From NCBI RefSeq assembly GCF_025989185.1, contig NZ_JAPDNT010000001.1, positions 620,001-684,000 of the forward strand: a DNA stretch of 64,000 nucleotides, written 5' to 3'. Under the pieces are notes generated by a model, which was not told where the DNA came from, did not search any database, and saw nothing but the letters and a program-made list of their open reading frames with translations. This DNA is from Limobrevibacterium gyesilva (GTDB lineage Bacteria > Pseudomonadota > Alphaproteobacteria > Acetobacterales > Acetobacteraceae). How positions within the stretch are numbered: the first letter of the stretch is position 1; each line of letters opens with the position of its first letter. Positions 1 through 64,000 of this stretch are shown here, piece after piece. The position numbers were made by a program, and so were the translations under genes.

Positions 1-668
1 AGGCGCTGCGCGCGCATCTGGGCATCGAGCGGTTCCTGCTGTTCGGGGGATCGTGGGGCTCCACCCTGGCGCTGGCCTATGCGCAGGCGCATCCGGACCG
101 GGTCTCCGCCTGCGTGCTGCGCGGCGTGTTCCTGGGCCGGCCGCGCGAGGTCGACTGGTTCATGCACGGGCTCGCCACCATGTTCCCCGACGCGCATGCC
201 GCCTTCGCCGGCTATCTGCCGGAAGCCGAGCGCGGCGACCTGCTGGGCAACTACCTGCGCCGCCTGACCGACCCGGACCCGACCGTGCACATGCCGGCGG
301 CGCGCGCCTGGTCGGTCTACGAGGGCTCATGCAGCACACTGCTGCCGAGCCCCGATACGGTTTCCTCGTTCGCCCAGGACCGCACCGCGCTGGGGCTGGC
401 ACGGATCGAGGCGCATTATTTCGCGCACGACCTGTTCCTGCCGCCGGAGGGCCTGCTGGGACGGATGGACCGGATCGCCCACATCCCGGCCGAGATCGTG
501 CAGGGGCGCTACGACATGATCTGCCCGCCTTGCACCGCCTTCGAGCTCGCGGCCGCATGGCCCGCCGCGCGGATGACGGTGATCCCGGATGCCGGGCATT
601 CGGCGCTGGAACCGGGGGTGCGGCGGTCGCTCGTGGCTGCCGTGGAGCGTTTCCGCCGCGAGCGCTGA
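1..668 (+). CDS. pip: Prolyl aminopeptidase, alpha/beta hydrolase (5' truncated)
   Basis: The C-terminal 221 residues of an S33-family proline iminopeptidase, which removes N-terminal proline from peptides in the cytoplasm. The upstream part lies outside the window, and reading starts in frame at base 3. The nucleophile elbow GGSWGS is followed by TLALAYAQAHPDRV, a typical Pip signature. The acid residue lies in IVQGRYDMICPP and the catalytic His in PDAGHSALEPG near the C terminus. The family is usually about 310-320 residues, so roughly the first third is missing because of the window edge, not because of mutation. The stop is 18 bases before the next gene, so the two may be cotranscribed. 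Confidence 0.85.
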   Translation, partial: ALRAHLGIERFLLFGGSWGSTLALAYAQAHPDRVSACVLRGVFLGRPREVDWFMHGLATMFPDAHAAFAGYLPEAERGDLLGNYLRRLTDPDPTVHMPAARAWSVYEGSCSTLLPSPDTVSSFAQDRTALGLARIEAHYFAHDLFLPPEGLLGRMDRIAHIPAEIVQGRYDMICPPCTAFELAAAWPAARMTVIPDAGHSALEPGVRRSLVAAVERFRRER

Positions 669-686
669 CACATCGGGAGAAACGGC

Positions 687-1592
687 ATGAAACTGGGCGT
701 GATCGGCCTCGGGTCGATGGGAATGGGCGCGGCCCTGAATCTGGTGAAGCATGGCCACGACGTGCATGGCTGCGAACTGCGCGAGGCCGCGCGCGCCGAG
801 CTGACCTCCGCCGGCGGCCACGCCGTGGGCCGCGCCGCCGATCTTCCCGCGGGACTCGACGCGCTGATCATCCTCGTGGTCAACGCCGCACAGGCGAACG
901 ACGTGCTGTTCGGCCCGGACGGCTGTGCCGCGAAGCTGCCCAAAGGGGCCGTGGTGCTGTGTTGCACCACCATGGCCCCGGAAGCCGCGCGGGCGCTCGA
1001 CGCACGCCTTGCGGACGCTGGCCTGCTGATGCTCGACGCCCCGGTGTCCGGCGGCGCGGTCGGCGCGCGGGCCGGCAGCATGACGGTGATGGCATCCGGG
1101 CCGGAGGCTGCCTTCGCCAAGGTGCAGCCAGTACTGGATGCCATCGCCGGCAAGGTCTGGCGCCTCGGCGACGCGGCGGGCGTCGGCAGCACGGTGAAGA
1201 TGGTCAACCAGCTTCTCGCCGGCGTGCACATCGCCACCGCGGCCGAGGCGATGGCACTGGGCATCCGCGCAGGCGCGGACCCGCAGGCGCTGTTCGACGT
1301 GATCAGTACCTCCGCGGGCAGTTCCTGGATGTGGCAGAACCGCGTGCCGCACATCCTGGCCGGCGATGACACGCCGCTGTCGGCGGTGAACATCTTCGTC
1401 AAGGACCTCGGCATCGTGCTGGACCAGGCTCGCGCGCTCACCTTCCCGCTGCCGATGGCATCCGCCGCGCACCAGCTGTTTCTGGCAGCCGCCGCCGCGG
1501 GGCAGGGCGGCAAGGACGACGTCTTCGTCATCCGCGTCTGGCAGGCGCTGGCGGGGATTGCCCTGCCGGGCGAGGACAAGCCCGAGATCTGA
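687..1592 (+). CDS. ltnD: L-threonate / 3-hydroxyisobutyrate-type dehydrogenase
   Basis: A 301-residue NAD(P)-dependent beta-hydroxyacid dehydrogenase. The N terminus is a Rossmann motif, GVIGLGSMGMG (residues 4-14). The substrate-binding signature DAPVSGGAVGA lies in the middle, and the catalytic-lysine region GSTVKMVNQLL follows. The alanine-rich C-terminal helices are typical of the family. The closest subfamily I recognise is LtnD, which oxidises L-threonate at C2. Other members act on tartronate semialdehyde or 3-hydroxyisobutyrate. No LtnC aldolase or kinase partner is visible nearby, so the substrate is uncertain. An AGCGCTGACACATCGGGAGAAA leader places GGGAGA at a normal distance from the ATG. 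Confidence 0.8.
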   Translation: MKLGVIGLGSMGMGAALNLVKHGHDVHGCELREAARAELTSAGGHAVGRAADLPAGLDALIILVVNAAQANDVLFGPDGCAAKLPKGAVVLCCTTMAPEAARALDARLADAGLLMLDAPVSGGAVGARAGSMTVMASGPEAAFAKVQPVLDAIAGKVWRLGDAAGVGSTVKMVNQLLAGVHIATAAEAMALGIRAGADPQALFDVISTSAGSSWMWQNRVPHILAGDDTPLSAVNIFVKDLGIVLDQARALTFPLPMASAAHQLFLAAAAAGQGGKDDVFVIRVWQALAGIALPGEDKPEI

Positions 1593-1644
1593 TGCCATGC
1601 GTGGCGCGCGGCCTTGTTGCACGCGCACGTCCTGGCCTGCTCCG

Positions 1645-2310
1645 ATGATCCGGCTTGCGGTCATCATGCTGCTCATCGGCGGCATGGCGGGCTGCGCCGG
1701 CCTGCCCCCGCCGCTCCCGGACGATGCGCGCAATGCGCCGGCCGTCGCGACCATCTACGTCGTCGAATACGGGTGGCACACGGACATCGTACTCCCGATG
1801 CGGCCGGTGACGGGCCCGCTGACCCGATTCCGCTCGATCTTCCCGGACGCCGAAGTCATCACCTTCGGTTTCGGCGAGCGCCAGTACATGCAGATCGAGC
1901 ATGTCGGTTTCGGGGACATGCTGCGGGCAGTGCTGCCGGGCCCCGGGATCATCATGGTGACGGCGATGCGCGCGCCGCCGATGAATGGCAAGGACTACGC
2001 GGAGGTCGCGGCGCTTGCGGTATCGCAGCCGCAACTGGACCGGCTCTCGGATTTCGTCTGGGACGCGCTGGAGAAGACCCCGGACGACCGGCTCGTCCAT
2101 ATCAAGGACGGCCCATTCCCCGGCCGCGTGTTCTACGGCTCAAGCACCACCTATTCCGGCGGCTACACCTGCAACACCTGGACCGCCGAAGCCCTCGACA
2201 GCGCCGGCCTGGCCGTGGGCGCGTCCGGCGTGCTGTTCGCCTATCAGGTCATGGACCGCGTCAACGCGATTGCGGCACGACCGGCACATATGCAGGCCGG
2301 CGGCAGTTAA
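1645..2310 (+). CDS. DUF2459 / TIGR02117 family lipoprotein
   Basis: About 221 residues. I chose the ATG at 1645 because it starts a hydrophobic leader ending in a lipobox-like GGMAGC, predicting a lipid-anchored envelope protein. In-frame ATGs at 1558 (overlapping the previous gene) and 1597 exist but add a non-hydrophobic extension. The body carries VVEYGWHTDIV near the N terminus and GGYTCNTWTAEAL near the C terminus. These conserved His and Cys blocks characterise DUF2459 and look like parts of a papain-like active site, though the function is unknown. It lies 52 bases after the dehydrogenase and ends directly at intergenic repeat copy A. Confidence 0.7.
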   Translation: MIRLAVIMLLIGGMAGCAGLPPPLPDDARNAPAVATIYVVEYGWHTDIVLPMRPVTGPLTRFRSIFPDAEVITFGFGERQYMQIEHVGFGDMLRAVLPGPGIIMVTAMRAPPMNGKDYAEVAALAVSQPQLDRLSDFVWDALEKTPDDRLVHIKDGPFPGRVFYGSSTTYSGGYTCNTWTAEALDSAGLAVGASGVLFAYQVMDRVNAIAARPAHMQAGGS

Positions 2311-2462
2311 GGGAAGGCGAGGGCTCTGCCCTCGACCCGCCAAGGGCCATTCGGCCCTTGGATCCCACGACTCTCCTGGCTGCTGACGCAGCCAAGGCAA
2401 TAATGGATTGTCAAGGCTCCGCCTTGACTGGGGTCCAGGGGCAAAGCCCCTGGCCTTGTCTT
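2311..2462. repeat. Dispersed intergenic palindromic repeat, copy A
   Basis: A stretch between convergent genes made almost entirely of short perfect palindromes: CCAAGGGCC/GGCCCTTGG (2340-2361), TCAAGGC/GCCTTGA (2411-2427) and CCAGGGGC-AAA-GCCCCTGG (2435-2453). The two ends are inverted relatives of each other: the left end reads AAGGCGAGGGCTCTGCCCTC and the complement of the right end reads AAGGCCAGGGGCTTTGCCCC. The same architecture recurs at 9363-9557, 26691-26830 and 52085-52247. It probably folds in RNA from either strand and could end transcription of both neighbours. Confidence 0.8.
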
Positions 2463-2468
2463 ACCCCT

Positions 2469-3809
2469 CTATTGCCGCAGCGCCGCCTCGACACCAGCCG
2501 CAATGGCGAACAGCCGCGCGTCGCCCATGGTCTCGCCCATCAGCATCAGCCCCACCGGCGCCTCGCCTTGCCGGTGGCACGGCAGGCTGATGGCGCAGCG
2601 GTCGAGGAAGTTGCCGGCCGCGGTGTTGCGGAGCTGCAGCAGGTTCACCCGATTGTACTCGGCCTCGTCGTCCAGCTCGGCGATGCGCGGCGGGACCAGC
2701 GCGCAGGTGGGCATCACCAGCGCGTCGTAATCCGCGGTGGAGGCGTCGAAGCGGCGGATGATGTCGGCGCGGGCGCGCTCCAGGTCGAGGTAGTCGGCGG
2801 CACTGATGGATTCGCCGCGCAGGATGCGCTTCTTGATGCGCGGATCGTAACCGTCGCCGCGCTCGGCCAGCAGCTTGCGGTGCCAGGCATATGCCTCCGC
2901 CGCCGCGAAGCCGCCGGCCCTGTTGGCGAGCGGGATGTCGTCGAGAACCGGGAAGGTTGTCGGCAGGATGCGGGCCCCGGCGGCGGACAGCACCGAGATC
3001 GCGCGCTCGAACGTGGCGGCAACGGTGGCGTCCAGCCCGTCCAGCATGAAGTTCTGCGGCACCGCGAGGCGTAGGCCGGCGACCGGCGCCGCGCGCAGCT
3101 CCGGCAGGTCCTCGCCCGCCAGCACCGCATCGACCGTGGCACAGCATGCCACCGAGTTGGCGAGCGGGCCGACCGAATCCAGGCTGGGCGACAGCGGCAG
3201 CACGCCATCGATCGGCACGCGCCGTGCCGTCGGCTTGTAGCCGACCACCCCGCACAGCGCTGCCGGCACGCGGCACGAGCCGCCGGTATCCGTGCCCAGG
3301 GCGGCGTAGGCCATGCCATCGGAGATCGACACGGCTGCGCCCGAGGACGAGCCGCCAGGGATGCGGCTGGCGGCGCGGTCCCACGGGCTGCGCGGCGTGC
3401 CGTAATGCGGGTTGATGCCGAGGCCGGAAAAGGCGAACTCCGTCATGTTGGTGCGGCCGAGCGGAATGAACCCGGCATTCAGCATGCGCTGGATCAGCGG
3501 CGCGTTGGCCGCGGCGGGCGGCGCGTCAGCGAGCACGGCCGAGCCTGCCGGCGTCGGCTCGCCGGCGATATCGAACAGATCCTTGATGCTGACGGGAATG
3601 CCGGCGAGCGGCCCCGGCGCGCGGCCGGCCCGGCGCAGCGTGTCGGCCGCGTCAGCCATGGCGCGCGCCTGCCTGCTATGCACCTTGACGAAGGCGCGCG
3701 CGCCTTCGCCGGCCGGGTCGGCGATGCGGGCGAGGCAGTCCTCGACCAGTTGGCGGGAGGTGGTCTTGCCCTCGGCGAGGGCGGTGGAGACGTCATGGAG
3801 CGTGCGCAT
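2469..3809 (-). CDS. Amidase (amidase-signature family)
   Basis: A 446-residue Ser-cisSer-Lys amidase that would hydrolyse a C-N amide bond in the cytoplasm. The catalytic lysine is Lys76 in PVSIKDLFD. The glycine/serine signature IPGGSSSGAAVS covers residues 150-161 and holds the cis-serine. The nucleophile is Ser178 in GTDTGGSCRVP. The ATG at 3809 matches the family N terminus (MRTLHDVSTAL); the frame stays open upstream to 3923 but without domain content. It is divergent from an orphan ABC binding protein, so it may act on an imported amide. The size fits single-domain amidases and the substrate cannot be told. Confidence 0.85.
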   Translation of the reverse strand: MRTLHDVSTALAEGKTTSRQLVEDCLARIADPAGEGARAFVKVHSRQARAMADAADTLRRAGRAPGPLAGIPVSIKDLFDIAGEPTPAGSAVLADAPPAAANAPLIQRMLNAGFIPLGRTNMTEFAFSGLGINPHYGTPRSPWDRAASRIPGGSSSGAAVSISDGMAYAALGTDTGGSCRVPAALCGVVGYKPTARRVPIDGVLPLSPSLDSVGPLANSVACCATVDAVLAGEDLPELRAAPVAGLRLAVPQNFMLDGLDATVAATFERAISVLSAAGARILPTTFPVLDDIPLANRAGGFAAAEAYAWHRKLLAERGDGYDPRIKKRILRGESISAADYLDLERARADIIRRFDASTADYDALVMPTCALVPPRIAELDDEAEYNRVNLLQLRNTAAGNFLDRCAISLPCHRQGEAPVGLMLMGETMGDARLFAIAAGVEAALRQ

Positions 3810-3934
3810 GCGCGAACCGTGCCTTTCCATGCGCCGGTACGCAAGCCGCCGCTGGACAAGGTTCGCGTTCGGCCGTTCGATAGCGGCCACCGCAACCGGC
3901 GCCGCCGGCGACAGAACAAACAAGGGGGACGTTC

Positions 3935-5086
3935 ATGCGCATGTGGAAGATCGCCGCGGCCACCGGCCTGGCGACGATGACGGCCATCGGTGCCGCCCAG
4001 GCCCAGGTGAAGGTCGGGATCATCACCTCGCTGTCCGGCCCGGCCGCCTCGATCGGCGTGCCCTATGCCAAGGGCTACGCCGCCTGGCAGGCCGGCGGCA
4101 CCGACGTCGCCGGCCAGAAGCTGACGATCATCCAGATCGACGACGCCTCCGACCCCTCGGTCGGAGCGCGGGCGGCGAAGAAGCTGATCGAGGAGGACAA
4201 GGTGGACGCCATCGTCGGCTCCGCCGGGGCGCCGACGTCGCTCGCGATCTACGGCGTGGCGGCGGAGGCGAAGGTGCCGATGATCATCACCGCCAACGCC
4301 CTGGTGCCCGGCGAGCGCGGCAACTGGGAGATCACCGTCCCGCAGCCGGCGCCGCTGATGATCTCGGCCGATGTCGAGCAGATGAAGAAGGCGGGCATCA
4401 AGACCATCGGCTATATCGGCTACAGCGATGCCTGGGGCGACCTCGTCTACGACTCGCTGGTGAAAGTGGTCGAGCCACAGGGCATCAAGGTCATCAGCAA
4501 CGAGCGCTACGCCCGCGCCGACACCAGCGTCACGCCGCAGATCCTGAAGATCATCGCCGCGCGCCCGGATGCGGTGTTCACCGGCGGCTCGGGCTCGCCG
4601 GGCGCGCTGCCGCATCTGGCGCTGGCGGAGCGCGGCTATCGCGGCCATGTCTACAGCACGCACGCCATCATCAACTCGGAGTTCGTGCGCGTCGGCGGCG
4701 CGGCCGTCGAGGGCATGATCGCGCCCACGGGCCCGGTGGTGGTGGCCGAGCAGCTTCCCGACAGCAACCCGATCAAGGCCGTGGCGCTGCGGTTCCGCGC
4801 CCTCTACGAGGAGGCGAACAACGAGAAGTCGAACGACGCCTTCGCCGCCTATGGCTATGACGCGCTGGTGATCCTGGCCGATGCGGTGAAGCGCACCGCG
4901 AACGGGCCCACGAAGCCGGGCACGCCGGAATACCGCGCGGCGCTGCGCGACGCGCTGGTGACGACGCAGGATCTGGTGGGCACGCACGCCGTCTACAACT
5001 TCAAGCCCGGCGAGCGTTACGGCACCGACGAGCGCTCGCGCGTGCTGGTGCGGCTGGATCACGGCGCCTGGAAGCTGGTGCAGTAG
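3935..5086 (+). CDS. Branched-chain-amino-acid-type ABC substrate-binding protein (orphan)
   Basis: A 383-residue periplasmic type I binding protein of the LivJ/LivK family. The first 24 residues are a Sec signal ending ...AQAQ. The mature part begins VKVGIITSLSGPAAS, the usual opening strand and first ligand-contact loop. A GGGGGA ribosome-binding site precedes the ATG. No permease or ATPase follows, so it must use a transporter encoded elsewhere, perhaps the liv system at 11.7-16.1 kb, or act as a sensor. Family members bind amino acids, amides, urea or aromatic acids. The divergent amidase makes an amide ligand plausible, which is an inference. Confidence 0.85.
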   Translation: MRMWKIAAATGLATMTAIGAAQAQVKVGIITSLSGPAASIGVPYAKGYAAWQAGGTDVAGQKLTIIQIDDASDPSVGARAAKKLIEEDKVDAIVGSAGAPTSLAIYGVAAEAKVPMIITANALVPGERGNWEITVPQPAPLMISADVEQMKKAGIKTIGYIGYSDAWGDLVYDSLVKVVEPQGIKVISNERYARADTSVTPQILKIIAARPDAVFTGGSGSPGALPHLALAERGYRGHVYSTHAIINSEFVRVGGAAVEGMIAPTGPVVVAEQLPDSNPIKAVALRFRALYEEANNEKSNDAFAAYGYDALVILADAVKRTANGPTKPGTPEYRAALRDALVTTQDLVGTHAVYNFKPGERYGTDERSRVLVRLDHGAWKLVQ

Positions 5087-5123
5087 ACACGCGCGAGGCC
5101 GAAGAGGGGCGCGAGGTTGACGG

Positions 5124-5152
5124 GGCGGGCAGGGGGTGCCTCTCTGCCCGCC
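5124..5152 (+). terminator. Stem-loop between binding-protein gene and udh
   Basis: A 9-bp perfect stem, GGCGGGCAG (5124-5132) against CTGCCCGCC (5144-5152), with an 11-base loop. It lies 38 bases after the binding-protein stop and just upstream of the GGAGG of the next gene. There is no T-run, so it may be a transcript-end stabiliser or partial attenuator rather than a full terminator. Confidence 0.45.
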
Positions 5153-5173
5153 TGATCCAAGGAGGCAACGACA

Positions 5174-6004
5174 ATGGCTGACATCCCCGCGAAGCCGGTT
5201 TTGCTGACGGGCGCGTCCGGCGCGCTCGGGCGGCATCTTGCGAAATCGTTGGGTACCGCGGGCTGGACCCTGAAGCTGACCGATATCGTGCCGTTCCCCG
5301 ACCCGATGCCGGCGAACAGCAGCTTCACCCGGGCCGACCTGAACAACGGCGTCGACATCCTGCGGCTGGCCGAAGGCTGCGGCATGATCCTGCATTTCGG
5401 CGGCGTCGCCACCGAGCACCCGTTCGAGGACGTGCTGGGCCCGAACATCCGCGGGCTTTACCACATCTACGAGGCCGCACGGCGCGAGAAGGCGCGGGTG
5501 CTGTTCGCCTCCTCCAACCACAGCATCGGCTTCCACGAGCGCGACGTGCCGCTGGACGACGACTGCCAGTTCATGCCGGACGGCTATTACGGCCTGTCCA
5601 AGGCCTATGGCGAGCTGATGGGCCGTATGTACTGGTACAAGCACGGCGTGGAGAACGTGAACGTGCGCATCGGCTCCTCGTTCCCCGAGCCGGTGGATGC
5701 GCGCATGCTGTCCACCTGGCTGTCCTATGACGACCTGACCCGGCTGTGCATCCGCGCCACCCTGGCGGAGAAGACCGGAAGCTGCGTCATCTGGGGCGCA
5801 TCGAAGAACAGCCGCACCTATTGGCGCCACGACGCGCGCGAGCAGCTCGGCTGGCTGCCGCAGGATTCCGCCGATCCCTATGCCGGGCAACTCGTCGGCA
5901 AGGTCAGCGACAATCCCATTCAGGAACGCTACCAGGGCGGCGCATACCCGGTGATGGACTACACCCGCACGGCGCCGCCGCCGGGCAGGCTGTTCGGCAA
6001 ATAG
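5174..6004 (+). CDS. udh: Uronate dehydrogenase (SDR family)
   Basis: A 276-residue extended short-chain dehydrogenase. It would oxidise D-galacturonate or D-glucuronate to the aldarolactone with NAD. The NAD motif is TGASGALGRHLAKSLG near the N terminus. VLFASSNHSIGFH supplies the active-site Ser/His region, and YYGLSKAYGE carries the YxxxK catalytic pair. The block RMLSTWLSYDDL followed by VIWGASKNS closely matches characterised Udh proteins. A GGAGG (5161-5165) sits 8 bases before the ATG. No aldarate pathway genes adjoin, so it stands alone here. Confidence 0.85.
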   Translation: MADIPAKPVLLTGASGALGRHLAKSLGTAGWTLKLTDIVPFPDPMPANSSFTRADLNNGVDILRLAEGCGMILHFGGVATEHPFEDVLGPNIRGLYHIYEAARREKARVLFASSNHSIGFHERDVPLDDDCQFMPDGYYGLSKAYGELMGRMYWYKHGVENVNVRIGSSFPEPVDARMLSTWLSYDDLTRLCIRATLAEKTGSCVIWGASKNSRTYWRHDAREQLGWLPQDSADPYAGQLVGKVSDNPIQERYQGGAYPVMDYTRTAPPPGRLFGK

Positions 6005-6012
6005 TCTCCTGC

Positions 6013-6049
6013 CCCCTCCGTTCGCCGCACCTTGCGGCGAACGGAGGGG
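6013..6049. terminator. 16-bp perfect hairpin downstream of udh
   Basis: CCCCTCCGTTCGCCGC (6013-6028) pairs perfectly with 6034-6049 around a 5-base ACCTT loop, starting 9 bases after the udh stop. It is extremely stable but lacks a U-tract, so it may work as a 3'-end barrier or a factor-assisted terminator. Confidence 0.6.
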
Positions 6050-6194
6050 ATCAGCAGACCCCGGAAAACAAAGAAAGAATATCCCGTGGCCGGGGTTCAC
6101 CGTCTATCGCGGACCTCGGTTTCGGGACGACAGCGCCATGGCGCCGATCGGCGCGGGGCTGCTCCGCGGCATGTGCATGATTATGTCGTGGAAG

Positions 6195-6220
6195 CGATAA
6201 GATAACGCTGCTTATTATCG
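6195..6220. promoter_or_regulatory. Candidate MarR operator (inverted repeat)
   Basis: CGATAA (6195-6200) and TTATCG (6215-6220) form an AT-rich inverted repeat, with further near-symmetry inside (GATAA and TTATT). It ends 5 bases before the GTG start of the MarR gene. AT-rich palindromes overlapping the promoter are the usual sites for autorepressing MarR proteins. Binding is inferred. Confidence 0.5.
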
Positions 6221-6225
6221 CGGCT

Positions 6226-6684
6226 GTGACCGATCAGCCCGACTTGCTATTCCTCCTGCACGATCTTGCCCGACAGCTCCGCCTGGACGGCGACCGGCGC
6301 GCGGGGATGCACGGGATGACCCGCGCACAATGGGTGATCCTGTTCTGGCTGGAGCGCCAGCCCGGCCTGTCGCAGAAGGAACTGGCCGAGATCCTGGAGG
6401 TCGAGCCGATCACCGTGGCGCGGCTGATCGACCGGCTGGAGGATCGCGGCATGGTCGAGCGCCGCGACGATCCGCATGACCGGCGCATCTGGCGCCTGCA
6501 TCTGTGCCCGCCCGCGCTGCCGGTCCTGGAAGACCTGAAGGGCGAACGCGCGGACATGCTGCGCATTGTCTCGGCCGGGCTGGACCCGGCCATTCTGCAA
6601 ACGATCAAGCAGGGACTGGCCCACATGAAAGCCAGCCTGGTTGCCGATCTGCGCAGCCGGTCCCTCGAAAAGGACGTCGCCTGA
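6226..6684 (+). CDS. MarR-family transcriptional regulator
   Basis: A 152-residue winged-helix repressor. The recognition region is QKELAEILEVEPITVARLIDRLEDRGMVERRDDPHDRR (residues about 48-85), the standard MarR HTH and wing. It starts with GTG and has no clear Shine-Dalgarno sequence, so the transcript may be leaderless or weakly translated. Its stop overlaps the start of the HlyD gene (TGATG). Together with the MFS gene this is the classic layout of an emrRAB-like efflux operon in which the regulator responds to the exported compound. Confidence 0.9.
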   Translation: MTDQPDLLFLLHDLARQLRLDGDRRAGMHGMTRAQWVILFWLERQPGLSQKELAEILEVEPITVARLIDRLEDRGMVERRDDPHDRRIWRLHLCPPALPVLEDLKGERADMLRIVSAGLDPAILQTIKQGLAHMKASLVADLRSRSLEKDVA

Positions 6685-7784
6685 TGTCGCAATCCGCTGC
6701 CGCGGCACCCGTCCCCCGCGTGAGCGTGGCCGACACGCCGTTGCGCCGGCGGGCGCGGATGCGGCTCCTGCGGCCGCTGCTGATGCTCGGCGGGATCGCT
6801 GTCGTCGCCGTCGTGTCCGGCACCCTCTGGCTGAAGGGCGGCCGCATCGTCAGCATCGATGACGCCTATGTGCGCGCCGCCAAGCTCGCCGTCTCCACCG
6901 ACGTGTCCGGCATCGTGGCTGAGGTGGCGGTGAAGGAGGGCCAGCGGGTGAAGCGCGGCGACGTGCTGTTCCGCCTCGACCCCCACCCGTTCCAGATCGC
7001 GCTGGCCGGCGCGCAGGCGAACCTGGCGCAAGTGGCGCTGGCAATGGAAGCGATGAAGCGCGACTACCAGCGCATGCTGCGCGACATCGACGCCAGGCAG
7101 GCCCAGGTGCAGGCGGACCAGGCCAACTTCGACCGCTTCGCCAACCTGGTGAAGGGCGGCGGCGTGACCCGCGCCGAATACGATGACGCCCGCTTCCGCC
7201 TGGCGGCCAACCAGGCGGCAGTGGAAAGCCTGAGGACACAGGCGCAGGTGCAGCTCGCCCGCCTCGGCGGCGACGCCGGCATCGACGTGACCCGTACCCC
7301 GCAATACCTGCAGGCCAAATCTCAGGTGGACGAGGCGCAGCGCCAGCTCGACCACGCCACGGTGCCGGCGCCGTTCGACGGCATCGCCACCCAGGTGGAG
7401 TCGGTGCAGCCGGGCATGTACCTGGCCGCCGCCACCGCCGCCTTCGGCCTGGTGTCCACCGAGCGCGTGTGGGTCGAGGCCAACCCGAAGGAAACCGACC
7501 TGACCCATGTGAAGCCGGGCGATCCCGTGCAGGTGACCGTGGACACCTATCCCGACCGGATCTGGAAGGGCACGGTGGAGACCATCGCGCCGGCCAGCGG
7601 CGCCGAGTTCTCGGTGCTCCCGGCACAGAACGCCTCGGGCAACTGGGTAAAGGTGGTGCAGCGCATCCCGCTGCGCGTGCATGTGGACCGCAGCCCCAGC
7701 GACCCCGAACTGCGCGCGGGGATGAGCGTGGTGGTCGAGATCGACACCGGCCATGTCCGACGCCTCGCCGACATCATTCCCTGA
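6684..7784 (+). CDS. HlyD/EmrA-family membrane fusion protein
   Basis: A 366-residue periplasmic adaptor for multidrug export. A single N-terminal membrane anchor (about residues 31-53) is followed by a lipoyl-like half, AKLAVSTDVSGIVAEVAVKEG. A long alpha-hairpin rich in Gln/Ala follows (about residues 105-190), then the second lipoyl half, TVPAPFDGIATQVES, and a beta-barrel with GDPVQVTVDTYP. I chose the ATG at 6684, which overlaps the MarR stop, because an earlier in-frame ATG would lie inside the MarR gene. The adaptor would link the 14-helix MFS pump encoded downstream to an outer-membrane channel not seen here. Confidence 0.9.
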   Translation: MSQSAAAAPVPRVSVADTPLRRRARMRLLRPLLMLGGIAVVAVVSGTLWLKGGRIVSIDDAYVRAAKLAVSTDVSGIVAEVAVKEGQRVKRGDVLFRLDPHPFQIALAGAQANLAQVALAMEAMKRDYQRMLRDIDARQAQVQADQANFDRFANLVKGGGVTRAEYDDARFRLAANQAAVESLRTQAQVQLARLGGDAGIDVTRTPQYLQAKSQVDEAQRQLDHATVPAPFDGIATQVESVQPGMYLAAATAAFGLVSTERVWVEANPKETDLTHVKPGDPVQVTVDTYPDRIWKGTVETIAPASGAEFSVLPAQNASGNWVKVVQRIPLRVHVDRSPSDPELRAGMSVVVEIDTGHVRRLADIIP

Positions 7785-7802
7785 GCCCGGGCGCCGGGGT
7801 CG

Positions 7803-9362
7803 GTGGCGGGAGCGGCCGGCGTGACCGCGGCGACGCCGGACAAGGTGCCGCACCGGGCGCTGATCACCGGCTGCACCATGATTGCCACCCTGATGCAGGC
7901 GCTGGACTCCACCATCGCCAATGTGGCGCTGCCGTACATGCAGGGCAGCCTGTCCGCGACCTACGACCAGATCACCTGGGTGCTGACCTCCTACGTCATT
8001 GCCGCGGCGATCATGACCGCGCCGGTCGGCTGGATGGCCACCCGGTTCGGGCGCAAGAACCTGTTCCTGACCTGCCTGTTCGGCTTCACCGCCGCCTCGA
8101 TGCTGTGTGGCGCCGCCCAGTCGCTGACGCAGATGGTCGTCTTCCGGCTGCTGCAAGGCGTGTTCGGCGCGGCCCTGGTGCCGCTGTCGCAGGCGACCAT
8201 GCTGGACATCTACCCGTTCGAGAAACGCGCCCAGGCCATGGCCATCTGGGGTATCGGCGTGATGGTCGGCCCGATCCTGGGGCCGACGCTCGGTGGCTAC
8301 CTGACCGACGCCTACAACTGGCGCTGGGTGTTCTACGTTAACCTGCCGTTCGGCCTGCTGGCCATGACCGGGCTGATCATGTTCATGCCGAAGGCCGAGG
8401 GCGACGCCGGGATGAAATTCGACTGGACCGGCTTCGCGGTCCTGGCCCTCGGCATCGGCGCGTTCCAGATGATGCTCGACCGCGGCCAGGACCAGGACTG
8501 GTTCAACGCGCGCGAGATCATCGTCGAGGCGGTGCTGGCCGGCCTGGGCTGCTACCTGTTCGTCGTCCACATGTTCACCGCCGAACGGCCGTTCATGCCG
8601 CCCGCGGTGTTCAAGGACCGCAACTTCGCCGCCGCCCTGGCCATGATGTTCGCCGTCGGCATGGTGCTGCTGGCCAGCTCCGCCCTGCTGGCGCCCTACC
8701 TGCAGAACCTGGCCGGATACCCGGTGGCCACCGCCGGCATGGCCATGGCCCCGCGCGGCATCGGCACCATGGCGGCGATGGTGCTCGCCGGAAACCTGGG
8801 CACGCGGATCGACCAGCGCCTCCTGATGGCGATCGGCCTCGCCATGCTGTCCGGCACGATGTACGCCATGAGCGGCTGGACGCCCGACGTGCCCGAGCGG
8901 CAGCTGTTGACCGTCATCGTGCTGCAAGGCTTCGGCATGGGCCTGATCTTCAACCCGCTGTCGGTGATCGCCTTCGCCACGCTGCCCATTCATCTGCGCG
9001 GCGACGGCGCAGCCCTGCTGAGCCTGTTCCGCAACATCGGCGCCGCCATCGGCATCTCCGTCACCTCGTTCTCATTGACCCGAGGCACCCAGGTCGCCCA
9101 CGCCGAACTCGCCGGCCTGATGACGCCCTTCAACCGCGTGCTGCAGGGCAACGGCGCCGCCGAACAGTTCCTCAACCCCGCCACCAGCCATGGCGCGCTG
9201 CTGATGGACCAAATGATCAACCGCCAGGCACAGATCATCGCCTACAACAACGACTACCTGCTGATGACCTGGGTGACCCTGCCGGCCCTGCTGCTGCTCC
9301 TGCTGATGCGCCGCGGCAACAAGGCCGCCGCGCCGGCCGAGAGCCATGCGGCGATGGATTGA
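7803..9362 (+). CDS. DHA2-family MFS drug efflux transporter (EmrB-like)
   Basis: A 519-residue inner-membrane proton/drug antiporter with about 14 transmembrane helices. Helix 1 has LDSTIANVALP, the D1-type motif of the DHA2 family. Motif A is GWMATRFGRKN, and motif C is GVMVGPILGPTLGGYL. The start is GTG at 7803, 18 bases after the adaptor stop. A downstream ATG would cut into helix 1. With MarR and HlyD it forms a tripartite efflux operon. It ends inside the edge of intergenic repeat copy B. Confidence 0.9.
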   Translation: MAGAAGVTAATPDKVPHRALITGCTMIATLMQALDSTIANVALPYMQGSLSATYDQITWVLTSYVIAAAIMTAPVGWMATRFGRKNLFLTCLFGFTAASMLCGAAQSLTQMVVFRLLQGVFGAALVPLSQATMLDIYPFEKRAQAMAIWGIGVMVGPILGPTLGGYLTDAYNWRWVFYVNLPFGLLAMTGLIMFMPKAEGDAGMKFDWTGFAVLALGIGAFQMMLDRGQDQDWFNAREIIVEAVLAGLGCYLFVVHMFTAERPFMPPAVFKDRNFAAALAMMFAVGMVLLASSALLAPYLQNLAGYPVATAGMAMAPRGIGTMAAMVLAGNLGTRIDQRLLMAIGLAMLSGTMYAMSGWTPDVPERQLLTVIVLQGFGMGLIFNPLSVIAFATLPIHLRGDGAALLSLFRNIGAAIGISVTSFSLTRGTQVAHAELAGLMTPFNRVLQGNGAAEQFLNPATSHGALLMDQMINRQAQIIAYNNDYLLMTWVTLPALLLLLLMRRGNKAAAPAESHAAMD

Positions 9363-9557
9363 AGGAAGGCGGGGGCTCTGCCCCTCGACCCCGCTAAGGG
9401 CGGAGCCCTTAGAACCCCGGACATAAGTGGTTTGGGGAAGGGGGCCTGAGGAGCGGCTTCCGGCAGTACTTTAGGCCCCCTTCCCCAAACCACTTAAAGT
9501 AATGGGATCCAAGGGGCTTCTGCCCCTTGGCGGGTCCAGGGCAGAGCCCTGGCCTTC
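9363..9557. repeat. Dispersed intergenic palindromic repeat, copy B
   Basis: The longest copy, filling the space between the convergent MFS and dctA genes. It contains CTAAGGGC/GCCCTTAG (9394-9412), a central hairpin at 9424-9496, CCAAGGGGC/GCCCCTTGG (9509-9530) and CCAGGGC-AGA-GCCCTGG (9536-9552). As in copy A, the left end and the complement of the right end are related (GGAAGGCGGGGGCTCTGCCC and GGAAGGCCAGGGCTCTGCCC). Confidence 0.8.
9424..9496. terminator. 24-bp perfect hairpin inside repeat copy B
   Basis: Bases 9424-9447 are perfectly complementary to 9473-9496, with a 25-base loop. It lies between two convergent genes, so it can act on transcripts from either side. The other three copies lack this arm, so it looks like an insertion into or expansion of the repeat. 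Confidence 0.7.
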
Positions 9558-9559
9558 CT

Positions 9560-10834
9560 TCACTCCGCCAGCGCAAGCTCCCGGTCGGCCAGGACGCGCC
9601 GGGCCTGCTCGATGTCGAGCTGGCCTTCCCACCAGGCCACGAACACGGTGGCGACCGAGTTGCCGAACAGATTGGTGATGGCGCGGGCCTCGCTCATGAA
9701 GCGGTCGATTGCCAGTACCAGCACGATGCCGGCGACGGGCACCTTGCCGTTCAGCGTGGCGAGCGTGGCGGCCAGGGTGATGAAGCCGCCGCCGGTGACG
9801 GCCGCCGCCCCTTTCGAGGTCAGCAGCAGCACCGCCAGGATCACCACGTAGTCGCCCCAGGACAGCGGGATGTTCAGGGCCTGGGCGATGAAGGTGATCG
9901 CCATGGTGAAGTAGATCGAGGTGCCGTCGAGGTTGAAGGCGTAGCCCAGCGGCACGACCAGGCCCACCAACGGGCGGTTGCAGCCCAGCCGCTCGAGCTT
10001 TTCCATCAGCGTGGGCAGGGCCGCCTCGGAGGAGCTGGTGCCCAGGACGATGAAGAACTCCTCGCGGATGTATTTCAGCAGCGGCCACAGCCGCAGGCCG
10101 GTCATGCGCATCACCGTGGACATGACGACGAAGATGAACACCGCGCAGGTGATGTAGAAGCACAGCATGAGGATGCCGAGCTGTGCGAGGGCGCCGATGC
10201 CGTAGCGGCCGATGGTGAAGCTCATCGCGCCGAAGGCGCCCAGCGGCGCCACCCGCATGATCATCCCGATGATGCCGAACAGGGCGGCGCCGGCGTCGTC
10301 CAGGAAGTGCACGACGGACCGACCGCGCTCGCCCAGATGGGCGAGCGCGATGCCGAACAGCACGGCGAAGAACAGCACCGGCAGAATGTCGCCCCGGGCG
10401 AAGGCGCCGACGATGGTGTCGGGGATGATCGCCAGCAGGAAGTCGGCGGCCCCCTGGTGCGGCGCATTGGTGTAGCGGGCGACCGCGGATTGATCCAATG
10501 AGGCGGGATCGACGTTGAGGCCGTGCCCGGGCTCGATCACGTGGCCGACGATCAGGCCGACCAGCATGGCCACGGTCGTCAGCACCTCGAAATAGATGAT
10601 TGCCTTCAGCCCGATGCGCCCGACCTCGGCCGTATCGGTCAGCTTGCCGATGCCCACCACGACCGTGATGAAGATGATCGGGGCGATCATCATGCGCACC
10701 AGCTTCACGAAGCCGTCGCCGAACGGCTGCATCTGCACGGCGATGTCCGGCCAGAAATAGCCGAGCAGGACGCCGGCAACGATCGCGATGAGCACCTGGA
10801 TATAGAGCGACTTCGACTGGCTTGCCTGGATCAC
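9560..10834 (-). CDS. dctA: C4-dicarboxylate:cation symporter DctA
   Basis: A 424-residue DAACS-family transporter for succinate, fumarate and malate in the inner membrane. The N-terminal helix [20 protein letters not shown] is followed by [20 protein letters not shown]. The serine-rich re-entrant loop [22 protein letters not shown] and the helix-7 motif [15 protein letters not shown] are both present. I chose GTG at 10834 because GGAGG lies 7 bases upstream; the frame is open to 10921 without further conservation. It may feed the succinate dehydrogenase encoded at 23-26.6 kb. Confidence 0.92.
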
Positions 10835-10998
10835 GGCACTGCCTCCGCCCTTGGGTCTGTCCTGGGACACGCCACGGCTTGCCGCGCGATAGCACACCGC
10901 CGCCGCGCCGGACGCCAGCAATTTCGCTGCTCTTTGCCGGGGCGCGCATGGTCTGTATCGTCCGCGGCCGTTTCCCTTTCCGCACGAGGATGCCCCGC

Positions 10999-11685
10999 AT
11001 GGCCGAGTACGTGATTGCCCCGCCCCCTGTCGTGTCCGTTCCGGTCGCCGGCGGCGGCGCGTTCCCGGTCCGCCGCATCTTCTGCGTCGGCCGCAACTAT
11101 GCCGAGCACGCCCGCGAGATGGGCGCGGACCCGGATCGGGAACTGCCGTTCTTCTTCACCAAGCCGGCCGACGCGCTGCTGCTGAACGGGGCGGACATGC
11201 CGTATCCGTCCATGACCGGCAACCTGCACCACGAAATGGAGCTGGTGGCGGCGATCGGCACTGGCGGCGTGGATATCCCGGAGGCCGAGGCGCTAAGGCA
11301 TGTCTGGGGCTATGCCGCCGGCCTGGATATGACCCGGCGCGACCTGCAGAACGCGGCGAAGAAGGAAGGCAAGCCCTGGGACATGGGCAAGGGCTTCGAC
11401 CACTCCGCGCCGATCGGCACGATGGTCCCGGCTTCCGCCTTCCCGAACCCGACCAAGGGCAGGATCGAGCTGAAGGTCAACGGCCAGGTGCGCCAGGTCT
11501 CCGACCTGTCCAAGCTGATCTGGAGCGTGGCGGAGACGGTGGCCTATCTGTCGAAGCTGGTCCGGCTGGCGCCGGGCGACCTGATCTTCACCGGCACGCC
11601 CGAGGGCGTCGCGGCAGTGGTCAAGGGCGACGTGCTTGAAGGCGTGGTCGACGGCGTGGGGACGGTCAGGACGAAAATCATCTAA
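10999..11685 (+). CDS. Fumarylacetoacetate hydrolase-family protein (fumarylpyruvate hydrolase-like)
   Basis: A 228-residue FAH-fold hydrolase. It resembles fumarylpyruvate hydrolase of the gentisate pathway more than full-length fumarylacetoacetase. The start of the fold is [30 protein letters not shown] supplies metal-binding Glu residues, and [10 protein letters not shown] holds the metal-binding Asp. The C-terminal signature is [13 protein letters not shown]. The ATG at 10999 has a GAGG 9 bases upstream; a longer frame from 10822 overlaps dctA on the other strand and lacks conservation. It is divergent from dctA. The true substrate could be another acylpyruvate. Confidence 0.82.
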
Positions 11686-11689
11686 TCCA

Positions 11690-12400
11690 TCAGCCGCCCA
11701 GATAGGCCGCGACCACCGCCGGATCGTGGGCGACGGTCGCGGCCGGTCCTTCCAGCACGATCCGCCCGGTCTCCAGCACATAGGCGTAGTCCGCGACCTC
11801 GAGCGCCGCGGAGGCGTTCTGCTCGACCAGCAGGATCGTCGTCCCTTCCCGCTTCAGGTCGGCGACAATGGAGAAGATCTCCTCCACGAACAGCGGGGCG
11901 AGGCCCATGCTGGGCTCGTCCAGCAGCAGCAGGCGGGGCGCGCCCATCAGCGCGCGGCCCAGCGCCAGCATCTGCTGCTCACCGCCGGACATGGACCCGG
12001 CCGGCTGGTCCAGCCGTTCCTTCAGCCGCGGGAAGCGGGCCAGCACCTGGTCCTGGCGGCGGGCGGTCTCGGCACGGTCGGCCAGCAGCCAAGCGCCCAT
12101 GGCGAGATTCTCGGCCACGGTCAGCTCAGCAAAGACCTGCCGCCCCTCGGGCACCTGCAGCATGCCGGCCGCGGCGACGCGATGGGGCCGCCAGCCGGCG
12201 ATGTCGGCGCCGTCCAGCCGGATCGCGCCGGCGCGCGGGCGGGTGAGGCCAGACAAGGCACGCATGGTTGTGGTCTTGCCCGCGCCATTGGCGCCGATCA
12301 GGCATACCACCTGGCCCTCGGCCACCGTGAGGTCGATGCCCTTCAGCGCCTCGGTGCGACCGTAGAAGACGGTCAGGCCCTGGACGTCGAGACTGCTCAT
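11690..12400 (-). CDS. livF: Branched-chain amino acid ABC transporter ATPase LivF
   Basis: A 236-residue nucleotide-binding subunit. Walker A is GANGAGKTT, the ABC signature is MSGGEQQMLALGRALM and Walker B is LLLLDEPSMGLAP, followed by the switch His region LLVEQNASAALEVADYAYV. Its start overlaps the livG stop (ATGA), showing translational coupling. It is the last gene of a minus-strand operon ordered binding protein-livH-livM-livG-livF. It works with LivG to drive import of branched-chain amino acids or similar ligands. Confidence 0.93.
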   Translation of the reverse strand: MSSLDVQGLTVFYGRTEALKGIDLTVAEGQVVCLIGANGAGKTTTMRALSGLTRPRAGAIRLDGADIAGWRPHRVAAAGMLQVPEGRQVFAELTVAENLAMGAWLLADRAETARRQDQVLARFPRLKERLDQPAGSMSGGEQQMLALGRALMGAPRLLLLDEPSMGLAPLFVEEIFSIVADLKREGTTILLVEQNASAALEVADYAYVLETGRIVLEGPAATVAHDPAVVAAYLGG

Positions 12401-13200
12401 CCCGCCCTCGTCGCCGCTTCACGCCGGGCCAGCCGCTCGGCGACCTTCGGGCCGAGATAGGCCTCGATCACCGCCGGCTCCCGCCGCACCTCGGCGGGGG
12501 TGCCCTGGAAGATGCGACGGCCGAAATTCAGTACCGTGACCGTGTCGGACAGGTCCATGACGAAGCCCATGTCGTGCTCGACCAGCAGCACCGTGGTGCC
12601 GAAGCCGCGGATGCGGCGCACCAGCGCGGCCAGGGCCTCGGTTTCCGCCGGGTTCATGCCGGCGGCGGGCTCGTCCAGCAGCAGCAGCCGCGGCTCGGCG
12701 ACCATGGCGCGGGCGATTTCCAGCCGGCGCTGGTCGCCATAGGACAAGGCGGCGGCGCGCGCGTCCGCGCGGGCGGACAAGCCCACCAGCGCCAGCGCGT
12801 CCTTGGCCCGGTCCACCGCCGCGCGCTCCTCCCGGCGGAAGCGGCCGAGGCGGGCAACGATCTCGGGCAGGGTGGCGGACAGGTGCGCGTGCAGCCCGGT
12901 CAGCACGTTCTCCAGCACCGTCATGGCGCCGAAGACGCGGATATTCTGGAAGGTGCGGGCAATGCCCAGCCGCGCCCGCTCGTGCGGCAGCAGGGACGTC
13001 ACCGCGGAGCCGGCAAAGCGGATCGTGCCGGCGCTGGGCGGCACCACGCCGGAGATGAGGTTGAACAATGTGGTCTTGCCGGCGCCGTTCGGGCCGATCA
13101 CGGCGTGGATACCGCCCGCCGGAATGTCCATGTCCACGGCGTCCACCGCCACCAGTCCGGCGTAGCGGCGGGTGAGGCCGGCGGTCTGCAGCAGGATCAT
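12397..13200 (-). CDS. livG: Branched-chain amino acid ABC transporter ATPase LivG
   Basis: A 267-residue nucleotide-binding subunit. Walker A is GPNGAGKTTLFNLISG, and the signature region LSYGDQRRLEIARAM replaces the usual LSGGQ, as is normal for LivG. Walker B is LLLLDEPAAGMNP. The C-terminal extension with VIEAYLG is typical of the family. The ATG at 13200 overlaps the livM stop. The reading frame runs open far upstream through livM, but that part is a shadow. Confidence 0.93.
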   Translation of the reverse strand: MILLQTAGLTRRYAGLVAVDAVDMDIPAGGIHAVIGPNGAGKTTLFNLISGVVPPSAGTIRFAGSAVTSLLPHERARLGIARTFQNIRVFGAMTVLENVLTGLHAHLSATLPEIVARLGRFRREERAAVDRAKDALALVGLSARADARAAALSYGDQRRLEIARAMVAEPRLLLLDEPAAGMNPAETEALAALVRRIRGFGTTVLLVEHDMGFVMDLSDTVTVLNFGRRIFQGTPAEVRREPAVIEAYLGPKVAERLARREAATRAG

Positions 13201-14045
13201 GCGCCCCGCCTTTTCATGCGCCAGCTCAGCAGCCCATTGGGCAGGAACAGAACGGCCAGGACGATGATCACGCCGTTGAACACCAGCCGCAGGTCGGAGA
13301 AGCCACGCAGCAGCTCCGGCAACAAGGTCAGGATCCAGGCCCCCAGCACCGGCGCCAGCGGTGTGCCGATGCCGCCGAGCAGGGCGTAGGACAGGATGGT
13401 CACCGCCGGCTCGAACCCGTACTCGTTGGGGCCGATGAAGCTGGAGACATGCGCCCCCAGCGCCCCCGCCAGCCCGGCCAGAACGGCGGAGGCTAGCAAC
13501 GCGCCCATGCGGTAGCGGCCGACATTCACGCCCATCACGCCCGCCGCGGTCTCGTCCTCGCGCATCGCCTCCATGGCGCGGCCGACGCCGCTGCGCCCGA
13601 CCAGCCACAGGATCGCGACGGCCGCGAACAGCAGGCCATAGATCATCCAGGTCTCGGCCCGCTCGGGAATGCCGGACAGGCCCAGCGCGCCGCCGAAATA
13701 ATCGACATTGAGATAGACGGCCCGCAACACCTCGCCCAGGCCAATGGTGGCGATGGCGAGGTAGACGCCGGACAGGCGCAAGGTCGGCACGCCGATCGCC
13801 AACGCGAACAGCACCGGCACCACGCAGGACGCTGGCAGCACCATGAAGAACGGCAACTTCAGCTTCAGCGTCATCAACGCCGAGGAATAGGCGCCCAACC
13901 CCATGAACGCCGCCTGCCCCAGCGACAGCTGGCCGACCGCCAGCACCACGTACATCGACAGGGCCAGCAGCCCGTTGATGCCCAGCGCATGGATCAGGTT
14001 CTGGTAGGTCCACAGGAAATCGTCGAGCCACGGGGGGATGATCAT
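13197..14045 (-). CDS. livM: Branched-chain amino acid ABC transporter permease LivM
   Basis: A 282-residue inner-membrane permease with multiple hydrophobic helices. The family motif GQLSLGQAAFMGLGAY lies near the N terminus, and GVYLAIATIGLGEVLR follows. The cytoplasmic coupling region GRAMEAMREDETAAGVMG contacts the ATPases. The ATG at 14045 overlaps the livH stop by four bases (ATGA); a longer in-frame extension overlaps livH and has no membrane content. Confidence 0.92.
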   Translation of the reverse strand: MIIPPWLDDFLWTYQNLIHALGINGLLALSMYVVLAVGQLSLGQAAFMGLGAYSSALMTLKLKLPFFMVLPASCVVPVLFALAIGVPTLRLSGVYLAIATIGLGEVLRAVYLNVDYFGGALGLSGIPERAETWMIYGLLFAAVAILWLVGRSGVGRAMEAMREDETAAGVMGVNVGRYRMGALLASAVLAGLAGALGAHVSSFIGPNEYGFEPAVTILSYALLGGIGTPLAPVLGAWILTLLPELLRGFSDLRLVFNGVIIVLAVLFLPNGLLSWRMKRRGA

Positions 14046-14923
14046 GCGCGCCGCACCACGGCACGGCCGAACAGCCCGGAGGGGCGGGTCCACAGCACCA
14101 CAACCAGGATGGCGAAGGCCACCGCCTCCTTGAGGCCCGAGGCGACATATCCCGCGGTGAACACCTCGATCACGCCCAGCAGCAATCCCGCAATCAGCGC
14201 GCCGCGGATGTCGCCCAGGCCGCCGACGATGATGACGACGAAGCCGCGCAGCATCATGGCCTCGCCCATGTAGGGGTGGATGGCATTGAAATTCAGCCCG
14301 ATCAGCACCCCGCCGGCGCCGGCGAGGCAGCCAGAGATGAACGAGACCAGCGCCGCCAGCCGCCCGGTGTCGATGCCCATCAGCCCCGCGGCATCGGGCT
14401 TCTCCGCCATCGCCCGGATGGCCAGCCCCAGCCGCGTGCCGCGCATCAGCGCCATCAGCGCGCCCACCATCACCGCCGTCGCCAGCAGGATCAGCAATTG
14501 CGCCGTGGTGACGCGCAACCCCGCCAGCACGAACGCGTCCGACGCCACGAGGTCGGGTGGCAGGCGGCGGATGTCCGGGCCAAGGATGGACGTGGCAGCC
14601 GAATAAAGCGCGAGCACGCCGCCCAATGTGACCATGAGGGACGACAGCTCCGGCGCGTTCACCCGCCGCAGCCGGCTCAACAGCAGCCAGTCGAGCGCCA
14701 CCGCGACGGCACCCGCGCCCATCGCCGCCACCGGCAGCGCCGCCCAGATGCCGAACCCGGCCTGGCGGGTCAGGAACAGCGCGATGAAGGCGCCGGCCGA
14801 GAAATAGAACCCGTAGGTGAGGTTGATGACCCGCAGCACGCCGAACATCAGCGTGAAGCCGAGCGCGAACAGCGCATAGGTGGCGCCGAGCAGAACGCCG
14901 TTGACGAGCTGCTGGGCGAACAT
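14042..14923 (-). CDS. livH: Branched-chain amino acid ABC transporter permease LivH
   Basis: A 293-residue permease. The N-terminal FAQQLVNGVLLGATYALFAL and then GVLRVINLTYGFYFSAGAF are hallmark LivH segments. The coupling loop GLAIRAMAEKPDAAGLMGID and the C-terminal VVIIVGGLGDIRGALIAG are intact. It is the first permease after the binding-protein gene, separated by 89 bases that hold a strong stem-loop. Confidence 0.92.
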   Translation of the reverse strand: MFAQQLVNGVLLGATYALFALGFTLMFGVLRVINLTYGFYFSAGAFIALFLTRQAGFGIWAALPVAAMGAGAVAVALDWLLLSRLRRVNAPELSSLMVTLGGVLALYSAATSILGPDIRRLPPDLVASDAFVLAGLRVTTAQLLILLATAVMVGALMALMRGTRLGLAIRAMAEKPDAAGLMGIDTGRLAALVSFISGCLAGAGGVLIGLNFNAIHPYMGEAMMLRGFVVIIVGGLGDIRGALIAGLLLGVIEVFTAGYVASGLKEAVAFAILVVVLWTRPSGLFGRAVVRRA

Positions 14924-14969
14924 CAGGCGGGCCGATCATCCATGGTCACAATCGCCCGCACATACAACA

Positions 14970-15006
14970 GCGCCTCCCCGGGCGCCACCGCGCGCCGGGG
15001 AGGCGC
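14970..15006. terminator. 12-bp perfect hairpin between binding-protein gene and livH
   Basis: GCGCCTCCCCGG (14970-14981) pairs with 14995-15006 over a 13-base loop. It lies 7 bases past the stop of the minus-strand binding-protein gene and before livH. Such structures commonly stabilise the 3' end of binding-protein mRNA, giving excess binding protein over permease. That role here is inferred. Confidence 0.55.
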
Positions 15007-15012
15007 GGTCCA

Positions 15013-16149
15013 TCACGGAGCGATGCCGAACTTGCCGTCGCGCATCTCCAGCACGACGACGCCCTCGGCCGAAGCGGGGTCGCGATGGTCGGTGAAGGTG
15101 AACGGCCCCATCACGCCGGTGTAGCTGGTCTTGGCCAGCGCCGCGGTGATCTTCTCGGAGTCCGCGGCGCCGGCGCGGTCGATCGCGGCGGCCAGGATGA
15201 ACATGCAGTCATAGGCCTGGGCGGCGAACTGGTCCGGGTCCTTGCCGTACTTGGCCTTGAACGCGGCAACGAATTTCTGGTTCAGCGCATCAGGCTTACC
15301 GATGAACCAGGGGCTGCCGACGATCAGGCCGTCGGCCGCGGCCCCGGCGATCGCCCCCAGTTTCGGCGAGTTCGAGCCGTTGCCGCCGATGAACAGCGTC
15401 TCCTTGCCGAAGCCCAGCTGCCTGGCCTGTAGCAGCACGCCCGACACCGGCTCCACCAGTGCCGAGATGGCCACCGCGTCCGGCTTCAACCCCTTGATCT
15501 TGGTGAGCTGCGCCGCGAAATCGGTGTCCTTGGTGCCGAAGCTCTCGATCGCCAGGATGTTGAGGCCCAGCTTCTCGGCCGCCGCCTTCATCACGTCGAA
15601 GCCGGATTTCGAGAAAGCGTCGTCGTTGGCGTACATCAGCGCCACGGTCTTCACGCCGCGCGCCTGGGCCTTCTTGAAGGTGACCGGCACAACGTCCGCT
15701 TCCGGCAGCGACGTGCGGAAGATGTACGGCCCGATATCGGTGATGCCGTTGGCGGTGGTCGAGGTGCCGATGGTCGGGATCTTGCGCTCGTTGGTGACCG
15801 GGCCGACCGCGAACATCTCGTTCGACAGGGTCGGGCCGATGATCGCGACCACCTTGTCGCGGCCGATCAGCTTGCGCGCGGCGTTGATCGCCTGGTTCTT
15901 GTCGGCGGCCGAATCCTCGACCGTCAGCGCGATCTTCTTGCCGCCCAGAACGCCCTTCTGGTTGATCTCGTCCAGCGCCAGATCCAGTCCGCCCTTGATG
16001 GCGATGCCATAGGCGGCGGCGGGGCCGCTGAGGATCTCGATCGCGCCGACCGGAACGGTCTGCGCCTGGGCCAGCGCCGGCAGCGACGCCGCGCCGAAGC
16101 CGACCAGACCGGTCGTGACCAGGCCGGCCGTGAAGTGTCTGCGGATCAT
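15013..16149 (-). CDS. livK: Branched-chain amino acid ABC transporter substrate-binding protein
   Basis: A 378-residue periplasmic binding protein. The leader MIRRHFTAGLVTTGLVG has a twin arginine followed by a hydrophobic stretch and ends at an ALAQAQ-type cleavage site, so Sec or Tat export is possible. The mature start VPVGAIEILSGPAAAYG is typical of type I binding proteins. INQKGVLGGKKIALTVEDSAADKNQ and AIIGPTLSNEM are lobe-I ligand-contact regions. It heads the livKHMGF operon. The ligand class is branched-chain amino acids or related compounds and cannot be fixed from sequence. Confidence 0.9.
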   Translation of the reverse strand: MIRRHFTAGLVTTGLVGFGAASLPALAQAQTVPVGAIEILSGPAAAYGIAIKGGLDLALDEINQKGVLGGKKIALTVEDSAADKNQAINAARKLIGRDKVVAIIGPTLSNEMFAVGPVTNERKIPTIGTSTTANGITDIGPYIFRTSLPEADVVPVTFKKAQARGVKTVALMYANDDAFSKSGFDVMKAAAEKLGLNILAIESFGTKDTDFAAQLTKIKGLKPDAVAISALVEPVSGVLLQARQLGFGKETLFIGGNGSNSPKLGAIAGAAADGLIVGSPWFIGKPDALNQKFVAAFKAKYGKDPDQFAAQAYDCMFILAAAIDRAGAADSEKITAALAKTSYTGVMGPFTFTDHRDPASAEGVVVLEMRDGKFGIAP

Positions 16150-16254
16150 TACGCATCCCCCGAAGAAAGAAAGTTTCGCCGTACCCTAATTGATCGCGGC
16201 CACGGATCAAGCAGGGCTTGTCACGCTCGCGTATCCGGGCGATGCGTGAGTCCC

Positions 16255-17064
16255 ATGACCCAACGCTTGCGCATCGCCACCTGGAACATCAATTCCCTCC
16301 GGCTGCGGCTGCCGCTGCTGCCGCGCCTGATCGGCGCGCTCGACCCGGACGTCATCTGCCTGCAGGAAACCAAGGTCCCGGACGAGCTGTTCCCGGTCGA
16401 CGCCCCCGCCGAGCTCGGCTTCCCCCATGTCGCCTATGCCGGCATGAAGGGCTACAACGGCGTCGCCATCCTGTCGCGTATTCCGTTGCAGCGGCAGACG
16501 ACGGCGCCGGATTGGTGCGCCAAGGGCGACTCCCGCCATGTCTCGGTGCTGCTGGACATGAAATCGGGCCCGGTGGAGCTGCACGATTTCTACGTCCCCG
16601 CCGGCGGCGACATCCCCGACCGGGAGGAGAACCCGAAATACGGGCACAAGCTCGATTTCGTCGGCGAGGCCACGAGCTGGTTCGCCGGCCGGAAGGACCT
16701 CGCCCGCACCGTGCTGGTCGGCGACCTCAACATCGCCCCGCTCGAGCACGATGTCTGGAACCACAAGCAGCTTCTCGACGTGGTCAGCCACACGCCCCCG
16801 GAAACCAGCGGGCTGCTGGCCTGGCAGAACACCCGCTTCCACGACGCCGTCCGCCACTTCGTGCCGGAAGACCAGAAGCTCTACACGTGGTGGTCCTACC
16901 GCAACCGCGACTGGCGCGCCTCCAACCGCGGCCGCCGGCTCGACCATGTCTGGGTCACCCCGGACCTGAAAGACGGCCTTGCCAGCCACACCATCCTGAA
17001 AGACGCCCGCGACTGGCCGCAAACCAGCGACCACGTGCCGGTGTGCGTGGAGCTGGAGGTCTGA
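16255..17064 (+). CDS. xthA: Exodeoxyribonuclease III
   Basis: A 269-residue AP endonuclease and 3'-5' exonuclease for base-excision repair. The ATG at 16255 gives the family opening RIATWNINSLRLRLPLL. The metal-binding Glu is in VICLQETKVPD. The motif VGDLNIAPLEHDVWNH carries the catalytic Asp/Asn, and the C-terminal RRLDHVWVTPDL and TSDHVPV supply the final Asp and His. An open extension back to 16135 is antisense to the binding-protein leader and is rejected. The gene is divergent from the liv operon and convergent with a response regulator. Confidence 0.93.
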   Translation: MTQRLRIATWNINSLRLRLPLLPRLIGALDPDVICLQETKVPDELFPVDAPAELGFPHVAYAGMKGYNGVAILSRIPLQRQTTAPDWCAKGDSRHVSVLLDMKSGPVELHDFYVPAGGDIPDREENPKYGHKLDFVGEATSWFAGRKDLARTVLVGDLNIAPLEHDVWNHKQLLDVVSHTPPETSGLLAWQNTRFHDAVRHFVPEDQKLYTWWSYRNRDWRASNRGRRLDHVWVTPDLKDGLASHTILKDARDWPQTSDHVPVCVELEV

Positions 17065-17073
17065 CAACGAACG

Positions 17074-17104
17074 GCCGGGGCTGGCGCGACGGCGCAGCCC
17101 CGGC
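17074..17104. terminator. Terminator hairpin after xthA
   Basis: GCCGGGGCTG (17074-17083) pairs with CAGCCCCGGC (17095-17104) and is followed by GTTTCTT. It starts 9 bases after the xthA stop and lies just before the stop of the convergent regulator, so it likely ends the xthA transcript. Confidence 0.7.
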
Positions 17105-17115
17105 GTTTCTTCACC

Positions 17116-17832
17116 TCAGGCCGCGCGCACCAGGCCTTCCGGGTCGAGGCGGTAACCGCCCCCCTCCGTCAGCAACAGGCGGGCATTGGCTGGGTCGGGT
17201 TCGATTTTCTGCCGCAGGCGATAGATGTGGGTTTCCAGCGTGTGCGTGGTGACGGCGGCGTTGTAGCCCCACACCTCGTTCAGCAGCACCTGGCGGCCGA
17301 CGGCCTTGGTGCCGGCCCGGTAGAGGAACTTCAGGATCGCCGCCTCTTTTTCGGTCAGGCGGATGCGGCGGTTCTTGGCGGGATCCTGCAGCAGCTTCGC
17401 CGAGGGGCGGAAGGTGTAGGGTCCGATGGTGAAGACCGCGTCCTCGCTGTTTTCGAAGATGCGTAGCTGCGCCCGCAGCCGGGCGAGCAGTTCAGCCATG
17501 CGGAACGGCTTGGCGATATAGTCGTTGGCGCCGGAATCGAGGCCGCGCACGACATCGGCTTCCTCGTCCGAGCCCGTGAGCATGATGATCGGCACCTTGA
17601 TGCCGTGCCGGCGCAGGCGCGAGCACAGATCGCGCCCATCGCCGTCCGGCAGTCCCACGTCCAGGATCAAGGCATCGTAGCGGGTATCGCCGCTCACGAT
17701 ACGCCCTTCCGCCTCGGCTGCGGTATCTGCCTCGTCGGCAGAGAACTCGCCGTCCACGGCCAATTGCTCCACCAGCGTGGCGCGCAGCGCCTGGTCATCG
17801 TCAACGATCAGAATGGGCCGTTCCCCGGCCAT
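17116..17832 (-). CDS. OmpR-family response regulator (orphan)
   Basis: A 238-residue two-component regulator. The receiver domain (about residues 6-118) has the acidic pair DDD near residues 11-13, the phosphoacceptor Asp in ALILDVGLPDGDG, the Thr switch in IIMLTGSD and the Lys in DYIAKPF. The C-terminal winged helix has RLTEKEAAILKFLYRAG and VTTHTLETHIYRLRQKIE. No histidine kinase adjoins, so its partner is unknown. AAAGGA precedes the ATG, and an 8-bp palindrome (17856-17863 / 17871-17878) lies in its leader. Confidence 0.9.
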   Translation of the reverse strand: MAGERPILIVDDDQALRATLVEQLAVDGEFSADEADTAAEAEGRIVSGDTRYDALILDVGLPDGDGRDLCSRLRRHGIKVPIIMLTGSDEEADVVRGLDSGANDYIAKPFRMAELLARLRAQLRIFENSEDAVFTIGPYTFRPSAKLLQDPAKNRRIRLTEKEAAILKFLYRAGTKAVGRQVLLNEVWGYNAAVTTHTLETHIYRLRQKIEPDPANARLLLTEGGGYRLDPEGLVRAA

Positions 17833-18129
17833 ACGTTGCTTCCTTTGCTCGCTGGGGCGCCGGGCACGAACCGGCGCCGGTGTTCAACCTTGTCTGGCGC
17901 CGTGTCGGAATGGTTCCGGCGCGCAACGTCGTTCGTCTCATCGCATTATCGTGTATTTGCCCTTGCCGTCCATCGACACGAACACAATGTTGATCACGGA
18001 TGCGCGACATACGGTGCGTTCCCGCTTCAGCAAAAAGGGCTGGTGCCAACGGGACGGGTGCAGTTCTTGCGCGTACGAATTCCGCCACAAAGATTGACGA
18101 CACAGACCCGTTCGACGTTCGGTAGTCAG

Positions 18130-19299
18130 ATGAACCATATGCCGCTGCGCGACGACACTGCCTCCGGCGTCGCGGAGACACAACCTGAATCCGAGCCCCG
18201 CCCCGATCCGGCCGTGCTGCGACTGCGCGCGGTGCATCGGGCTGCGGCCGAGTTGAAGCGCGGAACGCCGGTGCTGTTGCTTGCCGACGCTCCCCTGGTG
18301 GTGCTGCCGGCCGAGACCGCGGGCGCGCGGGGGTTGCGTGAGATGGCGGCGCTGGCAGCCGGCCCGGCGGTGCTGGTGCTCGCGCAGTGGCGTGCGGCCG
18401 TGGTGCTGCAGCGGCCAGTGCTCCCGGATGGGCCGGCCGTGGCGTGGCACTTGTCGCCTCTGCTATCCGATCCGGCCGTGCTGCACAGCTTGGCCGACCC
18501 CACGGCGGCCCAGATCCTGCCCGAGGTGCCGGAGCCGGCCGACTGCCCGGCGGACGCGCCGGCGGCGCTGGCCCTGACCAAGCTGGCCCGCCTGTTGCCC
18601 ACGGTGCTGGTGGCCCCAGCCAGGCCCGATGCCGTAGAGCGCGCCGGCAGGATCGGCCTGCTGACGGTCCCGGCGGGCGACGTGCTGGACTACCCCACCG
18701 CCATGGCCGCCGATCTGGTGCGCGTGGCCGAGGCCCGGGTGCCGCTGGACGGCGCCCCGGATGCACGAATCGTGGCATTCCGGGCTCCGGACGCGGGCAT
18801 CGAGCATCTGGCGATCCTCGTCGGCCACCCCGAACAGGCCGAGGCGCCGCTGGTGCGCATCCACTCCGAGTGTTTCACCGGCGACCTGCTGGGCAGCCTG
18901 CGCTGCGACTGCGGCCCGCAGCTGCGCGGCGCCATCCAGCGCATGGCAAAGGACGGCGCGGGCGTGCTGCTGTACCTGGCACAGGAGGGCCGTGGCATCG
19001 GCCTGGTGAACAAGCTGCGGGCCTATACGATGCAGGACCGCGGGTTGGACACGGTCGATGCCAACCGCGCCCTGGGCTGGGGGGCGGACGAGCGCAATTT
19101 CCTGATCGCCGCGACCATGCTGGACGAGCTGGAGATCGCCAACGTCCGGCTGCTGACCAACAACCCGGACAAGGTGCGCGCCCTGGCCGCCTGCGGCGTG
19201 AACGTGGTGCAGCGCGAGCGGCATGTGTTCGCCCCCAACGGGATCAACGACCACTACCTCGCCACCAAGGCGGAGCGTTTCGGCCATCTGTTCGGCTGA
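18130..19299 (+). CDS. ribA: GTP cyclohydrolase II with long N-terminal domain
   Basis: A 389-residue protein for the first step of riboflavin synthesis (GTP to diaminohydroxy-ribosylaminopyrimidine phosphate). The C-terminal part is a full RibA: the zinc ligands are the Cys residues in HSECFTGDLLGSLRCDCG, the catalytic stretch is YLAQEGRGIGLVNKL, and LTNNPDKVRAL follows. The first ~200 residues resemble the RibB position of RibBA fusions, but the acidic DDEDRENEGD active site of RibB is absent. The 297 bases upstream (17833-18129) show no FMN-riboswitch signature. They contain a TTGACG at 18094-18099 that could be a -35 element. No strong ribosome-binding site was seen. Confidence 0.88.
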   Translation: MNHMPLRDDTASGVAETQPESEPRPDPAVLRLRAVHRAAAELKRGTPVLLLADAPLVVLPAETAGARGLREMAALAAGPAVLVLAQWRAAVVLQRPVLPDGPAVAWHLSPLLSDPAVLHSLADPTAAQILPEVPEPADCPADAPAALALTKLARLLPTVLVAPARPDAVERAGRIGLLTVPAGDVLDYPTAMAADLVRVAEARVPLDGAPDARIVAFRAPDAGIEHLAILVGHPEQAEAPLVRIHSECFTGDLLGSLRCDCGPQLRGAIQRMAKDGAGVLLYLAQEGRGIGLVNKLRAYTMQDRGLDTVDANRALGWGADERNFLIAATMLDELEIANVRLLTNNPDKVRALAACGVNVVQRERHVFAPNGINDHYLATKAERFGHLFG

Positions 19300-19300
19300 C

Positions 19301-19798
19301 ATGACCGAGGCCGTCGTCCATCCCGACGGGCGCGTGCTGCTGGGCGGCCTGGTGTTCCGCGCTGCCCTGGGCCGCGGCGGCATCCGCGCCGACAAGGCGG
19401 AAGGCGACGGCGCCACCCCCGTGGGCGTTCTGCCCCTGCGCCGGGTGCTGTACCGCGCCGACCGGCTCGCGGTGCCGCGGACGGTCGTCCCGCGCGAACC
19501 GATCGCGCCCGATGACGGCTGGTGCGACGATCCCGGCCATCCGGACTACAACCGCCAGGTCCGCCTGCCGCACCCGGCGCGGCACGAGGAGCTGTGGCGG
19601 CGGGACGAGGTCTACGACATCGTCGGCGTGCTGGGGTGGAATGACGCGCCGGTGCAGCGCGGCCGCGGCTCGGCGATCTTCCTGCACGTCGCGCGCCCGG
19701 ACCTTTCGCCCACCGAAGGCTGCGTGGCGCTGGCTTTGCCGGACCTGAAGGCCTTGCTGGCGGCGGAGCTGACGTCGCTGCGGGTGCTGGCGCCGTAA
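19301..19798 (+). CDS. L,D-transpeptidase / YkuD-domain protein
   Basis: A 165-residue protein whose ATG lies one base after the ribA stop. The C-terminal half has the YkuD-like catalytic signature IFLHVARPDLSPTEGCVAL, with His and Cys in the expected order, and GGIRADKAEGDGATPVGVLP is the usual substrate-cleft motif near residue 30. YkuD enzymes form 3-3 crosslinks in peptidoglycan or attach lipoproteins to it. No signal peptide is visible, which is unusual for a periplasmic enzyme. This short, leaderless subfamily is common beside alphaproteobacterial housekeeping genes and its role is not established. Confidence 0.75.
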   Translation: MTEAVVHPDGRVLLGGLVFRAALGRGGIRADKAEGDGATPVGVLPLRRVLYRADRLAVPRTVVPREPIAPDDGWCDDPGHPDYNRQVRLPHPARHEELWRRDEVYDIVGVLGWNDAPVQRGRGSAIFLHVARPDLSPTEGCVALALPDLKALLAAELTSLRVLAP

Positions 19799-19804
19799 GC
19801 GGCA

Positions 19805-20158
19805 TCAGGGGTCGCGGCTGAGCCCGTGCGCCTTCAACGCCTTCAGGTAGGCCTGCCAGCGCCCCGTCTGCTCACGTCCAAGCGTGTGCAGGTAGTCCCA
19901 GGAGAAGATGCCAGTGTCGTGCAGGTCGTCGAAGATGATGCGGATGGCGTAGAGGCCGACCGGCTCGACCGCCATGATGCCGACATGGCGGCGGCCGGCG
20001 ATGGTCTTGCGCTCGTTCGGGCCATGCCCCTGCACCTCGGCGCTGGGGCTTTCCACGCGCAGATATTCCGCGGGGTAGGTGAAGTGCGCGCCGTCGTCGA
20101 AATCGACCTCCAGCCGCTTCTCGGCCCGCTTCAGGCGAATCTCGGTGGGAGTGGCCAT
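19805..20158 (-). CDS. DUF971 (gamma-butyrobetaine hydroxylase-like N-terminal) protein
   Basis: A 117-residue single-domain protein. It opens with PTEIRLKRAEKRLEVDFDDG, then TYPAEYLRVESPSAEVQGHG and AIRIIFDDLHDTGIFSWDYL, the conserved DUF971 blocks. In other proteins the fold is a small zinc-linked accessory domain. Stand-alone versions often neighbour iron-sulfur or protein-maintenance genes. Its ATG overlaps the stop of the UPF0434 gene (TGATG), so the two are coupled. Confidence 0.8.
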   Translation of the reverse strand: MATPTEIRLKRAEKRLEVDFDDGAHFTYPAEYLRVESPSAEVQGHGPNERKTIAGRRHVGIMAVEPVGLYAIRIIFDDLHDTGIFSWDYLHTLGREQTGRWQAYLKALKAHGLSRDP

Positions 20159-20355
20159 CAGTCCTCGTCCAGCGGGCGCGCTTCCTCGGGCAGCATGATC
20201 GGGATGCCGTCGCGGATGGGATAGGCCAAGCCAGCGGCGCGGCTGACCAGCTCGTTGCGGGCGCGGTCGTAGGTCAGGGGCGTCTTGGTCAGCGGGCAGA
20301 CCAGGATTTCCAGCAACCTTGGGTCGACAGGAACCGGGTTATCGGTGTCGGACAT
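20158..20355 (-). CDS. UPF0434 / Trm112-like small protein
   Basis: A 65-residue protein. After a short polar leader comes [20 protein letters not shown], then [18 protein letters not shown], which is the Trm112/YcaR fold. Only one Cys of the zinc pair (LVCP) is kept and the second Cys of CPxC is replaced by Thr, as in many proteobacterial members. Eukaryotic Trm112 activates methyltransferases; the bacterial role is unclear. The ATG at 20355 follows the LON-domain gene by 11 bases. The longer frame to 20529 overlaps that gene and is not used. Confidence 0.85.
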
Positions 20356-20366
20356 GGGAAGATCCC

Positions 20367-21050
20367 TCAACTGGCGCGATGGCGGGTAGGGGCGTCGCCG
20401 GCCACGTCGCGCGGGCCCTGGTGCGTGTCGATCTCCAGCAGCGCAACAAGCGCCTGCGCGCGGTCGGCTGGTGTCGGGGCTTCGAGCAAAGCCTGCTTCT
20501 CCGGCGGCTCGAACGGGCAGACCATGCACAAGGTGATCACCAGGTCGTCGTCAGGCATCTGGTTGATGGCGTCCCAGTTCGCCTCGAATCCGCGATGGGC
20601 GAAATAATCACGCAGCGCCTGCAACAGGGCTGCACGGTCGAAGACCGGCGTTTCGTCGCGCGCGCCAAGATCGGCGGTGAAGGCGGAAAAGTCGCCCCGG
20701 ACCCGGCGATATCCGCGGCGCATCTCCAGCTCGTTCGTCACCCCGAAGCGGATCAGGCCGGTCAGGGTGACGAGGTAGCGGCCGTCCTCTGTTTCGCTGA
20801 ACGACGACAGCCGGCCCAGGCAGCCGATGCGGTACAGCCCGGCTCCGGTGGGTCCGGCGGGCCGGCGCGCATCCGGCTGGATCATGCCGAACATGCGCCC
20901 TGCGGCGAGCGCATCCTCGATCAGCGCGAGATAGCGCGGCTCGAAGATGTTCAGCGGCAGCTTTCCGCGCGGCAGCAGCAGCGCCCCCGTCAGCGGGAAG
21001 ACCGGGAATGCCTCCGGCAGGTCTTCCAGCCGCGGGTCGAATCGGCTCAT
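20367..21050 (-). CDS. LON substrate-binding-domain protein
   Basis: A 227-residue protein consisting of the N-terminal substrate-recognition domain of Lon protease without ATPase or peptidase. [26 protein letters not shown] near residue 15 is the diagnostic opening, and [23 protein letters not shown] is the following beta-sheet. Stand-alone LON proteins are common in alphaproteobacteria. They may hold or deliver unfolded clients, which is not proven. The start overlaps the stop of the thioredoxin-like cnoX gene, supporting a proteostasis operon. Confidence 0.87.
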
Positions 21051-22018
21051 CAGCTGAACAGGAGCGCCGACAACTTCCGGCGCGCCGCCATCGTCGCGGC
21101 GTCATCGAATCCCCAGGCTTCGAAGAACTTCAGCAACTGCAGACGCGCAGCATCCTCGTTCCAGGCGCGGTTGCCGCGAACGATGGCCAGCAGCGCGTCG
21201 GCCGCTTCCTCGCGCCGGTCCATGGCGTTCAGCGCCGTGGCCAGGTCGTAGCGGGCCTGGTGGTCGGTGGGATCGGCGGCGAGGCGCGCCTCGAGCGTGG
21301 CGAGCTGGTCACGGGCCTGGCGACCTTCCGCGACCAGCGCCAGCGCGCTGCGGGCGCCGGAGATCTCGCCATGCTCGGCGAGCTTCTCGGGCACCTGCGC
21401 CAGCGCCTCATGCGCCTGATCTTCCTGCCCCAGCGCGATCAGGGCGCGGATCAGGCCGCCCCAGGCCTCGGGGCTCTCCGGGTCCTCCTGCAGCAGGGCG
21501 CTGAACAGCTCGCCGGCTTCCTGGGCGTTGCCCTGCTCCATGGCGGCCCTGGCGTCGGCCAACAGGTCGGCGCTGGGCATGCTTGCGCCGCCCATCTTCA
21601 GCAGCGTCTCGACGAAGCGCTTGATTTCGGACTCCGGCAGCGCACCCTGGAACAGGTCGGCGATCTGCCCCTGCCAGAACGCGGCGACGGTGGGGACGGA
21701 CTGCAACGGCAGGCCCAGCTGGACCAGCTGCTGGACCAGGCCGCGGTTCTTGTCGATGTCGATCTTGACCAGCTTGACGCGGCCACCGGCGGCGCGGACA
21801 ACCTTCTCCAGCGTCGGCGTCAGCGTCTTGCACGGGCCGCACCAGGTGGCCCAGAAATCGACCAGGACGGGCATGGTGCGCGAGGCATCCACCACGTCCT
21901 GCATGAAGGTGGCCTGATCGCCATCGACGATCATGGCGTCGGCGCCGGCTGGTGCGGCCTCGAGCCCGCTCGCGCCCGGCTTCGGGCCGCCGGGTTTCTG
22001 CCCGATGATGTAATCCAT
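21050..22018 (-). CDS. cnoX: Thioredoxin-TPR co-chaperone CnoX (YbbN)
   Basis: A 322-residue protein. It has an N-terminal thioredoxin domain (about residues 28-135) with active site WATWCGPCK, so the redox pair is intact, and a C-terminal TPR region rich in Ala/Glu helices. CnoX/YbbN is a holdase that protects proteins from oxidation and hands them to GroEL or DnaK. The ATG at 22018 is followed by MDYIIGQKP, a frequent alphaproteobacterial N terminus; the open stretch up to 22096 is not conserved. It heads the operon cnoX-LON-UPF0434-DUF971. Confidence 0.87.
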   Translation of the reverse strand: MDYIIGQKPGGPKPGASGLEAAPAGADAMIVDGDQATFMQDVVDASRTMPVLVDFWATWCGPCKTLTPTLEKVVRAAGGRVKLVKIDIDKNRGLVQQLVQLGLPLQSVPTVAAFWQGQIADLFQGALPESEIKRFVETLLKMGGASMPSADLLADARAAMEQGNAQEAGELFSALLQEDPESPEAWGGLIRALIALGQEDQAHEALAQVPEKLAEHGEISGARSALALVAEGRQARDQLATLEARLAADPTDHQARYDLATALNAMDRREEAADALLAIVRGNRAWNEDAARLQLLKFFEAWGFDDAATMAARRKLSALLFS

Positions 22019-22199
22019 GCGTCGAGTCCTCGCCTTGATTCTCGCGTTGCCTGATAGATGTAGCGTGCGTGCCACGGCACAAGCCACGAAACGCATCGCC
22101 GGGCAAGCGGGGGCAACGGGATTGCCGTGGGGGCTCTTGCAATCGGTGCGAAACCCGCCTAGAAGGCCGGCCTCGCGCTGACGACGCGCGAGTTGGAGT

Positions 22200-22274
22200 G
22201 CGGGCGTAGCTCAGGGGTAGAGCACAACCTTGCCAAGGTTGGGGTCGAGGGTTCGAATCCCTTCGCCCGCTCCA
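22200..22274 (+). tRNA. tRNA-Gly (GCC)
   Basis: A 75-base cloverleaf with encoded CCA. The acceptor stem GCGGGCG (22200-22206) pairs with CGCCCGC (22264-22270), with discriminator T. The D-arm contains TAGCTCAGGGGTAGAGC, the anticodon arm ACAACCTTGCCAAGGTT gives anticodon GCC, and the T-arm has GGTTCGAATCC. It stands alone between the cnoX operon and a phosphatase gene. No integrase or duplicated 3' end was seen, so there is no sign of element insertion. Confidence 0.97.
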
Positions 22275-22375
22275 GATTTTCTCAGAAATCGCAAATTGTT
22301 GGCGGGGTCCAGCCGGGTCGTCCGGCTACGGTTCCTGAGACCTCGGCGTCCGCGCTGCGCGTGGCGCCAACCCGG

Positions 22376-23002
22376 TCATTCCCGCCCCAGCAGCCGGTCG
22401 TTGATGAAGGTCGCGAAGCCATGGGCGACGAAGTCCCGGCGCAGATCGTCTTCGTGATAGTCCTCGCGTACCCAGTCGAGGAACGGCTTCCTCCCCTCCG
22501 CCTCGGCTGCATACCGCAGGAAGAACGCGTCCAGGATCCCGGTGCGGGAGCGGTTGAAATGCAGGTAGCGCAGGGACAGCTGTCGCAGCGCCTGGGCCGC
22601 GGTGCCGCCTTCGAACAGGATCGCCAACCCCGCCGCCAAACCGGCACGATCCGCGCCCGACTTGCAATGGACCAGCGCCGGCGTGCGCATGGTCCGATAC
22701 ACGTCATGGAACCGCAGAATCCGCTCGCGATGCGGCGCGCCACGGCTCTCGAACGCCATGAATACATGGTCGAGCCCCAGGCGCTGCGCGGTTGCCGCGC
22801 TCAGCGCGGTGGAGCCGTTTGCCTTCTCGCCACGCAGGTTGATCACGGTGCGCAAGCCATACCGCCGCGCCCACCGCGCCAGCCGCGCTGGCGTGGGATG
22901 GTTGCTGCGATAAAGCTTGCCGGGAATCACCTCGGCGAAATTGTCCCACGCCAGGCGCAACACGGCGTGATCGGCCAACAGGCTGGACAGGCGTGTCTGC
23001 AC
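22376..23002 (-). CDS. Dual-specificity / tyrosine phosphatase-like protein
   Basis: A 208-residue cytoplasmic protein with a CX5R phosphatase loop, VHCKSGADRAG, in the middle. The upstream WPD-equivalent segment is less clear. YRSNHPTPARLARWARRYG and TVINLRGEK resemble the DSP-type fold found in bacterial proteins annotated as tyrosine phosphatases. The loop cysteine and arginine are both intact, so activity is likely. Substrates could be phosphoproteins, inositol phosphates or nucleotides. It is a single gene on the minus strand between tRNA-Gly and sdhB. Confidence 0.8.
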   Translation of the reverse strand: MQTRLSSLLADHAVLRLAWDNFAEVIPGKLYRSNHPTPARLARWARRYGLRTVINLRGEKANGSTALSAATAQRLGLDHVFMAFESRGAPHRERILRFHDVYRTMRTPALVHCKSGADRAGLAAGLAILFEGGTAAQALRQLSLRYLHFNRSRTGILDAFFLRYAAEAEGRKPFLDWVREDYHEDDLRRDFVAHGFATFINDRLLGRE

Positions 23003-23052
23003 CTAGCGCGGCCCGGGGGCCCGGGGGCGGATTCCCCGGCCTGGTTCGGACG

Positions 23053-23835
23053 TCAGACCTGCCGCTCCAGCATCAGGGTCTTGATCTGCGCGATCGCCTT
23101 CGCGGGGTTCAGACCCTTGGGGCAGGTTTGCGTGCAGTTCATGATTGTGTGGCAGCGGTACAGCTTGAACGGATCCTCCAGCGCATCCAGGCGTTCGCCG
23201 GTATGCTCGTCGCGGCTGTCCGCAATCCAGCGATAGGCAGCCAGCAGCACCGCGGGGCCGAGGTAGCGGTCGCCGTTCCACCAATAGCTCGGGCAGGCGG
23301 TGGTGCAGCAGAAGCACAGGATGCACTCCCACATGCCGTCCAGCTTGGCGCGCTCGTCCTTGCTTTGCAGGCGTTCGCTGTCGGGCGGGGCCGGGGTGTC
23401 GGATTTCAGCCATGGCTCGATGCTGCGCAGCTGGGCGTAGGCCTGCGACAGGTCGGGCACCAGATCCTTCACCACCGGCATGTGCGGCAGCGGGTGGATC
23501 TTCACGTCGCCCTTCACGTCGTCGATCGGCTTGAGGCAGGCGAGCGTGTTGGTGCCGTCGATATTCATCGCGCAGCTGCCGCAGATGCCCTCGCGGCAGG
23601 AGCGGCGGAAGGTCAATGTGGTGTCGACCTCGTTCTTGATCTTGATCAGCGCGTCCAGGACCATCGGCCCGCACGCATCGAGGTCGATCTCGTAGGTGTC
23701 GGTGCTGGGATTCTTCCCGTCGTCCGGGCTCCAGCGATAGATCTTGAAGCTGCGCACGCGCTTCGCGCCGGCGGGTGCCTTGTAGGTGTTGCCCGGCTGG
23801 ACCTTGCTGTTCGCCGGCAGCGTGAATTCGGCCAT
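23053..23835 (-). CDS. sdhB: Succinate dehydrogenase iron-sulfur subunit
   Basis: A 260-residue electron-transfer subunit of complex II. The [2Fe-2S] ligands lie in [15 protein letters not shown] plus an earlier Cys. The [4Fe-4S] ligands are in [16 protein letters not shown], and the [3Fe-4S] ligands in [17 protein letters not shown]. The length matches SdhB. It is the last gene of sdhCDAB, 16 bases after sdhA. Electrons pass from FAD through the three clusters to ubiquinone at the membrane. Confidence 0.95.
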
Positions 23836-23851
23836 CGTCTTCTCGCTTCCT

Positions 23852-25663
23852 TCAGTAGACGCGCTTCTTCGGCGGGAACACCGACACTTCGTTGGTCAGG
23901 GTCTGCATCTTCACTGGGCGGTAGTCGAGCGTCACGCTGCCGTCGTCGCCGCACCAGGCCAGCGTGTGCTTCATCCAGTTCACGTCGTCGCGCTCGGGAT
24001 AATCGTCATGCGCCTGGGCGCCGCGGCTTTCGGTGCGGGCCTCGGCGCCGACCATGGTGACCATGGCGTTGCCCATCAGGTTTTGCAGCTCCAGCGCCTC
24101 CATCAGGTCGCTGTTCCAGATCAGGCTGCGGTCGGTCACGGACATGTCGTCCAGTGCCTTCCAGACCTGCTGCATCTTCGCCACACCCTGCTTCAGGCTC
24201 TCGCTGTTGCGGAACACGGCGGCATGGCTCTGCATGGTCCGCTGCAGCGTCTCACGCAGGGCGGCGACCTTGGTGCCGCCCTTGGCGTGGCGGGTGCGGT
24301 CAAGGCGGTCGAGCGCGGCCTCGCCGGCCTTCGGCGGCAACGGCGGCTGGCTGGCGCTGGGCTTCACCGTCTCGGCGGCACGCTGCGCGGCGGCGCGGCC
24401 GAACACCACCAGGTCGAGCAGGGAGTTGGTGCCGAGGCGGTTGGCACCGTGCACGGACACGCAGGCCGCTTCGCCGACGGCCATCAGGCCGGGCACGGTG
24501 GCGTCCGGGTTGTCCTTGGTGGGCCGCAGGACCTCGGTGTGGTGGTTGGTGGGGATGCCGCCCATGTTGTAGTGAACGGTCGGCAGCACCGGGATCGGCT
24601 CCTTGGTCACGTCCACGCCGGCGAAGACGCGGGCGGTCTCCGAAATACCGGGCAGGCGCTCGTGCAGGATGTCGGCGCCCAGATGCTCCAGGTGCAGCAG
24701 GATGTGGTCCTTGTTCGGCCCGCAGCCGCGCCCGGCATTGATCTCCAGCGTCATCGAGCGCGACACCACGTCCCGGCTGGCCAGGTCCTTGGCGGTGGGG
24801 GCGTAGCGCTCCATGAAGCGCTCGCCTTCGCTGTTGGTCAGGTAGCCGCCTTCGCCGCGGGCGCCTTCGGTGATCAGGCAGCCGGCGGGATAGATGCCGG
24901 TGGGATGGAACTGCACGAATTCCATGTCCTGCGTCGGCAGGCCGGCGCGCAGCACCATGGCGTTGCCGTCGCCGGTGCAGGTGTGGGCCGAGGTGCAGGA
25001 CAGATAGGCGCGGCCATAGCCGCCGGTGGCCAGCACCACCGTCTGGGCGCGGAAGCGGTGCATGCTGCCGTCTTCCAGGCACCAGGCCATCACCCCGCGG
25101 CAGGCGCCCTCGTCGTCCATGATCAGGTCGAGCGCGAAGTATTCGACGAAGAACTCGACCTCGTGCTTCAGGCTCTGCTGGTACAGCGTGTGCAGGATGG
25201 CGTGGCCGGTGCGGTCGGCCGCCGCACAGGCGCGCATCGCCGGGGCCTTGCCGTATTCGGTCATGTGGCCGCCGAACGGGCGCTGGTAGATGCGGCCGTC
25301 CTCGGTGCGGCTGAACGGCACGCCGAAATGCTCCAGCTCGTAGACCGCGGGAATGGCCTCGCGGCACATGTATTCGATGGCGTCCTGGTCGCCGAGCCAG
25401 TCCGACCCCTTCACGGTGTCGTACATGTGCCAGCGCCAGTCGTCCTCGCCCATGTTGCCGAGTGCCGCGCCGATGCCGCCCTGGGCCGCGACGGTGTGGC
25501 TGCGGGTGGGAAACACCTTGGTGACGCAGGCCGTCTTCAGCCCGGCGGCACCCATGCCCAGGGTGGCGCGCAAGCCGGCGCCGCCGGCGCCGACCACCAC
25601 GACGTCATAAGTGTGGTCCACCACGTTGTAGGCGCCATTGGAGGGCTTGGAGATCGCGTTCAT
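23852..25663 (-). CDS. sdhA: Succinate dehydrogenase flavoprotein subunit
   Basis: A 603-residue catalytic subunit. The FAD-binding [16 protein letters not shown] lies near the N terminus. The covalent-FAD histidine is in [15 protein letters not shown]. Substrate-binding residues are in [21 protein letters not shown], and the C-terminal helical domain is complete. I chose the ATG at 25663; an in-frame TTG five codons earlier is also possible. Note that succinate oxidation links the TCA cycle to respiration, and DctA at 9.6 kb could supply substrate. Confidence 0.95.
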
Positions 25664-25720
25664 CGTCGGTTTGTCCAAACTGGGCGCCGGCCGACGATGC
25701 GGACGGCACCGGTCAAAGTC

Positions 25721-26125
25721 CTATCCGGTGAAGGCCAGCTTCAGCACGGCGATCAGGGCGGCGAGCCCGAGCAGGGCCGCGGCCGCCTTCATCACCAGCA
25801 GCCACAGCATCCGGGGGCGATCCCTGTGGATGTAGTCCTCCATCACGACCTGCAGCCCGAGCTGCAGGTGATGGAACGTGGCCAGCACCAGCGCCACCAG
25901 CAGCGTCGCGGTCAGCGGGCTCGCAGCCCAGTCCACGACCGCCGCGCGCGGAAGCCCGGCCAGCCGGATCACCGCGCAGACGAACCACAGCGTGAGCGGC
26001 ACCAGCGCGACCGCAGTCATCCGCTGCGCCCACCAATGGGCGGTGCCGGCCTTGGCCGAGCCCAGGCCGCGGACCTGGCCGAGCATCGAGCGCATGATCA
26101 CAGGAGAGGCAGCTTTATCGGCCAT
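25721..26125 (-). CDS. sdhD: Succinate dehydrogenase membrane anchor subunit SdhD
   Basis: A 134-residue protein with three hydrophobic helices. AHWWAQRMTAVALVPLTLWF marks the quinone-side N-terminal region, and ATFHHLQLGLQVVMEDYIH contains the conserved histidines near heme and the Asp-Tyr pair near the quinone site. It lies 13 bases after sdhC and 57 bases before sdhA. It anchors the catalytic subunits to the inner membrane. Confidence 0.93.
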   Translation of the reverse strand: MADKAASPVIMRSMLGQVRGLGSAKAGTAHWWAQRMTAVALVPLTLWFVCAVIRLAGLPRAAVVDWAASPLTATLLVALVLATFHHLQLGLQVVMEDYIHRDRPRMLWLLVMKAAAALLGLAALIAVLKLAFTG

Positions 26126-26138
26126 GGTGTTCGTTCCC

Positions 26139-26570
26139 TTACAGCGTGGCCAGGCCGACGACCCAGGTCAGCAGCGTCAGCACCACCGTGGCCACCAGAA
26201 CGGCCTTGCCGGTGGCGTGCACCGTCGGCAGCTCGAACCCATACCCGACGTCCCAGAACAGGTGCCGGATGCCCGAGCAGAAATGGTACCAGAGCGCCGC
26301 GGTCCAGCCGAACAGCAGCAGATAGCCGACCGGCGAGCGGATGAAGCCGGACACCGACGCATAGGCGGCATCCGACGTGGCGGCGGCGACCAGCCACCAG
26401 ACCAGCAACAGCGTGCCGACCGACAGCGCGATCCCGGTGAAGCGATGGAAGATCGACAGAGTCGAGGTGATCTGCGGCTTGTAGACCTGCAGATGCGGGG
26501 AGAGCGGCCGCCGGACGGTCCGGCCGTCCGAAGTTCGCCCCACCATGAGGGCTTCGCGTACATCGGTCAT
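26139..26570 (-). CDS. sdhC: Succinate dehydrogenase cytochrome b556 subunit SdhC
   Basis: A 143-residue heme-binding membrane subunit. RPLSPHLQVYKPQITSTLSI followed by FHRFTGIALS is the SdhC signature. WYHFCSGIRHLFWDVGYG holds the axial heme His. I chose the ATG at 26570; the frame continues upstream to 26792 through intergenic repeat C but has no conserved content. It is the first gene of sdhCDAB, so the operon promoter should lie between 26571 and about 26690. Confidence 0.93.
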   Translation of the reverse strand: MTDVREALMVGRTSDGRTVRRPLSPHLQVYKPQITSTLSIFHRFTGIALSVGTLLLVWWLVAAATSDAAYASVSGFIRSPVGYLLLFGWTAALWYHFCSGIRHLFWDVGYGFELPTVHATGKAVLVATVVLTLLTWVVGLATL

Positions 26571-26690
26571 CGCGGCACAACTCCCAGCAAAAGGCCCAGT
26601 CCGTTCCGGTTCCCTTACCCCCGGAGTCGGGTGGGGGTCAACGCGCTGACAAGCCTGGGATGTTGCGGTGCGAGGGGAACGCGCAAGGTC

Positions 26691-26830
26691 GGGGCTCCGT
26701 CGTCGTCGCGCAAGCGGCGCGCCGGACAGCCCCGCCAAGGGCCGTAGACCCTTGGAAACCATTACTCTCTTGGCGGCATCGACAGCCTTCACTCGATGCT
26801 GTCGGCCCAGCCAGGAGAGTATCGCCTTGC
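26691..26830. repeat. Dispersed intergenic palindromic repeat, copy C
   Basis: Bases 26691-26774 match 52093-52177 of copy D almost base for base. The shared core includes GTCGTCGCGCAAGCGGCGCG and ends TTACTCTCTTGGC. The CCAAGGG..CCCTTGG palindrome of the family is present. A further imperfect inverted repeat, GGCATCGACAGC / GCTGTCGGCC, follows near 26773-26812. It lies downstream of asd and upstream of the sdh promoter region. Confidence 0.75.
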
Positions 26831-26844
26831 AAAGCTTCCTGGTC

Positions 26845-27873
<1,029 letters not shown>

Positions 27874-27965
27874 AGCCCATCCTCCGTGAAACGGCGGCCC
27901 CCTGGCCGCGCGACCGCGAAGCGTTAGCGACGTTGCTGCGTTGCGGCAAGAAGAGTCTTGATGAA

Positions 27966-28907
27966 TCAGCCGTGCGCGACGAGCGCCTCGCGGTAGATCC
28001 CCGTCAGCACCACCCCGTCCGCCCCGACGCGGCCGCGATACATGCCGCCGGAGTTGAACGGCAGGGCCACCTGCCCGGCCGCGTCCACGGCGATCAGCCC
28101 GCCGGAGCCGCCGAACGCGCCCAGCTCGGTCACCACGTGACCCGCCGCCTGCTCCAGGCTCTCGCCCAGGTAGCGCATGCGGCTGGCGATGTCGTGCGCG
28201 ACCGCGTGGCGGATGAAGAACTCGCCATGGCCGGTCGCCGAGATGGCGCAGACGTCGTCGGCCCAGGTGCCGGCGCCGATCACCGGGCAGTCGCCCACGC
28301 GCCCGGGCGCCTTGCCGGTCATGCCGCCGGTGGAGGTTGCCGCCGCCAGGTTGCCGGCGGCGTCGCGCGCCACGGCGCCGACGGTGCCGTGCTTGGCCGC
28401 GTCGTCGCGCGTGTCTTCCGCGGTCTGGCGCCGGCGCTCCAGCTCGGCCTGCAGGGCGGCCCAGCGGCGATCGGTGTGGTACCAGGCGGGCGGGGCGAAA
28501 TCGAGGCCCTGGGCGCGGCAGAAGGCGACGGCGCCGGCGCCGATCAGCAGCACATGCTCGGAGCGCTCCATCACCGCGCGGGCGGCCAGCACGGGGTTGC
28601 GGGGGCCGATGATGCCGGCGACCGCGCCGGCGCCGCGGGTGCGGCCGTCCATCACCGCGGCATCGAGCTCGTGCAGGCCGTCCGAGGTATAGACAGCGCC
28701 GCGGCCGGCGTTGAACTGCGGGTCGTCCTCCAGCGCCATCACCGCCGCCGTCACCGCGTCCAGCGCCGCACCGCCGGCGGCCAGCACCTTGTGCCCCGCC
28801 AGCAGGGCGGTACGCAGGCCGGCGTGGTAGGCGGCCTCCGCCTCTTGTGTCATCGCTTCCGGGCGGATGGTGCCGGCGCCGCCGTGGATGGCCAACGAGA
28901 AGGTCAT
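27966..28907 (-). CDS. iaaA: Isoaspartyl peptidase / L-asparaginase (Ntn hydrolase)
   Basis: A 313-residue N-terminal-nucleophile hydrolase made as a precursor that self-cleaves before Thr175 in AAKHGTVGAVARD. The opening LAIHGGAGTIRPE and the post-cleavage ATSTGGMTGKAPGRVGDCPVIGAG are hallmark sequences. It removes isoaspartyl residues from damaged peptides and can cleave asparagine. In E. coli, iaaA directly precedes the glutathione-importer genes gsiABCD; here it is the last gene of an operon that carries the same importer. The length is typical. Confidence 0.92.
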   Translation of the reverse strand: MTFSLAIHGGAGTIRPEAMTQEAEAAYHAGLRTALLAGHKVLAAGGAALDAVTAAVMALEDDPQFNAGRGAVYTSDGLHELDAAVMDGRTRGAGAVAGIIGPRNPVLAARAVMERSEHVLLIGAGAVAFCRAQGLDFAPPAWYHTDRRWAALQAELERRRQTAEDTRDDAAKHGTVGAVARDAAGNLAAATSTGGMTGKAPGRVGDCPVIGAGTWADDVCAISATGHGEFFIRHAVAHDIASRMRYLGESLEQAAGHVVTELGAFGGSGGLIAVDAAGQVALPFNSGGMYRGRVGADGVVLTGIYREALVAHG

Positions 28908-29422
28908 GGGGGTGTCCTCACGAGACGATAGAAAAGCCGTTGCCGGCCGAAATGCAGGCGCATGCCGTCAGCGGTGAATCCCAGCCGCCGGATCACCGCC
29001 TGCGAGCGCGTGTTGTCGGGATGCACGATGGCCACGATCTCGCCCAGGCCGAGCGCATCGAAACCGTATTCCAGGACGCGGCGCGACGCCTCGGTGACGT
29101 AGCCGCCGCCCCAGGCCGCGCGCACCAGCCGGTAGCCGAGCTGGATATGCGGCGTCTCCGCCAGCGGGTCCAGCGACACCCAGCCGAGATAACGGCCGGG
29201 GTCGGCCTGCGGAAAGAGGCTCCAGTAGCCCAGGCCGGGGCCGTCGTCGTGGCGCACACGCTGCTGCAGGGCGGCGCGATAGGCCTCCGGGTCGTCGCCG
29301 GGACGGGTGCGGAAGTAACGCATCACCTCGGGATCGCCGGCCATGGCGAGCATGGCGGGCATGTCGACTTCCGAGCGCGGGCGCAGCGCCAGCCGTGCGG
29401 TCGCAAGCGCCGGCACCGCCAT
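28904..29422 (-). CDS. GNAT N-acetyltransferase (RimJ/RimL-like)
   Basis: A 172-residue acetyl-CoA transferase. TARLALRPRSEVDMPAM opens the fold, LGYRLVRAAWGGGYVTEASR holds the acetyl-CoA loop (a QxxGxG/A-type region, degenerate here), and ALGLGEIVAIVHPDNTRSQAV follows. Such RimJ/L-type enzymes acetylate protein N termini or amino compounds. It overlaps the iaaA start by four bases and sits inside the peptide-import operon, so an amino acid or peptide substrate is plausible. Confidence 0.8.
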   Translation of the reverse strand: MAVPALATARLALRPRSEVDMPAMLAMAGDPEVMRYFRTRPGDDPEAYRAALQQRVRHDDGPGLGYWSLFPQADPGRYLGWVSLDPLAETPHIQLGYRLVRAAWGGGYVTEASRRVLEYGFDALGLGEIVAIVHPDNTRSQAVIRRLGFTADGMRLHFGRQRLFYRLVRTPP

Positions 29423-29435
29423 CAGCGCGCCCCCG

Positions 29436-30254
29436 TCAGCGCAACGTGGCCGACATCGCCGAGATCGTGTTGATCCAGCCGATGACGGCCCGCATCGTAT
29501 CGGCGGCGAAGGCGACGCTGCGCGGGGCGATGCGCGTCGCGACCGGGATGGTTTCGGCCAGATCGGCCAACGCCACGCTGTTGAGGTCGATCTCGAGCCG
29601 GTGCGGGCCAGGAATGACGAAGGGCCGGCAGTCCGCCAGGTTGCGCACGGCGTGCTCGGCCGTCGCCCGGATCAACGCGCAGGCCGACTGCGGCGACAGG
29701 GCGCGGGCGGCGCGCTGGCCCAGCGCGTGCTTCACCACGGCGGTCCGGACGCCGGGGAACAAGGGCGCGCACTGCGCCTGCAGCCGGTCGTCGCCGGTGA
29801 GCAGCGCCACGGGCACGCCCAGGCTGCCGGCATAGGCGCCGTACAGCGTCGCCTCGGCGCAATCGATGCCGTTGACGCGGATGGCGGCAAAGGCGAAGCC
29901 GTTGATGGTGTGCGACAGCACGCCGTGCTGGCCGGCGCCGGAATGATAGCCGGTGCAGAAGGCGGCGGCGAAATCGCCATCCAGCCCGGCGAACATGCTG
30001 GTGGGCTTGGGGCGGCCCAGGATCAGCTCGGCGCGGGGGTCCAGCGCATCGGGCAGCAGGTTGACCATCGGGCCGTGGCTGTCGTTGACCAGCACCGCGG
30101 AGGCGCCGCCGTCGAATGCGCCGGCGATGGCGGCGTTCACTTCCTCGGTCATCAGCCGGCGGGCGCGCTCGTATTCGGCGTTGCCGGGCTGGCCGTGCTG
30201 CGGCGTCACGACGCCGGCCACGCCTTCGATGTCGGCGGAGATGAAGATCTTCAT
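29436..30254 (-). CDS. M55-family D-aminopeptidase (DppA-like)
   Basis: A 272-residue zinc D-aminopeptidase family member. KIFISADIEGVAGVV at the N terminus carries metal-binding Asp8 and Glu10. VLVNDSHGPMVNL holds a metal His, and GYHSGAGQHGVLSHTI another. The founding enzyme, Bacillus DppA, releases D-amino acids from D-Ala peptides and is likewise encoded beside a dipeptide ABC importer. Its start overlaps the P1 peptidase stop (ATGA). Expected location is cytoplasmic, as no leader is visible. Confidence 0.88.
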   Translation of the reverse strand: MKIFISADIEGVAGVVTPQHGQPGNAEYERARRLMTEEVNAAIAGAFDGGASAVLVNDSHGPMVNLLPDALDPRAELILGRPKPTSMFAGLDGDFAAAFCTGYHSGAGQHGVLSHTINGFAFAAIRVNGIDCAEATLYGAYAGSLGVPVALLTGDDRLQAQCAPLFPGVRTAVVKHALGQRAARALSPQSACALIRATAEHAVRNLADCRPFVIPGPHRLEIDLNSVALADLAETIPVATRIAPRSVAFAADTMRAVIGWINTISAMSATLR

Positions 30255-31273
30255 GCGGAGTCCCCCAATGCGTCACGCAAGCCGGGCCGGCGGTGCCCGG
30301 CGCGGGCGATAGTGGTGCCGGCCGCGGCCAGCGCGTCCAGAACGGCCTCCTGGGTCGCCTCCGCCGTGGCCTGGAACAGCGCGTCGATGCGGTTCTCGGC
30401 CAGGATGCGCTGCGCCAGCAGATCGGTCTTCGCGTCGTGCGGCACCCGGTTCGCGGTGGTGAAGCCCAGGAACACGTCGCCGCTGCCGTTGCCCCAGAAC
30501 GAGCCCGCCCAGGCCAGCCCCACCCCGGCGCGGCGGATCACGCGCCGCAACTGGCGGTGGTCCAGCGGCACGTCGGTGGCGACGACCACGATGACCGAGC
30601 CCTGCTCCGGCGCCGGCACCGAGGCGGGATCGACGCGCCGCCCGTCCGGCAGGCGCAGATCGCCGGCCCGGCCGAAATTGGCCTGCACCAGCACGCCGAG
30701 ATGGTGGTCCGCGCCGTCCAGCGTCAGCACGCGCGAGGAAGTGCCGATGCCGCCCTTGAAGCCGAAGCAGCTCATGCCCGCGCCGCCACCCACCGCGCCG
30801 ACATCGAAATCGGCGGCGGCCGCGTCCAGCGCCGCCACGGCGTCGGTCTCGGTCACGGCCATCGCCTGGATGTCGCTGAGATAGCCGTCATTGCATTCGC
30901 ACACCACGGGATTGACCGTGGAGGTGCGCCGGCCGATGCCGGGATTGGCGGCGATGGCGCGACGGATCAGCACATTGGCGCAGGTGCCGACGGCGAAGGT
31001 GTTGGTCAGCAGGATCGGGGTTTCGAGCTGGCCCAGTTCTTCAACCTGCATCAGCCCGACGCTCTTGCCGAAGCCGTTGAGCACATACGCCGCCGCCACC
31101 GGCTTGTCGCGGAACACGTCGCCCTGGTGCGGCAGGATGGCGGTGACGCCGGTGCACACGTCGCCCTCGATCAGCGTGCGATGGCCGACGGTCACCCCCG
31201 GCACGTCGCTGATGCTGTTGCGCGCACCTGCGGGCAGCCGGCCGCAGGCGAAGGCGGGATCGCGCGGCCTCAT
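30251..31273 (-). CDS. P1-family aminopeptidase (DmpA/BapA-like)
   Basis: A 340-residue self-processing Ntn-type aminopeptidase related to DmpA and beta-peptidyl aminopeptidases. NSISDVPGVTVGHRTLIEGD near the N terminus and the processing and catalytic site KGGIGTSSRVL in the middle are diagnostic; cleavage is expected just before a Ser/Thr there. The ATG at 31273 overlaps the gsiD stop; the open frame further up lies inside gsiD. DmpA-type enzymes cleave L-, D- or beta-amino-acyl peptides. With M55 and IaaA it completes a set for unusual peptides. Confidence 0.87.
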   Translation of the reverse strand: MRPRDPAFACGRLPAGARNSISDVPGVTVGHRTLIEGDVCTGVTAILPHQGDVFRDKPVAAAYVLNGFGKSVGLMQVEELGQLETPILLTNTFAVGTCANVLIRRAIAANPGIGRRTSTVNPVVCECNDGYLSDIQAMAVTETDAVAALDAAAADFDVGAVGGGAGMSCFGFKGGIGTSSRVLTLDGADHHLGVLVQANFGRAGDLRLPDGRRVDPASVPAPEQGSVIVVVATDVPLDHRQLRRVIRRAGVGLAWAGSFWGNGSGDVFLGFTTANRVPHDAKTDLLAQRILAENRIDALFQATAEATQEAVLDALAAAGTTIARAGHRRPGLRDALGDSA

Positions 31274-32139
31274 GTGCGCAGCTTCTGGTCGAGCGCGTCG
31301 CGCAATCCGTCGCCCAGCAGGTTGAAGGCCAGCACGGTGACGAAGATGGCGATGCCCGGGAACAGGGTCAGATGGTCGGCCACGCCCAGATAGCTGCGGC
31401 CGTCCGCGAGCATCGCACCCCATTCCGCGCTGGGCGGCTGCGCGCCCAGGCCGATGAAGCTGAGCGCGGCCGCGGTCAGGATCGAGGTGCCGACGCGCAG
31501 GCTCAGATACACGATCACACCCGGCAGCGTGCCCGGCAGGATGTGGCGCATCACCAGCGGAAACCGCCGCACGCCGATGCTGCGGGAGGCCTGGACATAC
31601 ACGGTCTGCTTCAGCCCCAGCGTCGAGCCGCGCACCAGGCGCGCGAAGACGGGCATGCTGAATACCGCGATGGCGTAGATGACGTTGGAGATGCCCGGGC
31701 CCAGCACCGCCACCACGGCGATCGCCAGCAGGATGCCGGGGAAGGCCAGCAGCACGTCGCAGAAGCGCATCGCCGCCGTGTCCACCCAGCCGCCGAAGAA
31801 GCCGCTGACCAGGCCCAGCGCCACGCCGGCGAAGCCGCCGAGGAAGACGGAGACGAAGCCCACGGACAGCGAGACGCGGCCGCCCCAGATGATGCGGCTG
31901 AAGATGTCGCGGCCGAACACGTCGGTGCCCGCGAGATGCAGCAGCGACGGCCCGGCCAGCACGTTCTCATAATCCGGCGCCGCCGGGTCGAACGGCGCGA
32001 TCCAGGGGGCGAAGACGGCGGCCAGGATGATCAGCAGGATCGCCCCGCCGGCGACCAGCGGGATGCGCTTGCGGCGGAAGCGGCGCCAGAACTCCGAAAG
32101 CGGCGACTGCACGCCGGCTGCCTTTGCGGCCGCACTCAT
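31270..32139 (-). CDS. gsiD: Glutathione/peptide ABC transporter permease GsiD-like
   Basis: A 289-residue permease of the DppC/GsiD group. It has a cytoplasmic N terminus, a first helix around residues 30-50, then [24 protein letters not shown], and the coupling loop EASRSIG-like segment [22 protein letters not shown]. It ends [14 protein letters not shown], typical of this class. The ATG at 32139 overlaps the gsiC stop, and its own stop overlaps the next gene. Assigned to Gsi rather than Dpp from the operon's binding protein and fused ATPase. Confidence 0.87.
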
Positions 32140-33056
32140 TTCAGCCGTATCTCCGGATTCACGAAGGCGTAGAGCACGTCCACGATCAGGTTGATCAGCA
32201 CGAACTCGAGCGAGAACAGCAGGATCTCCGCCTGGATCACGGGATAGTCGCGAAACGACACGGAATCGATCAGCAGGCGGCCGAGGCCGGGCCAGGAGAA
32301 CACCGTCTCCACCACGATCGAGCCGCCGAGCAGGAAGCCGAACTGCAGCCCGGTCATCGTCACCACCGGGATCAGCGCGTTGCGTAGCGTATGCTTCCAT
32401 ACCACCATGCGTTCGGGCACGCCCTTGGCGCGGGCGGTGCGGACATAGTCCTCGGCGGACACCTCGACGAAGGCCGAGCGGGTGAAGCGCGCCAGCACCG
32501 CGGCTACGCCGGCGCCGAGGGTGATCGAGGGCAGCACGAAATGCGTCCAGTCGCCGTAGCCGCCGGTGGGCAGCCAGCCGAGCCGGACGCTGAACAGGTC
32601 GATGAGCAGCAGCCCGAGCCAGAAGCTCGGAAACGAAATGCCCGATATCGCCATGACCATGCCGGCGTGGTCCTGCCACCGCCCGCGCCGGACGCCGGAG
32701 ATGACGCCCACCAGCAGCCCGAAGGCGAGGGCCCAGGCCATGGCCGCCACGGTCAGCCACAGCGTCGGCATGAAGCGGGCGCCGATCTCGTGCGCCACGG
32801 GCTGGCGGGTCTTGGCGGAGCGGCCGAGCTCGCCGCGCAGGGTCTGGCCCATGTAGCGCACATATTGTTGCAGGAGCGGGCCGTCCAGCCCCAGCTCGAT
32901 GCGCACCGCGGCCACGTCCTGCGCCGTGGCGTCCGGCCCCGCCACCAGCCGCGCGGGATCGCCGGGCAGCAGGCGGACGAAGCCGAACACGAAGATCGAC
33001 ACCGCCACCAGAACGGGGACGGTGCCGACCAACCGGCGGATCAGGAAGACCAGCAT
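32136..33056 (-). CDS. gsiC: Glutathione/peptide ABC transporter permease GsiC-like
   Basis: A 306-residue permease of the DppB/GsiC group with about six helices. The N-terminal [21 protein letters not shown], the conserved [17 protein letters not shown] and the coupling loop [27 protein letters not shown] are all present. The length equals E. coli GsiC. It lies 18 bases after gsiB and pairs with GsiD to form the channel. Confidence 0.87.
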
Positions 33057-33074
33057 GGTCTCAGCCCGGCGTGA

Positions 33075-34604
33075 TCAGTCCAGCGCCGCGTCCTCGGTAA
33101 GGACGCCGCCATCGGGCAGATAGTAGACGCCGGACAGCTTCTTGGACTGGCCCGCCAGCAGGCGGTCCACGCCCAGGAAGATCCACGGCGCATCCTTCCA
33201 GACCTGCGCCTGCGCCTCCTTGTAGGCCACCGCCCGCTTGGCCGGGTCGGCGGTGGCCAGCCCCGCCTCGATCGCCCGGTCGGTGACCGGCGAGCTGTAA
33301 TAGGCGATATTGAACAGGTTCGGCGGGAACGACTTGCTGTACAGCAGGGGACGCAGGCCCCAGTCGGCGTCACCGGTCGAGGACGACCAGCCGCCGTAGT
33401 TCATCTGCATGGTGGCGTCGGCGGGCGACTGCACGTTCCACAGCTTGGCGGTGGCCACGCCCGCTTCCAGCGGCGCCACCGTCACCTTCACGCCGACGGC
33501 GGCGAGCTGCTGCTGGATGAACTCCATGCCGCGCTTGACGGCGGTCGACGTGCCGCCCCACAGCTCGGTTTCGAAGCCGTTGGGATAGCCGGCCTCGGCC
33601 AGCAGCGCCTTGGCCTTCGCCGGGTCGTACGGCCACACGCCCTGCTTCGAGTAGAAGCCGAGGTCGGACGGGATCGGCGCGTCCATCGGAGTGGAATAGC
33701 CGCTGAAGACGATGCGGCCATAGGCGTTCTTGTCGATGGCGTAGTTCAGCGCCTGGCGCACGCGGATGTCGTCGAACGGCTTCTTCATGTTGTTCATCGC
33801 CACGTAGCGGGCGACGATCGAAGGCGCGTTGATGACGGCGAGGTTCGGGTTCGCCTGGGCGGCCTTCACCAGCTCGGCCGGCAGCGGATAGATGAACTGC
33901 GCCTCGCCGGTCTGCAGCATGGCGAAGCGCGAGCCGCTCTCGGGCACGGCGCGGAAGGTCACGGTATCGACCTTCGGCACGCCCGGGCGCCAGTAGTCGG
34001 GATTCTTCACCACCTTCAGCGTGTCGGTGGCGAAGCTGACGAACTTGTACGGGCCGGTGCCGGTCGGGTGGGTGGCGATGTCCTTGCCGTATTCCGCCAG
34101 CGCCTTCGGGCTGATCATGAAGGTGCCGGGATGCGCCATGTTGTTGACGAAGGCGCCGAACGGCGAGGACAGCACGAACTTGACGGTGTACTCGTCCACC
34201 ACGTCGGTGTGCGCGATCATCGACACCAGGCTGCGGCGCGACAGCCGGTTGTCCGGGTTGGCCACGCGGTCGATGTTGGTCTTCACCGCGGCGGCGTTGA
34301 ACGGCGTGCCGTCATGGAACTTCACGCCACGGCGCAGATGGAAGACGAACTCCTTGGCGTCCTCGCTGGCCTCGTATTTCTCGGCCAAAGCGGGGATCAG
34401 CTTCATGTCCTTGTCGAAGCCCATCAGCCCCTGGTACATCAACCGCTCCGCCGTCTGCGACAGCGTGTCGTTGGTGTTCGCGGGGTCCAGATGCGGCATG
34501 TTGGCTTCGACGCCGATCACCAGGTCCTTGGCGGCGAGGGCCGGGGCGGCGGAAGCGGCGGCGAGGGCCGCCGATAGCACAAGCCTGGGCAAGAGACGGG
34601 TCAC
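33075..34604 (-). CDS. gsiB: Glutathione ABC transporter substrate-binding protein GsiB-like
   Basis: A 509-residue type II (cluster C) periplasmic binding protein. I chose GTG at 34604 because GAGGAG lies 6 bases upstream and it begins a Sec signal ending APALA. The mature start AKDLVIGVEANMPHLDP and then NDTLSQTAERLMYQGL match GsiB. AMLQTGEAQFIYPLPAELV and the C-terminal GWSSSTGDADWGLRPLL are also GsiB-like. It would bind reduced or oxidised glutathione or related gamma-glutamyl peptides. Other small peptides remain possible. Confidence 0.85.
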   Translation of the reverse strand: MTRLLPRLVLSAALAAASAAPALAAKDLVIGVEANMPHLDPANTNDTLSQTAERLMYQGLMGFDKDMKLIPALAEKYEASEDAKEFVFHLRRGVKFHDGTPFNAAAVKTNIDRVANPDNRLSRRSLVSMIAHTDVVDEYTVKFVLSSPFGAFVNNMAHPGTFMISPKALAEYGKDIATHPTGTGPYKFVSFATDTLKVVKNPDYWRPGVPKVDTVTFRAVPESGSRFAMLQTGEAQFIYPLPAELVKAAQANPNLAVINAPSIVARYVAMNNMKKPFDDIRVRQALNYAIDKNAYGRIVFSGYSTPMDAPIPSDLGFYSKQGVWPYDPAKAKALLAEAGYPNGFETELWGGTSTAVKRGMEFIQQQLAAVGVKVTVAPLEAGVATAKLWNVQSPADATMQMNYGGWSSSTGDADWGLRPLLYSKSFPPNLFNIAYYSSPVTDRAIEAGLATADPAKRAVAYKEAQAQVWKDAPWIFLGVDRLLAGQSKKLSGVYYLPDGGVLTEDAALD

Positions 34605-34647
34605 GTTGTTCTCCTCGATACAGGGCGGCCGCTGCGACGCGGCGCCA

Positions 34648-36525
34648 TCAGTAAAGCCCGCCGACATGATGCCGGGCGACGTAGTGGTCGGGTCCGACCT
34701 GGACCAGAGGTGCGACCGTGGGCATATCCGAGGGCGCGCGCAAGGGCGACGGCACCTCGCTGTCATCCAGGTCGCGGGCATAGGCGCGCCGGCGCGGGTC
34801 CGGCACCGGCACGGCGGCCAGCAGGCGCTTCGTGTAGGCGTGCCGGGGATCACCCATCACCGCCTGGCGCGGGCCGATCTCGACGATCTGGCCAAGATAC
34901 ATCACCGCCACGCGATGCGCGACGCGCTCCACCACCGCCATGTCGTGGGAGATGAACAGGAACGCGACGCCGAGGCGCGCCTGCAGGTCCATCAGCAGGT
35001 TCACCACCTGGGCGCGGATCGACACGTCCAGCGCCGCCACCGCCTCGTCGGCGATGATCACCTGCGGCTCGCTGGCCAGTGCCCGGGCGATGCACACGCG
35101 CTGGCGCTGGCCGCCGGACAGCTCGTGCGGATAGCGCCAGATATGCTCGACGGGCAGGTCCACCTGCTGCAGCAGCTCGCGCACCCGCTGCTCCACCGCC
35201 GGCCCCTGCAGCAGGCGGTGGGTGTGGATCGGTTCGGCGATGGAGAAGCCGATGGTCAGGCGCGGGTCGAGCGAGGCGAACGGGTCCTGGAACACGAACT
35301 GCACGGCGCGGCGCAGCAGCGGCTCGTTGCTGCGATTGAGCCGGGTGACATCCAGCCCGGCGAGCCTGATGGTGCCGCCCACGGGCTGCTCCAGCCGGAT
35401 GATGCTGCGCCCGGTGGTGGACTTGCCGCAGCCGGATTCGCCCACCACGGCCAGGGTCTCGCCATGGCGCAGGTCGAAGCTGACGCCTTCGACGGCATGG
35501 ATGCGCCCGACGAGGCGGCCGAACAGGCCGCGGCGGACATCGAAGCGGGTGACGAGATCGCGCACTTCCAGCACGGGCTGGTCGGTAACGGTGTCCTGCG
35601 GCCTGGGCGGGGGGCCGTCCGGCACCGGGAAGGGCACGGGCAGCTTCTGGTCGGCCAGGCTGCCGAGCAGGGGCACGGCGGCGAGCAGGGCGCGGGTATA
35701 GGGGTGCTCCGGGGCGTCGAAGATGCGCTGGACGTCGCCTTCCTCGACCTTCTCTCCGTTGCGCATCACCACCACGCGGTCGGCGACCTCGGCCACCACG
35801 CCCATGTCGTGGGTGATGAAGATCAGGCCCATCTCCAGCTCGCGCTGCAACGAGGCGATCAGCCGCAGCACCTGTGCCTGCACGGTCACGTCGAGCGCCG
35901 TGGTCGGTTCGTCGGCGATGAGCAGGCGGGGGCGGCAGGACAGCGCGATGGCGATCATGACGCGCTGGCGCATGCCGCCGGAGAGCTGGAACGGGTAGCG
36001 GTCGAGCTGGCTGGCGCTTTCGGGGATGCGCACCCGGTCGAGCATGCGCTTCGCTTCGGCGCGGCCCTCGGCCTGCCCGACGCCCTGGTGCAGCATGACC
36101 GCCTCGGCGATCTGGTCGCCGATGCGCAGCACCGGATTGAGGCTGGTCATTGGCTCCTGGAACACCATGGCGATCTCGGGCCCGCGCATGCGGCGCATGG
36201 CCTCGGGCGTCTCGGTGGCGAGGTCGTGCAGGACGCCGGCGCGGTCGGTGAAGCCGATCCGCCCGCCGGTGATGCGCCCGCCGGCGTAGTCGATCAGCCG
36301 GGTGATGGCGAGCGCCGTGACCGACTTGCCCGAGCCGGATTCCCCCACCACCGCCACCGTCTCACCGGCCGAGACGCGCAGGTCGAGGCCATGGACGACG
36401 GTCGCGGGGCCGCGATCCGTGTCGAAGGTGACGCGGAGGCCTTGGACGTCCAGGAGGGCTTGGGTCTGGGACAGGGGGGCGGCGCTCGTGGGGTATAGGA
36501 GGTGGACGATGCGTAGCGTCCGCAT
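34648..36525 (-). CDS. gsiA: Glutathione ABC transporter ATPase GsiA-like (two fused NBDs)
   Basis: A 625-residue tandem ATPase, matching GsiA size. The N-terminal domain has [17 protein letters not shown] (Walker A), [12 protein letters not shown] (signature) and [14 protein letters not shown] (Walker B). The C-terminal domain has [29 protein letters not shown] and [14 protein letters not shown]. The C-terminal Walker B has Ala after Glu (DEAVAALD), as in many DppF types. The ATG at 36525 has no obvious ribosome-binding site, so the true start is uncertain. It is the first gene of the operon. Confidence 0.87.
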
Positions 36526-36854
36526 TAACGGCTTGCAACCCGCCAATGAGCGCGGCAGGTGGCGGCTGACGCGACCCGGCGGCCTGTCCCAGCAGCGGTC
36601 CCACGCCAGCGGCTCTTGTAACACCATGATGCCATTGCAAATCGCGGCGCCTGCCGACAGCGTTCATGAAAATGGCCTGGCGGGATGGGGGCGCGCCTGG
36701 ATGCCGGTTCGGCTGGCGATGCAAAGGATACGACGGGGCAATCAAGGCAGCGCGCCCCGGCTTCTCGGGAGAAGCCGGAGGGCGAAACGTGTTCGCGCTC
36801 GATTTTCGCCATCCCGGCGTGGATGATGTTCCTGCACAGAAAGGGCGACGTTCG
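36526..36854. other. Divergent intergenic region before an orphan gene
   Basis: The 329 bases between the divergent gsiA and the orphan gene. It must hold both promoters. The visible structure is a 10-bp hairpin at 36757-36778 followed by GGAGG (36777-36781). A GTG at 36789 in frame with the orphan gene could be a longer start, but its codons have low third-position GC. No further gene was recognised. Confidence 0.5.
36757..36778. promoter_or_regulatory. 10-bp hairpin overlapping a Shine-Dalgarno sequence
   Basis: CCGGCTTCTC (36757-36766) pairs perfectly with GAGAAGCCGG (36769-36778). The right arm runs into GGAGG (36777-36781), which precedes an in-frame GTG at 36789 by 7 bases. Folding in RNA would partly hide that site. 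It could also be a DNA operator. Confidence 0.45.
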
Positions 36855-37376
36855 ATGCCGCTGCTTCAGGAAACCAGGGATTTCCTCATCTTTCTCCGGC
36901 AGAACAGCCTGCTCAGGCGGCGGATCGCCGCCCCGCCGGACAAGACCCTTATCTATGCGGGCACGCTCTTCAAACCGGCGTGGAAAGAGCTTGCGGAGAT
37001 CCGCGCCAGGAACCCCGGAGACAACAACTTCGAACTTCTTCCGGACGTGCTCAACAGACTGCCGCCCCCGCCTGGCGCAGCCGGCACGCTGAAAACCTAT
37101 GTCGAGGTGCTGACCGATGAACGCCGAATGCCCTGGAAGGACAACGGCTTCGTCATCTGGCGGGCGCTCTCGGGCATCTATGCCAGCAACGCCATCGGAA
37201 AGGTTTATGTCTATGTCGGCTCCGGCATAACCCGGCAAAAGGTGCTTGCCACGACCGAGATCAATGTGCTCGCGCGCAACCCGAACATCGATCCTGTCTC
37301 GCTTGAGGTGATCCGGTACATCCAGGATTGTGTCCGCACCAAGAACGGCAACATCAACTTCGGCTACATGCCATAG
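36855..37376 (+). CDS. Orphan hypothetical protein, lower GC than neighbours
   Basis: A 173-residue protein I do not recognise. The ATG at 36855 is preceded by AAAGGG; an alternative GTG at 36789 would add 22 residues. There is no signal peptide or membrane helix. Visible segments are an aromatic N terminus (TRDFLIFLRQN), a mixed central part (KDNGFVIWRALSGIYASNAI) with GKVYVYVGSGITRQKV after it, and a short polar C terminus ending GYMP. By hand count, 60-base stretches here run about 53-62% GC, while a stretch in the next gene is about 77%. That suggests recent acquisition. It stands alone between a divergent operon and a convergent one. Confidence 0.65.
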   Translation: MPLLQETRDFLIFLRQNSLLRRRIAAPPDKTLIYAGTLFKPAWKELAEIRARNPGDNNFELLPDVLNRLPPPPGAAGTLKTYVEVLTDERRMPWKDNGFVIWRALSGIYASNAIGKVYVYVGSGITRQKVLATTEINVLARNPNIDPVSLEVIRYIQDCVRTKNGNINFGYMP

Positions 37377-37423
37377 CGATGCAGCAACGATCTCAGGAAC
37401 GAGGGGCGCAGCCGAGGCTGCCG

Positions 37424-38245
37424 CTACCGTCCCGTCACCCGATCCACAAACCCCACTGCCGCCTCCACCGCACCGAACGTTGCCAGATCGTTGTGCCCTG
37501 CGTCCGGCGCCAGCCACAACTCAGCCGGCCCTTTTGCAGCCGCATGCATCGCGCGCCCCATCGCCGGCGGCACGATCGTGTCATGGGCACCATGCATCAC
37601 CAGCACCGGGGCCCGCACCGCGCCGATCCGCGACAAGGATTCGAAACGATCCTTCAGCAGCCGATCCACCGGTACGAACGGATACCGAAGCCGCGCGAGG
37701 TCGGCCATGCTGGTATAGGGAGACTCCAGCAGCACCGCCGCCACGTCGGCCTCCGTGGCCAGGCGCACCGCCAGGGCCGTGCCCAGCGATTCCCCCCACA
37801 GCAAAGTGCGCGCAGGCGGCACGCCCATGCGGCGCAGGGTGGCGAATGCGGCGCGGGCGTCTTCCAGCAGGCCCGCCTCGCTGGGCGATCCTGGATTGCC
37901 GCCATAGCCGCGGTATTCGGGCATCAGCACGCCCCAGCCCGCCGCCATGAAGCGCTGGATGCGGCCGGCGCGGTTGCCGACATTGCCGCCGTTGCCGTGC
38001 AGATACAGCACCACGAACCCGTCCGGCACGGCGGGCGGCACGGTCCAGGCATACAGGGTCAGGCCGTCGGCGGTGGCGATCGGCACCACCCGCACCTCGG
38101 GCACGCCGGCCGCCACCGGGTCCGGGCGGGTGCGGTCGGGCAAGAAGATGATGCGCCGCTGCAACGCATACAGGCCGACCAGCAGCACGACATACAGCGC
38201 GAGCGCGCCGAGCAGCAGGTTCAGCGCCATGCGGACAAGGCTCAT
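37424..38245 (-). CDS. Alpha/beta hydrolase, BEM46/ABHD13-like, membrane-anchored
   Basis: A 273-residue serine hydrolase with one N-terminal transmembrane helix (about residues 8-28). The oxyanion region is LYLHGNGGNVGNR, the nucleophile elbow is LLWGESLGTALA, the acid Asp is in HGAHDTIVPP and the catalytic His is in PDAGHNDLA. The family resembles BEM46 with unknown substrates. It is the last gene of the operon ModE-like, MsrC, DUF2927, hydrolase; its start overlaps the previous stop (ATGA). Confidence 0.85.
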   Translation of the reverse strand: MSLVRMALNLLLGALALYVVLLVGLYALQRRIIFLPDRTRPDPVAAGVPEVRVVPIATADGLTLYAWTVPPAVPDGFVVLYLHGNGGNVGNRAGRIQRFMAAGWGVLMPEYRGYGGNPGSPSEAGLLEDARAAFATLRRMGVPPARTLLWGESLGTALAVRLATEADVAAVLLESPYTSMADLARLRYPFVPVDRLLKDRFESLSRIGAVRAPVLVMHGAHDTIVPPAMGRAMHAAAKGPAELWLAPDAGHNDLATFGAVEAAVGFVDRVTGR

Positions 38246-39063
38246 CGGGTCTTCCTGGGCGGCGCCGGCCGCGGCGCCTGCAGCGCGGCCAGGGCGGCGG
38301 CGTGGACCTGTTCGCGCGTCATGCCGGTGCGCAAGGTGGGACCGTAAAGCAGGCGCAGCAGGCGGGTGTCGTCGCCGCTCGGCCGGATCGCCCGGGCCTG
38401 CGGAGTGAACACCGAGCCGGGCAGGGCACCGCCGGGGCCCATCAGGCCGATCGCCGCCGCCAGGGTCTGCACCATGCAGCGCTGGATGGCCGGGCGGGGC
38501 TGGCGCGCGTCGATGCCGATCACGGCGGCCTTCAGGATCAGCCGCGTGGAATCGGTCCAGACCGGCAGCGTCCAGCAGGGCTGCACCGCCACCACGGTAT
38601 CGATGTAGCTGTCCACCGCGGCCTCGTTGTCGAGAAAGGCGTTCCGCAGCATCTGCCGCAGCGGGCCGCGGAAGGCGCCGGGCAGGTTCTCGTCGGCCAC
38701 CAGGAAGGTGTTGGGCGGAAGCTGCGCCACCTGGCTCGCCGCCACCAGCTGCATGGGCAGGCCGGTGGCGCGCGACAGGCTGGCGGCGGCGCGGGCGGCA
38801 TCCTGGCTGTCGGCGGGGCGGCCGAACACGAACAGGCGCATCGGCCCGGCCCAGCGGCTCAGCACGTCGCGCGCCGGGGTGGCGGTGGCGGGGTTGGCGT
38901 CGAAGACGAGGCCGGCGAGCTGGTCGGCGAGGTCGGCGGGCCGGGCCGGGCGCGGCTTCGGCTTCGCCGCGGCCGGCGGCACCGACGGCGGCTGGGCCGG
39001 GGCGGGCGCGGGCAGCAGCAACGCCAGCAGAAGCGCGCCGGCCAGGCGGCCCGCAGGCCGCAT
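38242..39063 (-). CDS. DUF2927 secreted protein
   Basis: A 273-residue protein with a Sec signal ending APAPAQ near residue 24 and a proline-rich linker. LSRWAGPMRLFVFG, then AIQRCMVQTLAAAIGLMGPG and RLLRLLYGPTLRTGMTREQV, follow the DUF2927 pattern of alphaproteobacterial envelope proteins. The fold resembles zinc-metalloprotease-like domains in some databases, but no HExxH is seen here. It lies one base after msrC and overlaps the hydrolase. Function unknown. Confidence 0.75.
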   Translation of the reverse strand: MRPAGRLAGALLLALLLPAPAPAQPPSVPPAAAKPKPRPARPADLADQLAGLVFDANPATATPARDVLSRWAGPMRLFVFGRPADSQDAARAAASLSRATGLPMQLVAASQVAQLPPNTFLVADENLPGAFRGPLRQMLRNAFLDNEAAVDSYIDTVVAVQPCWTLPVWTDSTRLILKAAVIGIDARQPRPAIQRCMVQTLAAAIGLMGPGGALPGSVFTPQARAIRPSGDDTRLLRLLYGPTLRTGMTREQVHAAALAALQAPRPAPPRKTR

Positions 39064-39064
39064 G

Positions 39065-39520
39065 TCAGTCCCGCAGCGAGGCGATGTAGGCCGCCGCCAC
39101 CGCCTCGCAGCCGGCGCGGTCGGCCTCGTTGAAGCGGTCCAGGCTGGGGCTGTCGATGTCCAGCACCCCCAGCACGCGGCCGGCGCGGATCAGCGGCACC
39201 ACGATCTCGGCCCTGGCGGCGGTATCGCAGGCGATGTGGCCGGGGAAGGCGTTCACGTCGGGCACGATGATGGTGGCGCGGCGGGCGGCGGCGGTGCCGC
39301 ACACGCCCTGGCCCATGGGAAGGCGCACGCAGGCGGGCTTGCCCTGGAACGGGCCGAGCACGAGCTCGTCGCCCTGCAGGAAGTAGAAGCCGGCCCAGTT
39401 GATGTCCGGCAGGTACTGCCACATGGCGGCGGCGGCGTTGGCGGCGTTGGCGATCGGGTCCGCCTCGCCGTCGAACAGGCCGCGCAGGTCGCTCAACAGG
39501 TCGTCGTAATGCTGCATCAT
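39065..39520 (-). CDS. msrC: Free methionine-(R)-sulfoxide reductase (GAF domain)
   Basis: A 151-residue single GAF-domain enzyme that reduces free Met-R-sulfoxide with thioredoxin. NWAGFYFLQGDELVLGPFQG opens the domain, GVCGTAAARRATIIVPDV holds one catalytic Cys, PGHIACD the other, and VLGVLDIDSPSLDRF closes it. The length matches YebR/fRMsr. The start overlaps the stop of the ModE-like gene by four bases. The thioredoxin-type CnoX elsewhere in the window is not linked to it. Confidence 0.9.
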   Translation of the reverse strand: MMQHYDDLLSDLRGLFDGEADPIANAANAAAAMWQYLPDINWAGFYFLQGDELVLGPFQGKPACVRLPMGQGVCGTAAARRATIIVPDVNAFPGHIACDTAARAEIVVPLIRAGRVLGVLDIDSPSLDRFNEADRAGCEAVAAAYIASLRD

Positions 39521-39900
39521 GTGTCTCCTATGGCGCGCGACAGCGCATCCAGATGCGCCGCCGCCGCTTGTCTGCTCGCCGCCTCGATGGCGCGATAGCC
39601 GGCCACCACCGCCGCTCCCGCCTCCGTCAACCGGGCGCCGCCGCCGCCGCTGCCGCCGGCGGCGGTGGTCACGACGGGGGTGCCGAGATGGCGGTTGAGG
39701 TCCTCCACCAGCTCCCAGGCGCGGCGATAGGACATCTTCAGCGCCCGCCCGGCCGCGGAGATCGAGCCGCTGCGGGCGATCTCCTCCAGCAGCGCCACCT
39801 TGCCGGGCCCGATGCGGGCGCCGGACGCGAGGTCGAGCCGGATGCTGACCCGGTGGCCGGCGCTGCGCGTGGCGGCGGATTTCGAAGGGGTGATGGTCAT
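39517..39900 (-). CDS. ModE-like winged-helix regulator (no molybdate domain)
   Basis: A 127-residue protein with a LysR/ModE-type HTH: ARIGPGKVALLEEIARSGSISAAGRALKMSYRRAWELVEDLN. The second half has GGGGARLTEAGAAVV, the ModE wing, and a dimerisation helix. The C-terminal molybdate-binding MOP domains of full ModE are absent, as in many alphaproteobacterial short forms. It is divergent from a molybdopterin oxidoreductase with 118 bases between, which holds an inverted repeat. It likely controls both directions; this is an inference. Confidence 0.83.
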   Translation of the reverse strand: MTITPSKSAATRSAGHRVSIRLDLASGARIGPGKVALLEEIARSGSISAAGRALKMSYRRAWELVEDLNRHLGTPVVTTAAGGSGGGGARLTEAGAAVVAGYRAIEAASRQAAAAHLDALSRAIGDT

Positions 39901-39914
39901 GCCGCCGCCAGCCA

Positions 39915-39949
39915 AACACGCGCGCCGCGCCGGATCAATTGCGCGTGTT
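39915..39949. promoter_or_regulatory. Inverted repeat between ModE-like gene and molybdoenzyme
   Basis: AACACGCGC (39915-39923) and GCGCGTGTT (39941-39949) are perfect inverted 9-mers with a 17-base spacer. They lie 15 bases from the regulator start and 70 bases from the oxidoreductase start. A dimeric winged-helix protein could bind here. Confidence 0.45.
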
Positions 39950-40018
39950 GCGAAGGAGCGTTGCCAATCCGGCCCGATCTGTATCAGGCTGCGCTGCCCC
40001 GTCCGAAAGGCCCCCGCC

Positions 40019-42100
40019 ATGGCCAGCGCCATCCGCTCCTCGGTCTGCCCGCACGACTGCCCCTCGACCTGCGCGCTTGAAGTGGAAGTGATCGACGGCA
40101 CGCGCATCGGCGCCGTGCGCGGGGCCGCCGCCAACAGCTATACCGACGGGGTGGTCTGCGCCAAGGTCGCGCGCTATGCCGAGCGCATCCACCACGCCGG
40201 CCGGGTGACGCGGCCGCTGCTGCGCACGGGTCCGAAGGGCAGCAGCCAGTTCCGCGAGATCGGCTGGGACGAGGCGCTGGACCGCGTCGCCGGTGCGTTC
40301 ACCGAAGCTGCGGCCCGGCATGGCGCCGAGGCGGTGTGGCCCTATTATTTCGCCGGCACCATGGGGCTGGTGCAGCGCGACGGCATCAACCGGCTGCGCC
40401 ACGTCATGCGCTACTCGCGCCAGCACACCAGCATCTGCTCGATGGTGTGCGAGGCCGGCTGGATGGCCGGCGCCGGGCGGTTCACCGGGCCGGACCCGCG
40501 GGAGATGGCGCAGTCCGACCTGATCGTGATGTGGGGCGGCAACCCCGTGAACACCCAGGTCAACGTGATGACGCACATCGCCAAGGCCCGCAAGGCGCGC
40601 GGGGCGAAGCTGATCGTGGTCGATCCCTATCGCACCGGGACCGCCCAGGCCGCCGACATGCACCTGGCGCTGCGCCCGGGCACCGACGGGGCGCTGGCCT
40701 GCGCGGTGATGCACGTCGCCTTCCGAGACGGCCATGCCGACCGCGCCTACATGGCGCAGTACGCCGACGCGCCCGACGCGCTGGAGGCGCATCTGGCCAG
40801 CCGCGGGCCGGCGTGGGCGAGCGCCATTACCGGCCTGGACGTGGACCAGATCGAGGCCTTCGCGCGCCAGTACTGCACGACCGAGCGCGCCTATATCCGC
40901 GCCGGCTACGGCTTCTCGCGCATGCGCAACGGTGCGGCCAACCTGCACGCGGTGACCTGCCTGCCGACGGTGACCGGCAAATGGAAGCATCCGGGCGCGG
41001 GCGCGTTCTGGAACAACCGCGGCATCTATCACTGGAACAAGACGCTGATCGAGGGGCTCGACGCGCGCGACATGTCCGTGCGGGTGATGGACATGAGCCG
41101 GATCGGCGCGGTGCTGACCGGCGACCGGCGCGAGCTGGGCGACGGCCCCCAGGTGCACGCCCTGCTGATCCAGAACGTGAACCCGGTGACGGTGGCGCCG
41201 AACAGCAACACGGTGCGGCGCGGCTTCCTGCGCCAGGACCTGTTCACCTGCGTGCACGAGCAGTTCATGACCGAGACGGCGCTGATGGCCGACATCGTGC
41301 TGCCGGCGACGATGTTCATGGAGCATGACGACCTCTACCAGGCCGGCGGGCACAGCCACATCCAGATCGGGCCGAAGCTGATCGAGCCGCCGGGCGAATG
41401 CCGCTCCAACCACGAAGTGCTGCAGGGGCTGGCGCAGCGGCTGGGGGCGCAGCATGCCGGCTTCGACATGACGGCGATGGAGGTGATCGACGCAACGCTG
41501 CGTGCGTCCGGCTGGCCGGATGCGCAGACGGTGCTGGCGCAGCGCTGGGTGGATGCGCAGCCCAGCTTCGCGGACAGCCACTTCCTGAACGGCTTCGGCC
41601 ACCCGGACGGGAAATTCCACCTCGCCGCGGACTGGAGCCGCATCGGCCCGAACCACCAGGGCATGCCCAGCCTGCCGGACCACTTCGCGATCATCGACGA
41701 GAGCACGCCGGACCGGCCGTTCCGCCTGGTGGCGGCGCCGGCGCGGCAGTTCCTCAACACCAGCTTCACCGAGACCGCGACCTCGCGCCAACGCGAAGGG
41801 CGGCCGACCGCGCTGCTGCATCCGCAGGACGCCGCGCGGCTGGGGGTTGTCGACGGCGCGAAATTGTACCTGGGCAATGCGCAGGGAGAGGTGATCGTGC
41901 ACGCGAAGCTGTTCGACGGGCTGCAGCCCGGCGTGGTGGTGGTGGAGAGCGTCTGGCCGCATGCCGCCTTCGAAGGCGGCATCGGCATCAATGCGCTGAC
42001 CAGCGACGACCCCGCGCCGCCATTGGGCGGGGCGGTGTTCCACGACACCGCCGTGTGGGTGCGGGCGATGGCCGCGGAGCTGCCGATCGCGGCGGAGTGA
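40019..42100 (+). CDS. Molybdopterin oxidoreductase (DMSO reductase family)
   Basis: A 693-residue cytoplasmic molybdoenzyme with no Tat leader. The N-terminal [4Fe-4S] ligands are in VCPHDCPSTCALEVEV plus a Cys in GVVCAKVARY. QHTSICSMVCEAGW lies at the molybdenum site region; LIVMWGGNPVNTQVN and KLIVVDPYRTGTAQ bind the pterin. The C-terminal PTALLHPQDAARLGVVDGA is the molydopterin-dinucleotide domain. The ATG at 40019 directly precedes the cysteine motif; the open upstream part lies antisense to the regulator. The substrate is unknown; the family includes formate dehydrogenases and S- or N-oxide reductases. No partner subunit follows, so it may be a single-subunit enzyme. Confidence 0.87.
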   Translation: MASAIRSSVCPHDCPSTCALEVEVIDGTRIGAVRGAAANSYTDGVVCAKVARYAERIHHAGRVTRPLLRTGPKGSSQFREIGWDEALDRVAGAFTEAAARHGAEAVWPYYFAGTMGLVQRDGINRLRHVMRYSRQHTSICSMVCEAGWMAGAGRFTGPDPREMAQSDLIVMWGGNPVNTQVNVMTHIAKARKARGAKLIVVDPYRTGTAQAADMHLALRPGTDGALACAVMHVAFRDGHADRAYMAQYADAPDALEAHLASRGPAWASAITGLDVDQIEAFARQYCTTERAYIRAGYGFSRMRNGAANLHAVTCLPTVTGKWKHPGAGAFWNNRGIYHWNKTLIEGLDARDMSVRVMDMSRIGAVLTGDRRELGDGPQVHALLIQNVNPVTVAPNSNTVRRGFLRQDLFTCVHEQFMTETALMADIVLPATMFMEHDDLYQAGGHSHIQIGPKLIEPPGECRSNHEVLQGLAQRLGAQHAGFDMTAMEVIDATLRASGWPDAQTVLAQRWVDAQPSFADSHFLNGFGHPDGKFHLAADWSRIGPNHQGMPSLPDHFAIIDESTPDRPFRLVAAPARQFLNTSFTETATSRQREGRPTALLHPQDAARLGVVDGAKLYLGNAQGEVIVHAKLFDGLQPGVVVVESVWPHAAFEGGIGINALTSDDPAPPLGGAVFHDTAVWVRAMAAELPIAAE

Positions 42101-42139
42101 TACCGCGGTCGTAACTGCGGCGGCGAATTTTCTTCCTCC

Positions 42140-42155
42140 TGTGAATGCGTTCACT
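42140..42155. promoter_or_regulatory. CRP-like operator upstream of repeat protein
   Basis: TGTGA-ATGCGT-TCACT matches the CRP consensus TGTGA-N6-TCACA at 9 of 10 defined bases; the core GTGAA-TGCG-TTCAC is a perfect palindrome. It lies about 130 bases before the repeat-protein ATG and 40 bases after the oxidoreductase stop. A Crp/Fnr-family gene lies 0.9 kb downstream. Confidence 0.6.
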
Positions 42156-42285
42156 GCGCGCGTTGGCGCGCGGCGGCATTTTGCACCCCATCAGGCAGGC
42201 GGATTTCGGCGACATCGTGAAGCCTCCTGAAGCCGGACAAACCCGAACACAGTCCGCTCAGCGCGGACAAGCAATGGAGAATCCG

Positions 42286-42738
42286 ATGAACGCGAAACTG
42301 TTGGCGACGGTTGCCGCCCTGGGTCTTGCAGTGGCTCCGGTTCTGGTCGTTGGCGCTGGTGCCGCCACGCGCATCACGGGACAGGGCGCGGGAACGGCGG
42401 TGCTGGCCGAGCGTGACGGCGGCGGCGAGGGTGGCACCCTGCGGTTCGGCGAGCGCGACGGCGGCGGCGAGGGCGGCACCCTGCGGTTCGCCGAGGGCGC
42501 CAATGGCGGCCGAGGCGACATCAGCCGGTTCGGCGAGCGCGACGGCGGTGGCGAGGGCGGCACGATGCGGTACGCCGGTGCTGAGACGCCGACCTACGGC
42601 ACGAGCAAGCAGTTCGCCGGCGCCGAGACGCCGACCTACGGCACGAACAAGCAGTTCGCCGGTGCCGAGACGCCGACCTATGGCACGAACAAGCAGTTCG
42701 CCGGCGCCGAGACGATCACCGACAAGCTGATGGCCTGA
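42286..42738 (+). CDS. Secreted protein built of 14-residue tandem repeats
   Basis: A 150-residue protein I do not recognise. The ATG at 42286 has GGAG 6 bases upstream; another in-frame ATG lies at 42274. Residues 1-27 are a Sec-type signal. From residue 41 the rest is seven complete 14-residue units and a partial eighth. Units 1, 2 and 4 read (A/G)ERDGGGEGGTLRF or similar, unit 3 is a diverged form (AEGANGGRGDISRF), and units 5-7 read AGAETPTYGTNKQF with one Ser variant. Both kinds share the 14 period and end in a basic/polar residue plus an aromatic. The array is hydrophilic and low-complexity, suggesting an extracellular or cell-surface structural or matrix role. A CRP-like site lies upstream. 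Confidence 0.8.
   Translation: MNAKLLATVAALGLAVAPVLVVGAGAATRITGQGAGTAVLAERDGGGEGGTLRFGERDGGGEGGTLRFAEGANGGRGDISRFGERDGGGEGGTMRYAGAETPTYGTSKQFAGAETPTYGTNKQFAGAETPTYGTNKQFAGAETITDKLMA
42406..42738 (+). repeat. 42-bp tandem coding repeats (two subtypes)
   Basis: The DNA for residues 41-150 of the secreted protein repeats every 42 bases. The first four units share GAGCGNGACGGCGGCGGCGA-like sequence (third unit diverged); the last four share GCCGAGACGCCGACCTA. The in-frame period shows the two subtypes arose in one array. Confidence 0.85.
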
Positions 42739-42798
42739 CGACACGATCCCGCCGCGGGGATTCCCGGCACACCGAGGACAACAACCAGGAGGACGGCA

Positions 42799-42918
42799 AT
42801 GCTGGCAACACTCCTCGTCGCACTCGTTGCCTTGCTGGTTGCCGTCGTCTGCGGCGCTCTGGCAGCCCCCCTGACGGTCAAGCCCGAGGATGGGACGCGC
42901 TGGCACCAAACGCGGTAA
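42799..42918 (+). CDS. 39-residue single-span membrane peptide
   Basis: A small gene with a perfect AGGAGG (42787-42792) 6 bases before its ATG. The product has a hydrophobic N-terminal helix (residues 2-24, Leu/Val/Ala rich with one Cys18) and a short polar tail, VKPEDGTRWHQTR. It could be a lipoprotein-like leader (VVCGA) or a single-span peptide. It lies 60 bases after the repeat protein and is followed by a perfect terminator, so the two probably share a transcript. Not recognised; coding is supported by the ribosome-binding site and composition only. Confidence 0.65.
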   Translation: MLATLLVALVALLVAVVCGALAAPLTVKPEDGTRWHQTR

Positions 42919-42979
42919 CGCCCGCCGGCCACGGCGCCCAACGACAACGGTGGCACAATGGCGATGACGCATGTTGGGA

Positions 42980-43010
42980 GGGGCTGATCCATGCGGATCA
43001 GCCCCTTCTT
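42980..43010 (+). terminator. Rho-independent terminator
   Basis: GGGGCTGATCC (42980-42990) pairs perfectly with GGATCAGCCCC (42995-43005) around ATGC and is followed by TTCTT. It closes the unit that holds the repeat protein and the 39-residue peptide. Confidence 0.8.
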
Positions 43011-43090
43011 CACGCGCCAGCCGGCGATTCCACCGCGCCCGCGGATGCTCTAGGCTGCGGCGCCTTGTCCCCGAAACCGTGGGCGGTGCG

Positions 43091-43801
43091 ATGGCACGTT
43101 CGGCGCCGGCAGGCGATCTCGATGAAGCTGTCCATGGCCTGATCGGAAAGAACCCGATCCTGGGCAGCCTTCCGCCTGAGGAGCGGCGCGTCCTGGTTCG
43201 CCGGTCCGCGGTCCTGACATTGGAAGCGCGCGAGCCGCTGTTCGCCGAGGGTGACGAGGGGCGGGCGCTGTACGTGGTACTTCAAGGCTTCGTGAAACTG
43301 GCTTCGACGACACCCAGCGGGCGCGAGGTTATCCTGAATGTCGCGGGCCCCGGCAACGTGTTCGGCGAACTGGCCGTGCTGAACGGCTGGGCGCGGGCGG
43401 CCAGTGCCGTCGCCCTCTCGCCATGCCGGCTGCTGTCGATCGATGGGCGGATGCTCACGCAGGCGCTGGCAAAGACGCCGCAGGCGATGCTCGCGGTGAT
43501 CCGGCTGCTCAGCGAACGACTCAGCGCCACGACCGCACAGATGACCGATGCCGTCGACCTGCCGGCACCGGCCCGCCTGGCCAAGGCGTTGATCCATCTG
43601 GCGTCGCTGCACGCGCGCGCCGACCCGGATGGCCTGTGCATCGGCCTGCGGCTGTCGCAGCAGGAACTCGGGGCACTCACCGGGCTGACCCGCGAGAGCA
43701 TCAACAAGCACCTTGCACATTTCCGTGACGCCGGCTGCGTACGCCTCTCCGGCCGCGACATCACGGTCGTCGATCTCGGTGCGCTGCGGCAATATTTGTG
43801 A
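43091..43801 (+). CDS. Crp/Fnr-family transcriptional regulator
   Basis: A 236-residue regulator with an N-terminal cyclic-nucleotide-binding-like beta-barrel and a C-terminal HTH. The phosphate-cassette region reads GNVFGELAVLNGWARAASAVA: the Glu and Arg that contact cAMP in CRP are kept, but the adjacent Ser is Ala. No N-terminal Fe-S cysteine cluster is present, so it is not an oxygen-sensing FNR. The recognition helix LTRESINKHLAHF keeps the Arg-Glu pair that reads GTGA, with Lys in place of CRP Arg185. The ATG at 43091 follows the terminator by 80 bases. It is convergent with the protease gene. Confidence 0.9.
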   Translation: MARSAPAGDLDEAVHGLIGKNPILGSLPPEERRVLVRRSAVLTLEAREPLFAEGDEGRALYVVLQGFVKLASTTPSGREVILNVAGPGNVFGELAVLNGWARAASAVALSPCRLLSIDGRMLTQALAKTPQAMLAVIRLLSERLSATTAQMTDAVDLPAPARLAKALIHLASLHARADPDGLCIGLRLSQQELGALTGLTRESINKHLAHFRDAGCVRLSGRDITVVDLGALRQYL

Positions 43802-43821
43802 CGCGATGCGCGACGGCGCGC

Positions 43822-45312
43822 TCACGGTGGCGGGAGGGCCAGCGCCCGCACCGCCGCCGCGGCATCGATGATGCCATAGCCGACCCGGTCGTCCCGGCCG
43901 GAGGTCTCGGTCTTCCGCGCGGTGTCGAGAAGCAACTGCTTCAGGTGAACGGGCGGCCAGGTCACGGGATCGACCCGGCTGCGCAGGGCCGCCACCACGC
44001 CGGCCGCCAGGCCCGAGGCGGCCGACGTCCCGCTGTTGCCCGTATGCGCGTCATGGTCTTCGCGGAACTCGCTCGGCGCGCACAAATCCGGCTTGTCGAC
44101 ATCGAGGTTCGGCTGGCCCGGTCCCTGGGACGAATAGCCGAGCCACGTGGTGTCGCAGCGAACGGCGCCGACCGTAAGCACACGCGGATGCGAATTGGCG
44201 CCGAGGATGCTGCGCCCGGGGCCGCGATCGTTGATGCCGCAGCGCAGGTCCGGGCAGAACGGCCCGCAATTGCCGGCGCAGAAGACGACATCGATCCCGG
44301 CACCGGCGGCATCGCCTACCGCGAGGTTGAACGGGTGGGCCGGGTTGTCGCTATAGCTTTCCGGCGGGATTTCCGTCCTGCGGTCATAGATCGCCCAGGC
44401 ATTCACGAACACCCATGGGCCGGGAAACCGGCCGTGCGCGCGGAAATGCGCGATGTCGCGGAGCATCTTCAGCCACACGGCGAGCGCGTCGCCGAGAAAG
44501 ACCTCGATATCGGGAATGCTGGGCGGCAGGCCCGGAACACTCGGCGGTATCAGCGGGCAGTCGAAAATCCGGGCCTTCGGCGCTATATCGAGAATATTGC
44601 GCACCATCATTGCGGCATGAGGCTGCCTGCCCTGTCCGGGCGCCGGGCTGCCCGTCGTGCGGGTTCTCCAGCCGCCGGCGAAGTTCGCGATGACGCTGGC
44701 GTCCACGCCCTGGTCGACCACCACGACGTTGACGCCGTGGCCAGTGAAGCCATGGCGCGCGAGCGCGCCCTTGCCGATCAGCTCTCCCGCCGCACGCCTG
44801 TTGGAGAACAGCGCGGGCATCGGCTGGCCCGGGCACCAGTGCTCCGCGAGCGCGAACGGAATGTCCACGCCCATGCCGACGAAGCCCGAGAGCTGCTCCG
44901 TCAGGAATCCCGCAAGACTGATCATCAGGTCCTTGCTGAATGCGCGATCCAGGCCGATGCCGAGCAGGACGGAGACGACGAGCTTGTCGACCGCCACCTG
45001 CTCGTACGGGCCGTCGGCGGCGCTGAACTCCCAGTCGGACGGCAACGCCGCAATGTCCGTGAGCGCAATCGACTCGCCGTGTTTTCTGTTGAACGCGTCG
45101 AAGGCAGGCTGCAGGTACTCACGTACCCGGCCCGGGTCCTGATAGGCTGCCAGCAGGTCCGGCGAGGCGGTCAAGACAATGATTTGCCTGATGACGTGCG
45201 TGATCACCACGGATCCTGCTCCCCAGGTCGCGCCGAATATCCCGGCGGATGCTGCATCGGGTCGCCAAAACGTCACGGCAGGCAATAGCACAATGGAATA
45301 TCGTTGCGCCAT
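43822..45312 (-). CDS. Subtilisin-like (S8) serine protease with novel N-terminal domain
   Basis: A 496-residue protein. The S8 catalytic triad is intact: Asp200 in VNVVVVDQGVD, His232 in RQPHAAMMVRN and Ser430 in GNSGTSAASGLAAG, with oxyanion Asn348 in FCAGNCG. Residues 1-185 form a region I do not recognise, with no clear signal peptide; a weak hydrophobic patch spans 33-48. The ATG at 45312 belongs to GTGATG; the frame runs open to 47469 but that part lies antisense to the cyclase. Loss of a leader suggests a cytoplasmic or non-classical protease. It is divergent from the cyclase gene with only 36 bases between ATGs. Confidence 0.85.
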   Translation of the reverse strand: MAQRYSIVLLPAVTFWRPDAASAGIFGATWGAGSVVITHVIRQIIVLTASPDLLAAYQDPGRVREYLQPAFDAFNRKHGESIALTDIAALPSDWEFSAADGPYEQVAVDKLVVSVLLGIGLDRAFSKDLMISLAGFLTEQLSGFVGMGVDIPFALAEHWCPGQPMPALFSNRRAAGELIGKGALARHGFTGHGVNVVVVDQGVDASVIANFAGGWRTRTTGSPAPGQGRQPHAAMMVRNILDIAPKARIFDCPLIPPSVPGLPPSIPDIEVFLGDALAVWLKMLRDIAHFRAHGRFPGPWVFVNAWAIYDRRTEIPPESYSDNPAHPFNLAVGDAAGAGIDVVFCAGNCGPFCPDLRCGINDRGPGRSILGANSHPRVLTVGAVRCDTTWLGYSSQGPGQPNLDVDKPDLCAPSEFREDHDAHTGNSGTSAASGLAAGVVAALRSRVDPVTWPPVHLKQLLLDTARKTETSGRDDRVGYGIIDAAAAVRALALPPP

Positions 45313-45351
45313 CACGCGTTCGCGCCATCGCCGGCATAGGCGCGCGTGATG
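45310..45351. promoter_or_regulatory. Symmetrical divergent start region
   Basis: The two divergent genes begin in mirror image: CGCGTGATG occurs at 43-51 past 45300 on the plus strand and as CATCACGCG at 45310-45318 for the minus strand. Both read GTG-ATG-GC. Only 24 bases separate the inverted 9-mers and no Shine-Dalgarno is visible for either. A central CATAGG (45335-45340) could serve as a -10-like element on either strand. Leaderless transcripts are possible. Confidence 0.5.
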
Positions 45352-47136
45352 GCCGCCCGCGCAGGCTCCGGCGAGGCGACCCGCGGCAGGCGCCGGCTCG
45401 CGGCGGTCGCGTTCGCCGATATCGTCGGCTACTCGATCCTGATGGCGACGGACGAGAAGCGGACGCACGCCGCCTGGATGAAGATCCTCAAGGATGTCAT
45501 CCGGCCGAAGGCGCAGCGGCATCACGGAATCGTGGTGAAATTGACCGGAGATGGCATCCTCGCCGAATTCGCAAGCGCGCTCGACGCGGTCGAATGGGCG
45601 CAGGATGTGCAAAGATCCGTGAACGCGGTCCCCGATGATGCGGCAGACGACGCGCCGCCGATCGCGCTGCGCATCGCCGTCCATGTCGGCGACATCGTGA
45701 GCGATCACGGCGACATCTATGGCGACGGCGTCAATGTCGCCGCACGGCTGCAGGAGTTCGCCAAGCCGGGCGGCATCGTGCTGTCCGAGGCGGTGTACGA
45801 CCTGGTGCGCGGAACCGCCGGCGCCGGCGCCCGCGATCTCGGCTATCAGTATCTGAAGAATTTCGAAAAGCCGGTGCGGGCCTACGCGCTCGGCGCCGAC
45901 GTTCCGGCGGCCGCCCATCCGGTCGGCGCCCGGCAAGGGCCGCTGCCGTCGATCGCGGTGCTGCCGCTGCAGAATCTCGGCGGCGATCCCGCCGACGCCT
46001 ATTTCGCCGAAGGCATTGTCGAGGACATCGTTGTCTCGCTGGCGGGTCTTGGCGAGCTGCTGGTCATTTCGCGCGCATCGACGCTGACCTACCAGGGGCG
46101 ACAGCCCGATCCGCGCGAGGCCGGGCGCGCGCTGGGTGTTCGCTACGTGCTGATGGGCAGCGTCCGCCGGTCGCCGCGCCTGATCCGCGTATCCGTGCAG
46201 CTCTGCGATGCCACCAGCGGCGCCAGCCTGTGGGGCGAGACAACCGAGGTGCCGCCTGGCGAATTGTTCGATGTCCAGGACCGGATCGTCTGGAAGATCG
46301 TGGCCGGCATCGCGCCGAACGTGCGCGCGGCGGAGTTGCGCGCGGCGCTGCGCAAGCGGCCGGAAAGCTTCACCGCCTATGACTACACCCTGCGCGGATT
46401 GCACGTCCTCAACAGCCTGGACCACGCCACCTTTCCGCAGGCGCGCGTGTTCCTGACAAAGGCGATGGCCGAAGACCAGTATTTCGCCATGCCCTTCGCG
46501 TGGCTCGCCTGGTGGCACCTTCTGCTTGTCGGGCAAGGCTGGTCGGACCATCCGGATGACGACATCGCCCAGGCCGGCGCGATGGCGGCGCGCGCGATCG
46601 AGCTGGACCGGCAGAACGCGCTCGCACTGGCGATTTACGGACACGTGAAGTCGTTTCTGTTTCATGATTGCGATATCGCCATGATATATCTCGACCAGGC
46701 ATTGTCGGCCTGCCCGAACAGTTCGCTGGCGTGGCTTCTGTCGAGCGTCACGCAGGCCTATCTCGGCCATGGCGAGGAAGCGGTGCGGCGGGCCGAGCAC
46801 GGCCTGCGGCTGTCGCCGTTCGACCAGTCGCTTTTCCTGACGCACAACATCCTGTGCATCGCGCATTACGTGAACGGCGCCTATGAGGAGGCAGTCAAGT
46901 GGGGGCGGCTGTCGCAGCGGGAGAACCCGGCGTTCACCGCAAATCTCCGCATCCTCATTGCATCCCTGGTGGCTGCCGGGCGGCTCGACGAAGCGCGCGA
47001 TGTGGCGACGGATCTGATGAAGCTCGAACCGGACTTTCGCATCGGCGAATGGGAGAAGACCCGACATCCGTTTCGTCATCCGCACATCCGGGCGCAGCAC
47101 GTCGAGCGGCTGCGCCGGGCGGGGCTGCCGCAATAG
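45349..47136 (+). CDS. Class III adenylate/guanylate cyclase with TolB-like and TPR domains
   Basis: A 595-residue signalling protein. The cyclase domain (residues about 17-185) keeps both metal Asp residues, in AVAFADIVGYS and VKLTGDGILAEF, and the transition-state Asn/Arg in DGVNVAARLQE. It is followed by a FlgO/TolB-like segment opening SIAVLPLQNLGGDPADAYFA (about 203-320), and C-terminal TPR-like helices. This three-part layout is frequent in alpha- and other proteobacteria. No membrane helix is evident. The start is GTG (45346) or ATG (45349). The product would be cAMP or cGMP; a Crp-family gene lies 1.5 kb away. Confidence 0.87.
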   Translation: MAARAGSGEATRGRRRLAAVAFADIVGYSILMATDEKRTHAAWMKILKDVIRPKAQRHHGIVVKLTGDGILAEFASALDAVEWAQDVQRSVNAVPDDAADDAPPIALRIAVHVGDIVSDHGDIYGDGVNVAARLQEFAKPGGIVLSEAVYDLVRGTAGAGARDLGYQYLKNFEKPVRAYALGADVPAAAHPVGARQGPLPSIAVLPLQNLGGDPADAYFAEGIVEDIVVSLAGLGELLVISRASTLTYQGRQPDPREAGRALGVRYVLMGSVRRSPRLIRVSVQLCDATSGASLWGETTEVPPGELFDVQDRIVWKIVAGIAPNVRAAELRAALRKRPESFTAYDYTLRGLHVLNSLDHATFPQARVFLTKAMAEDQYFAMPFAWLAWWHLLLVGQGWSDHPDDDIAQAGAMAARAIELDRQNALALAIYGHVKSFLFHDCDIAMIYLDQALSACPNSSLAWLLSSVTQAYLGHGEEAVRRAEHGLRLSPFDQSLFLTHNILCIAHYVNGAYEEAVKWGRLSQRENPAFTANLRILIASLVAAGRLDEARDVATDLMKLEPDFRIGEWEKTRHPFRHPHIRAQHVERLRRAGLPQ

Positions 47137-47191
47137 GGCACGGCGGCGGCGCCGCAGTCGCCGGAACCGCAACAATGCAAGGAGGCACGCC

Positions 47192-48202
47192 ATGGGGATC
47201 GGTTCGGCAGGCACCGGCGGGACGGGCGGAACCGGCGGCACCGGGGGCACCGGGGGCACTGGCGGCGCGGACGCCAGCGCCGGCGTCATCCTGACAGGCG
47301 GGCCGCTGAAGCGGCCCATCGGCACCTCGCCGGCGCTGGCCAAGGTCGGAACCGAGCCGCTCTGGCGTGGCAACGACTGGCCGCCGTCCGATGTGGGGCC
47401 GGATCCCGCAGACTTTGCGGGGGACTGGCGCAATGCCGACCCGCCGGCCACCAGCAATCCGAAGCGCAATTTCCTGAACAGCCCGTGGACCGCCTACTAC
47501 TACGCGATCGCCGTGCTGGCCGAGTTCGCGCGGACGCAGAACTGGAGCGCGATCGTCCTGAACCTGAATCCGATTCCGAATGCCGCGGGCGTCGCAGGCG
47601 AACTCGACGAGCTTGTGGCGCTCATCGAATATCGTGAAGGCGTGATGAACGAGGCGCTGGCGCAGAACGACACCATGCATGGCTATTTCGGCGGCGTGCT
47701 CAGCTACACGGAGCAATCGCATCCCTACACGCAAGGGCTGGCGAAGGTCGCGGAAGTGGTGGGGCTGTTCATGGCCATGCGCCACAAGGCACTGTTCAAC
47801 CGGCCGCGCCCGTCACGCCTGTCACCCAAGCTGATGCCGCCGATCGAGGTGCCGGGGCACGCGTCCTACCCGAGCGGGCATTCGACGCAGAGCCATTTGA
47901 TCGCGATGTGTCTTGCCCAGGTGATGCCGCAGGCGGCATGGGAGGCGATTGACCCGGCGACAGCGAATCCGATCCTGGATACGGACGGGCTGCCGACCGG
48001 CCCGCTGTTCCGGTTGGCGGAACGAATCGCACGCAACCGCGAAGTGCTGGGCCTGCATTATCCATCCGACAGCGCGGCGGGCCGGGAACTGGCCATGAAG
48101 ACGTTCCCGTTGCTGATGAACGGTGCAACCGGAACCTTCGCCATGATCAAAGCCAACATAGGCTTCGACTTCATCGCCGCAGCCCAGGACGAATGGACCT
48201 GA
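47192..48202 (+). CDS. PAP2 / vanadium-haloperoxidase-fold protein
   Basis: A 336-residue protein with the three PAP2 motifs: KALFNRPRP (Lys-x6-Arg-Pro), YPSGHSTQSH (PSGH) and RNREVLGLHYPSD (Arg-x5-His-x3-Asp). The spacing and leaderless N terminus recall vanadium-dependent chloroperoxidase-like and soluble acid-phosphatase members more than membrane lipid phosphatases, as no transmembrane helices surround the motifs. The N terminus is a (Thr-Gly-Gly)6 run at residues 8-25. AAGGAGG lies 8 bases before the ATG. It follows the cyclase gene by 55 bases in the same direction. Activity could be haloperoxidase or phosphatase. Confidence 0.85.
   Translation: MGIGSAGTGGTGGTGGTGGTGGTGGADASAGVILTGGPLKRPIGTSPALAKVGTEPLWRGNDWPPSDVGPDPADFAGDWRNADPPATSNPKRNFLNSPWTAYYYAIAVLAEFARTQNWSAIVLNLNPIPNAAGVAGELDELVALIEYREGVMNEALAQNDTMHGYFGGVLSYTEQSHPYTQGLAKVAEVVGLFMAMRHKALFNRPRPSRLSPKLMPPIEVPGHASYPSGHSTQSHLIAMCLAQVMPQAAWEAIDPATANPILDTDGLPTGPLFRLAERIARNREVLGLHYPSDSAAGRELAMKTFPLLMNGATGTFAMIKANIGFDFIAAAQDEWT
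47213..47266 (+). repeat. In-frame (ACC/ACG/ACT-GGC-GGN) minisatellite
   Basis: Six tandem 9-bp units encode Thr-Gly-Gly at residues 8-25 of the PAP2 protein. The run varies only at wobble positions. It looks slippage-prone, so the number of units may vary between strains. Confidence 0.75.
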
Positions 48203-48214
48203 CCGACGCGCCGC

Positions 48215-49246
48215 TTACGGGCGGAGGATCACTTTCGAGGCGGCGCGCTGGCGGGCGAGTTCGAAACCTTCCAGACCGCGGTCCAGCGGCAGGCGGTGCG
48301 TGATCATCGGCCGGTATGCCTCCGGATCGCGGGCCATCAGCGCCAGCACCCGGTCCCAGGTGGCGCGCGCGCTGCCGTGGCTGGCACGAAGCTGGTGGCG
48401 CATGCGGACGAAATCGGTCAGCGGCAGGCTCAGCGGCCCCGGATGGATGCCAGCCACCACCAGCACGCCGCCGCGCTTCAGCACCGACAGGCCCTCGTTG
48501 ACGCTGGGCGGGGATCCTGTCGCCTCCAGCACCACATCGACCGGGCGGCCCTTGGTGGCGGCCAGCACCAGGTCCTTGAGCGGCGCCGCGGCGACGTCGA
48601 GCAGCTCGGCGAAGCCGAGCCGGCGCAGCACGTCGAAGCGGGGGATGTCCGCGCGGCCGGCGACCAGCACGCGGCTGGCGCCGGCCGCGCGGGCCATCAA
48701 CGCGATGCCCTGGCCGATGGTGCCGGGGCCAAGCACCAGCACCGTATCGCCCAGGGTGACGCCGGCCGTCAGGACCGCCTCCGCACCGACGCCCAGCGGT
48801 TCGGTCAGCGCGGCGAGGTCGGTGTCCACGCCGTCCGGCAAGGGCAGGCAGCAGGCGGCGGGCAGGTTCACGCGGGCCGCGAAGCCGCCATCGGCAGTGA
48901 GCCCATGGACGGCCTTGCGCTCGCAGTTGCGGGCGTCGTCGCGCCGGCAGGCGGGGCAAACGCCGCAGGCGGCCGACGGCATGACCGCGACCTTGGTGCC
49001 CTCGACCAGCATGGCGCCCGGCCCGGCGGCCAGGATCCTTCCGGCGAATTCGTGGCCCATGGTCAACGGCAGATGCGCAACCATGAAGCCGTAGCCGTCG
49101 GTCCACTCATAGGCATGCACGTCGGAGCCGCAGATGCCCGCCGCCTCGACCTGCACGACCACCTGCCCAGGCCCTGGCGGCAACGGCTCCGGGGCTTCGA
49201 CCAGCTCCAGCCCGAAGCCCGGCTTCGTCTTGCGCAGGGCCAGCAT
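48215..49246 (-). CDS. Zinc-dependent alcohol/sorbitol-type dehydrogenase
   Basis: A 343-residue medium-chain dehydrogenase. The catalytic zinc region is EAAGICGSDVHAYEW and GHEFAGRIL. The structural-zinc cysteines are in CGVCPACRRDDARNC. The NAD-binding loop is VLVLGPGTIGQGIALMARAAG. Substrates in this class include polyols, threonine and 2,3-butanediol; the sequence does not fix which. It starts two bases after the stop of a ThDP enzyme, so the two are coupled. Confidence 0.88.
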   Translation of the reverse strand: MLALRKTKPGFGLELVEAPEPLPPGPGQVVVQVEAAGICGSDVHAYEWTDGYGFMVAHLPLTMGHEFAGRILAAGPGAMLVEGTKVAVMPSAACGVCPACRRDDARNCERKAVHGLTADGGFAARVNLPAACCLPLPDGVDTDLAALTEPLGVGAEAVLTAGVTLGDTVLVLGPGTIGQGIALMARAAGASRVLVAGRADIPRFDVLRRLGFAELLDVAAAPLKDLVLAATKGRPVDVVLEATGSPPSVNEGLSVLKRGGVLVVAGIHPGPLSLPLTDFVRMRHQLRASHGSARATWDRVLALMARDPEAYRPMITHRLPLDRGLEGFELARQRAASKVILRP

Positions 49247-49247
49247 G

Positions 49248-50984
49248 TCAGAACGGTTCCGGGAAGCGGCCGGCGAAGACGGTGATCGGCGGCTTCGCGT
49301 CCGGGTCGGTGATGACGTCGATCAGCGCGGGCGCGTTCAACGCCAACGCCGCATCGAGCGCGGCCGCCACGTCCTCGCCCCGCCGCACCTGCACGCCATG
49401 CACGCCGCAGGCCCGGGCGATGGCGGCATGGTCCACGTCGGTGAAATCGCAGGCGATGGTGTGCTCGCCGAACTTCGCGTCCTCGGCGTGCTTCTGGTAG
49501 CCGAGGATGGTGTTGTTCAGCACGATCTGCACGACGGGCAAGGCAAGCCGGCGCAGGGTCTCCAGCTCCGCCCAGGTATGGGCGAAGCCGCCGTCGCCGG
49601 CGACGCACACCACGCGGCGGTCGGGCGCGGCCAGCTTCGCGCCGATCGCGAGCGGCAGGCCCCAGCCAAGACCGGCCAGGCCGCGCGGGGTGAGGAAGCG
49701 GGCGCCGGCACGCCGTGCGGTCAGGTAGTTGCCGATCCAGATGGACGAATAGCTGGCATCGGCCACCACGATGTCATCCGGCTGCAGGCGGCGGTCGAGC
49801 TCGGCCATGACGCGCTCGGGGCGCACCGGGCCGCCGTCGCGGGTGCTGACATTGGCGACCAGCTTGCGCCAGGCGGCGAGGCCGGCCGCAATCTCGCGCG
49901 CCAGCGCCGGGCGGGCGGCCGCACGGGCGGACAGGTCCTGCGCGGCCATGGCAGAGTTCAGGGCAGCCAGCGTCACCTTGGCATCGCCCACCAGCCGCTC
50001 CGCCTCGTAGTTCCGGCCGACCTCCATGGAATCCATGTCGAGATGGATGAAGCGCGCATCGCCGGGGAACAGCTTCCAGCTGTCGGTGCCGTTCTGGTTG
50101 GTGCGGTTGCCGATCAGCAGCACGACGTCGGCGCGGTCCACCATCGGCTTCAGGGCGTGGGTGCGGCTGCCCGGGCCCATGAAATAGCCGACGATCCCAA
50201 GGCTCAACGGGTGGGTCTCATCCACCGCGCCCTTGCCCATGACCGTGGTGGCGACCGGCAGATGGGCGGCCTCCTGCAAGGCCGCGAGCTGCGCGGCCGC
50301 GCCGGACAGGTGCACGCCGCCGCCGGCGACCACCAGCGGATGCTTCGCCTGCGCCAGCATCGCGGCGGCGCGCGCAACCGCCGCGGGATCGGCGACAATG
50401 CGGTCGAGCGGATAGAAGCCAAGGCGGGCGCGGCGCGGCGAGGGCGGCGGGGCGGCCTCATCGAGCAGGTCGACAGGCACCAGCAGCACGGCGGGACCGG
50501 GCCGGCCGGAGGCGGCCGCGGTGAAGGCCATGTCCACGTAGTCTTCCAGCCGGCTGGCGCGGTCGATGCGGCGGACCCATTTGGCCACCGGCTCGAACAT
50601 CCGGATGTGGTCCAGCTCCTGGAAGGCGTTGCGGTCGGTGGTGTCGCGGGTGACTTCCTGCACCAACGCGACGATGGGGACGGACACCTTCAGCGCCTCC
50701 GCCAGCGGCGGCACCAGCAGCGTGGCGGCCGGCCCGTTCTGCGCGGTGACGACGCCGACGCGGCCGGAAATGCGGGCATAGCCGTCGGCCATGGCGCCGC
50801 CGGAATTCTCCTGGCGATACACCGCCTGGCTGATGCCGACATGCGGGGCGGCGAGGTGGAAGGCGGAGGGCAGGCTCTGCCCGAAGGCGATGGTCACGCC
50901 ATGGCGGGCGAAGGCTTCCGCCAGCCGCATGGCGACGCTGGCGTTCACGCCGGAGCCGGCGGCTGCGGAGGGGATGTCGGGCAC
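49248..50984 (-). CDS. Thiamine-diphosphate enzyme, acetolactate synthase-like
   Basis: A 578-residue ThDP enzyme. The activating Glu is in AVYRQENSGGAMADGYAR. The ThDP motif runs from GDGGFAHTWAELETLR to VLNNTILGYQ. The FAD-like middle domain is weak. The start is GTG at 50984, with GAGGA 9 bases upstream; the longer open frame to 51677 overlaps the EamA gene antisense. The family includes acetolactate synthases, benzoylformate decarboxylase and oxalyl-CoA decarboxylase. Pairing with an alcohol dehydrogenase suggests a decarboxylation or carboligation followed by a reduction. No regulatory subunit gene lies next to it. Confidence 0.83.
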   Translation of the reverse strand: MPDIPSAAAGSGVNASVAMRLAEAFARHGVTIAFGQSLPSAFHLAAPHVGISQAVYRQENSGGAMADGYARISGRVGVVTAQNGPAATLLVPPLAEALKVSVPIVALVQEVTRDTTDRNAFQELDHIRMFEPVAKWVRRIDRASRLEDYVDMAFTAAASGRPGPAVLLVPVDLLDEAAPPPSPRRARLGFYPLDRIVADPAAVARAAAMLAQAKHPLVVAGGGVHLSGAAAQLAALQEAAHLPVATTVMGKGAVDETHPLSLGIVGYFMGPGSRTHALKPMVDRADVVLLIGNRTNQNGTDSWKLFPGDARFIHLDMDSMEVGRNYEAERLVGDAKVTLAALNSAMAAQDLSARAAARPALAREIAAGLAAWRKLVANVSTRDGGPVRPERVMAELDRRLQPDDIVVADASYSSIWIGNYLTARRAGARFLTPRGLAGLGWGLPLAIGAKLAAPDRRVVCVAGDGGFAHTWAELETLRRLALPVVQIVLNNTILGYQKHAEDAKFGEHTIACDFTDVDHAAIARACGVHGVQVRRGEDVAAALDAALALNAPALIDVITDPDAKPPITVFAGRFPEPF

Positions 50985-51171
50985 GGGACGTTTCCTCGGG
51001 CTTGTTTGCCGGCGACTATAGCAGGGGCCGGTTCCCAACAAATCGCCCACGCGACGCAGGCAGTCCGCGCAATGCAGCCCCTCGGCAGTGGCCGCAACAT
51101 CCGGGGGGCGCGCGCCGCGGGCCGGCCCTATGGTCCCGCCCGACGCCACCATCCCAGGATCGGACCACACC

Positions 51172-52131
51172 ATGAGGCCGCAACAGGCTCCCGCGATGGG
51201 CGGAAGCGAATGGGCGATGCTGCTCGCACTGTCGCTGCTATGGGGCGGGTCGTTCTTCTTCTTCAAGGTGCTGGTGAACGAGCTGCCGCCGTTCACCGTG
51301 GTGCTGGGGCGCGTCGGGTTCGCGGCCCTGGCGCTCAACCTGTTCCTGCTGCTGCGCCGGGACCCGATGGTGCGCTCGCTGCCCTGGGGGGCCTTCGCCG
51401 TCATGGGGCTGCTCAACAACATCATCCCGTTCAGCCTGATCGTCTGGGGCGAGATCCACATCTCCAGCGGCCTCGCCTCGATCCTGAATGCGACGACGCC
51501 GATCTTCGGCGTGCTGGTGGCGCATGTGCTGACGCAGAACGAGCGGCTGACCTGGCCGCGCGGGGTCGGCGTGCTGTGCGGCTTCCTCGGCGTCGCGGTG
51601 CTGATCGGCCCGGCGGCGCTGGCCGGCCTGGGTGCCGGCGACGTGGCCGGCGAGGCCGCCTGCCTGCTCGCCGCCATCTCCTACGCCTTCGCCGGCATCT
51701 ATGGCCGCCGGTTCAAGGGCATTCCGCCGCTGAAGGTCGCGACCGGCCAGATCACCGCCAGCACCATCCTGCTGCTGCCGGTGGCCGCGCTCACCGACCG
51801 GTTCTGGACCCTGCCGATGCCGAGCCCCGCCGCCTGGGCATCCTTCGCCGCGATCGCGCTGCTGTGCACGGCCATGGCCTACATGCTGTATTTCCGCATC
51901 CTGGCAACCGCAGGGGCGACCAACCTGCTGCTGGTGACGTTCCTGCTGCCGATCAGCGCGCTGCTGCTGGGCAGCATGTTCCTGGGCGAGCATATCGCCC
52001 CACGCGCCTTCGCCGGCATGGCCCTGATCGGCCTCGGACTGGCGGCGATCGACGGGCGGCTGCTGCGGTTTTCGGGGATGTGGGCAAGGACCAGGGCTCT
52101 GCCGTCGTCGCGCAAGCGGCGCGCCGGATAG
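51172..52131 (+). CDS. EamA/DMT-family transporter with repeat-derived C terminus
   Basis: A 319-residue inner-membrane protein with about ten helices in two EamA halves. WAMLLALSLLWGGSFFFFKV opens the first. VWGEIHISSGLASILNATTP is the typical middle of the family. The second half starts near AGEAACLLAAISYAFAGIYG. The last ~13 residues (from about TRALPSSRKRRAG) and the stop codon lie in dispersed repeat copy D. Start candidates are ATGs at 51130, 51172 and 51196. The substrate is unknown; family members export amino acids and metabolites. Confidence 0.82.
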   Translation: MRPQQAPAMGGSEWAMLLALSLLWGGSFFFFKVLVNELPPFTVVLGRVGFAALALNLFLLLRRDPMVRSLPWGAFAVMGLLNNIIPFSLIVWGEIHISSGLASILNATTPIFGVLVAHVLTQNERLTWPRGVGVLCGFLGVAVLIGPAALAGLGAGDVAGEAACLLAAISYAFAGIYGRRFKGIPPLKVATGQITASTILLLPVAALTDRFWTLPMPSPAAWASFAAIALLCTAMAYMLYFRILATAGATNLLLVTFLLPISALLLGSMFLGEHIAPRAFAGMALIGLGLAAIDGRLLRFSGMWARTRALPSSRKRRAG

Positions 52132-52247
52132 CCCCGCCAAAGGCCGTAGGCCTTTGGAAACCCGTTACTCTCTTGGCTCCGCGCATCGCGCGAAGGCGCG
52201 CGACGGACTTGACTGGGGTCGAGGGGCAAAGCCCCTCGCCTTCATGT
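52085..52247. repeat. Dispersed intergenic palindromic repeat, copy D
   Basis: Bases 52093-52177 nearly match copy C (26691-26774). It contains CCAAAGGCC/GGCCTTTGG, and at the right end CGAGGGGC-AAA-GCCCCTCG (52220-52238), a strong terminator-like palindrome next to the stop of the minus-strand BMP gene. The left end overlaps the end of the EamA gene and supplies its stop codon. Confidence 0.78.
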
Positions 52248-52266
52248 CCCTTCGCCCGGACCCGTC

Positions 52267-53337
52267 TCAGATCTTGCCCTGCACGCCCTCGACGAACCAC
52301 TTCATCTCCGCGATCTCCTTGTCGGACATCGCGGCCCCCGCGGCGACCTTTGGCTTGCCGGACTGGTCCATGATCGGGCCCTGGAACGGCTTGAGGCTGC
52401 CGTCGGCGATCTGTGCGATCTTCGCCGCCGCCTCCTGGCGCACCGCGTCGGGCACGGCGGCGTTGTAGGGCGCGAGCTTCACCATCCCGTCCTTGAAACC
52501 GCCCCAGGTGTCGCCGCTGGTCCAGGTGCCGGCCATGGCGGCCTTCACGCGGCCCACATAATAATCGCCCCAGACATGGGTCACCGCGGTCAGGCAGGTC
52601 TTCGGGCCGTATTTCGCCATGTCGGAGTTGTAGGCGACGGTGAACACGCCCTTCTCCTCGCCGACCTGGGCGATGGCGGTGGAATCGGTGTGATGGGTGA
52701 TGACGTCGGCACCCTGGGCGATCAGGACATCGGCCGCCGCCCGCTCCTTGCCGGGATCGAACCAGGAGCTGGTCCAGACGACCTTCACCTGCGCCTTCGG
52801 GTTCACCGAGCGGGCGCCGAGCGTGAAGGCGTTGATGCCCTGCACCACTTCGGGGATCGGGAAGGCGGCGACATCGCCCATGATGCCGGTCTTGCTCATG
52901 CGCGCGGCGATCATGCCGGCGACGTAGCGGCCTTCGTAGAATCGGGCGGAATAGGTGGCGACGTTGGCGGCGCGCTTGTAGCCGGTGGCATGCTCGAAGC
53001 GGATCTTCGGGAACTGCTGGGCCACCTTCAGCGTCGGGTTCATGTAGCCGAACGAGGTGGCGAAGATCAGCTCGTTGCCGTCGCTGGCGAGCTTGCGAAT
53101 GACCCGCTCGGCGTCGGCCCCTTCCTCGACGTTCTCGACATAGACGGTCTTCACCGCGGACCCCAGGGCGGCGTCCACCGCGCGGCGGCCGAGCTCGTGC
53201 TGGAACGACCAGCCGGCGTCGCCGATCGGCGAGACATAGACGAAGCCCACCTTCATCGGGCCGGCCGCGGCCGCGGTGCGGGCAGCCAGTCCGGCGGCGG
53301 GGGGGGCGAGCAGGAGGGTGCGGCGTGACAGCAACAT
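52267..53337 (-). CDS. BMP-family ABC transporter substrate-binding protein
   Basis: A 356-residue periplasmic protein of the BMP/PnrA (Med) family that usually binds purine nucleosides. The leader has SRRTLLL and an Ala-rich hydrophobic stretch (possible Tat). The mature start KVGFVYVSPIGDAGWSFQHELG is diagnostic, and ARFYEGRYVAGMIAARMS follows. I chose the ATG at 53337 with AAGGGGA upstream; a TTG two codons earlier is the alternative. It heads the importer operon, followed by two permeases and an ATPase. Confidence 0.88.
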   Translation of the reverse strand: MLLSRRTLLLAPPAAGLAARTAAAAGPMKVGFVYVSPIGDAGWSFQHELGRRAVDAALGSAVKTVYVENVEEGADAERVIRKLASDGNELIFATSFGYMNPTLKVAQQFPKIRFEHATGYKRAANVATYSARFYEGRYVAGMIAARMSKTGIMGDVAAFPIPEVVQGINAFTLGARSVNPKAQVKVVWTSSWFDPGKERAAADVLIAQGADVITHHTDSTAIAQVGEEKGVFTVAYNSDMAKYGPKTCLTAVTHVWGDYYVGRVKAAMAGTWTSGDTWGGFKDGMVKLAPYNAAVPDAVRQEAAAKIAQIADGSLKPFQGPIMDQSGKPKVAAGAAMSDKEIAEMKWFVEGVQGKI

Positions 53338-53356
53338 GGGCAATGTCCCCTTGGAA

Positions 53357-54286
53357 CTAGGCGGCTGGGTTGAACGGCTTGCCCAGCGCCGCGGGGGCGT
53401 TGAGCTTCAGGCGGACCCTATCGCGCGAGATCAGCACCAGCACAATGATCGTCGACAGATAAGGCAGCGTCGCCAGCAACTGCGGCGAGACCGAAAGGCC
53501 CAGCGCCTCGGCCTGGAAGCCGGCGATGGTGACGAAGCCGAACAGCCAGGCGCCGACCACCAGCCAGCCGGGCTTCCAGGTGGAGAACACCACCAAAGCA
53601 AGCGCGATCCAGCCGCGGCCGGCCACCATGTTCTCGGTCCACATCGGCGTATAGGCAAGCGAGAGATAGGCTCCGGCCAGCCCGCTCATCGCGCCCCCGA
53701 ACAGCGTGGCCAGCACGCGGATGCGGATGACGTGGTAGCCGAAGGCGTGCGCCACGTCGTGCGATTCGCCGACGGCGCGCAGGATCAGGCCGGCGCGGCT
53801 GCGGTACAGGAAGCGGTGCACCAGCACCGGCGCCACCAGCGACAGCCAGACCAGCGGGTCGATCAGCAGCACCTGCTGCAGCAGCGGCCCGGCGGTGCTG
53901 AGCTCCGGGAACAGGGTGGTGGCGAGGCCCTGGATCGGCTGGCTCTGGTAGCTGTTGCCCACCAGGGCCGAGAAGCCGACACCGAAGATGGTCAGCGCCA
54001 GGCCGGTGGCCACCTGGTTGGCGCGCAGCCCGAGCGTGAGGAAGGCGAAGGCGGCGGCCATGGCGGCTCCGGCGAGCATGGCGGCCAGCAGCCCCCAGGC
54101 GAGATTGCCGGTGGCCACCGCGGCGATGAAGCCGGTGACGGCGCCGACCAGCATCATCCCCTCCAGCCCGAGATTCAGCACCCCCGCGCGCTCGGCGACC
54201 AGTTCGCCCAGGCCCGCCAGCACCAGCGGCGTCGCCGCGCGCAGTGTGGCGACCAGCACGGCGAGCAGCATGGCCGCGTCATGCAT
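53357..54286 (-). CDS. BMP/nucleoside ABC transporter permease 1
   Basis: A 309-residue permease with many hydrophobic helices. AGVLNLGLEGMMLVGAVTG near the N terminus is the YufQ-type signature. LRAVGESHDVAHAFGYHV is the cytoplasmic coupling loop. It overlaps the start of the second permease gene by eight bases. It sits in the inner membrane as one half of the channel. Confidence 0.9.
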   Translation of the reverse strand: MHDAAMLLAVLVATLRAATPLVLAGLGELVAERAGVLNLGLEGMMLVGAVTGFIAAVATGNLAWGLLAAMLAGAAMAAAFAFLTLGLRANQVATGLALTIFGVGFSALVGNSYQSQPIQGLATTLFPELSTAGPLLQQVLLIDPLVWLSLVAPVLVHRFLYRSRAGLILRAVGESHDVAHAFGYHVIRIRVLATLFGGAMSGLAGAYLSLAYTPMWTENMVAGRGWIALALVVFSTWKPGWLVVGAWLFGFVTIAGFQAEALGLSVSPQLLATLPYLSTIIVLVLISRDRVRLKLNAPAALGKPFNPAA

Positions 54287-55355
54287 GGCGCGGCGTCCGA
54301 GGGACGATGCGGACGCGGTAGCCGATGAACACGTCCGCGCCGAGCAGGAAGAACAGCAGCATGCCCTGGATCACGCCGGTGACGGCCAAAGGAAGCTGCT
54401 GCGAGATCTGCAGCCCCTCGCCGCCGAGATACAGCAGCGCCATCAGCAGCGCGGCGAACAGGATGCCCACCGGATGCAGCCGGCCCAGGAAGGCCACGAT
54501 GATCGCGGCGAAGCCGTAACCCGGCGAGATCACCGGCAGCAGCTGCCCGATCGGGCCGGCCACCTCGCAGATGCCGGCAAGCCCGGCCAGCCCGCCGCTG
54601 AGCAGCAGGCAGAACCAGACCGTCCCGGCCTCGGAGAAGCCGGCATAGCGGGCGGCCCCGGGCGCGAGCCCGACCACGCGGATGCGGAAGCCGACCATCA
54701 TGCGCCCAAGCAGCAGGCTGCCCAGCGGCACCGACAGCAGGGCGAACACCGCGCCCAGATTCACCCGCGTCCCTTCGATCAGCACCGGCAGCAGCGCGCC
54801 AGGCTCGAACAGCGGCGTCTGCGGGAAGTTGAACCCCTCCGGGTCCTGCCAGGGCCCGTGTACCAGCCAGCCGAGGACCTGCACGGCGGTGTAGGACAGC
54901 ATCAGCGTGACCAGGATCTCGTGCGCGTTGAACCGCGTTCGGAGAAACGCAGCGACGGCGGCCCAGGCCATGCCGCCGGCGACGCCCGCCAGCAGCATCA
55001 GCGGCAGCAGCCACCAGCCGCCGTCGGGGCCGAAATACAGCGCGACGCCGCCGCCGCAGATGGCGCCGATGATGAACTGCCCCTCGGCGCCGATGTTCCA
55101 GACATTGGCGCGCACGCCGATGGCGATGCCGATGGCGCACAACAGCAGCGGCGTCGCCTTCAGCGCCAACTCGGCAAGGCCGTTGACACTGTCGAGCGGG
55201 GACAGGAACAGCGCGTGCAGCGCGGCCAGCGGGTCGCGGCCCATCAGCGCGAACAGGATGCCGGCGCCGAGTGTCGCCAGCGCCACCGCCAGCAGCGGGG
55301 CCAGCGCCGACATCAGCGGCCAGGGGCTGGTGCGGGGTTCGAGGCTAAGCCGCAT
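54279..55355 (-). CDS. BMP/nucleoside ABC transporter permease 2
   Basis: A 358-residue permease. VWNIGAEGQFIIGAICGGG is the YufP-type signature and FRIRVVGLAPGAARYAGFSEAG is the coupling loop. The longer N-terminal part is typical for this half. It overlaps the ATPase stop by 11 bases. Together with permease 1 it forms a heterodimeric channel for nucleosides or similar solutes. Confidence 0.9.
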   Translation of the reverse strand: MRLSLEPRTSPWPLMSALAPLLAVALATLGAGILFALMGRDPLAALHALFLSPLDSVNGLAELALKATPLLLCAIGIAIGVRANVWNIGAEGQFIIGAICGGGVALYFGPDGGWWLLPLMLLAGVAGGMAWAAVAAFLRTRFNAHEILVTLMLSYTAVQVLGWLVHGPWQDPEGFNFPQTPLFEPGALLPVLIEGTRVNLGAVFALLSVPLGSLLLGRMMVGFRIRVVGLAPGAARYAGFSEAGTVWFCLLLSGGLAGLAGICEVAGPIGQLLPVISPGYGFAAIIVAFLGRLHPVGILFAALLMALLYLGGEGLQISQQLPLAVTGVIQGMLLFFLLGADVFIGYRVRIVPRTPRHA

Positions 55356-56874
55356 GCGCCGCCTCCGGCATCATGCCGCCCATCAGCAGGCCGACCGCAT
55401 CGACGGTCGTCTCCGCCACCGGGCGCGGCGGCGACAGCCGGCCGGCATGCAGCACGGCGATGCGGTCGCAGATCTGGAACAGCTCGGCCAGGTCCTCGGA
55501 CACCAGCAGCACGCCGACGCCGGTGGCGGCGAGGTCGATCAGCGCCTGATGGATGGCCATCGCGGCGCCGACATCGACCCCCCAGGTGGGATGGGCGGCC
55601 AGCAGCAGCCGGGGAGCATGGCCGATCTCGCGGCCGATGATGAATTTCTGCATGTTGCCGCCCGACAGGCTGCCGGCCGGCGCGTCCGGCCCGGGGGCGA
55701 CGACCTTGAACGCCGCGATGACATCGGCGGCGAAGCGGCGCAGCCGGTCGAAGCAGATGAAGCCGTGCGGCGCGAGGTCGGGATCGGTGGCGGTCAGCAG
55801 CGCGTTCTCGGCCAGCGACAACTCGGCGACGGCGCCGCGGCCCAGCCGTTCCTCCGGCACGAAAGCCAGGCCCAGGCGGCGGCGTGCCGCCACACCCAGG
55901 CGGCCGACGGGACGCCCGGCGATGGTGACGGCGTCGGCGCGGGCGGCCAGCGTCTCGCCGGACAGGGCCGCCAGCAGCTCCTTCTGGCCGTTGCCGGCGA
56001 CGCCGGCGATGCCGAGGATCTCGCCGTCACGCAGCGCGAACGCGATATCGCGCAGCCCGGTGCCGAACGGGTCATCGGACGGCAGGCTCAGGCCGCGCAC
56101 GACCATGCAAGGCGGGCCGGCCGGCGCCCGGCCGGGATCGCGCCGCGTCTGCGGCAGGCTGCCGCCGATCATCATCTCGGCCATCGCGGCGGGGGTGGCC
56201 GTGCGCGGATCGCACTCGGCCACCACCCGTCCGGCGCGCAGCACCGTGGCGCGGTGGCACAGTGCCTGGATCTCCTCCAGCTTGTGGCTGATATACAGGA
56301 TGCTGCAGCCCTCGCCGGCCAGGCGGCGCAGCATGGCGAACAGCCCCTCGGTCTCCTGCGGGGTCAGCACCGAGGTCGGCTCGTCCATGATCAGCAGCGA
56401 CGGGTCCTGCAGCAGGCAGCGCAGGATCTCCACGCGCTGCCGCTCGCCCACTGACAAATGGTGCACATGGCGGCCCGGATCGACGGCGAGGCCGTAGCGG
56501 GCGGCCACGTCGCGCAGGCGCGCGGCCAGCGCCGCCATGTCCTGGCGCGTGCCGAGTCCCAGCGCGATGTTCTCCGCCACGGTCAGCGTCTCGAACAGGG
56601 AGAAGTGCTGGAACACCATGCCGATGCCCAGGGCGCGCGCCGCATTGGGATCGGAGATGGCGACCGCCCTTCCCTGCCAGAGGATCTCGCCCGCGTCCGG
56701 CGCCGCGACGCCGTAGATGATCTTCACCAGGGTGGACTTGCCGGCGCCGTTCTCGCCCAGCAGGGCATGGATCTCGCCGGGCAGCACCGCAAGGTCGATG
56801 CCGTCATTGGCGATGGTGGCGCCATAGTGCTTGGTGATGCCGCGCAATCGCAGCCGCGGAGGCACTGGGTTCAT
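55345..56874 (-). CDS. BMP/nucleoside ABC transporter ATPase (two NBDs)
   Basis: A 509-residue tandem ATPase of the sugar/nucleoside class. The N-terminal domain has GENGAGKSTLVKIIYG (Walker A), LSVGERQRVEILRCLL (signature) and LLIMDEPTSVLTPQE (Walker B). The C-terminal domain is degenerate: GVAGNGQKELLAALSG at the Walker A position and LSGGNMQKFIIGREI at the signature. That asymmetry is usual for YufO/RbsA types. The ATG at 56874 begins with MNPVPPRLRLRG; the open frame to 57006 is not used. It is the first gene of the operon on the minus strand, upstream of the permeases. Confidence 0.9.
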   Translation of the reverse strand: MNPVPPRLRLRGITKHYGATIANDGIDLAVLPGEIHALLGENGAGKSTLVKIIYGVAAPDAGEILWQGRAVAISDPNAARALGIGMVFQHFSLFETLTVAENIALGLGTRQDMAALAARLRDVAARYGLAVDPGRHVHHLSVGERQRVEILRCLLQDPSLLIMDEPTSVLTPQETEGLFAMLRRLAGEGCSILYISHKLEEIQALCHRATVLRAGRVVAECDPRTATPAAMAEMMIGGSLPQTRRDPGRAPAGPPCMVVRGLSLPSDDPFGTGLRDIAFALRDGEILGIAGVAGNGQKELLAALSGETLAARADAVTIAGRPVGRLGVAARRRLGLAFVPEERLGRGAVAELSLAENALLTATDPDLAPHGFICFDRLRRFAADVIAAFKVVAPGPDAPAGSLSGGNMQKFIIGREIGHAPRLLLAAHPTWGVDVGAAMAIHQALIDLAATGVGVLLVSEDLAELFQICDRIAVLHAGRLSPPRPVAETTVDAVGLLMGGMMPEAAHAA

Positions 56875-57057
56875 GGCGCGGCGGCCGCCTATCGGCACAA
56901 CGGCAGGGTCGGCCGGAACGGCCTGAGGGCAGGGCCATCTGTCATGGCGGGAAGCACTACCAGCAGGACCATGCCGGAGGGAATAGCCGGGGCCGGTCGT
57001 TTGCATGCAATGGCCGCCACGCTACTTTGTCGCCGACGAGAACGAAGGGAGGCCGCA

Positions 57058-57687
57058 ATGTCCTTGTCCATCATCGGCGCGGGCTTCGGCCGGACCGGCA
57101 CGCTGTCGCTGAAGCAGGCGCTGGAGCGGCTCGGCTTCGGCCCGTGCCACCACATGGAAGAGGTGCTGAAGACGCCGTCGCAGCTTCCGCTGTGGCAGGC
57201 CGCGGTCGCGGGGCAGGCGGTGGACTGGGACGAGGTGTTCGCCGGCTACGGCGCGATGGTGGACTGGCCGGGCAGCCATTACTGGCGGCAACTGGCCGCC
57301 GCCTACCCCCAGGCCCGCGTGATCCTGTCGGTGCGGCCGGAGGAAAGCTGGTGGGCGAGCTACGCGAAGACGATCATGGCCCTGCTGGAGATGCGCCAGG
57401 ACGTTCCCAATCCCTATGTGCGCGGCGTGCTGGAGATGGCCCACGCCATCATTGCCGAGCAGACATTCAACGCGCCGCCGGGCGACCGCGAGGCAGCGCT
57501 GTCCGCCTACCGGCAGCGGACCGAGGACGTGAAGGCCGCGATCCCCGCCGACCGGCTGCTGGTGTTCGATGTCGCCGAAGGCTGGGCGCCGCTATGCGCG
57601 TTCCTGGGCGCGGCCGTGCCGGATGCGCCGTTCCCGCGCACCAACTCGGCCGACGAGTTCTGGGAGCTTGTCCGCGGCGCGGCGTGA
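57058..57687 (+). CDS. Sulfotransferase-family protein
   Basis: A 209-residue P-loop protein. IIGAGFGRTGTLSLKQALERLG at the N terminus is the 5'-phosphosulfate loop of a sulfotransferase group common in bacteria and eukaryotes. RVILSVRPEESWWASYAKTI holds the 3'-phosphate region. The ATG follows AAGGGAGG. The family transfers sulfate from PAPS, but this subfamily has no known acceptor. It is single and convergent with the opp operon. It is divergent from the BMP ATPase, 183 bases away. Confidence 0.83.
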   Translation: MSLSIIGAGFGRTGTLSLKQALERLGFGPCHHMEEVLKTPSQLPLWQAAVAGQAVDWDEVFAGYGAMVDWPGSHYWRQLAAAYPQARVILSVRPEESWWASYAKTIMALLEMRQDVPNPYVRGVLEMAHAIIAEQTFNAPPGDREAALSAYRQRTEDVKAAIPADRLLVFDVAEGWAPLCAFLGAAVPDAPFPRTNSADEFWELVRGAA

Positions 57688-57730
57688 CGCGGTGGTGGAA
57701 CCCGCTATTTGTCTTCCGCTCACCTGCGAT

Positions 57731-58759
57731 TCAACTTGATGGCACGCGCTCGCGCGCCTGTCCGCCAGCCCCCTGCAGCGCGAGATCATCGCGAATGCAC
57801 GCCTTGAAGTGGCCAGGCCGAATTTCGCGGAAGGCCGGTTGCTGTTCCGCGCAGGCCGGCAGCGCATAGCGGCACCGGGTACGAAACACGCAGCCCGAAG
57901 GTGGGGCGACCGGACTGGGGATGTCGCCTTGCAGGATGATGCGTTGCCGGCGGACGGTCGGGTCCGGATCCGGGGCAGCCGAGAACAGCGCCTCCGTGTA
58001 CGGGTGCTGCGGGTTGGCGAACAGCGCATCCGTGTCGGCAAATTCCATCAGCCGCCCCAGATACATCACCGCAATCCGGTCGGAGATGTGGCCGACCACC
58101 GCGAGATCGTGGGCAATGAACAGGATGGTGAGGCCAAGCTGCTCCTTGAGGTCCAGCAACAGATTGACGATCTGCGCCTGGATCGAGACGTCGAGCGCCG
58201 AGACGGGCTCGTCGGCCACAAGGAAGGCGGGCCGCAGGATCAGCGCGCGGGCGATGCCGATACGCTGGCGCTGGCCGCCGGAGAACTCATGCGGGTAGCG
58301 GCTGGCATGGGCGGATGACAGCCCGACCATCTGCAGCGCCGCTTCCACCTGCCGGTGCCGTTCGGCCGGCGGCATGGTCCGGTCGTGGATGGCGAGCGGA
58401 GTCAGCAGGATGCGCTCCACGGTCATGCGCGGATTGAGCGATGCGAACGGGTCCTGGAAGATGAGCTGCATCGCCTGGCGGATCGGGCGCATCCGCCGGC
58501 GCGTGAGATGGGTGATGTCCTGGCCACGGAAGACGATGGACCCGCCGGTAGGGGCGTTCAGCCGCAAGACGGTTCGCCCGATCGTGGTCTTGCCGGACCC
58601 GGATTCGCCCACCAGGCCCAGCACCTCGCCCTTGCGGACGGCGAAGGACACGCCGTCGACGGCCTTCACGTATTGATGGATGCCGCCGAACAGACCGGCC
58701 CGGACCGGGTACCAGCAGCGCAGGTCGTGGACCGTCAGGATCTCTTCGACAGGAGGCAT
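57731..58759 (-). CDS. Oligopeptide ABC transporter ATPase (OppF/DppF-like)
   Basis: A 342-residue nucleotide-binding subunit. [17 protein letters not shown] is Walker [18 protein letters not shown] the signature and [16 protein letters not shown] Walker B. The C-terminal cysteine cluster region [20 protein letters not shown] is typical of OppD/F. It follows OppD with three bases between. It is the last gene of a five-gene minus-strand operon: binding protein, OppB, OppC, OppD, OppF. Confidence 0.9.
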
Positions 58760-58762
58760 CGC

Positions 58763-59761
58763 TCAAGCCCCTGCGGGCGCGATGTCGCGCCAGCGCCGGC
58801 AGCGAACCAAGTGGCCCGGTGCCGTGTCTTCGAGCTCCGGCAACGTCGTGTCGCAAACGCCGGCGACGGCATGCGGGCAGCGCGGCCGGAACGAGCAGCC
58901 GGCGGGCAGCTCCGCAGGATCGGGGACGTTGCCGGGTATGGCGTCGAGCCGGCGCCTTTGGTGCTGCCCGGCAGGCAGGCGGGGCACGGAGCGCAGCAGG
59001 CCCTGGGTGTACGGCATGAGCGGGCTGGTCAGCAGCGGGACGGTGCCGGCCTGCTCCACGATGCGCCCCGCATACATCACCATCACGCGGTCGGCGATAT
59101 CGGCGACCACGCCGAGATTATGGGTGATGAAGATCACGGACATGCCGGTCTGCTGCTGCAGGCGCTTCAGCAGCTCGACGATCTGGGCCTGCACCGTGAC
59201 ATCCAGCGCCGTCGTGGGCTCGTCCGCGATCAGCAGGTCGGGTTCGCAGGACAGCGCCATGGCGATCATGACGCGCTGGCGCATGCCGCCGGACATATGG
59301 TGCGGATAGCTGGCGAGCCGCTGGCGCGCATCGGGGATGCCGACGGTGTGGAGCAGCTCCGCTGCCCGGTCCAGTGCAGCCTGCCGGCCAATCTGGCGGT
59401 GGCAGCGGATGGCCTCGGCGATCTGTTCGCCCACGGTCTTGACTGGATTGAGGGAGGTCATCGGCTCCTGGAAGATCATGGAGATGCGATTGCCGCGTAT
59501 GGCACGCATGTCTTCTTCCGGCAGGGCGAGCAGATCCGCCGCGCCGAACCGGATGCGACCCTCGACCCGGCAGCCGCCGCCGCGGGGCGTCAGGCGCATG
59601 ATCGACAGGCCGGTGACGCTTTTGCCGGAACCGGACTCGCCCACCAGCGCCAAGGTCTCGCGCGGGCGCACGACGAACGAGACGCCGTTGACGGCAGGAA
59701 TGATGCCGGTGTCCGTCCGGAAGCGAACGCGGAGGTCCTCGACCTGCAGCAGCGGCGTCAT
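58763..59761 (-). CDS. Oligopeptide ABC transporter ATPase (OppD/DppD-like)
   Basis: A 332-residue nucleotide-binding subunit. [17 protein letters not shown] is Walker [18 protein letters not shown] the signature and [16 protein letters not shown] Walker B. The C-terminal [17 protein letters not shown] forms the Opp-type iron-sulfur-like cysteine motif. Its start overlaps the OppC stop by four bases (ATGA). Confidence 0.9.
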
Positions 59762-60663
59762 GCGATATCCAGGCGCGTGTCGAGCGCATCGCGCAGACCG
59801 TCACCCACGAAGTTGAAGCTGGTCACCGCCAGGGTGATGGCGATGCCCGGGATGATCGCGAGCCATGGCGCGGTGCCCAGGTATTCCTGCGCATTCTCCA
59901 GCATGTTGCCCCAGCTCGGCGTGGGTGGCTGGATGCCGTAGCCGAGGAAGCTGACATAGGATTCCAGCAGGATTGCCCGCGCGACGTTGAGCGTGGCCGC
60001 GACAACGATCGGCGCCATCGCGTTGGGGATCAGCTCGCGCAGCATGATGTGGAGATCGGACGCGCCGAGCACTTCCGCGGCGATGGCGAAATCACGGTCC
60101 CGCAATGCCCGGATCTGACCTTCCACGACGCGCGCCACCTCCATCCAGGCGGTGGCGGCAACGATCAGGGTGATCGACACCACGCTCGGGGTGACGAACG
60201 CCGCGAGCGCGAGCAGCAGGAAGATCGTCGGGAAGCACAGCACGGCGTCGACGAAGCGCATCAGCGCCACGCCGACCAGACCGCCATAATATCCGGCGAC
60301 CGCGCCGACCAGCGTGCCGACCAGCGTGCTGAGCGCCATCGCCGCGAAGCCGACAGTCAGCGAAACGCGCCCGGCCATCAGCAGGCGGGCAAGCTGGTCG
60401 CGGCCCAGCGGGTCCGAGCCGAGGATGTGCGGCCCCGCGAATGGCGGCTGGAAGCGGTTGCGGACATCGATATGCAGGTCGTCGAACGCGATCAGGTGCG
60501 GCCCGACCGCCGTGAAGAACACCAGCAGCACGATCACGACGAGCCCGAGAATGGCAAGGCGGTGCCGCATGAAGCGGCGCAGCGCCCGGCTGCGCGCACG
60601 TCTCGACGGCGCCTCATCCGCCGCCCTGGCAATCTCCCTCGGGCTGTCAGCGACATCGCTCAT
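59758..60663 (-). CDS. Oligopeptide ABC transporter permease (OppC/DppC-like)
   Basis: A 301-residue permease. It has a long charged N terminus, a first helix near LAILGLVVIVLLVFF, then GSDPLGRDQLARLLMAGRVSLTVG. The coupling region AAEVLGASDLHIMLRELIPNA is intact and the end [14 protein letters not shown] is typical. It lies four bases after OppB. Confidence 0.9.
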   Translation of the reverse strand: MSDVADSPREIARAADEAPSRRARSRALRRFMRHRLAILGLVVIVLLVFFTAVGPHLIAFDDLHIDVRNRFQPPFAGPHILGSDPLGRDQLARLLMAGRVSLTVGFAAMALSTLVGTLVGAVAGYYGGLVGVALMRFVDAVLCFPTIFLLLALAAFVTPSVVSITLIVAATAWMEVARVVEGQIRALRDRDFAIAAEVLGASDLHIMLRELIPNAMAPIVVAATLNVARAILLESYVSFLGYGIQPPTPSWGNMLENAQEYLGTAPWLAIIPGIAITLAVTSFNFVGDGLRDALDTRLDIA

Positions 60664-60667
60664 GGCG

Positions 60668-61618
<951 letters not shown>

Positions 61619-61663
61619 TGCTCCATCCCTGGCGGCGTGATCAGATCCCGGCCGCGCCCGGCG

Positions 61664-63373
61664 TCACGTCGCCCAGTACCACTCGTTGACATTCCAGCAA
61701 TTGGTCTGGGTGTTGATGTTGGGGCGGTAGCCCTTCAGCTTTGCCTTCGTCCCCTCTACCGTCGTGTACTGGAAGATCGGCAGGATCGGCAGGTCATTGC
61801 GGATGATCGTCTGCACCTGCTGATAGATCGCCTTGCGCTTTGCCTGGTCGGGGGTCGACGCGCCTTCCTGCAGCAACTTGTCCACTTCCGGGTTGGCGTA
61901 CTGCATGGTGTTGTTGCCCGCACCACCCTTGGCCGGCACGTTATTGCTGTCGAAGTAATAGGCAACGTCGGGATCCGGCCCGACCAGGAAATCCTCGCCG
62001 ACCATCACGGAGTCGTATTTCGACATGGAGAAATAGTCGCCCCAGATCACGGCGGCCGGCATGTTCTTGATGGTCATCGCTGCGCCGATGTCCCGCCAGT
62101 TCTGCTGCAGAAGCTGTTGCGCCTGCTCGCGCACGTGGTTGCCGGCCGTGGTCGAGTTCGTGAACTCAAGGCGCAGGCCGTTCTTTTCGCGCACGCCGCC
62201 GGCGCCGGGCTTCCAGCCCGCGGCGTCGAGGATCTGCTTCGACTTGTCGGGGTTGTAGTCCTGCACGGGAAGATTGGGGTTATAGGCCCAGGACTGCTTG
62301 GGCAGGTAACTGTCCGTCGGCTTCGGCAGGCCGTAATAGATCTCGTCGATGATGCTCTTCTTGTCCATGGCGTAGTACAACGCCTCGCGGACCGCCCGGT
62401 CCTGGAACACCGGGCGGCCGAGATTCATCGTGATGCTCTCGACGAAGGCTTGCGCGATCGGCGAGACAACGCGGTCCGCCAGCCCCTTCGCCTCGTTGTA
62501 GTGGTCCGGCGTGATGCCCTGGATGCCGATATAGTCGATGTCGCCGGTGCGGAACTGGGTGAACAGCACCGTCAGGTCGGGGATGTATTTATAGGTCGCA
62601 CGCTCCAGGTACGGCCCCTTGCCGAAGTAGTTCGGATTGGCCAGCAGCGTGATGTGATCGCCGGACTGGCGCTCGCCCCAGCGGAACGGGCCGGTCCCGA
62701 CCGGTGCGTTGTTGAACGGCGTGGTGTTCGGGTCGGACGCATTGGCCAGCAGGTGCTGCGGAACCATGAACGTCCAGGCCAGGATCGACATGTATGGCGC
62801 GTATGGGCGTTCCATGCGCCAGGTGATCTCGGTGGGGCTGACCACCTTCACGTCGCGGATCAGCTCATGGCCGGTCCGCCGGCCGGCGCGGAAATTCGGA
62901 TTGTTGTTGAGTTCCAGGCTGAACTTCACGTCATCGGCGGTGAAAGGCGCGCCGTCGTGCCACTTCACGTCGCCGCGAAGCTTGATGCGCCACATCAGCC
63001 CGTCGGCGGAGATGCCGCCGTTCTCGAGGCTCGGCACCTCGGACGCGAGCTGCGGGGTGAAGTTGCCGTCGGGATCGACGCCCCAAAGCGGGTTGTAGAG
63101 ACTCCACCACACACCCTGGTCGACCTCGATGGCGATCATCAGCGGATGGAAGACGGTCGGCTCCTGGGACAGGCCGATCACGACCTGTCCCGTCGGCTTC
63201 GACGGCGGCGCGCCGCCGGCAGCCTGCGCCCAGGCCCGCCGGCCCAGCAGTCCGGCGGCGCCAGCGCCGAGGCTGAGCGACATGACGGCGCGTCGGGAAA
63301 GATACGGACTGGCGCCAAATGGATCGGTGGAATTGCGGCCGAAACCCGGCAGGCATAGCCGATCGCGTCCCAT
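61664..63373 (-). CDS. Peptide-type ABC transporter substrate-binding protein (Tat-exported)
   Basis: A 569-residue cluster-C binding protein. The leader has LSRRAVMSLSLGAGAAGLLG, a twin-arginine signal inside a long n-region. The mature part begins GQVVIGLSQEPTVFHPL, and LKLRG-like and WHDGAPFTADDVKFSLEL are the family hallmark. The C terminus ends with paired Trp residues. I chose the ATG at 63373, which has GGGGG upstream. Its partner permeases and ATPases lie directly downstream. The ligand may be a peptide or another large polar molecule. Confidence 0.87.
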   Translation of the reverse strand: MGRDRLCLPGFGRNSTDPFGASPYLSRRAVMSLSLGAGAAGLLGRRAWAQAAGGAPPSKPTGQVVIGLSQEPTVFHPLMIAIEVDQGVWWSLYNPLWGVDPDGNFTPQLASEVPSLENGGISADGLMWRIKLRGDVKWHDGAPFTADDVKFSLELNNNPNFRAGRRTGHELIRDVKVVSPTEITWRMERPYAPYMSILAWTFMVPQHLLANASDPNTTPFNNAPVGTGPFRWGERQSGDHITLLANPNYFGKGPYLERATYKYIPDLTVLFTQFRTGDIDYIGIQGITPDHYNEAKGLADRVVSPIAQAFVESITMNLGRPVFQDRAVREALYYAMDKKSIIDEIYYGLPKPTDSYLPKQSWAYNPNLPVQDYNPDKSKQILDAAGWKPGAGGVREKNGLRLEFTNSTTAGNHVREQAQQLLQQNWRDIGAAMTIKNMPAAVIWGDYFSMSKYDSVMVGEDFLVGPDPDVAYYFDSNNVPAKGGAGNNTMQYANPEVDKLLQEGASTPDQAKRKAIYQQVQTIIRNDLPILPIFQYTTVEGTKAKLKGYRPNINTQTNCWNVNEWYWAT

Positions 63374-63547
63374 CGTGAACCCCCTGCATTTTCGCGGTCC
63401 AGGCACGTCGGGCAGGCGGTCACAATGACGTAGACGCTGCGGCGGAGCCAAGAACTATCTGCCGGACACCTGGGTGGTTCACGGAATTGATTGCGCCGCG
63501 CGGCGTTATCGGGCTTTCCTGACGCCAGGTTCTGACACGAGGCAAGC

Positions 63548-64000
63548 ATGGGCCCGCAGGTCGATCCGGTGCAGTCCGACGCGCAGCTTCCCTCCCGCAC
63601 CGGCGTCGTGGTCGTCGGCGGCGGCATCATCGGCACCAGCACCGCCTATTTCCTGGCCGCCAAAGGCGTTCCGGTGGTGCTGTGCGAGAAAGGGCAGATC
63701 GCCGGCGAGCAGTCCAGCCGCAACTGGGGCTGGGTGCGCAAGCAGGGCCGTGATCCCCGGGAGCTCCCGCTGATCATCGAAAGCCTGCGTCTGTGGCAAG
63801 GCATGAACGCCACCACCGGGGCGGAGACGGGGTTCCGCACCACCGGCATCCTGTATCTGTGCGAGACCGACAAGGACGTGGCCGAGCGAGAAGCCTGGCT
63901 GGAATATGCCCGGCTGCACCAGCTGGACACCCGCATGATCGGACCCGACGAGGTCGACGCGTTGGTGCCAGGCGCCACGCGGCGCTACAAGGCCGGGCTG
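63548..64000 (+). CDS. FAD-dependent oxidoreductase, DAO family (3' truncated)
   Basis: The first 151 codons of a flavoenzyme; the frame is open to the window end. VVVVGGGIIGTSTAYFLAAKG is the FAD-binding fold at residues 20-40, followed by VVLCEKG and SSRNWGWVRKQGRDPRE, which is typical of DadA-like amine and amino-acid oxidoreductases. It is divergent from the opp-type importer with 174 bases between, so it could process the imported compound or a product of it. The substrate is unknown. Confidence 0.83.
   Translation, partial: MGPQVDPVQSDAQLPSRTGVVVVGGGIIGTSTAYFLAAKGVPVVLCEKGQIAGEQSSRNWGWVRKQGRDPRELPLIIESLRLWQGMNATTGAETGFRTTGILYLCETDKDVAEREAWLEYARLHQLDTRMIGPDEVDALVPGATRRYKAGL

Follow-up and report, generated by a model that had tools for sequence, protein, structure and literature searches.

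A conserved CRP-type site before an exported repeat-protein gene of Limobrevibacterium gyesilva and its likeliest reader, a linked Crp-family regulator

The 64,000-nucleotide stretch of Limobrevibacterium gyesilva DNA analysed here (hereafter, the window) contains a CRP-like palindrome that is preceded by a molybdopterin oxidoreductase gene and followed by one encoding an exported tandem-repeat protein; a Crp-family regulator gene lies shortly downstream (Table 1). This arrangement raises the questions of whether the palindrome is a real operator and which protein reads it. A preliminary description proposed direct regulation of the repeat gene by the neighbouring regulator, based on the match between its recognition helix and the site. 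We consider it probable that the palindrome is a class II CRP-type activator site for the repeat gene, most likely read by the product of 43091-43801. As judged from sequence comparison, there is good support for a genuine CRP-type site that drives the repeat gene; the neighbouring regulator appears to be the likeliest reader, which is less certain than the site itself. The mechanism is an ordinary one, and the example, as a regulon member, is new.

Table 1. Features around the CRP-type site in the window. L062 and L054 are the loci of the two nearest orthologues of the regulator.
Feature	Position	Strand	Remarks
Molybdopterin oxidoreductase gene	ends 42100		Precedes the site
T-rich stretch AATTTTCTTCCTCC	42126..42139	+	Adjoins the site upstream; AATTTT also before the site in L062 and L054
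CRP-type operator TGTGA-N6-TCACT, TGTGAATGCGTTCACT	42140..42155	+	Inner palindrome GTGAA-N4-TTCAC; core kept in L062 and L054
CATTTT, weak -10-like hexamer	42177..42182	+	Starts 29.5 bp from the site centre; putative promoter element
Exported tandem-repeat protein gene	42286..42738	+	In-frame alternative ATG at 42274; stop ends at 42738
39-aa single-TM ORF (by eye)	42799..42918	+	AGGAGG-type ribosome site
Strong terminator-like hairpin ending CCCCUUCUUC	42976..43009	+	Between the repeat-gene unit and the regulator
Crp-family regulator	43091..43801	+	ATG at 43091; helix TRESINKHL; putative reader of the site

The site agreed with TGTGA-N6-TCACA at 9 of 10 positions, as had been claimed, and with a threshold of at least 9 of 10 it was classed as CRP-type and not FNR-type. 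No other position in the 64-kb window matched with one mismatch or fewer. Dinucleotide-shuffled 64-kb sequences contained a mean of 0.76 such matches, with at least one in 56 of 100 shuffles; with about one chance match per 64 kb, the sequence of the site alone is therefore weak evidence. Its position counts, because a match fell within the 185 bp upstream of the repeat gene in only 15 of 5000 shuffles; for the interval 42101-43090, the corresponding figure was 12 of 1000. In the whole genome, TGTGA-N6-TCAC occurred at 16 distinct places (20 strand matches vs 2 for the reversed pattern). The numbers of distinct places for spacers N2 to N10 were 1, 6, 4, 5, 16, 7, 3, 11, and 4, respectively, N6 ranking first and N9 next. 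The random distribution that the preliminary description had named as a counter-argument was thus not what the genome scan revealed: N6 was the favoured spacer, and a -10-like hexamer lay at a fixed distance, as described below.

Orthologues of the regulator are rare: matches at 1e-30 were found in 24 of 150 family genomes, its own included, and eight others showed 46-61% identity. A second scan gave 11 loci, nine of them at 43-62% identity, L062 (62%) and L069 (43%) being new; the two remote loci (35% and 21%) were left out. The nine loci were from Acetobacteraceae, uncultured Rhodospirillales, Rhodospirillaceae, Proteobacteria, and Acidisphaera rubrifaciens, an Acetobacteraceae species. The two nearest orthologues, 61-62% identical to the regulator, were those of L062, which is the same contig stretch as that of genome G240, and L054, which corresponds to genome G020. 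Both loci had the order regulator, DegP-like protease, site, and repeat gene; the protease of L062 contained Trypsin_2 and PDZ domains, and the L054 protein was likened to it by eye. The site in both was TGTGAATGCATTCATA, with the core TGTGAATGCATTCA, directly before an exported repeat-protein gene, and CGNCATTNTGC (CATTYTGC) was located at an identical offset from the site in the window, L062, and L054. Ungapped comparison revealed that the window shared a 16-base stretch (one mismatch) with L062 and a 28-base stretch with L054, and the scores of both were reached by none of 300 shuffles. Downstream of the site, the match between the window and L062 was equalled in 127, 30, and 6 of 5000 shuffles for 8, 11, and 15 bases, respectively. 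Because L062 and L054 are mutually close, the conservation among the three loci amounts to nearly a two-way comparison. The pattern TGTGAATGCNTTCA had 19 matches in 397 genomes, one per genome, with one reversed-control match seen. Its matches in the window, G240, and G020 preceded repeat genes; behind 16 of the 19, no repeat gene was seen within the stretch listed, and many of these were in coding sequence.

Two further features were observed in the relatives. The 5′ leader of the repeat gene (L062 5210-5280 and the L054 equivalent) was highly conserved and contained inverted arms, TGCGTTCA and TGAACGCA, flanking a GAGCA...TGCTC hairpin that directly precedes the ribosome site; none was seen by eye in the window. 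A membrane protein with a part resembling a cyclic-nucleotide-binding domain by eye adjoined the repeat gene (L062 6046-6663; L054 about 4900-5878).

In class II promoters, the CRP site is centred at -41.5, and the -10 hexamer hence lies 29.5 bp from the site centre. Judged by spacing, the CATTTT at 42177 would place the window site at -41.5. Hexamers with A2 and T6 were counted around 60 palindromes, in both orientations, from six genomes with the regulator (G051, G002, G128, G020, G240, and G090); 6 of the 26 G090 sites, the regulator-proximal G051 and G002 sites, two unlisted G128 sites, and 7 sites of G039, G080, and G023 were omitted. At offset 29, such hexamers occurred in 23 of 120 orientations, compared with a mean of 4.5 and a maximum of 11 at other offsets from 10 to 89. 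The counts for G051, G002, G128, and G090 were 8 of 32, 3 of 20, 4 of 20, and 8 of 40, respectively, and the four palindromes of G020 and G240 had none (0 of 8); the L. gyesilva genome had 3 of 8. Six genomes without a close orthologue, sampled from 11 and represented by 40 of their 41 sites, gave 21 of 80 orientations at offset 29 and a mean of 2.9 at other offsets. Of these six, G041 and G098 contain a relative at 33-34% identity, whose helix in G098 is SRESINKYI. Since the peak also appears without a close orthologue, the motif is not private to the linked regulator. Near these regulators, in a set picked after the first site had been seen, six of the seven sites before exported or membrane genes (window, L062, L054, L058, L059, L061, and L069) had A2/T6 at offset 29 in the form CANNNT, and none of the five sites before regulator genes themselves had it. 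These positional data indicate that class II CRP-type promoters in Acetobacteraceae are real and that those of the form TGTGA-N6-TCACA are widespread. In Escherichia coli class II promoters of the galP1 type, the CRP site overlaps the -35 region (PMC5449483); by sequence position, the window site would share this placement.

The helix TRESINKH attributed to the nearby regulator was found there, as LTRESINKHL. The protein contains a cNMP-binding domain and HTH_Crp_2, which, with the R-E...R/K helix, assign it to the CRP/GlxR-like branch of the Crp/Fnr superfamily. It scored 79.7 bits against the Crp equivalog NF008732 (PRK11753), below the cut-off of 266, and was therefore filed as CRP-like and not as Crp. 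Proteins of the FNR/FixK type have a V/I-E..S-R helix reading TTGAT; this type was rejected for the regulator, such a helix (LTIETVSR) belonging to the C49 protein of the same genome. The closest solved relatives of the regulator were 3r6s, 4byy, and 4cyd, which we take to be GlxR (the name agrees with PMC4254451), together with the CRP/FNR-family chains 3d0s and 3mzh. The regulator helix TRESINKHLAHF was aligned with the GlxR helix SRETVNKALATF at an E value of 1e-33 (1.3e-33). GlxR of Corynebacterium glutamicum, a CRP/FNR-family protein and the closest solved relative, resembles the regulator in its recognition helix (SRETVNK against TRESINK). It binds TGTGANNTANNTCACA, mostly as an activator (PMC4254451). 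Many carbon-metabolism genes are under GlxR control.

The pocket residues of E. coli CRP are Glu72, Arg82, Ser83, Thr127, and Ser128. In an alignment of orthologues set against CRP by eye, Glu93, Arg102, and Thr148 (the Ser128 position) were invariant, and the Ser83 and Thr127 positions varied; directly after the conserved pocket Arg, the regulator has Ala and GlxR has Thr. With Glu93 and Arg102 invariant among the orthologues and the CRP Ser83 position not, the regulator may have a cyclic-nucleotide ligand. The window also encodes, at 45346-47136 and 1.5 kb past the regulator, a Guanylate_cyc domain protein with TPR-like matches below the cut-off, which is a possible source of the ligand. CgrA of the Gram-negative Rhodospirillum centenum is a CRP homologue that uses cGMP; its footprint, TGTGA-N6-TCACA, equals the E. 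coli CRP consensus, and it acts as an activator of gcyB and gcyC and of its own expression (PMC4681086). The likeness to CgrA refers to the site and the published description, and the gene orders differ: CgrA is encoded in a gcyB-gcyC-cgrA operon, whereas the window has one cyclase gene and an opposite-strand gene between it and the regulator.

The R-E...K argument for a residue-site match is sound, but it does not single out the neighbour, because the paralogue C13 of the same genome has SRESVNKQL, which shares the key residues; the paralogue C10, with TRETFSRAL, also carries R-E. A better-matching paralogue had been named beforehand as a reason to doubt the assignment, and an equal helix match does exist in C13; linkage still favours the neighbour. 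The linked regulator is thus favoured as the reader on account of conserved genomic linkage and not of helix residues. An N6 site of at least 9 of 10 was present in 8 of 11 orthologue loci of 2.5-6.7 kb (L028, which is the window itself, L031, L032, L033, L034, L036, L062, and L069) and not in L029, L030, and L035; for G020, a ninth orthologue, it was found in the larger locus L054. In contrast, none of the six C13-family loci had such a site. Among the other Crp loci from the 150-genome scan, the proportion was 4 of 17, with L053, a C13-type gene of G128, among them. A scan of 510-base upstream stretches, with rows for 21 of 28 loci, gave a 9-10/10 site in 5 of 10 RESINK orthologue rows, none of which reached 9 with other spacers from 2 to 10, and in none of the 8 RESVNK rows. 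L042, encoding a more distant SRESINKHL protein, also had a 9-10/10 site upstream. Autoregulation from a proximal site was not supported for the window, the best match in the regulator's own 510-base upstream stretch being 7/10.

An unlikely alternative is that the activator site is real but read by another paralogue, chiefly C13 (or C10), as part of a general regulon, with the neighbour incidental or sharing the site. The key helix residues are identical in C13, and its relatives (57-74% identity) occur in G020, G240, G128, G051, and G002. TGTGA-N6-TCACA exceeded the reversed control family-wide, which, like the class II peak in genomes without a close orthologue, fits this alternative. Sites also accompany other Crp-type genes: TGTGA-N6-TCAC at G000:C10:44373-44387 either coincides with the start of the TRETFSRAL gene or lies shortly within it, depending on the start codon, and suggests autoregulation of that paralogue, and two perfect palindromes (G090:C661:8613 and 8808) lie just before the Crp-like gene C661:9094-9753, whose product is 26% identical to the C13 paralogue. 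Against this stand the difference in linkage (0 of 6 vs 8 of 11 loci) and the four genomes G090, G039, G080, and G023 (assemblies 87-94% complete), which have the linked regulator and a best C13 relative of at most 38% identity; G090 has the most palindromes of the 150 genomes (26). The median number of palindromes per genome was 4 in the 9 genomes with the linked regulator, 2 in the 15 with only distant Crp relatives, and 1 in the other 126 (Mann-Whitney, relatedness ignored: first group vs all others, P 5e-5; second vs third, P 0.001). Assigning the reader by these counts was rejected, as genomes with only distant relatives were also raised (2 vs 1), and the counts are supportive only. Of the direct regulation originally proposed, CRP-type control of the repeat gene stood, based on the conserved site, the -10 distance, and linkage in two relatives, and the choice of a specific reader by residues did not.

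Under the preferred reading, activation by the linked regulator, the site would be bound by a Crp-family homodimer, most likely that of the 43091-43801 product, through its GlxR/CRP-like R-E...K helix. Centred at about -41.5, the protein would recruit RNA polymerase to the weak -10 hexamer, and the repeat-protein gene, probably with the small membrane ORF behind it, would be switched on. We infer binding, activation over repression, and the choice of paralogue. The T-rich stretch is a possible alpha-CTD contact. The 39-aa ORF, probably the second gene of the repeat-gene unit, matched no Pfam family and showed weak, largely hydrophobic similarity to small TM ORFs beside the G128 and G051 regulators. 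The hairpin behind it (region 42965-43020, -36 kcal/mol, z -5.8) escaped the terminator scan owing to the T-run rule applied there; with this hairpin in between, transcription is unlikely to continue from the repeat unit into the regulator.

That the site is real but represses, with RNA polymerase blocked rather than recruited, seems quite improbable. In L062, the site is flanked by TTGACA immediately upstream and TGGTATGG immediately downstream, so that the bound protein would cover a promoter, and no hexamer at offset 29 accompanies the sites before regulator genes. However, neither L062 element is conserved in the window, whereas CATTYTGC is kept there at the class II distance, and the offset peak extends over many sites. 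Least probable of all is a chance match or a part of the upstream gene's terminal hairpin with no binding protein, which the chance expectation per window and the pairing of AATGC with GCATT around a GC-rich stem would allow, but the site and spacing are kept before a different repeat gene and the surroundings of the site fold no better than shuffles (z -0.67; 48 of 200 folded equally well).

The repeat protein of the window has a signal-peptide-like N-terminus followed by 14-residue repeats, export being judged by eye throughout this study, and it had no match among the families of Pfam (threshold 0.01) or NCBIfam (threshold 0.05). The L062 and L054 proteins also have a signal-peptide-like start, followed by 17 and 15 copies, respectively, of an 11-residue repeat around AGASGSEAPK. 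The two repeats differ in sequence; AGA is common to both, and the proteins may be distantly related. An exported repeat family without a Pfam or NCBIfam model is thus tied to a regulator and a promoter architecture, which makes its expression directly testable. The literature search gave nothing on the regulator or the repeat proteins among the matches listed; a review of acetic acid bacteria describes the CRP gene as apparently absent in Gluconobacter (PMC8102297).

A second exported repeat gene of the same family is present in the L. gyesilva genome (G000:C34:129296-129739; L084 2797-3240), between a glycerol-3-phosphate dehydrogenase-like gene before it and a MurJ-like gene after it (by eye), and one stretch of its AGAETPTYGTNKQF units is 96% identical to that of the window. 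The repeat-gene family as a general regulon was not supported, no site being found at this paralogue (best 7/10) or at the relatives in G170 and G296 (best 6/10) in a check that left out five weak-match genomes (G063, G128, G139, G234, and G293).

Beside orthologues of the regulator, a site also preceded the gene for an exported 306-aa protein in G080 (L061 5465) and that for a small exported protein in L069 (4118), and 8/10 matches were located before a small membrane ORF in G051 and a 40-aa exported peptide in G128, the G128 match also ending a perfect hairpin. G023 had a small exported ORF without a site, and G002, G039, and G090 had no exported neighbour with a site in the stretches examined. 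A tentative generalization is that the regulator, a class II site, and a fast-changing exported protein form a recurrent Acetobacteraceae module, treated here as a hypothesis because export was judged by eye. Its products would include the 14-residue repeats of the window, the 11-residue repeats of G020 and G240, and the other exported or membrane proteins of G080, L069, G128, and G051. If the module holds, the switch and linkage would be kept while the exported product is replaced, which would point to a surface or envelope that varies under the control of a dedicated regulator of the cyclic-nucleotide type.

Perfect TGTGA-N6-TCACA palindromes were also observed 65-89 bases before the starts of TssB-like genes (by eye) in L135, L161, L163, and L165 (G051, G128, G020, and G240, respectively), which suggests CRP-type control of T6SS in these genomes.
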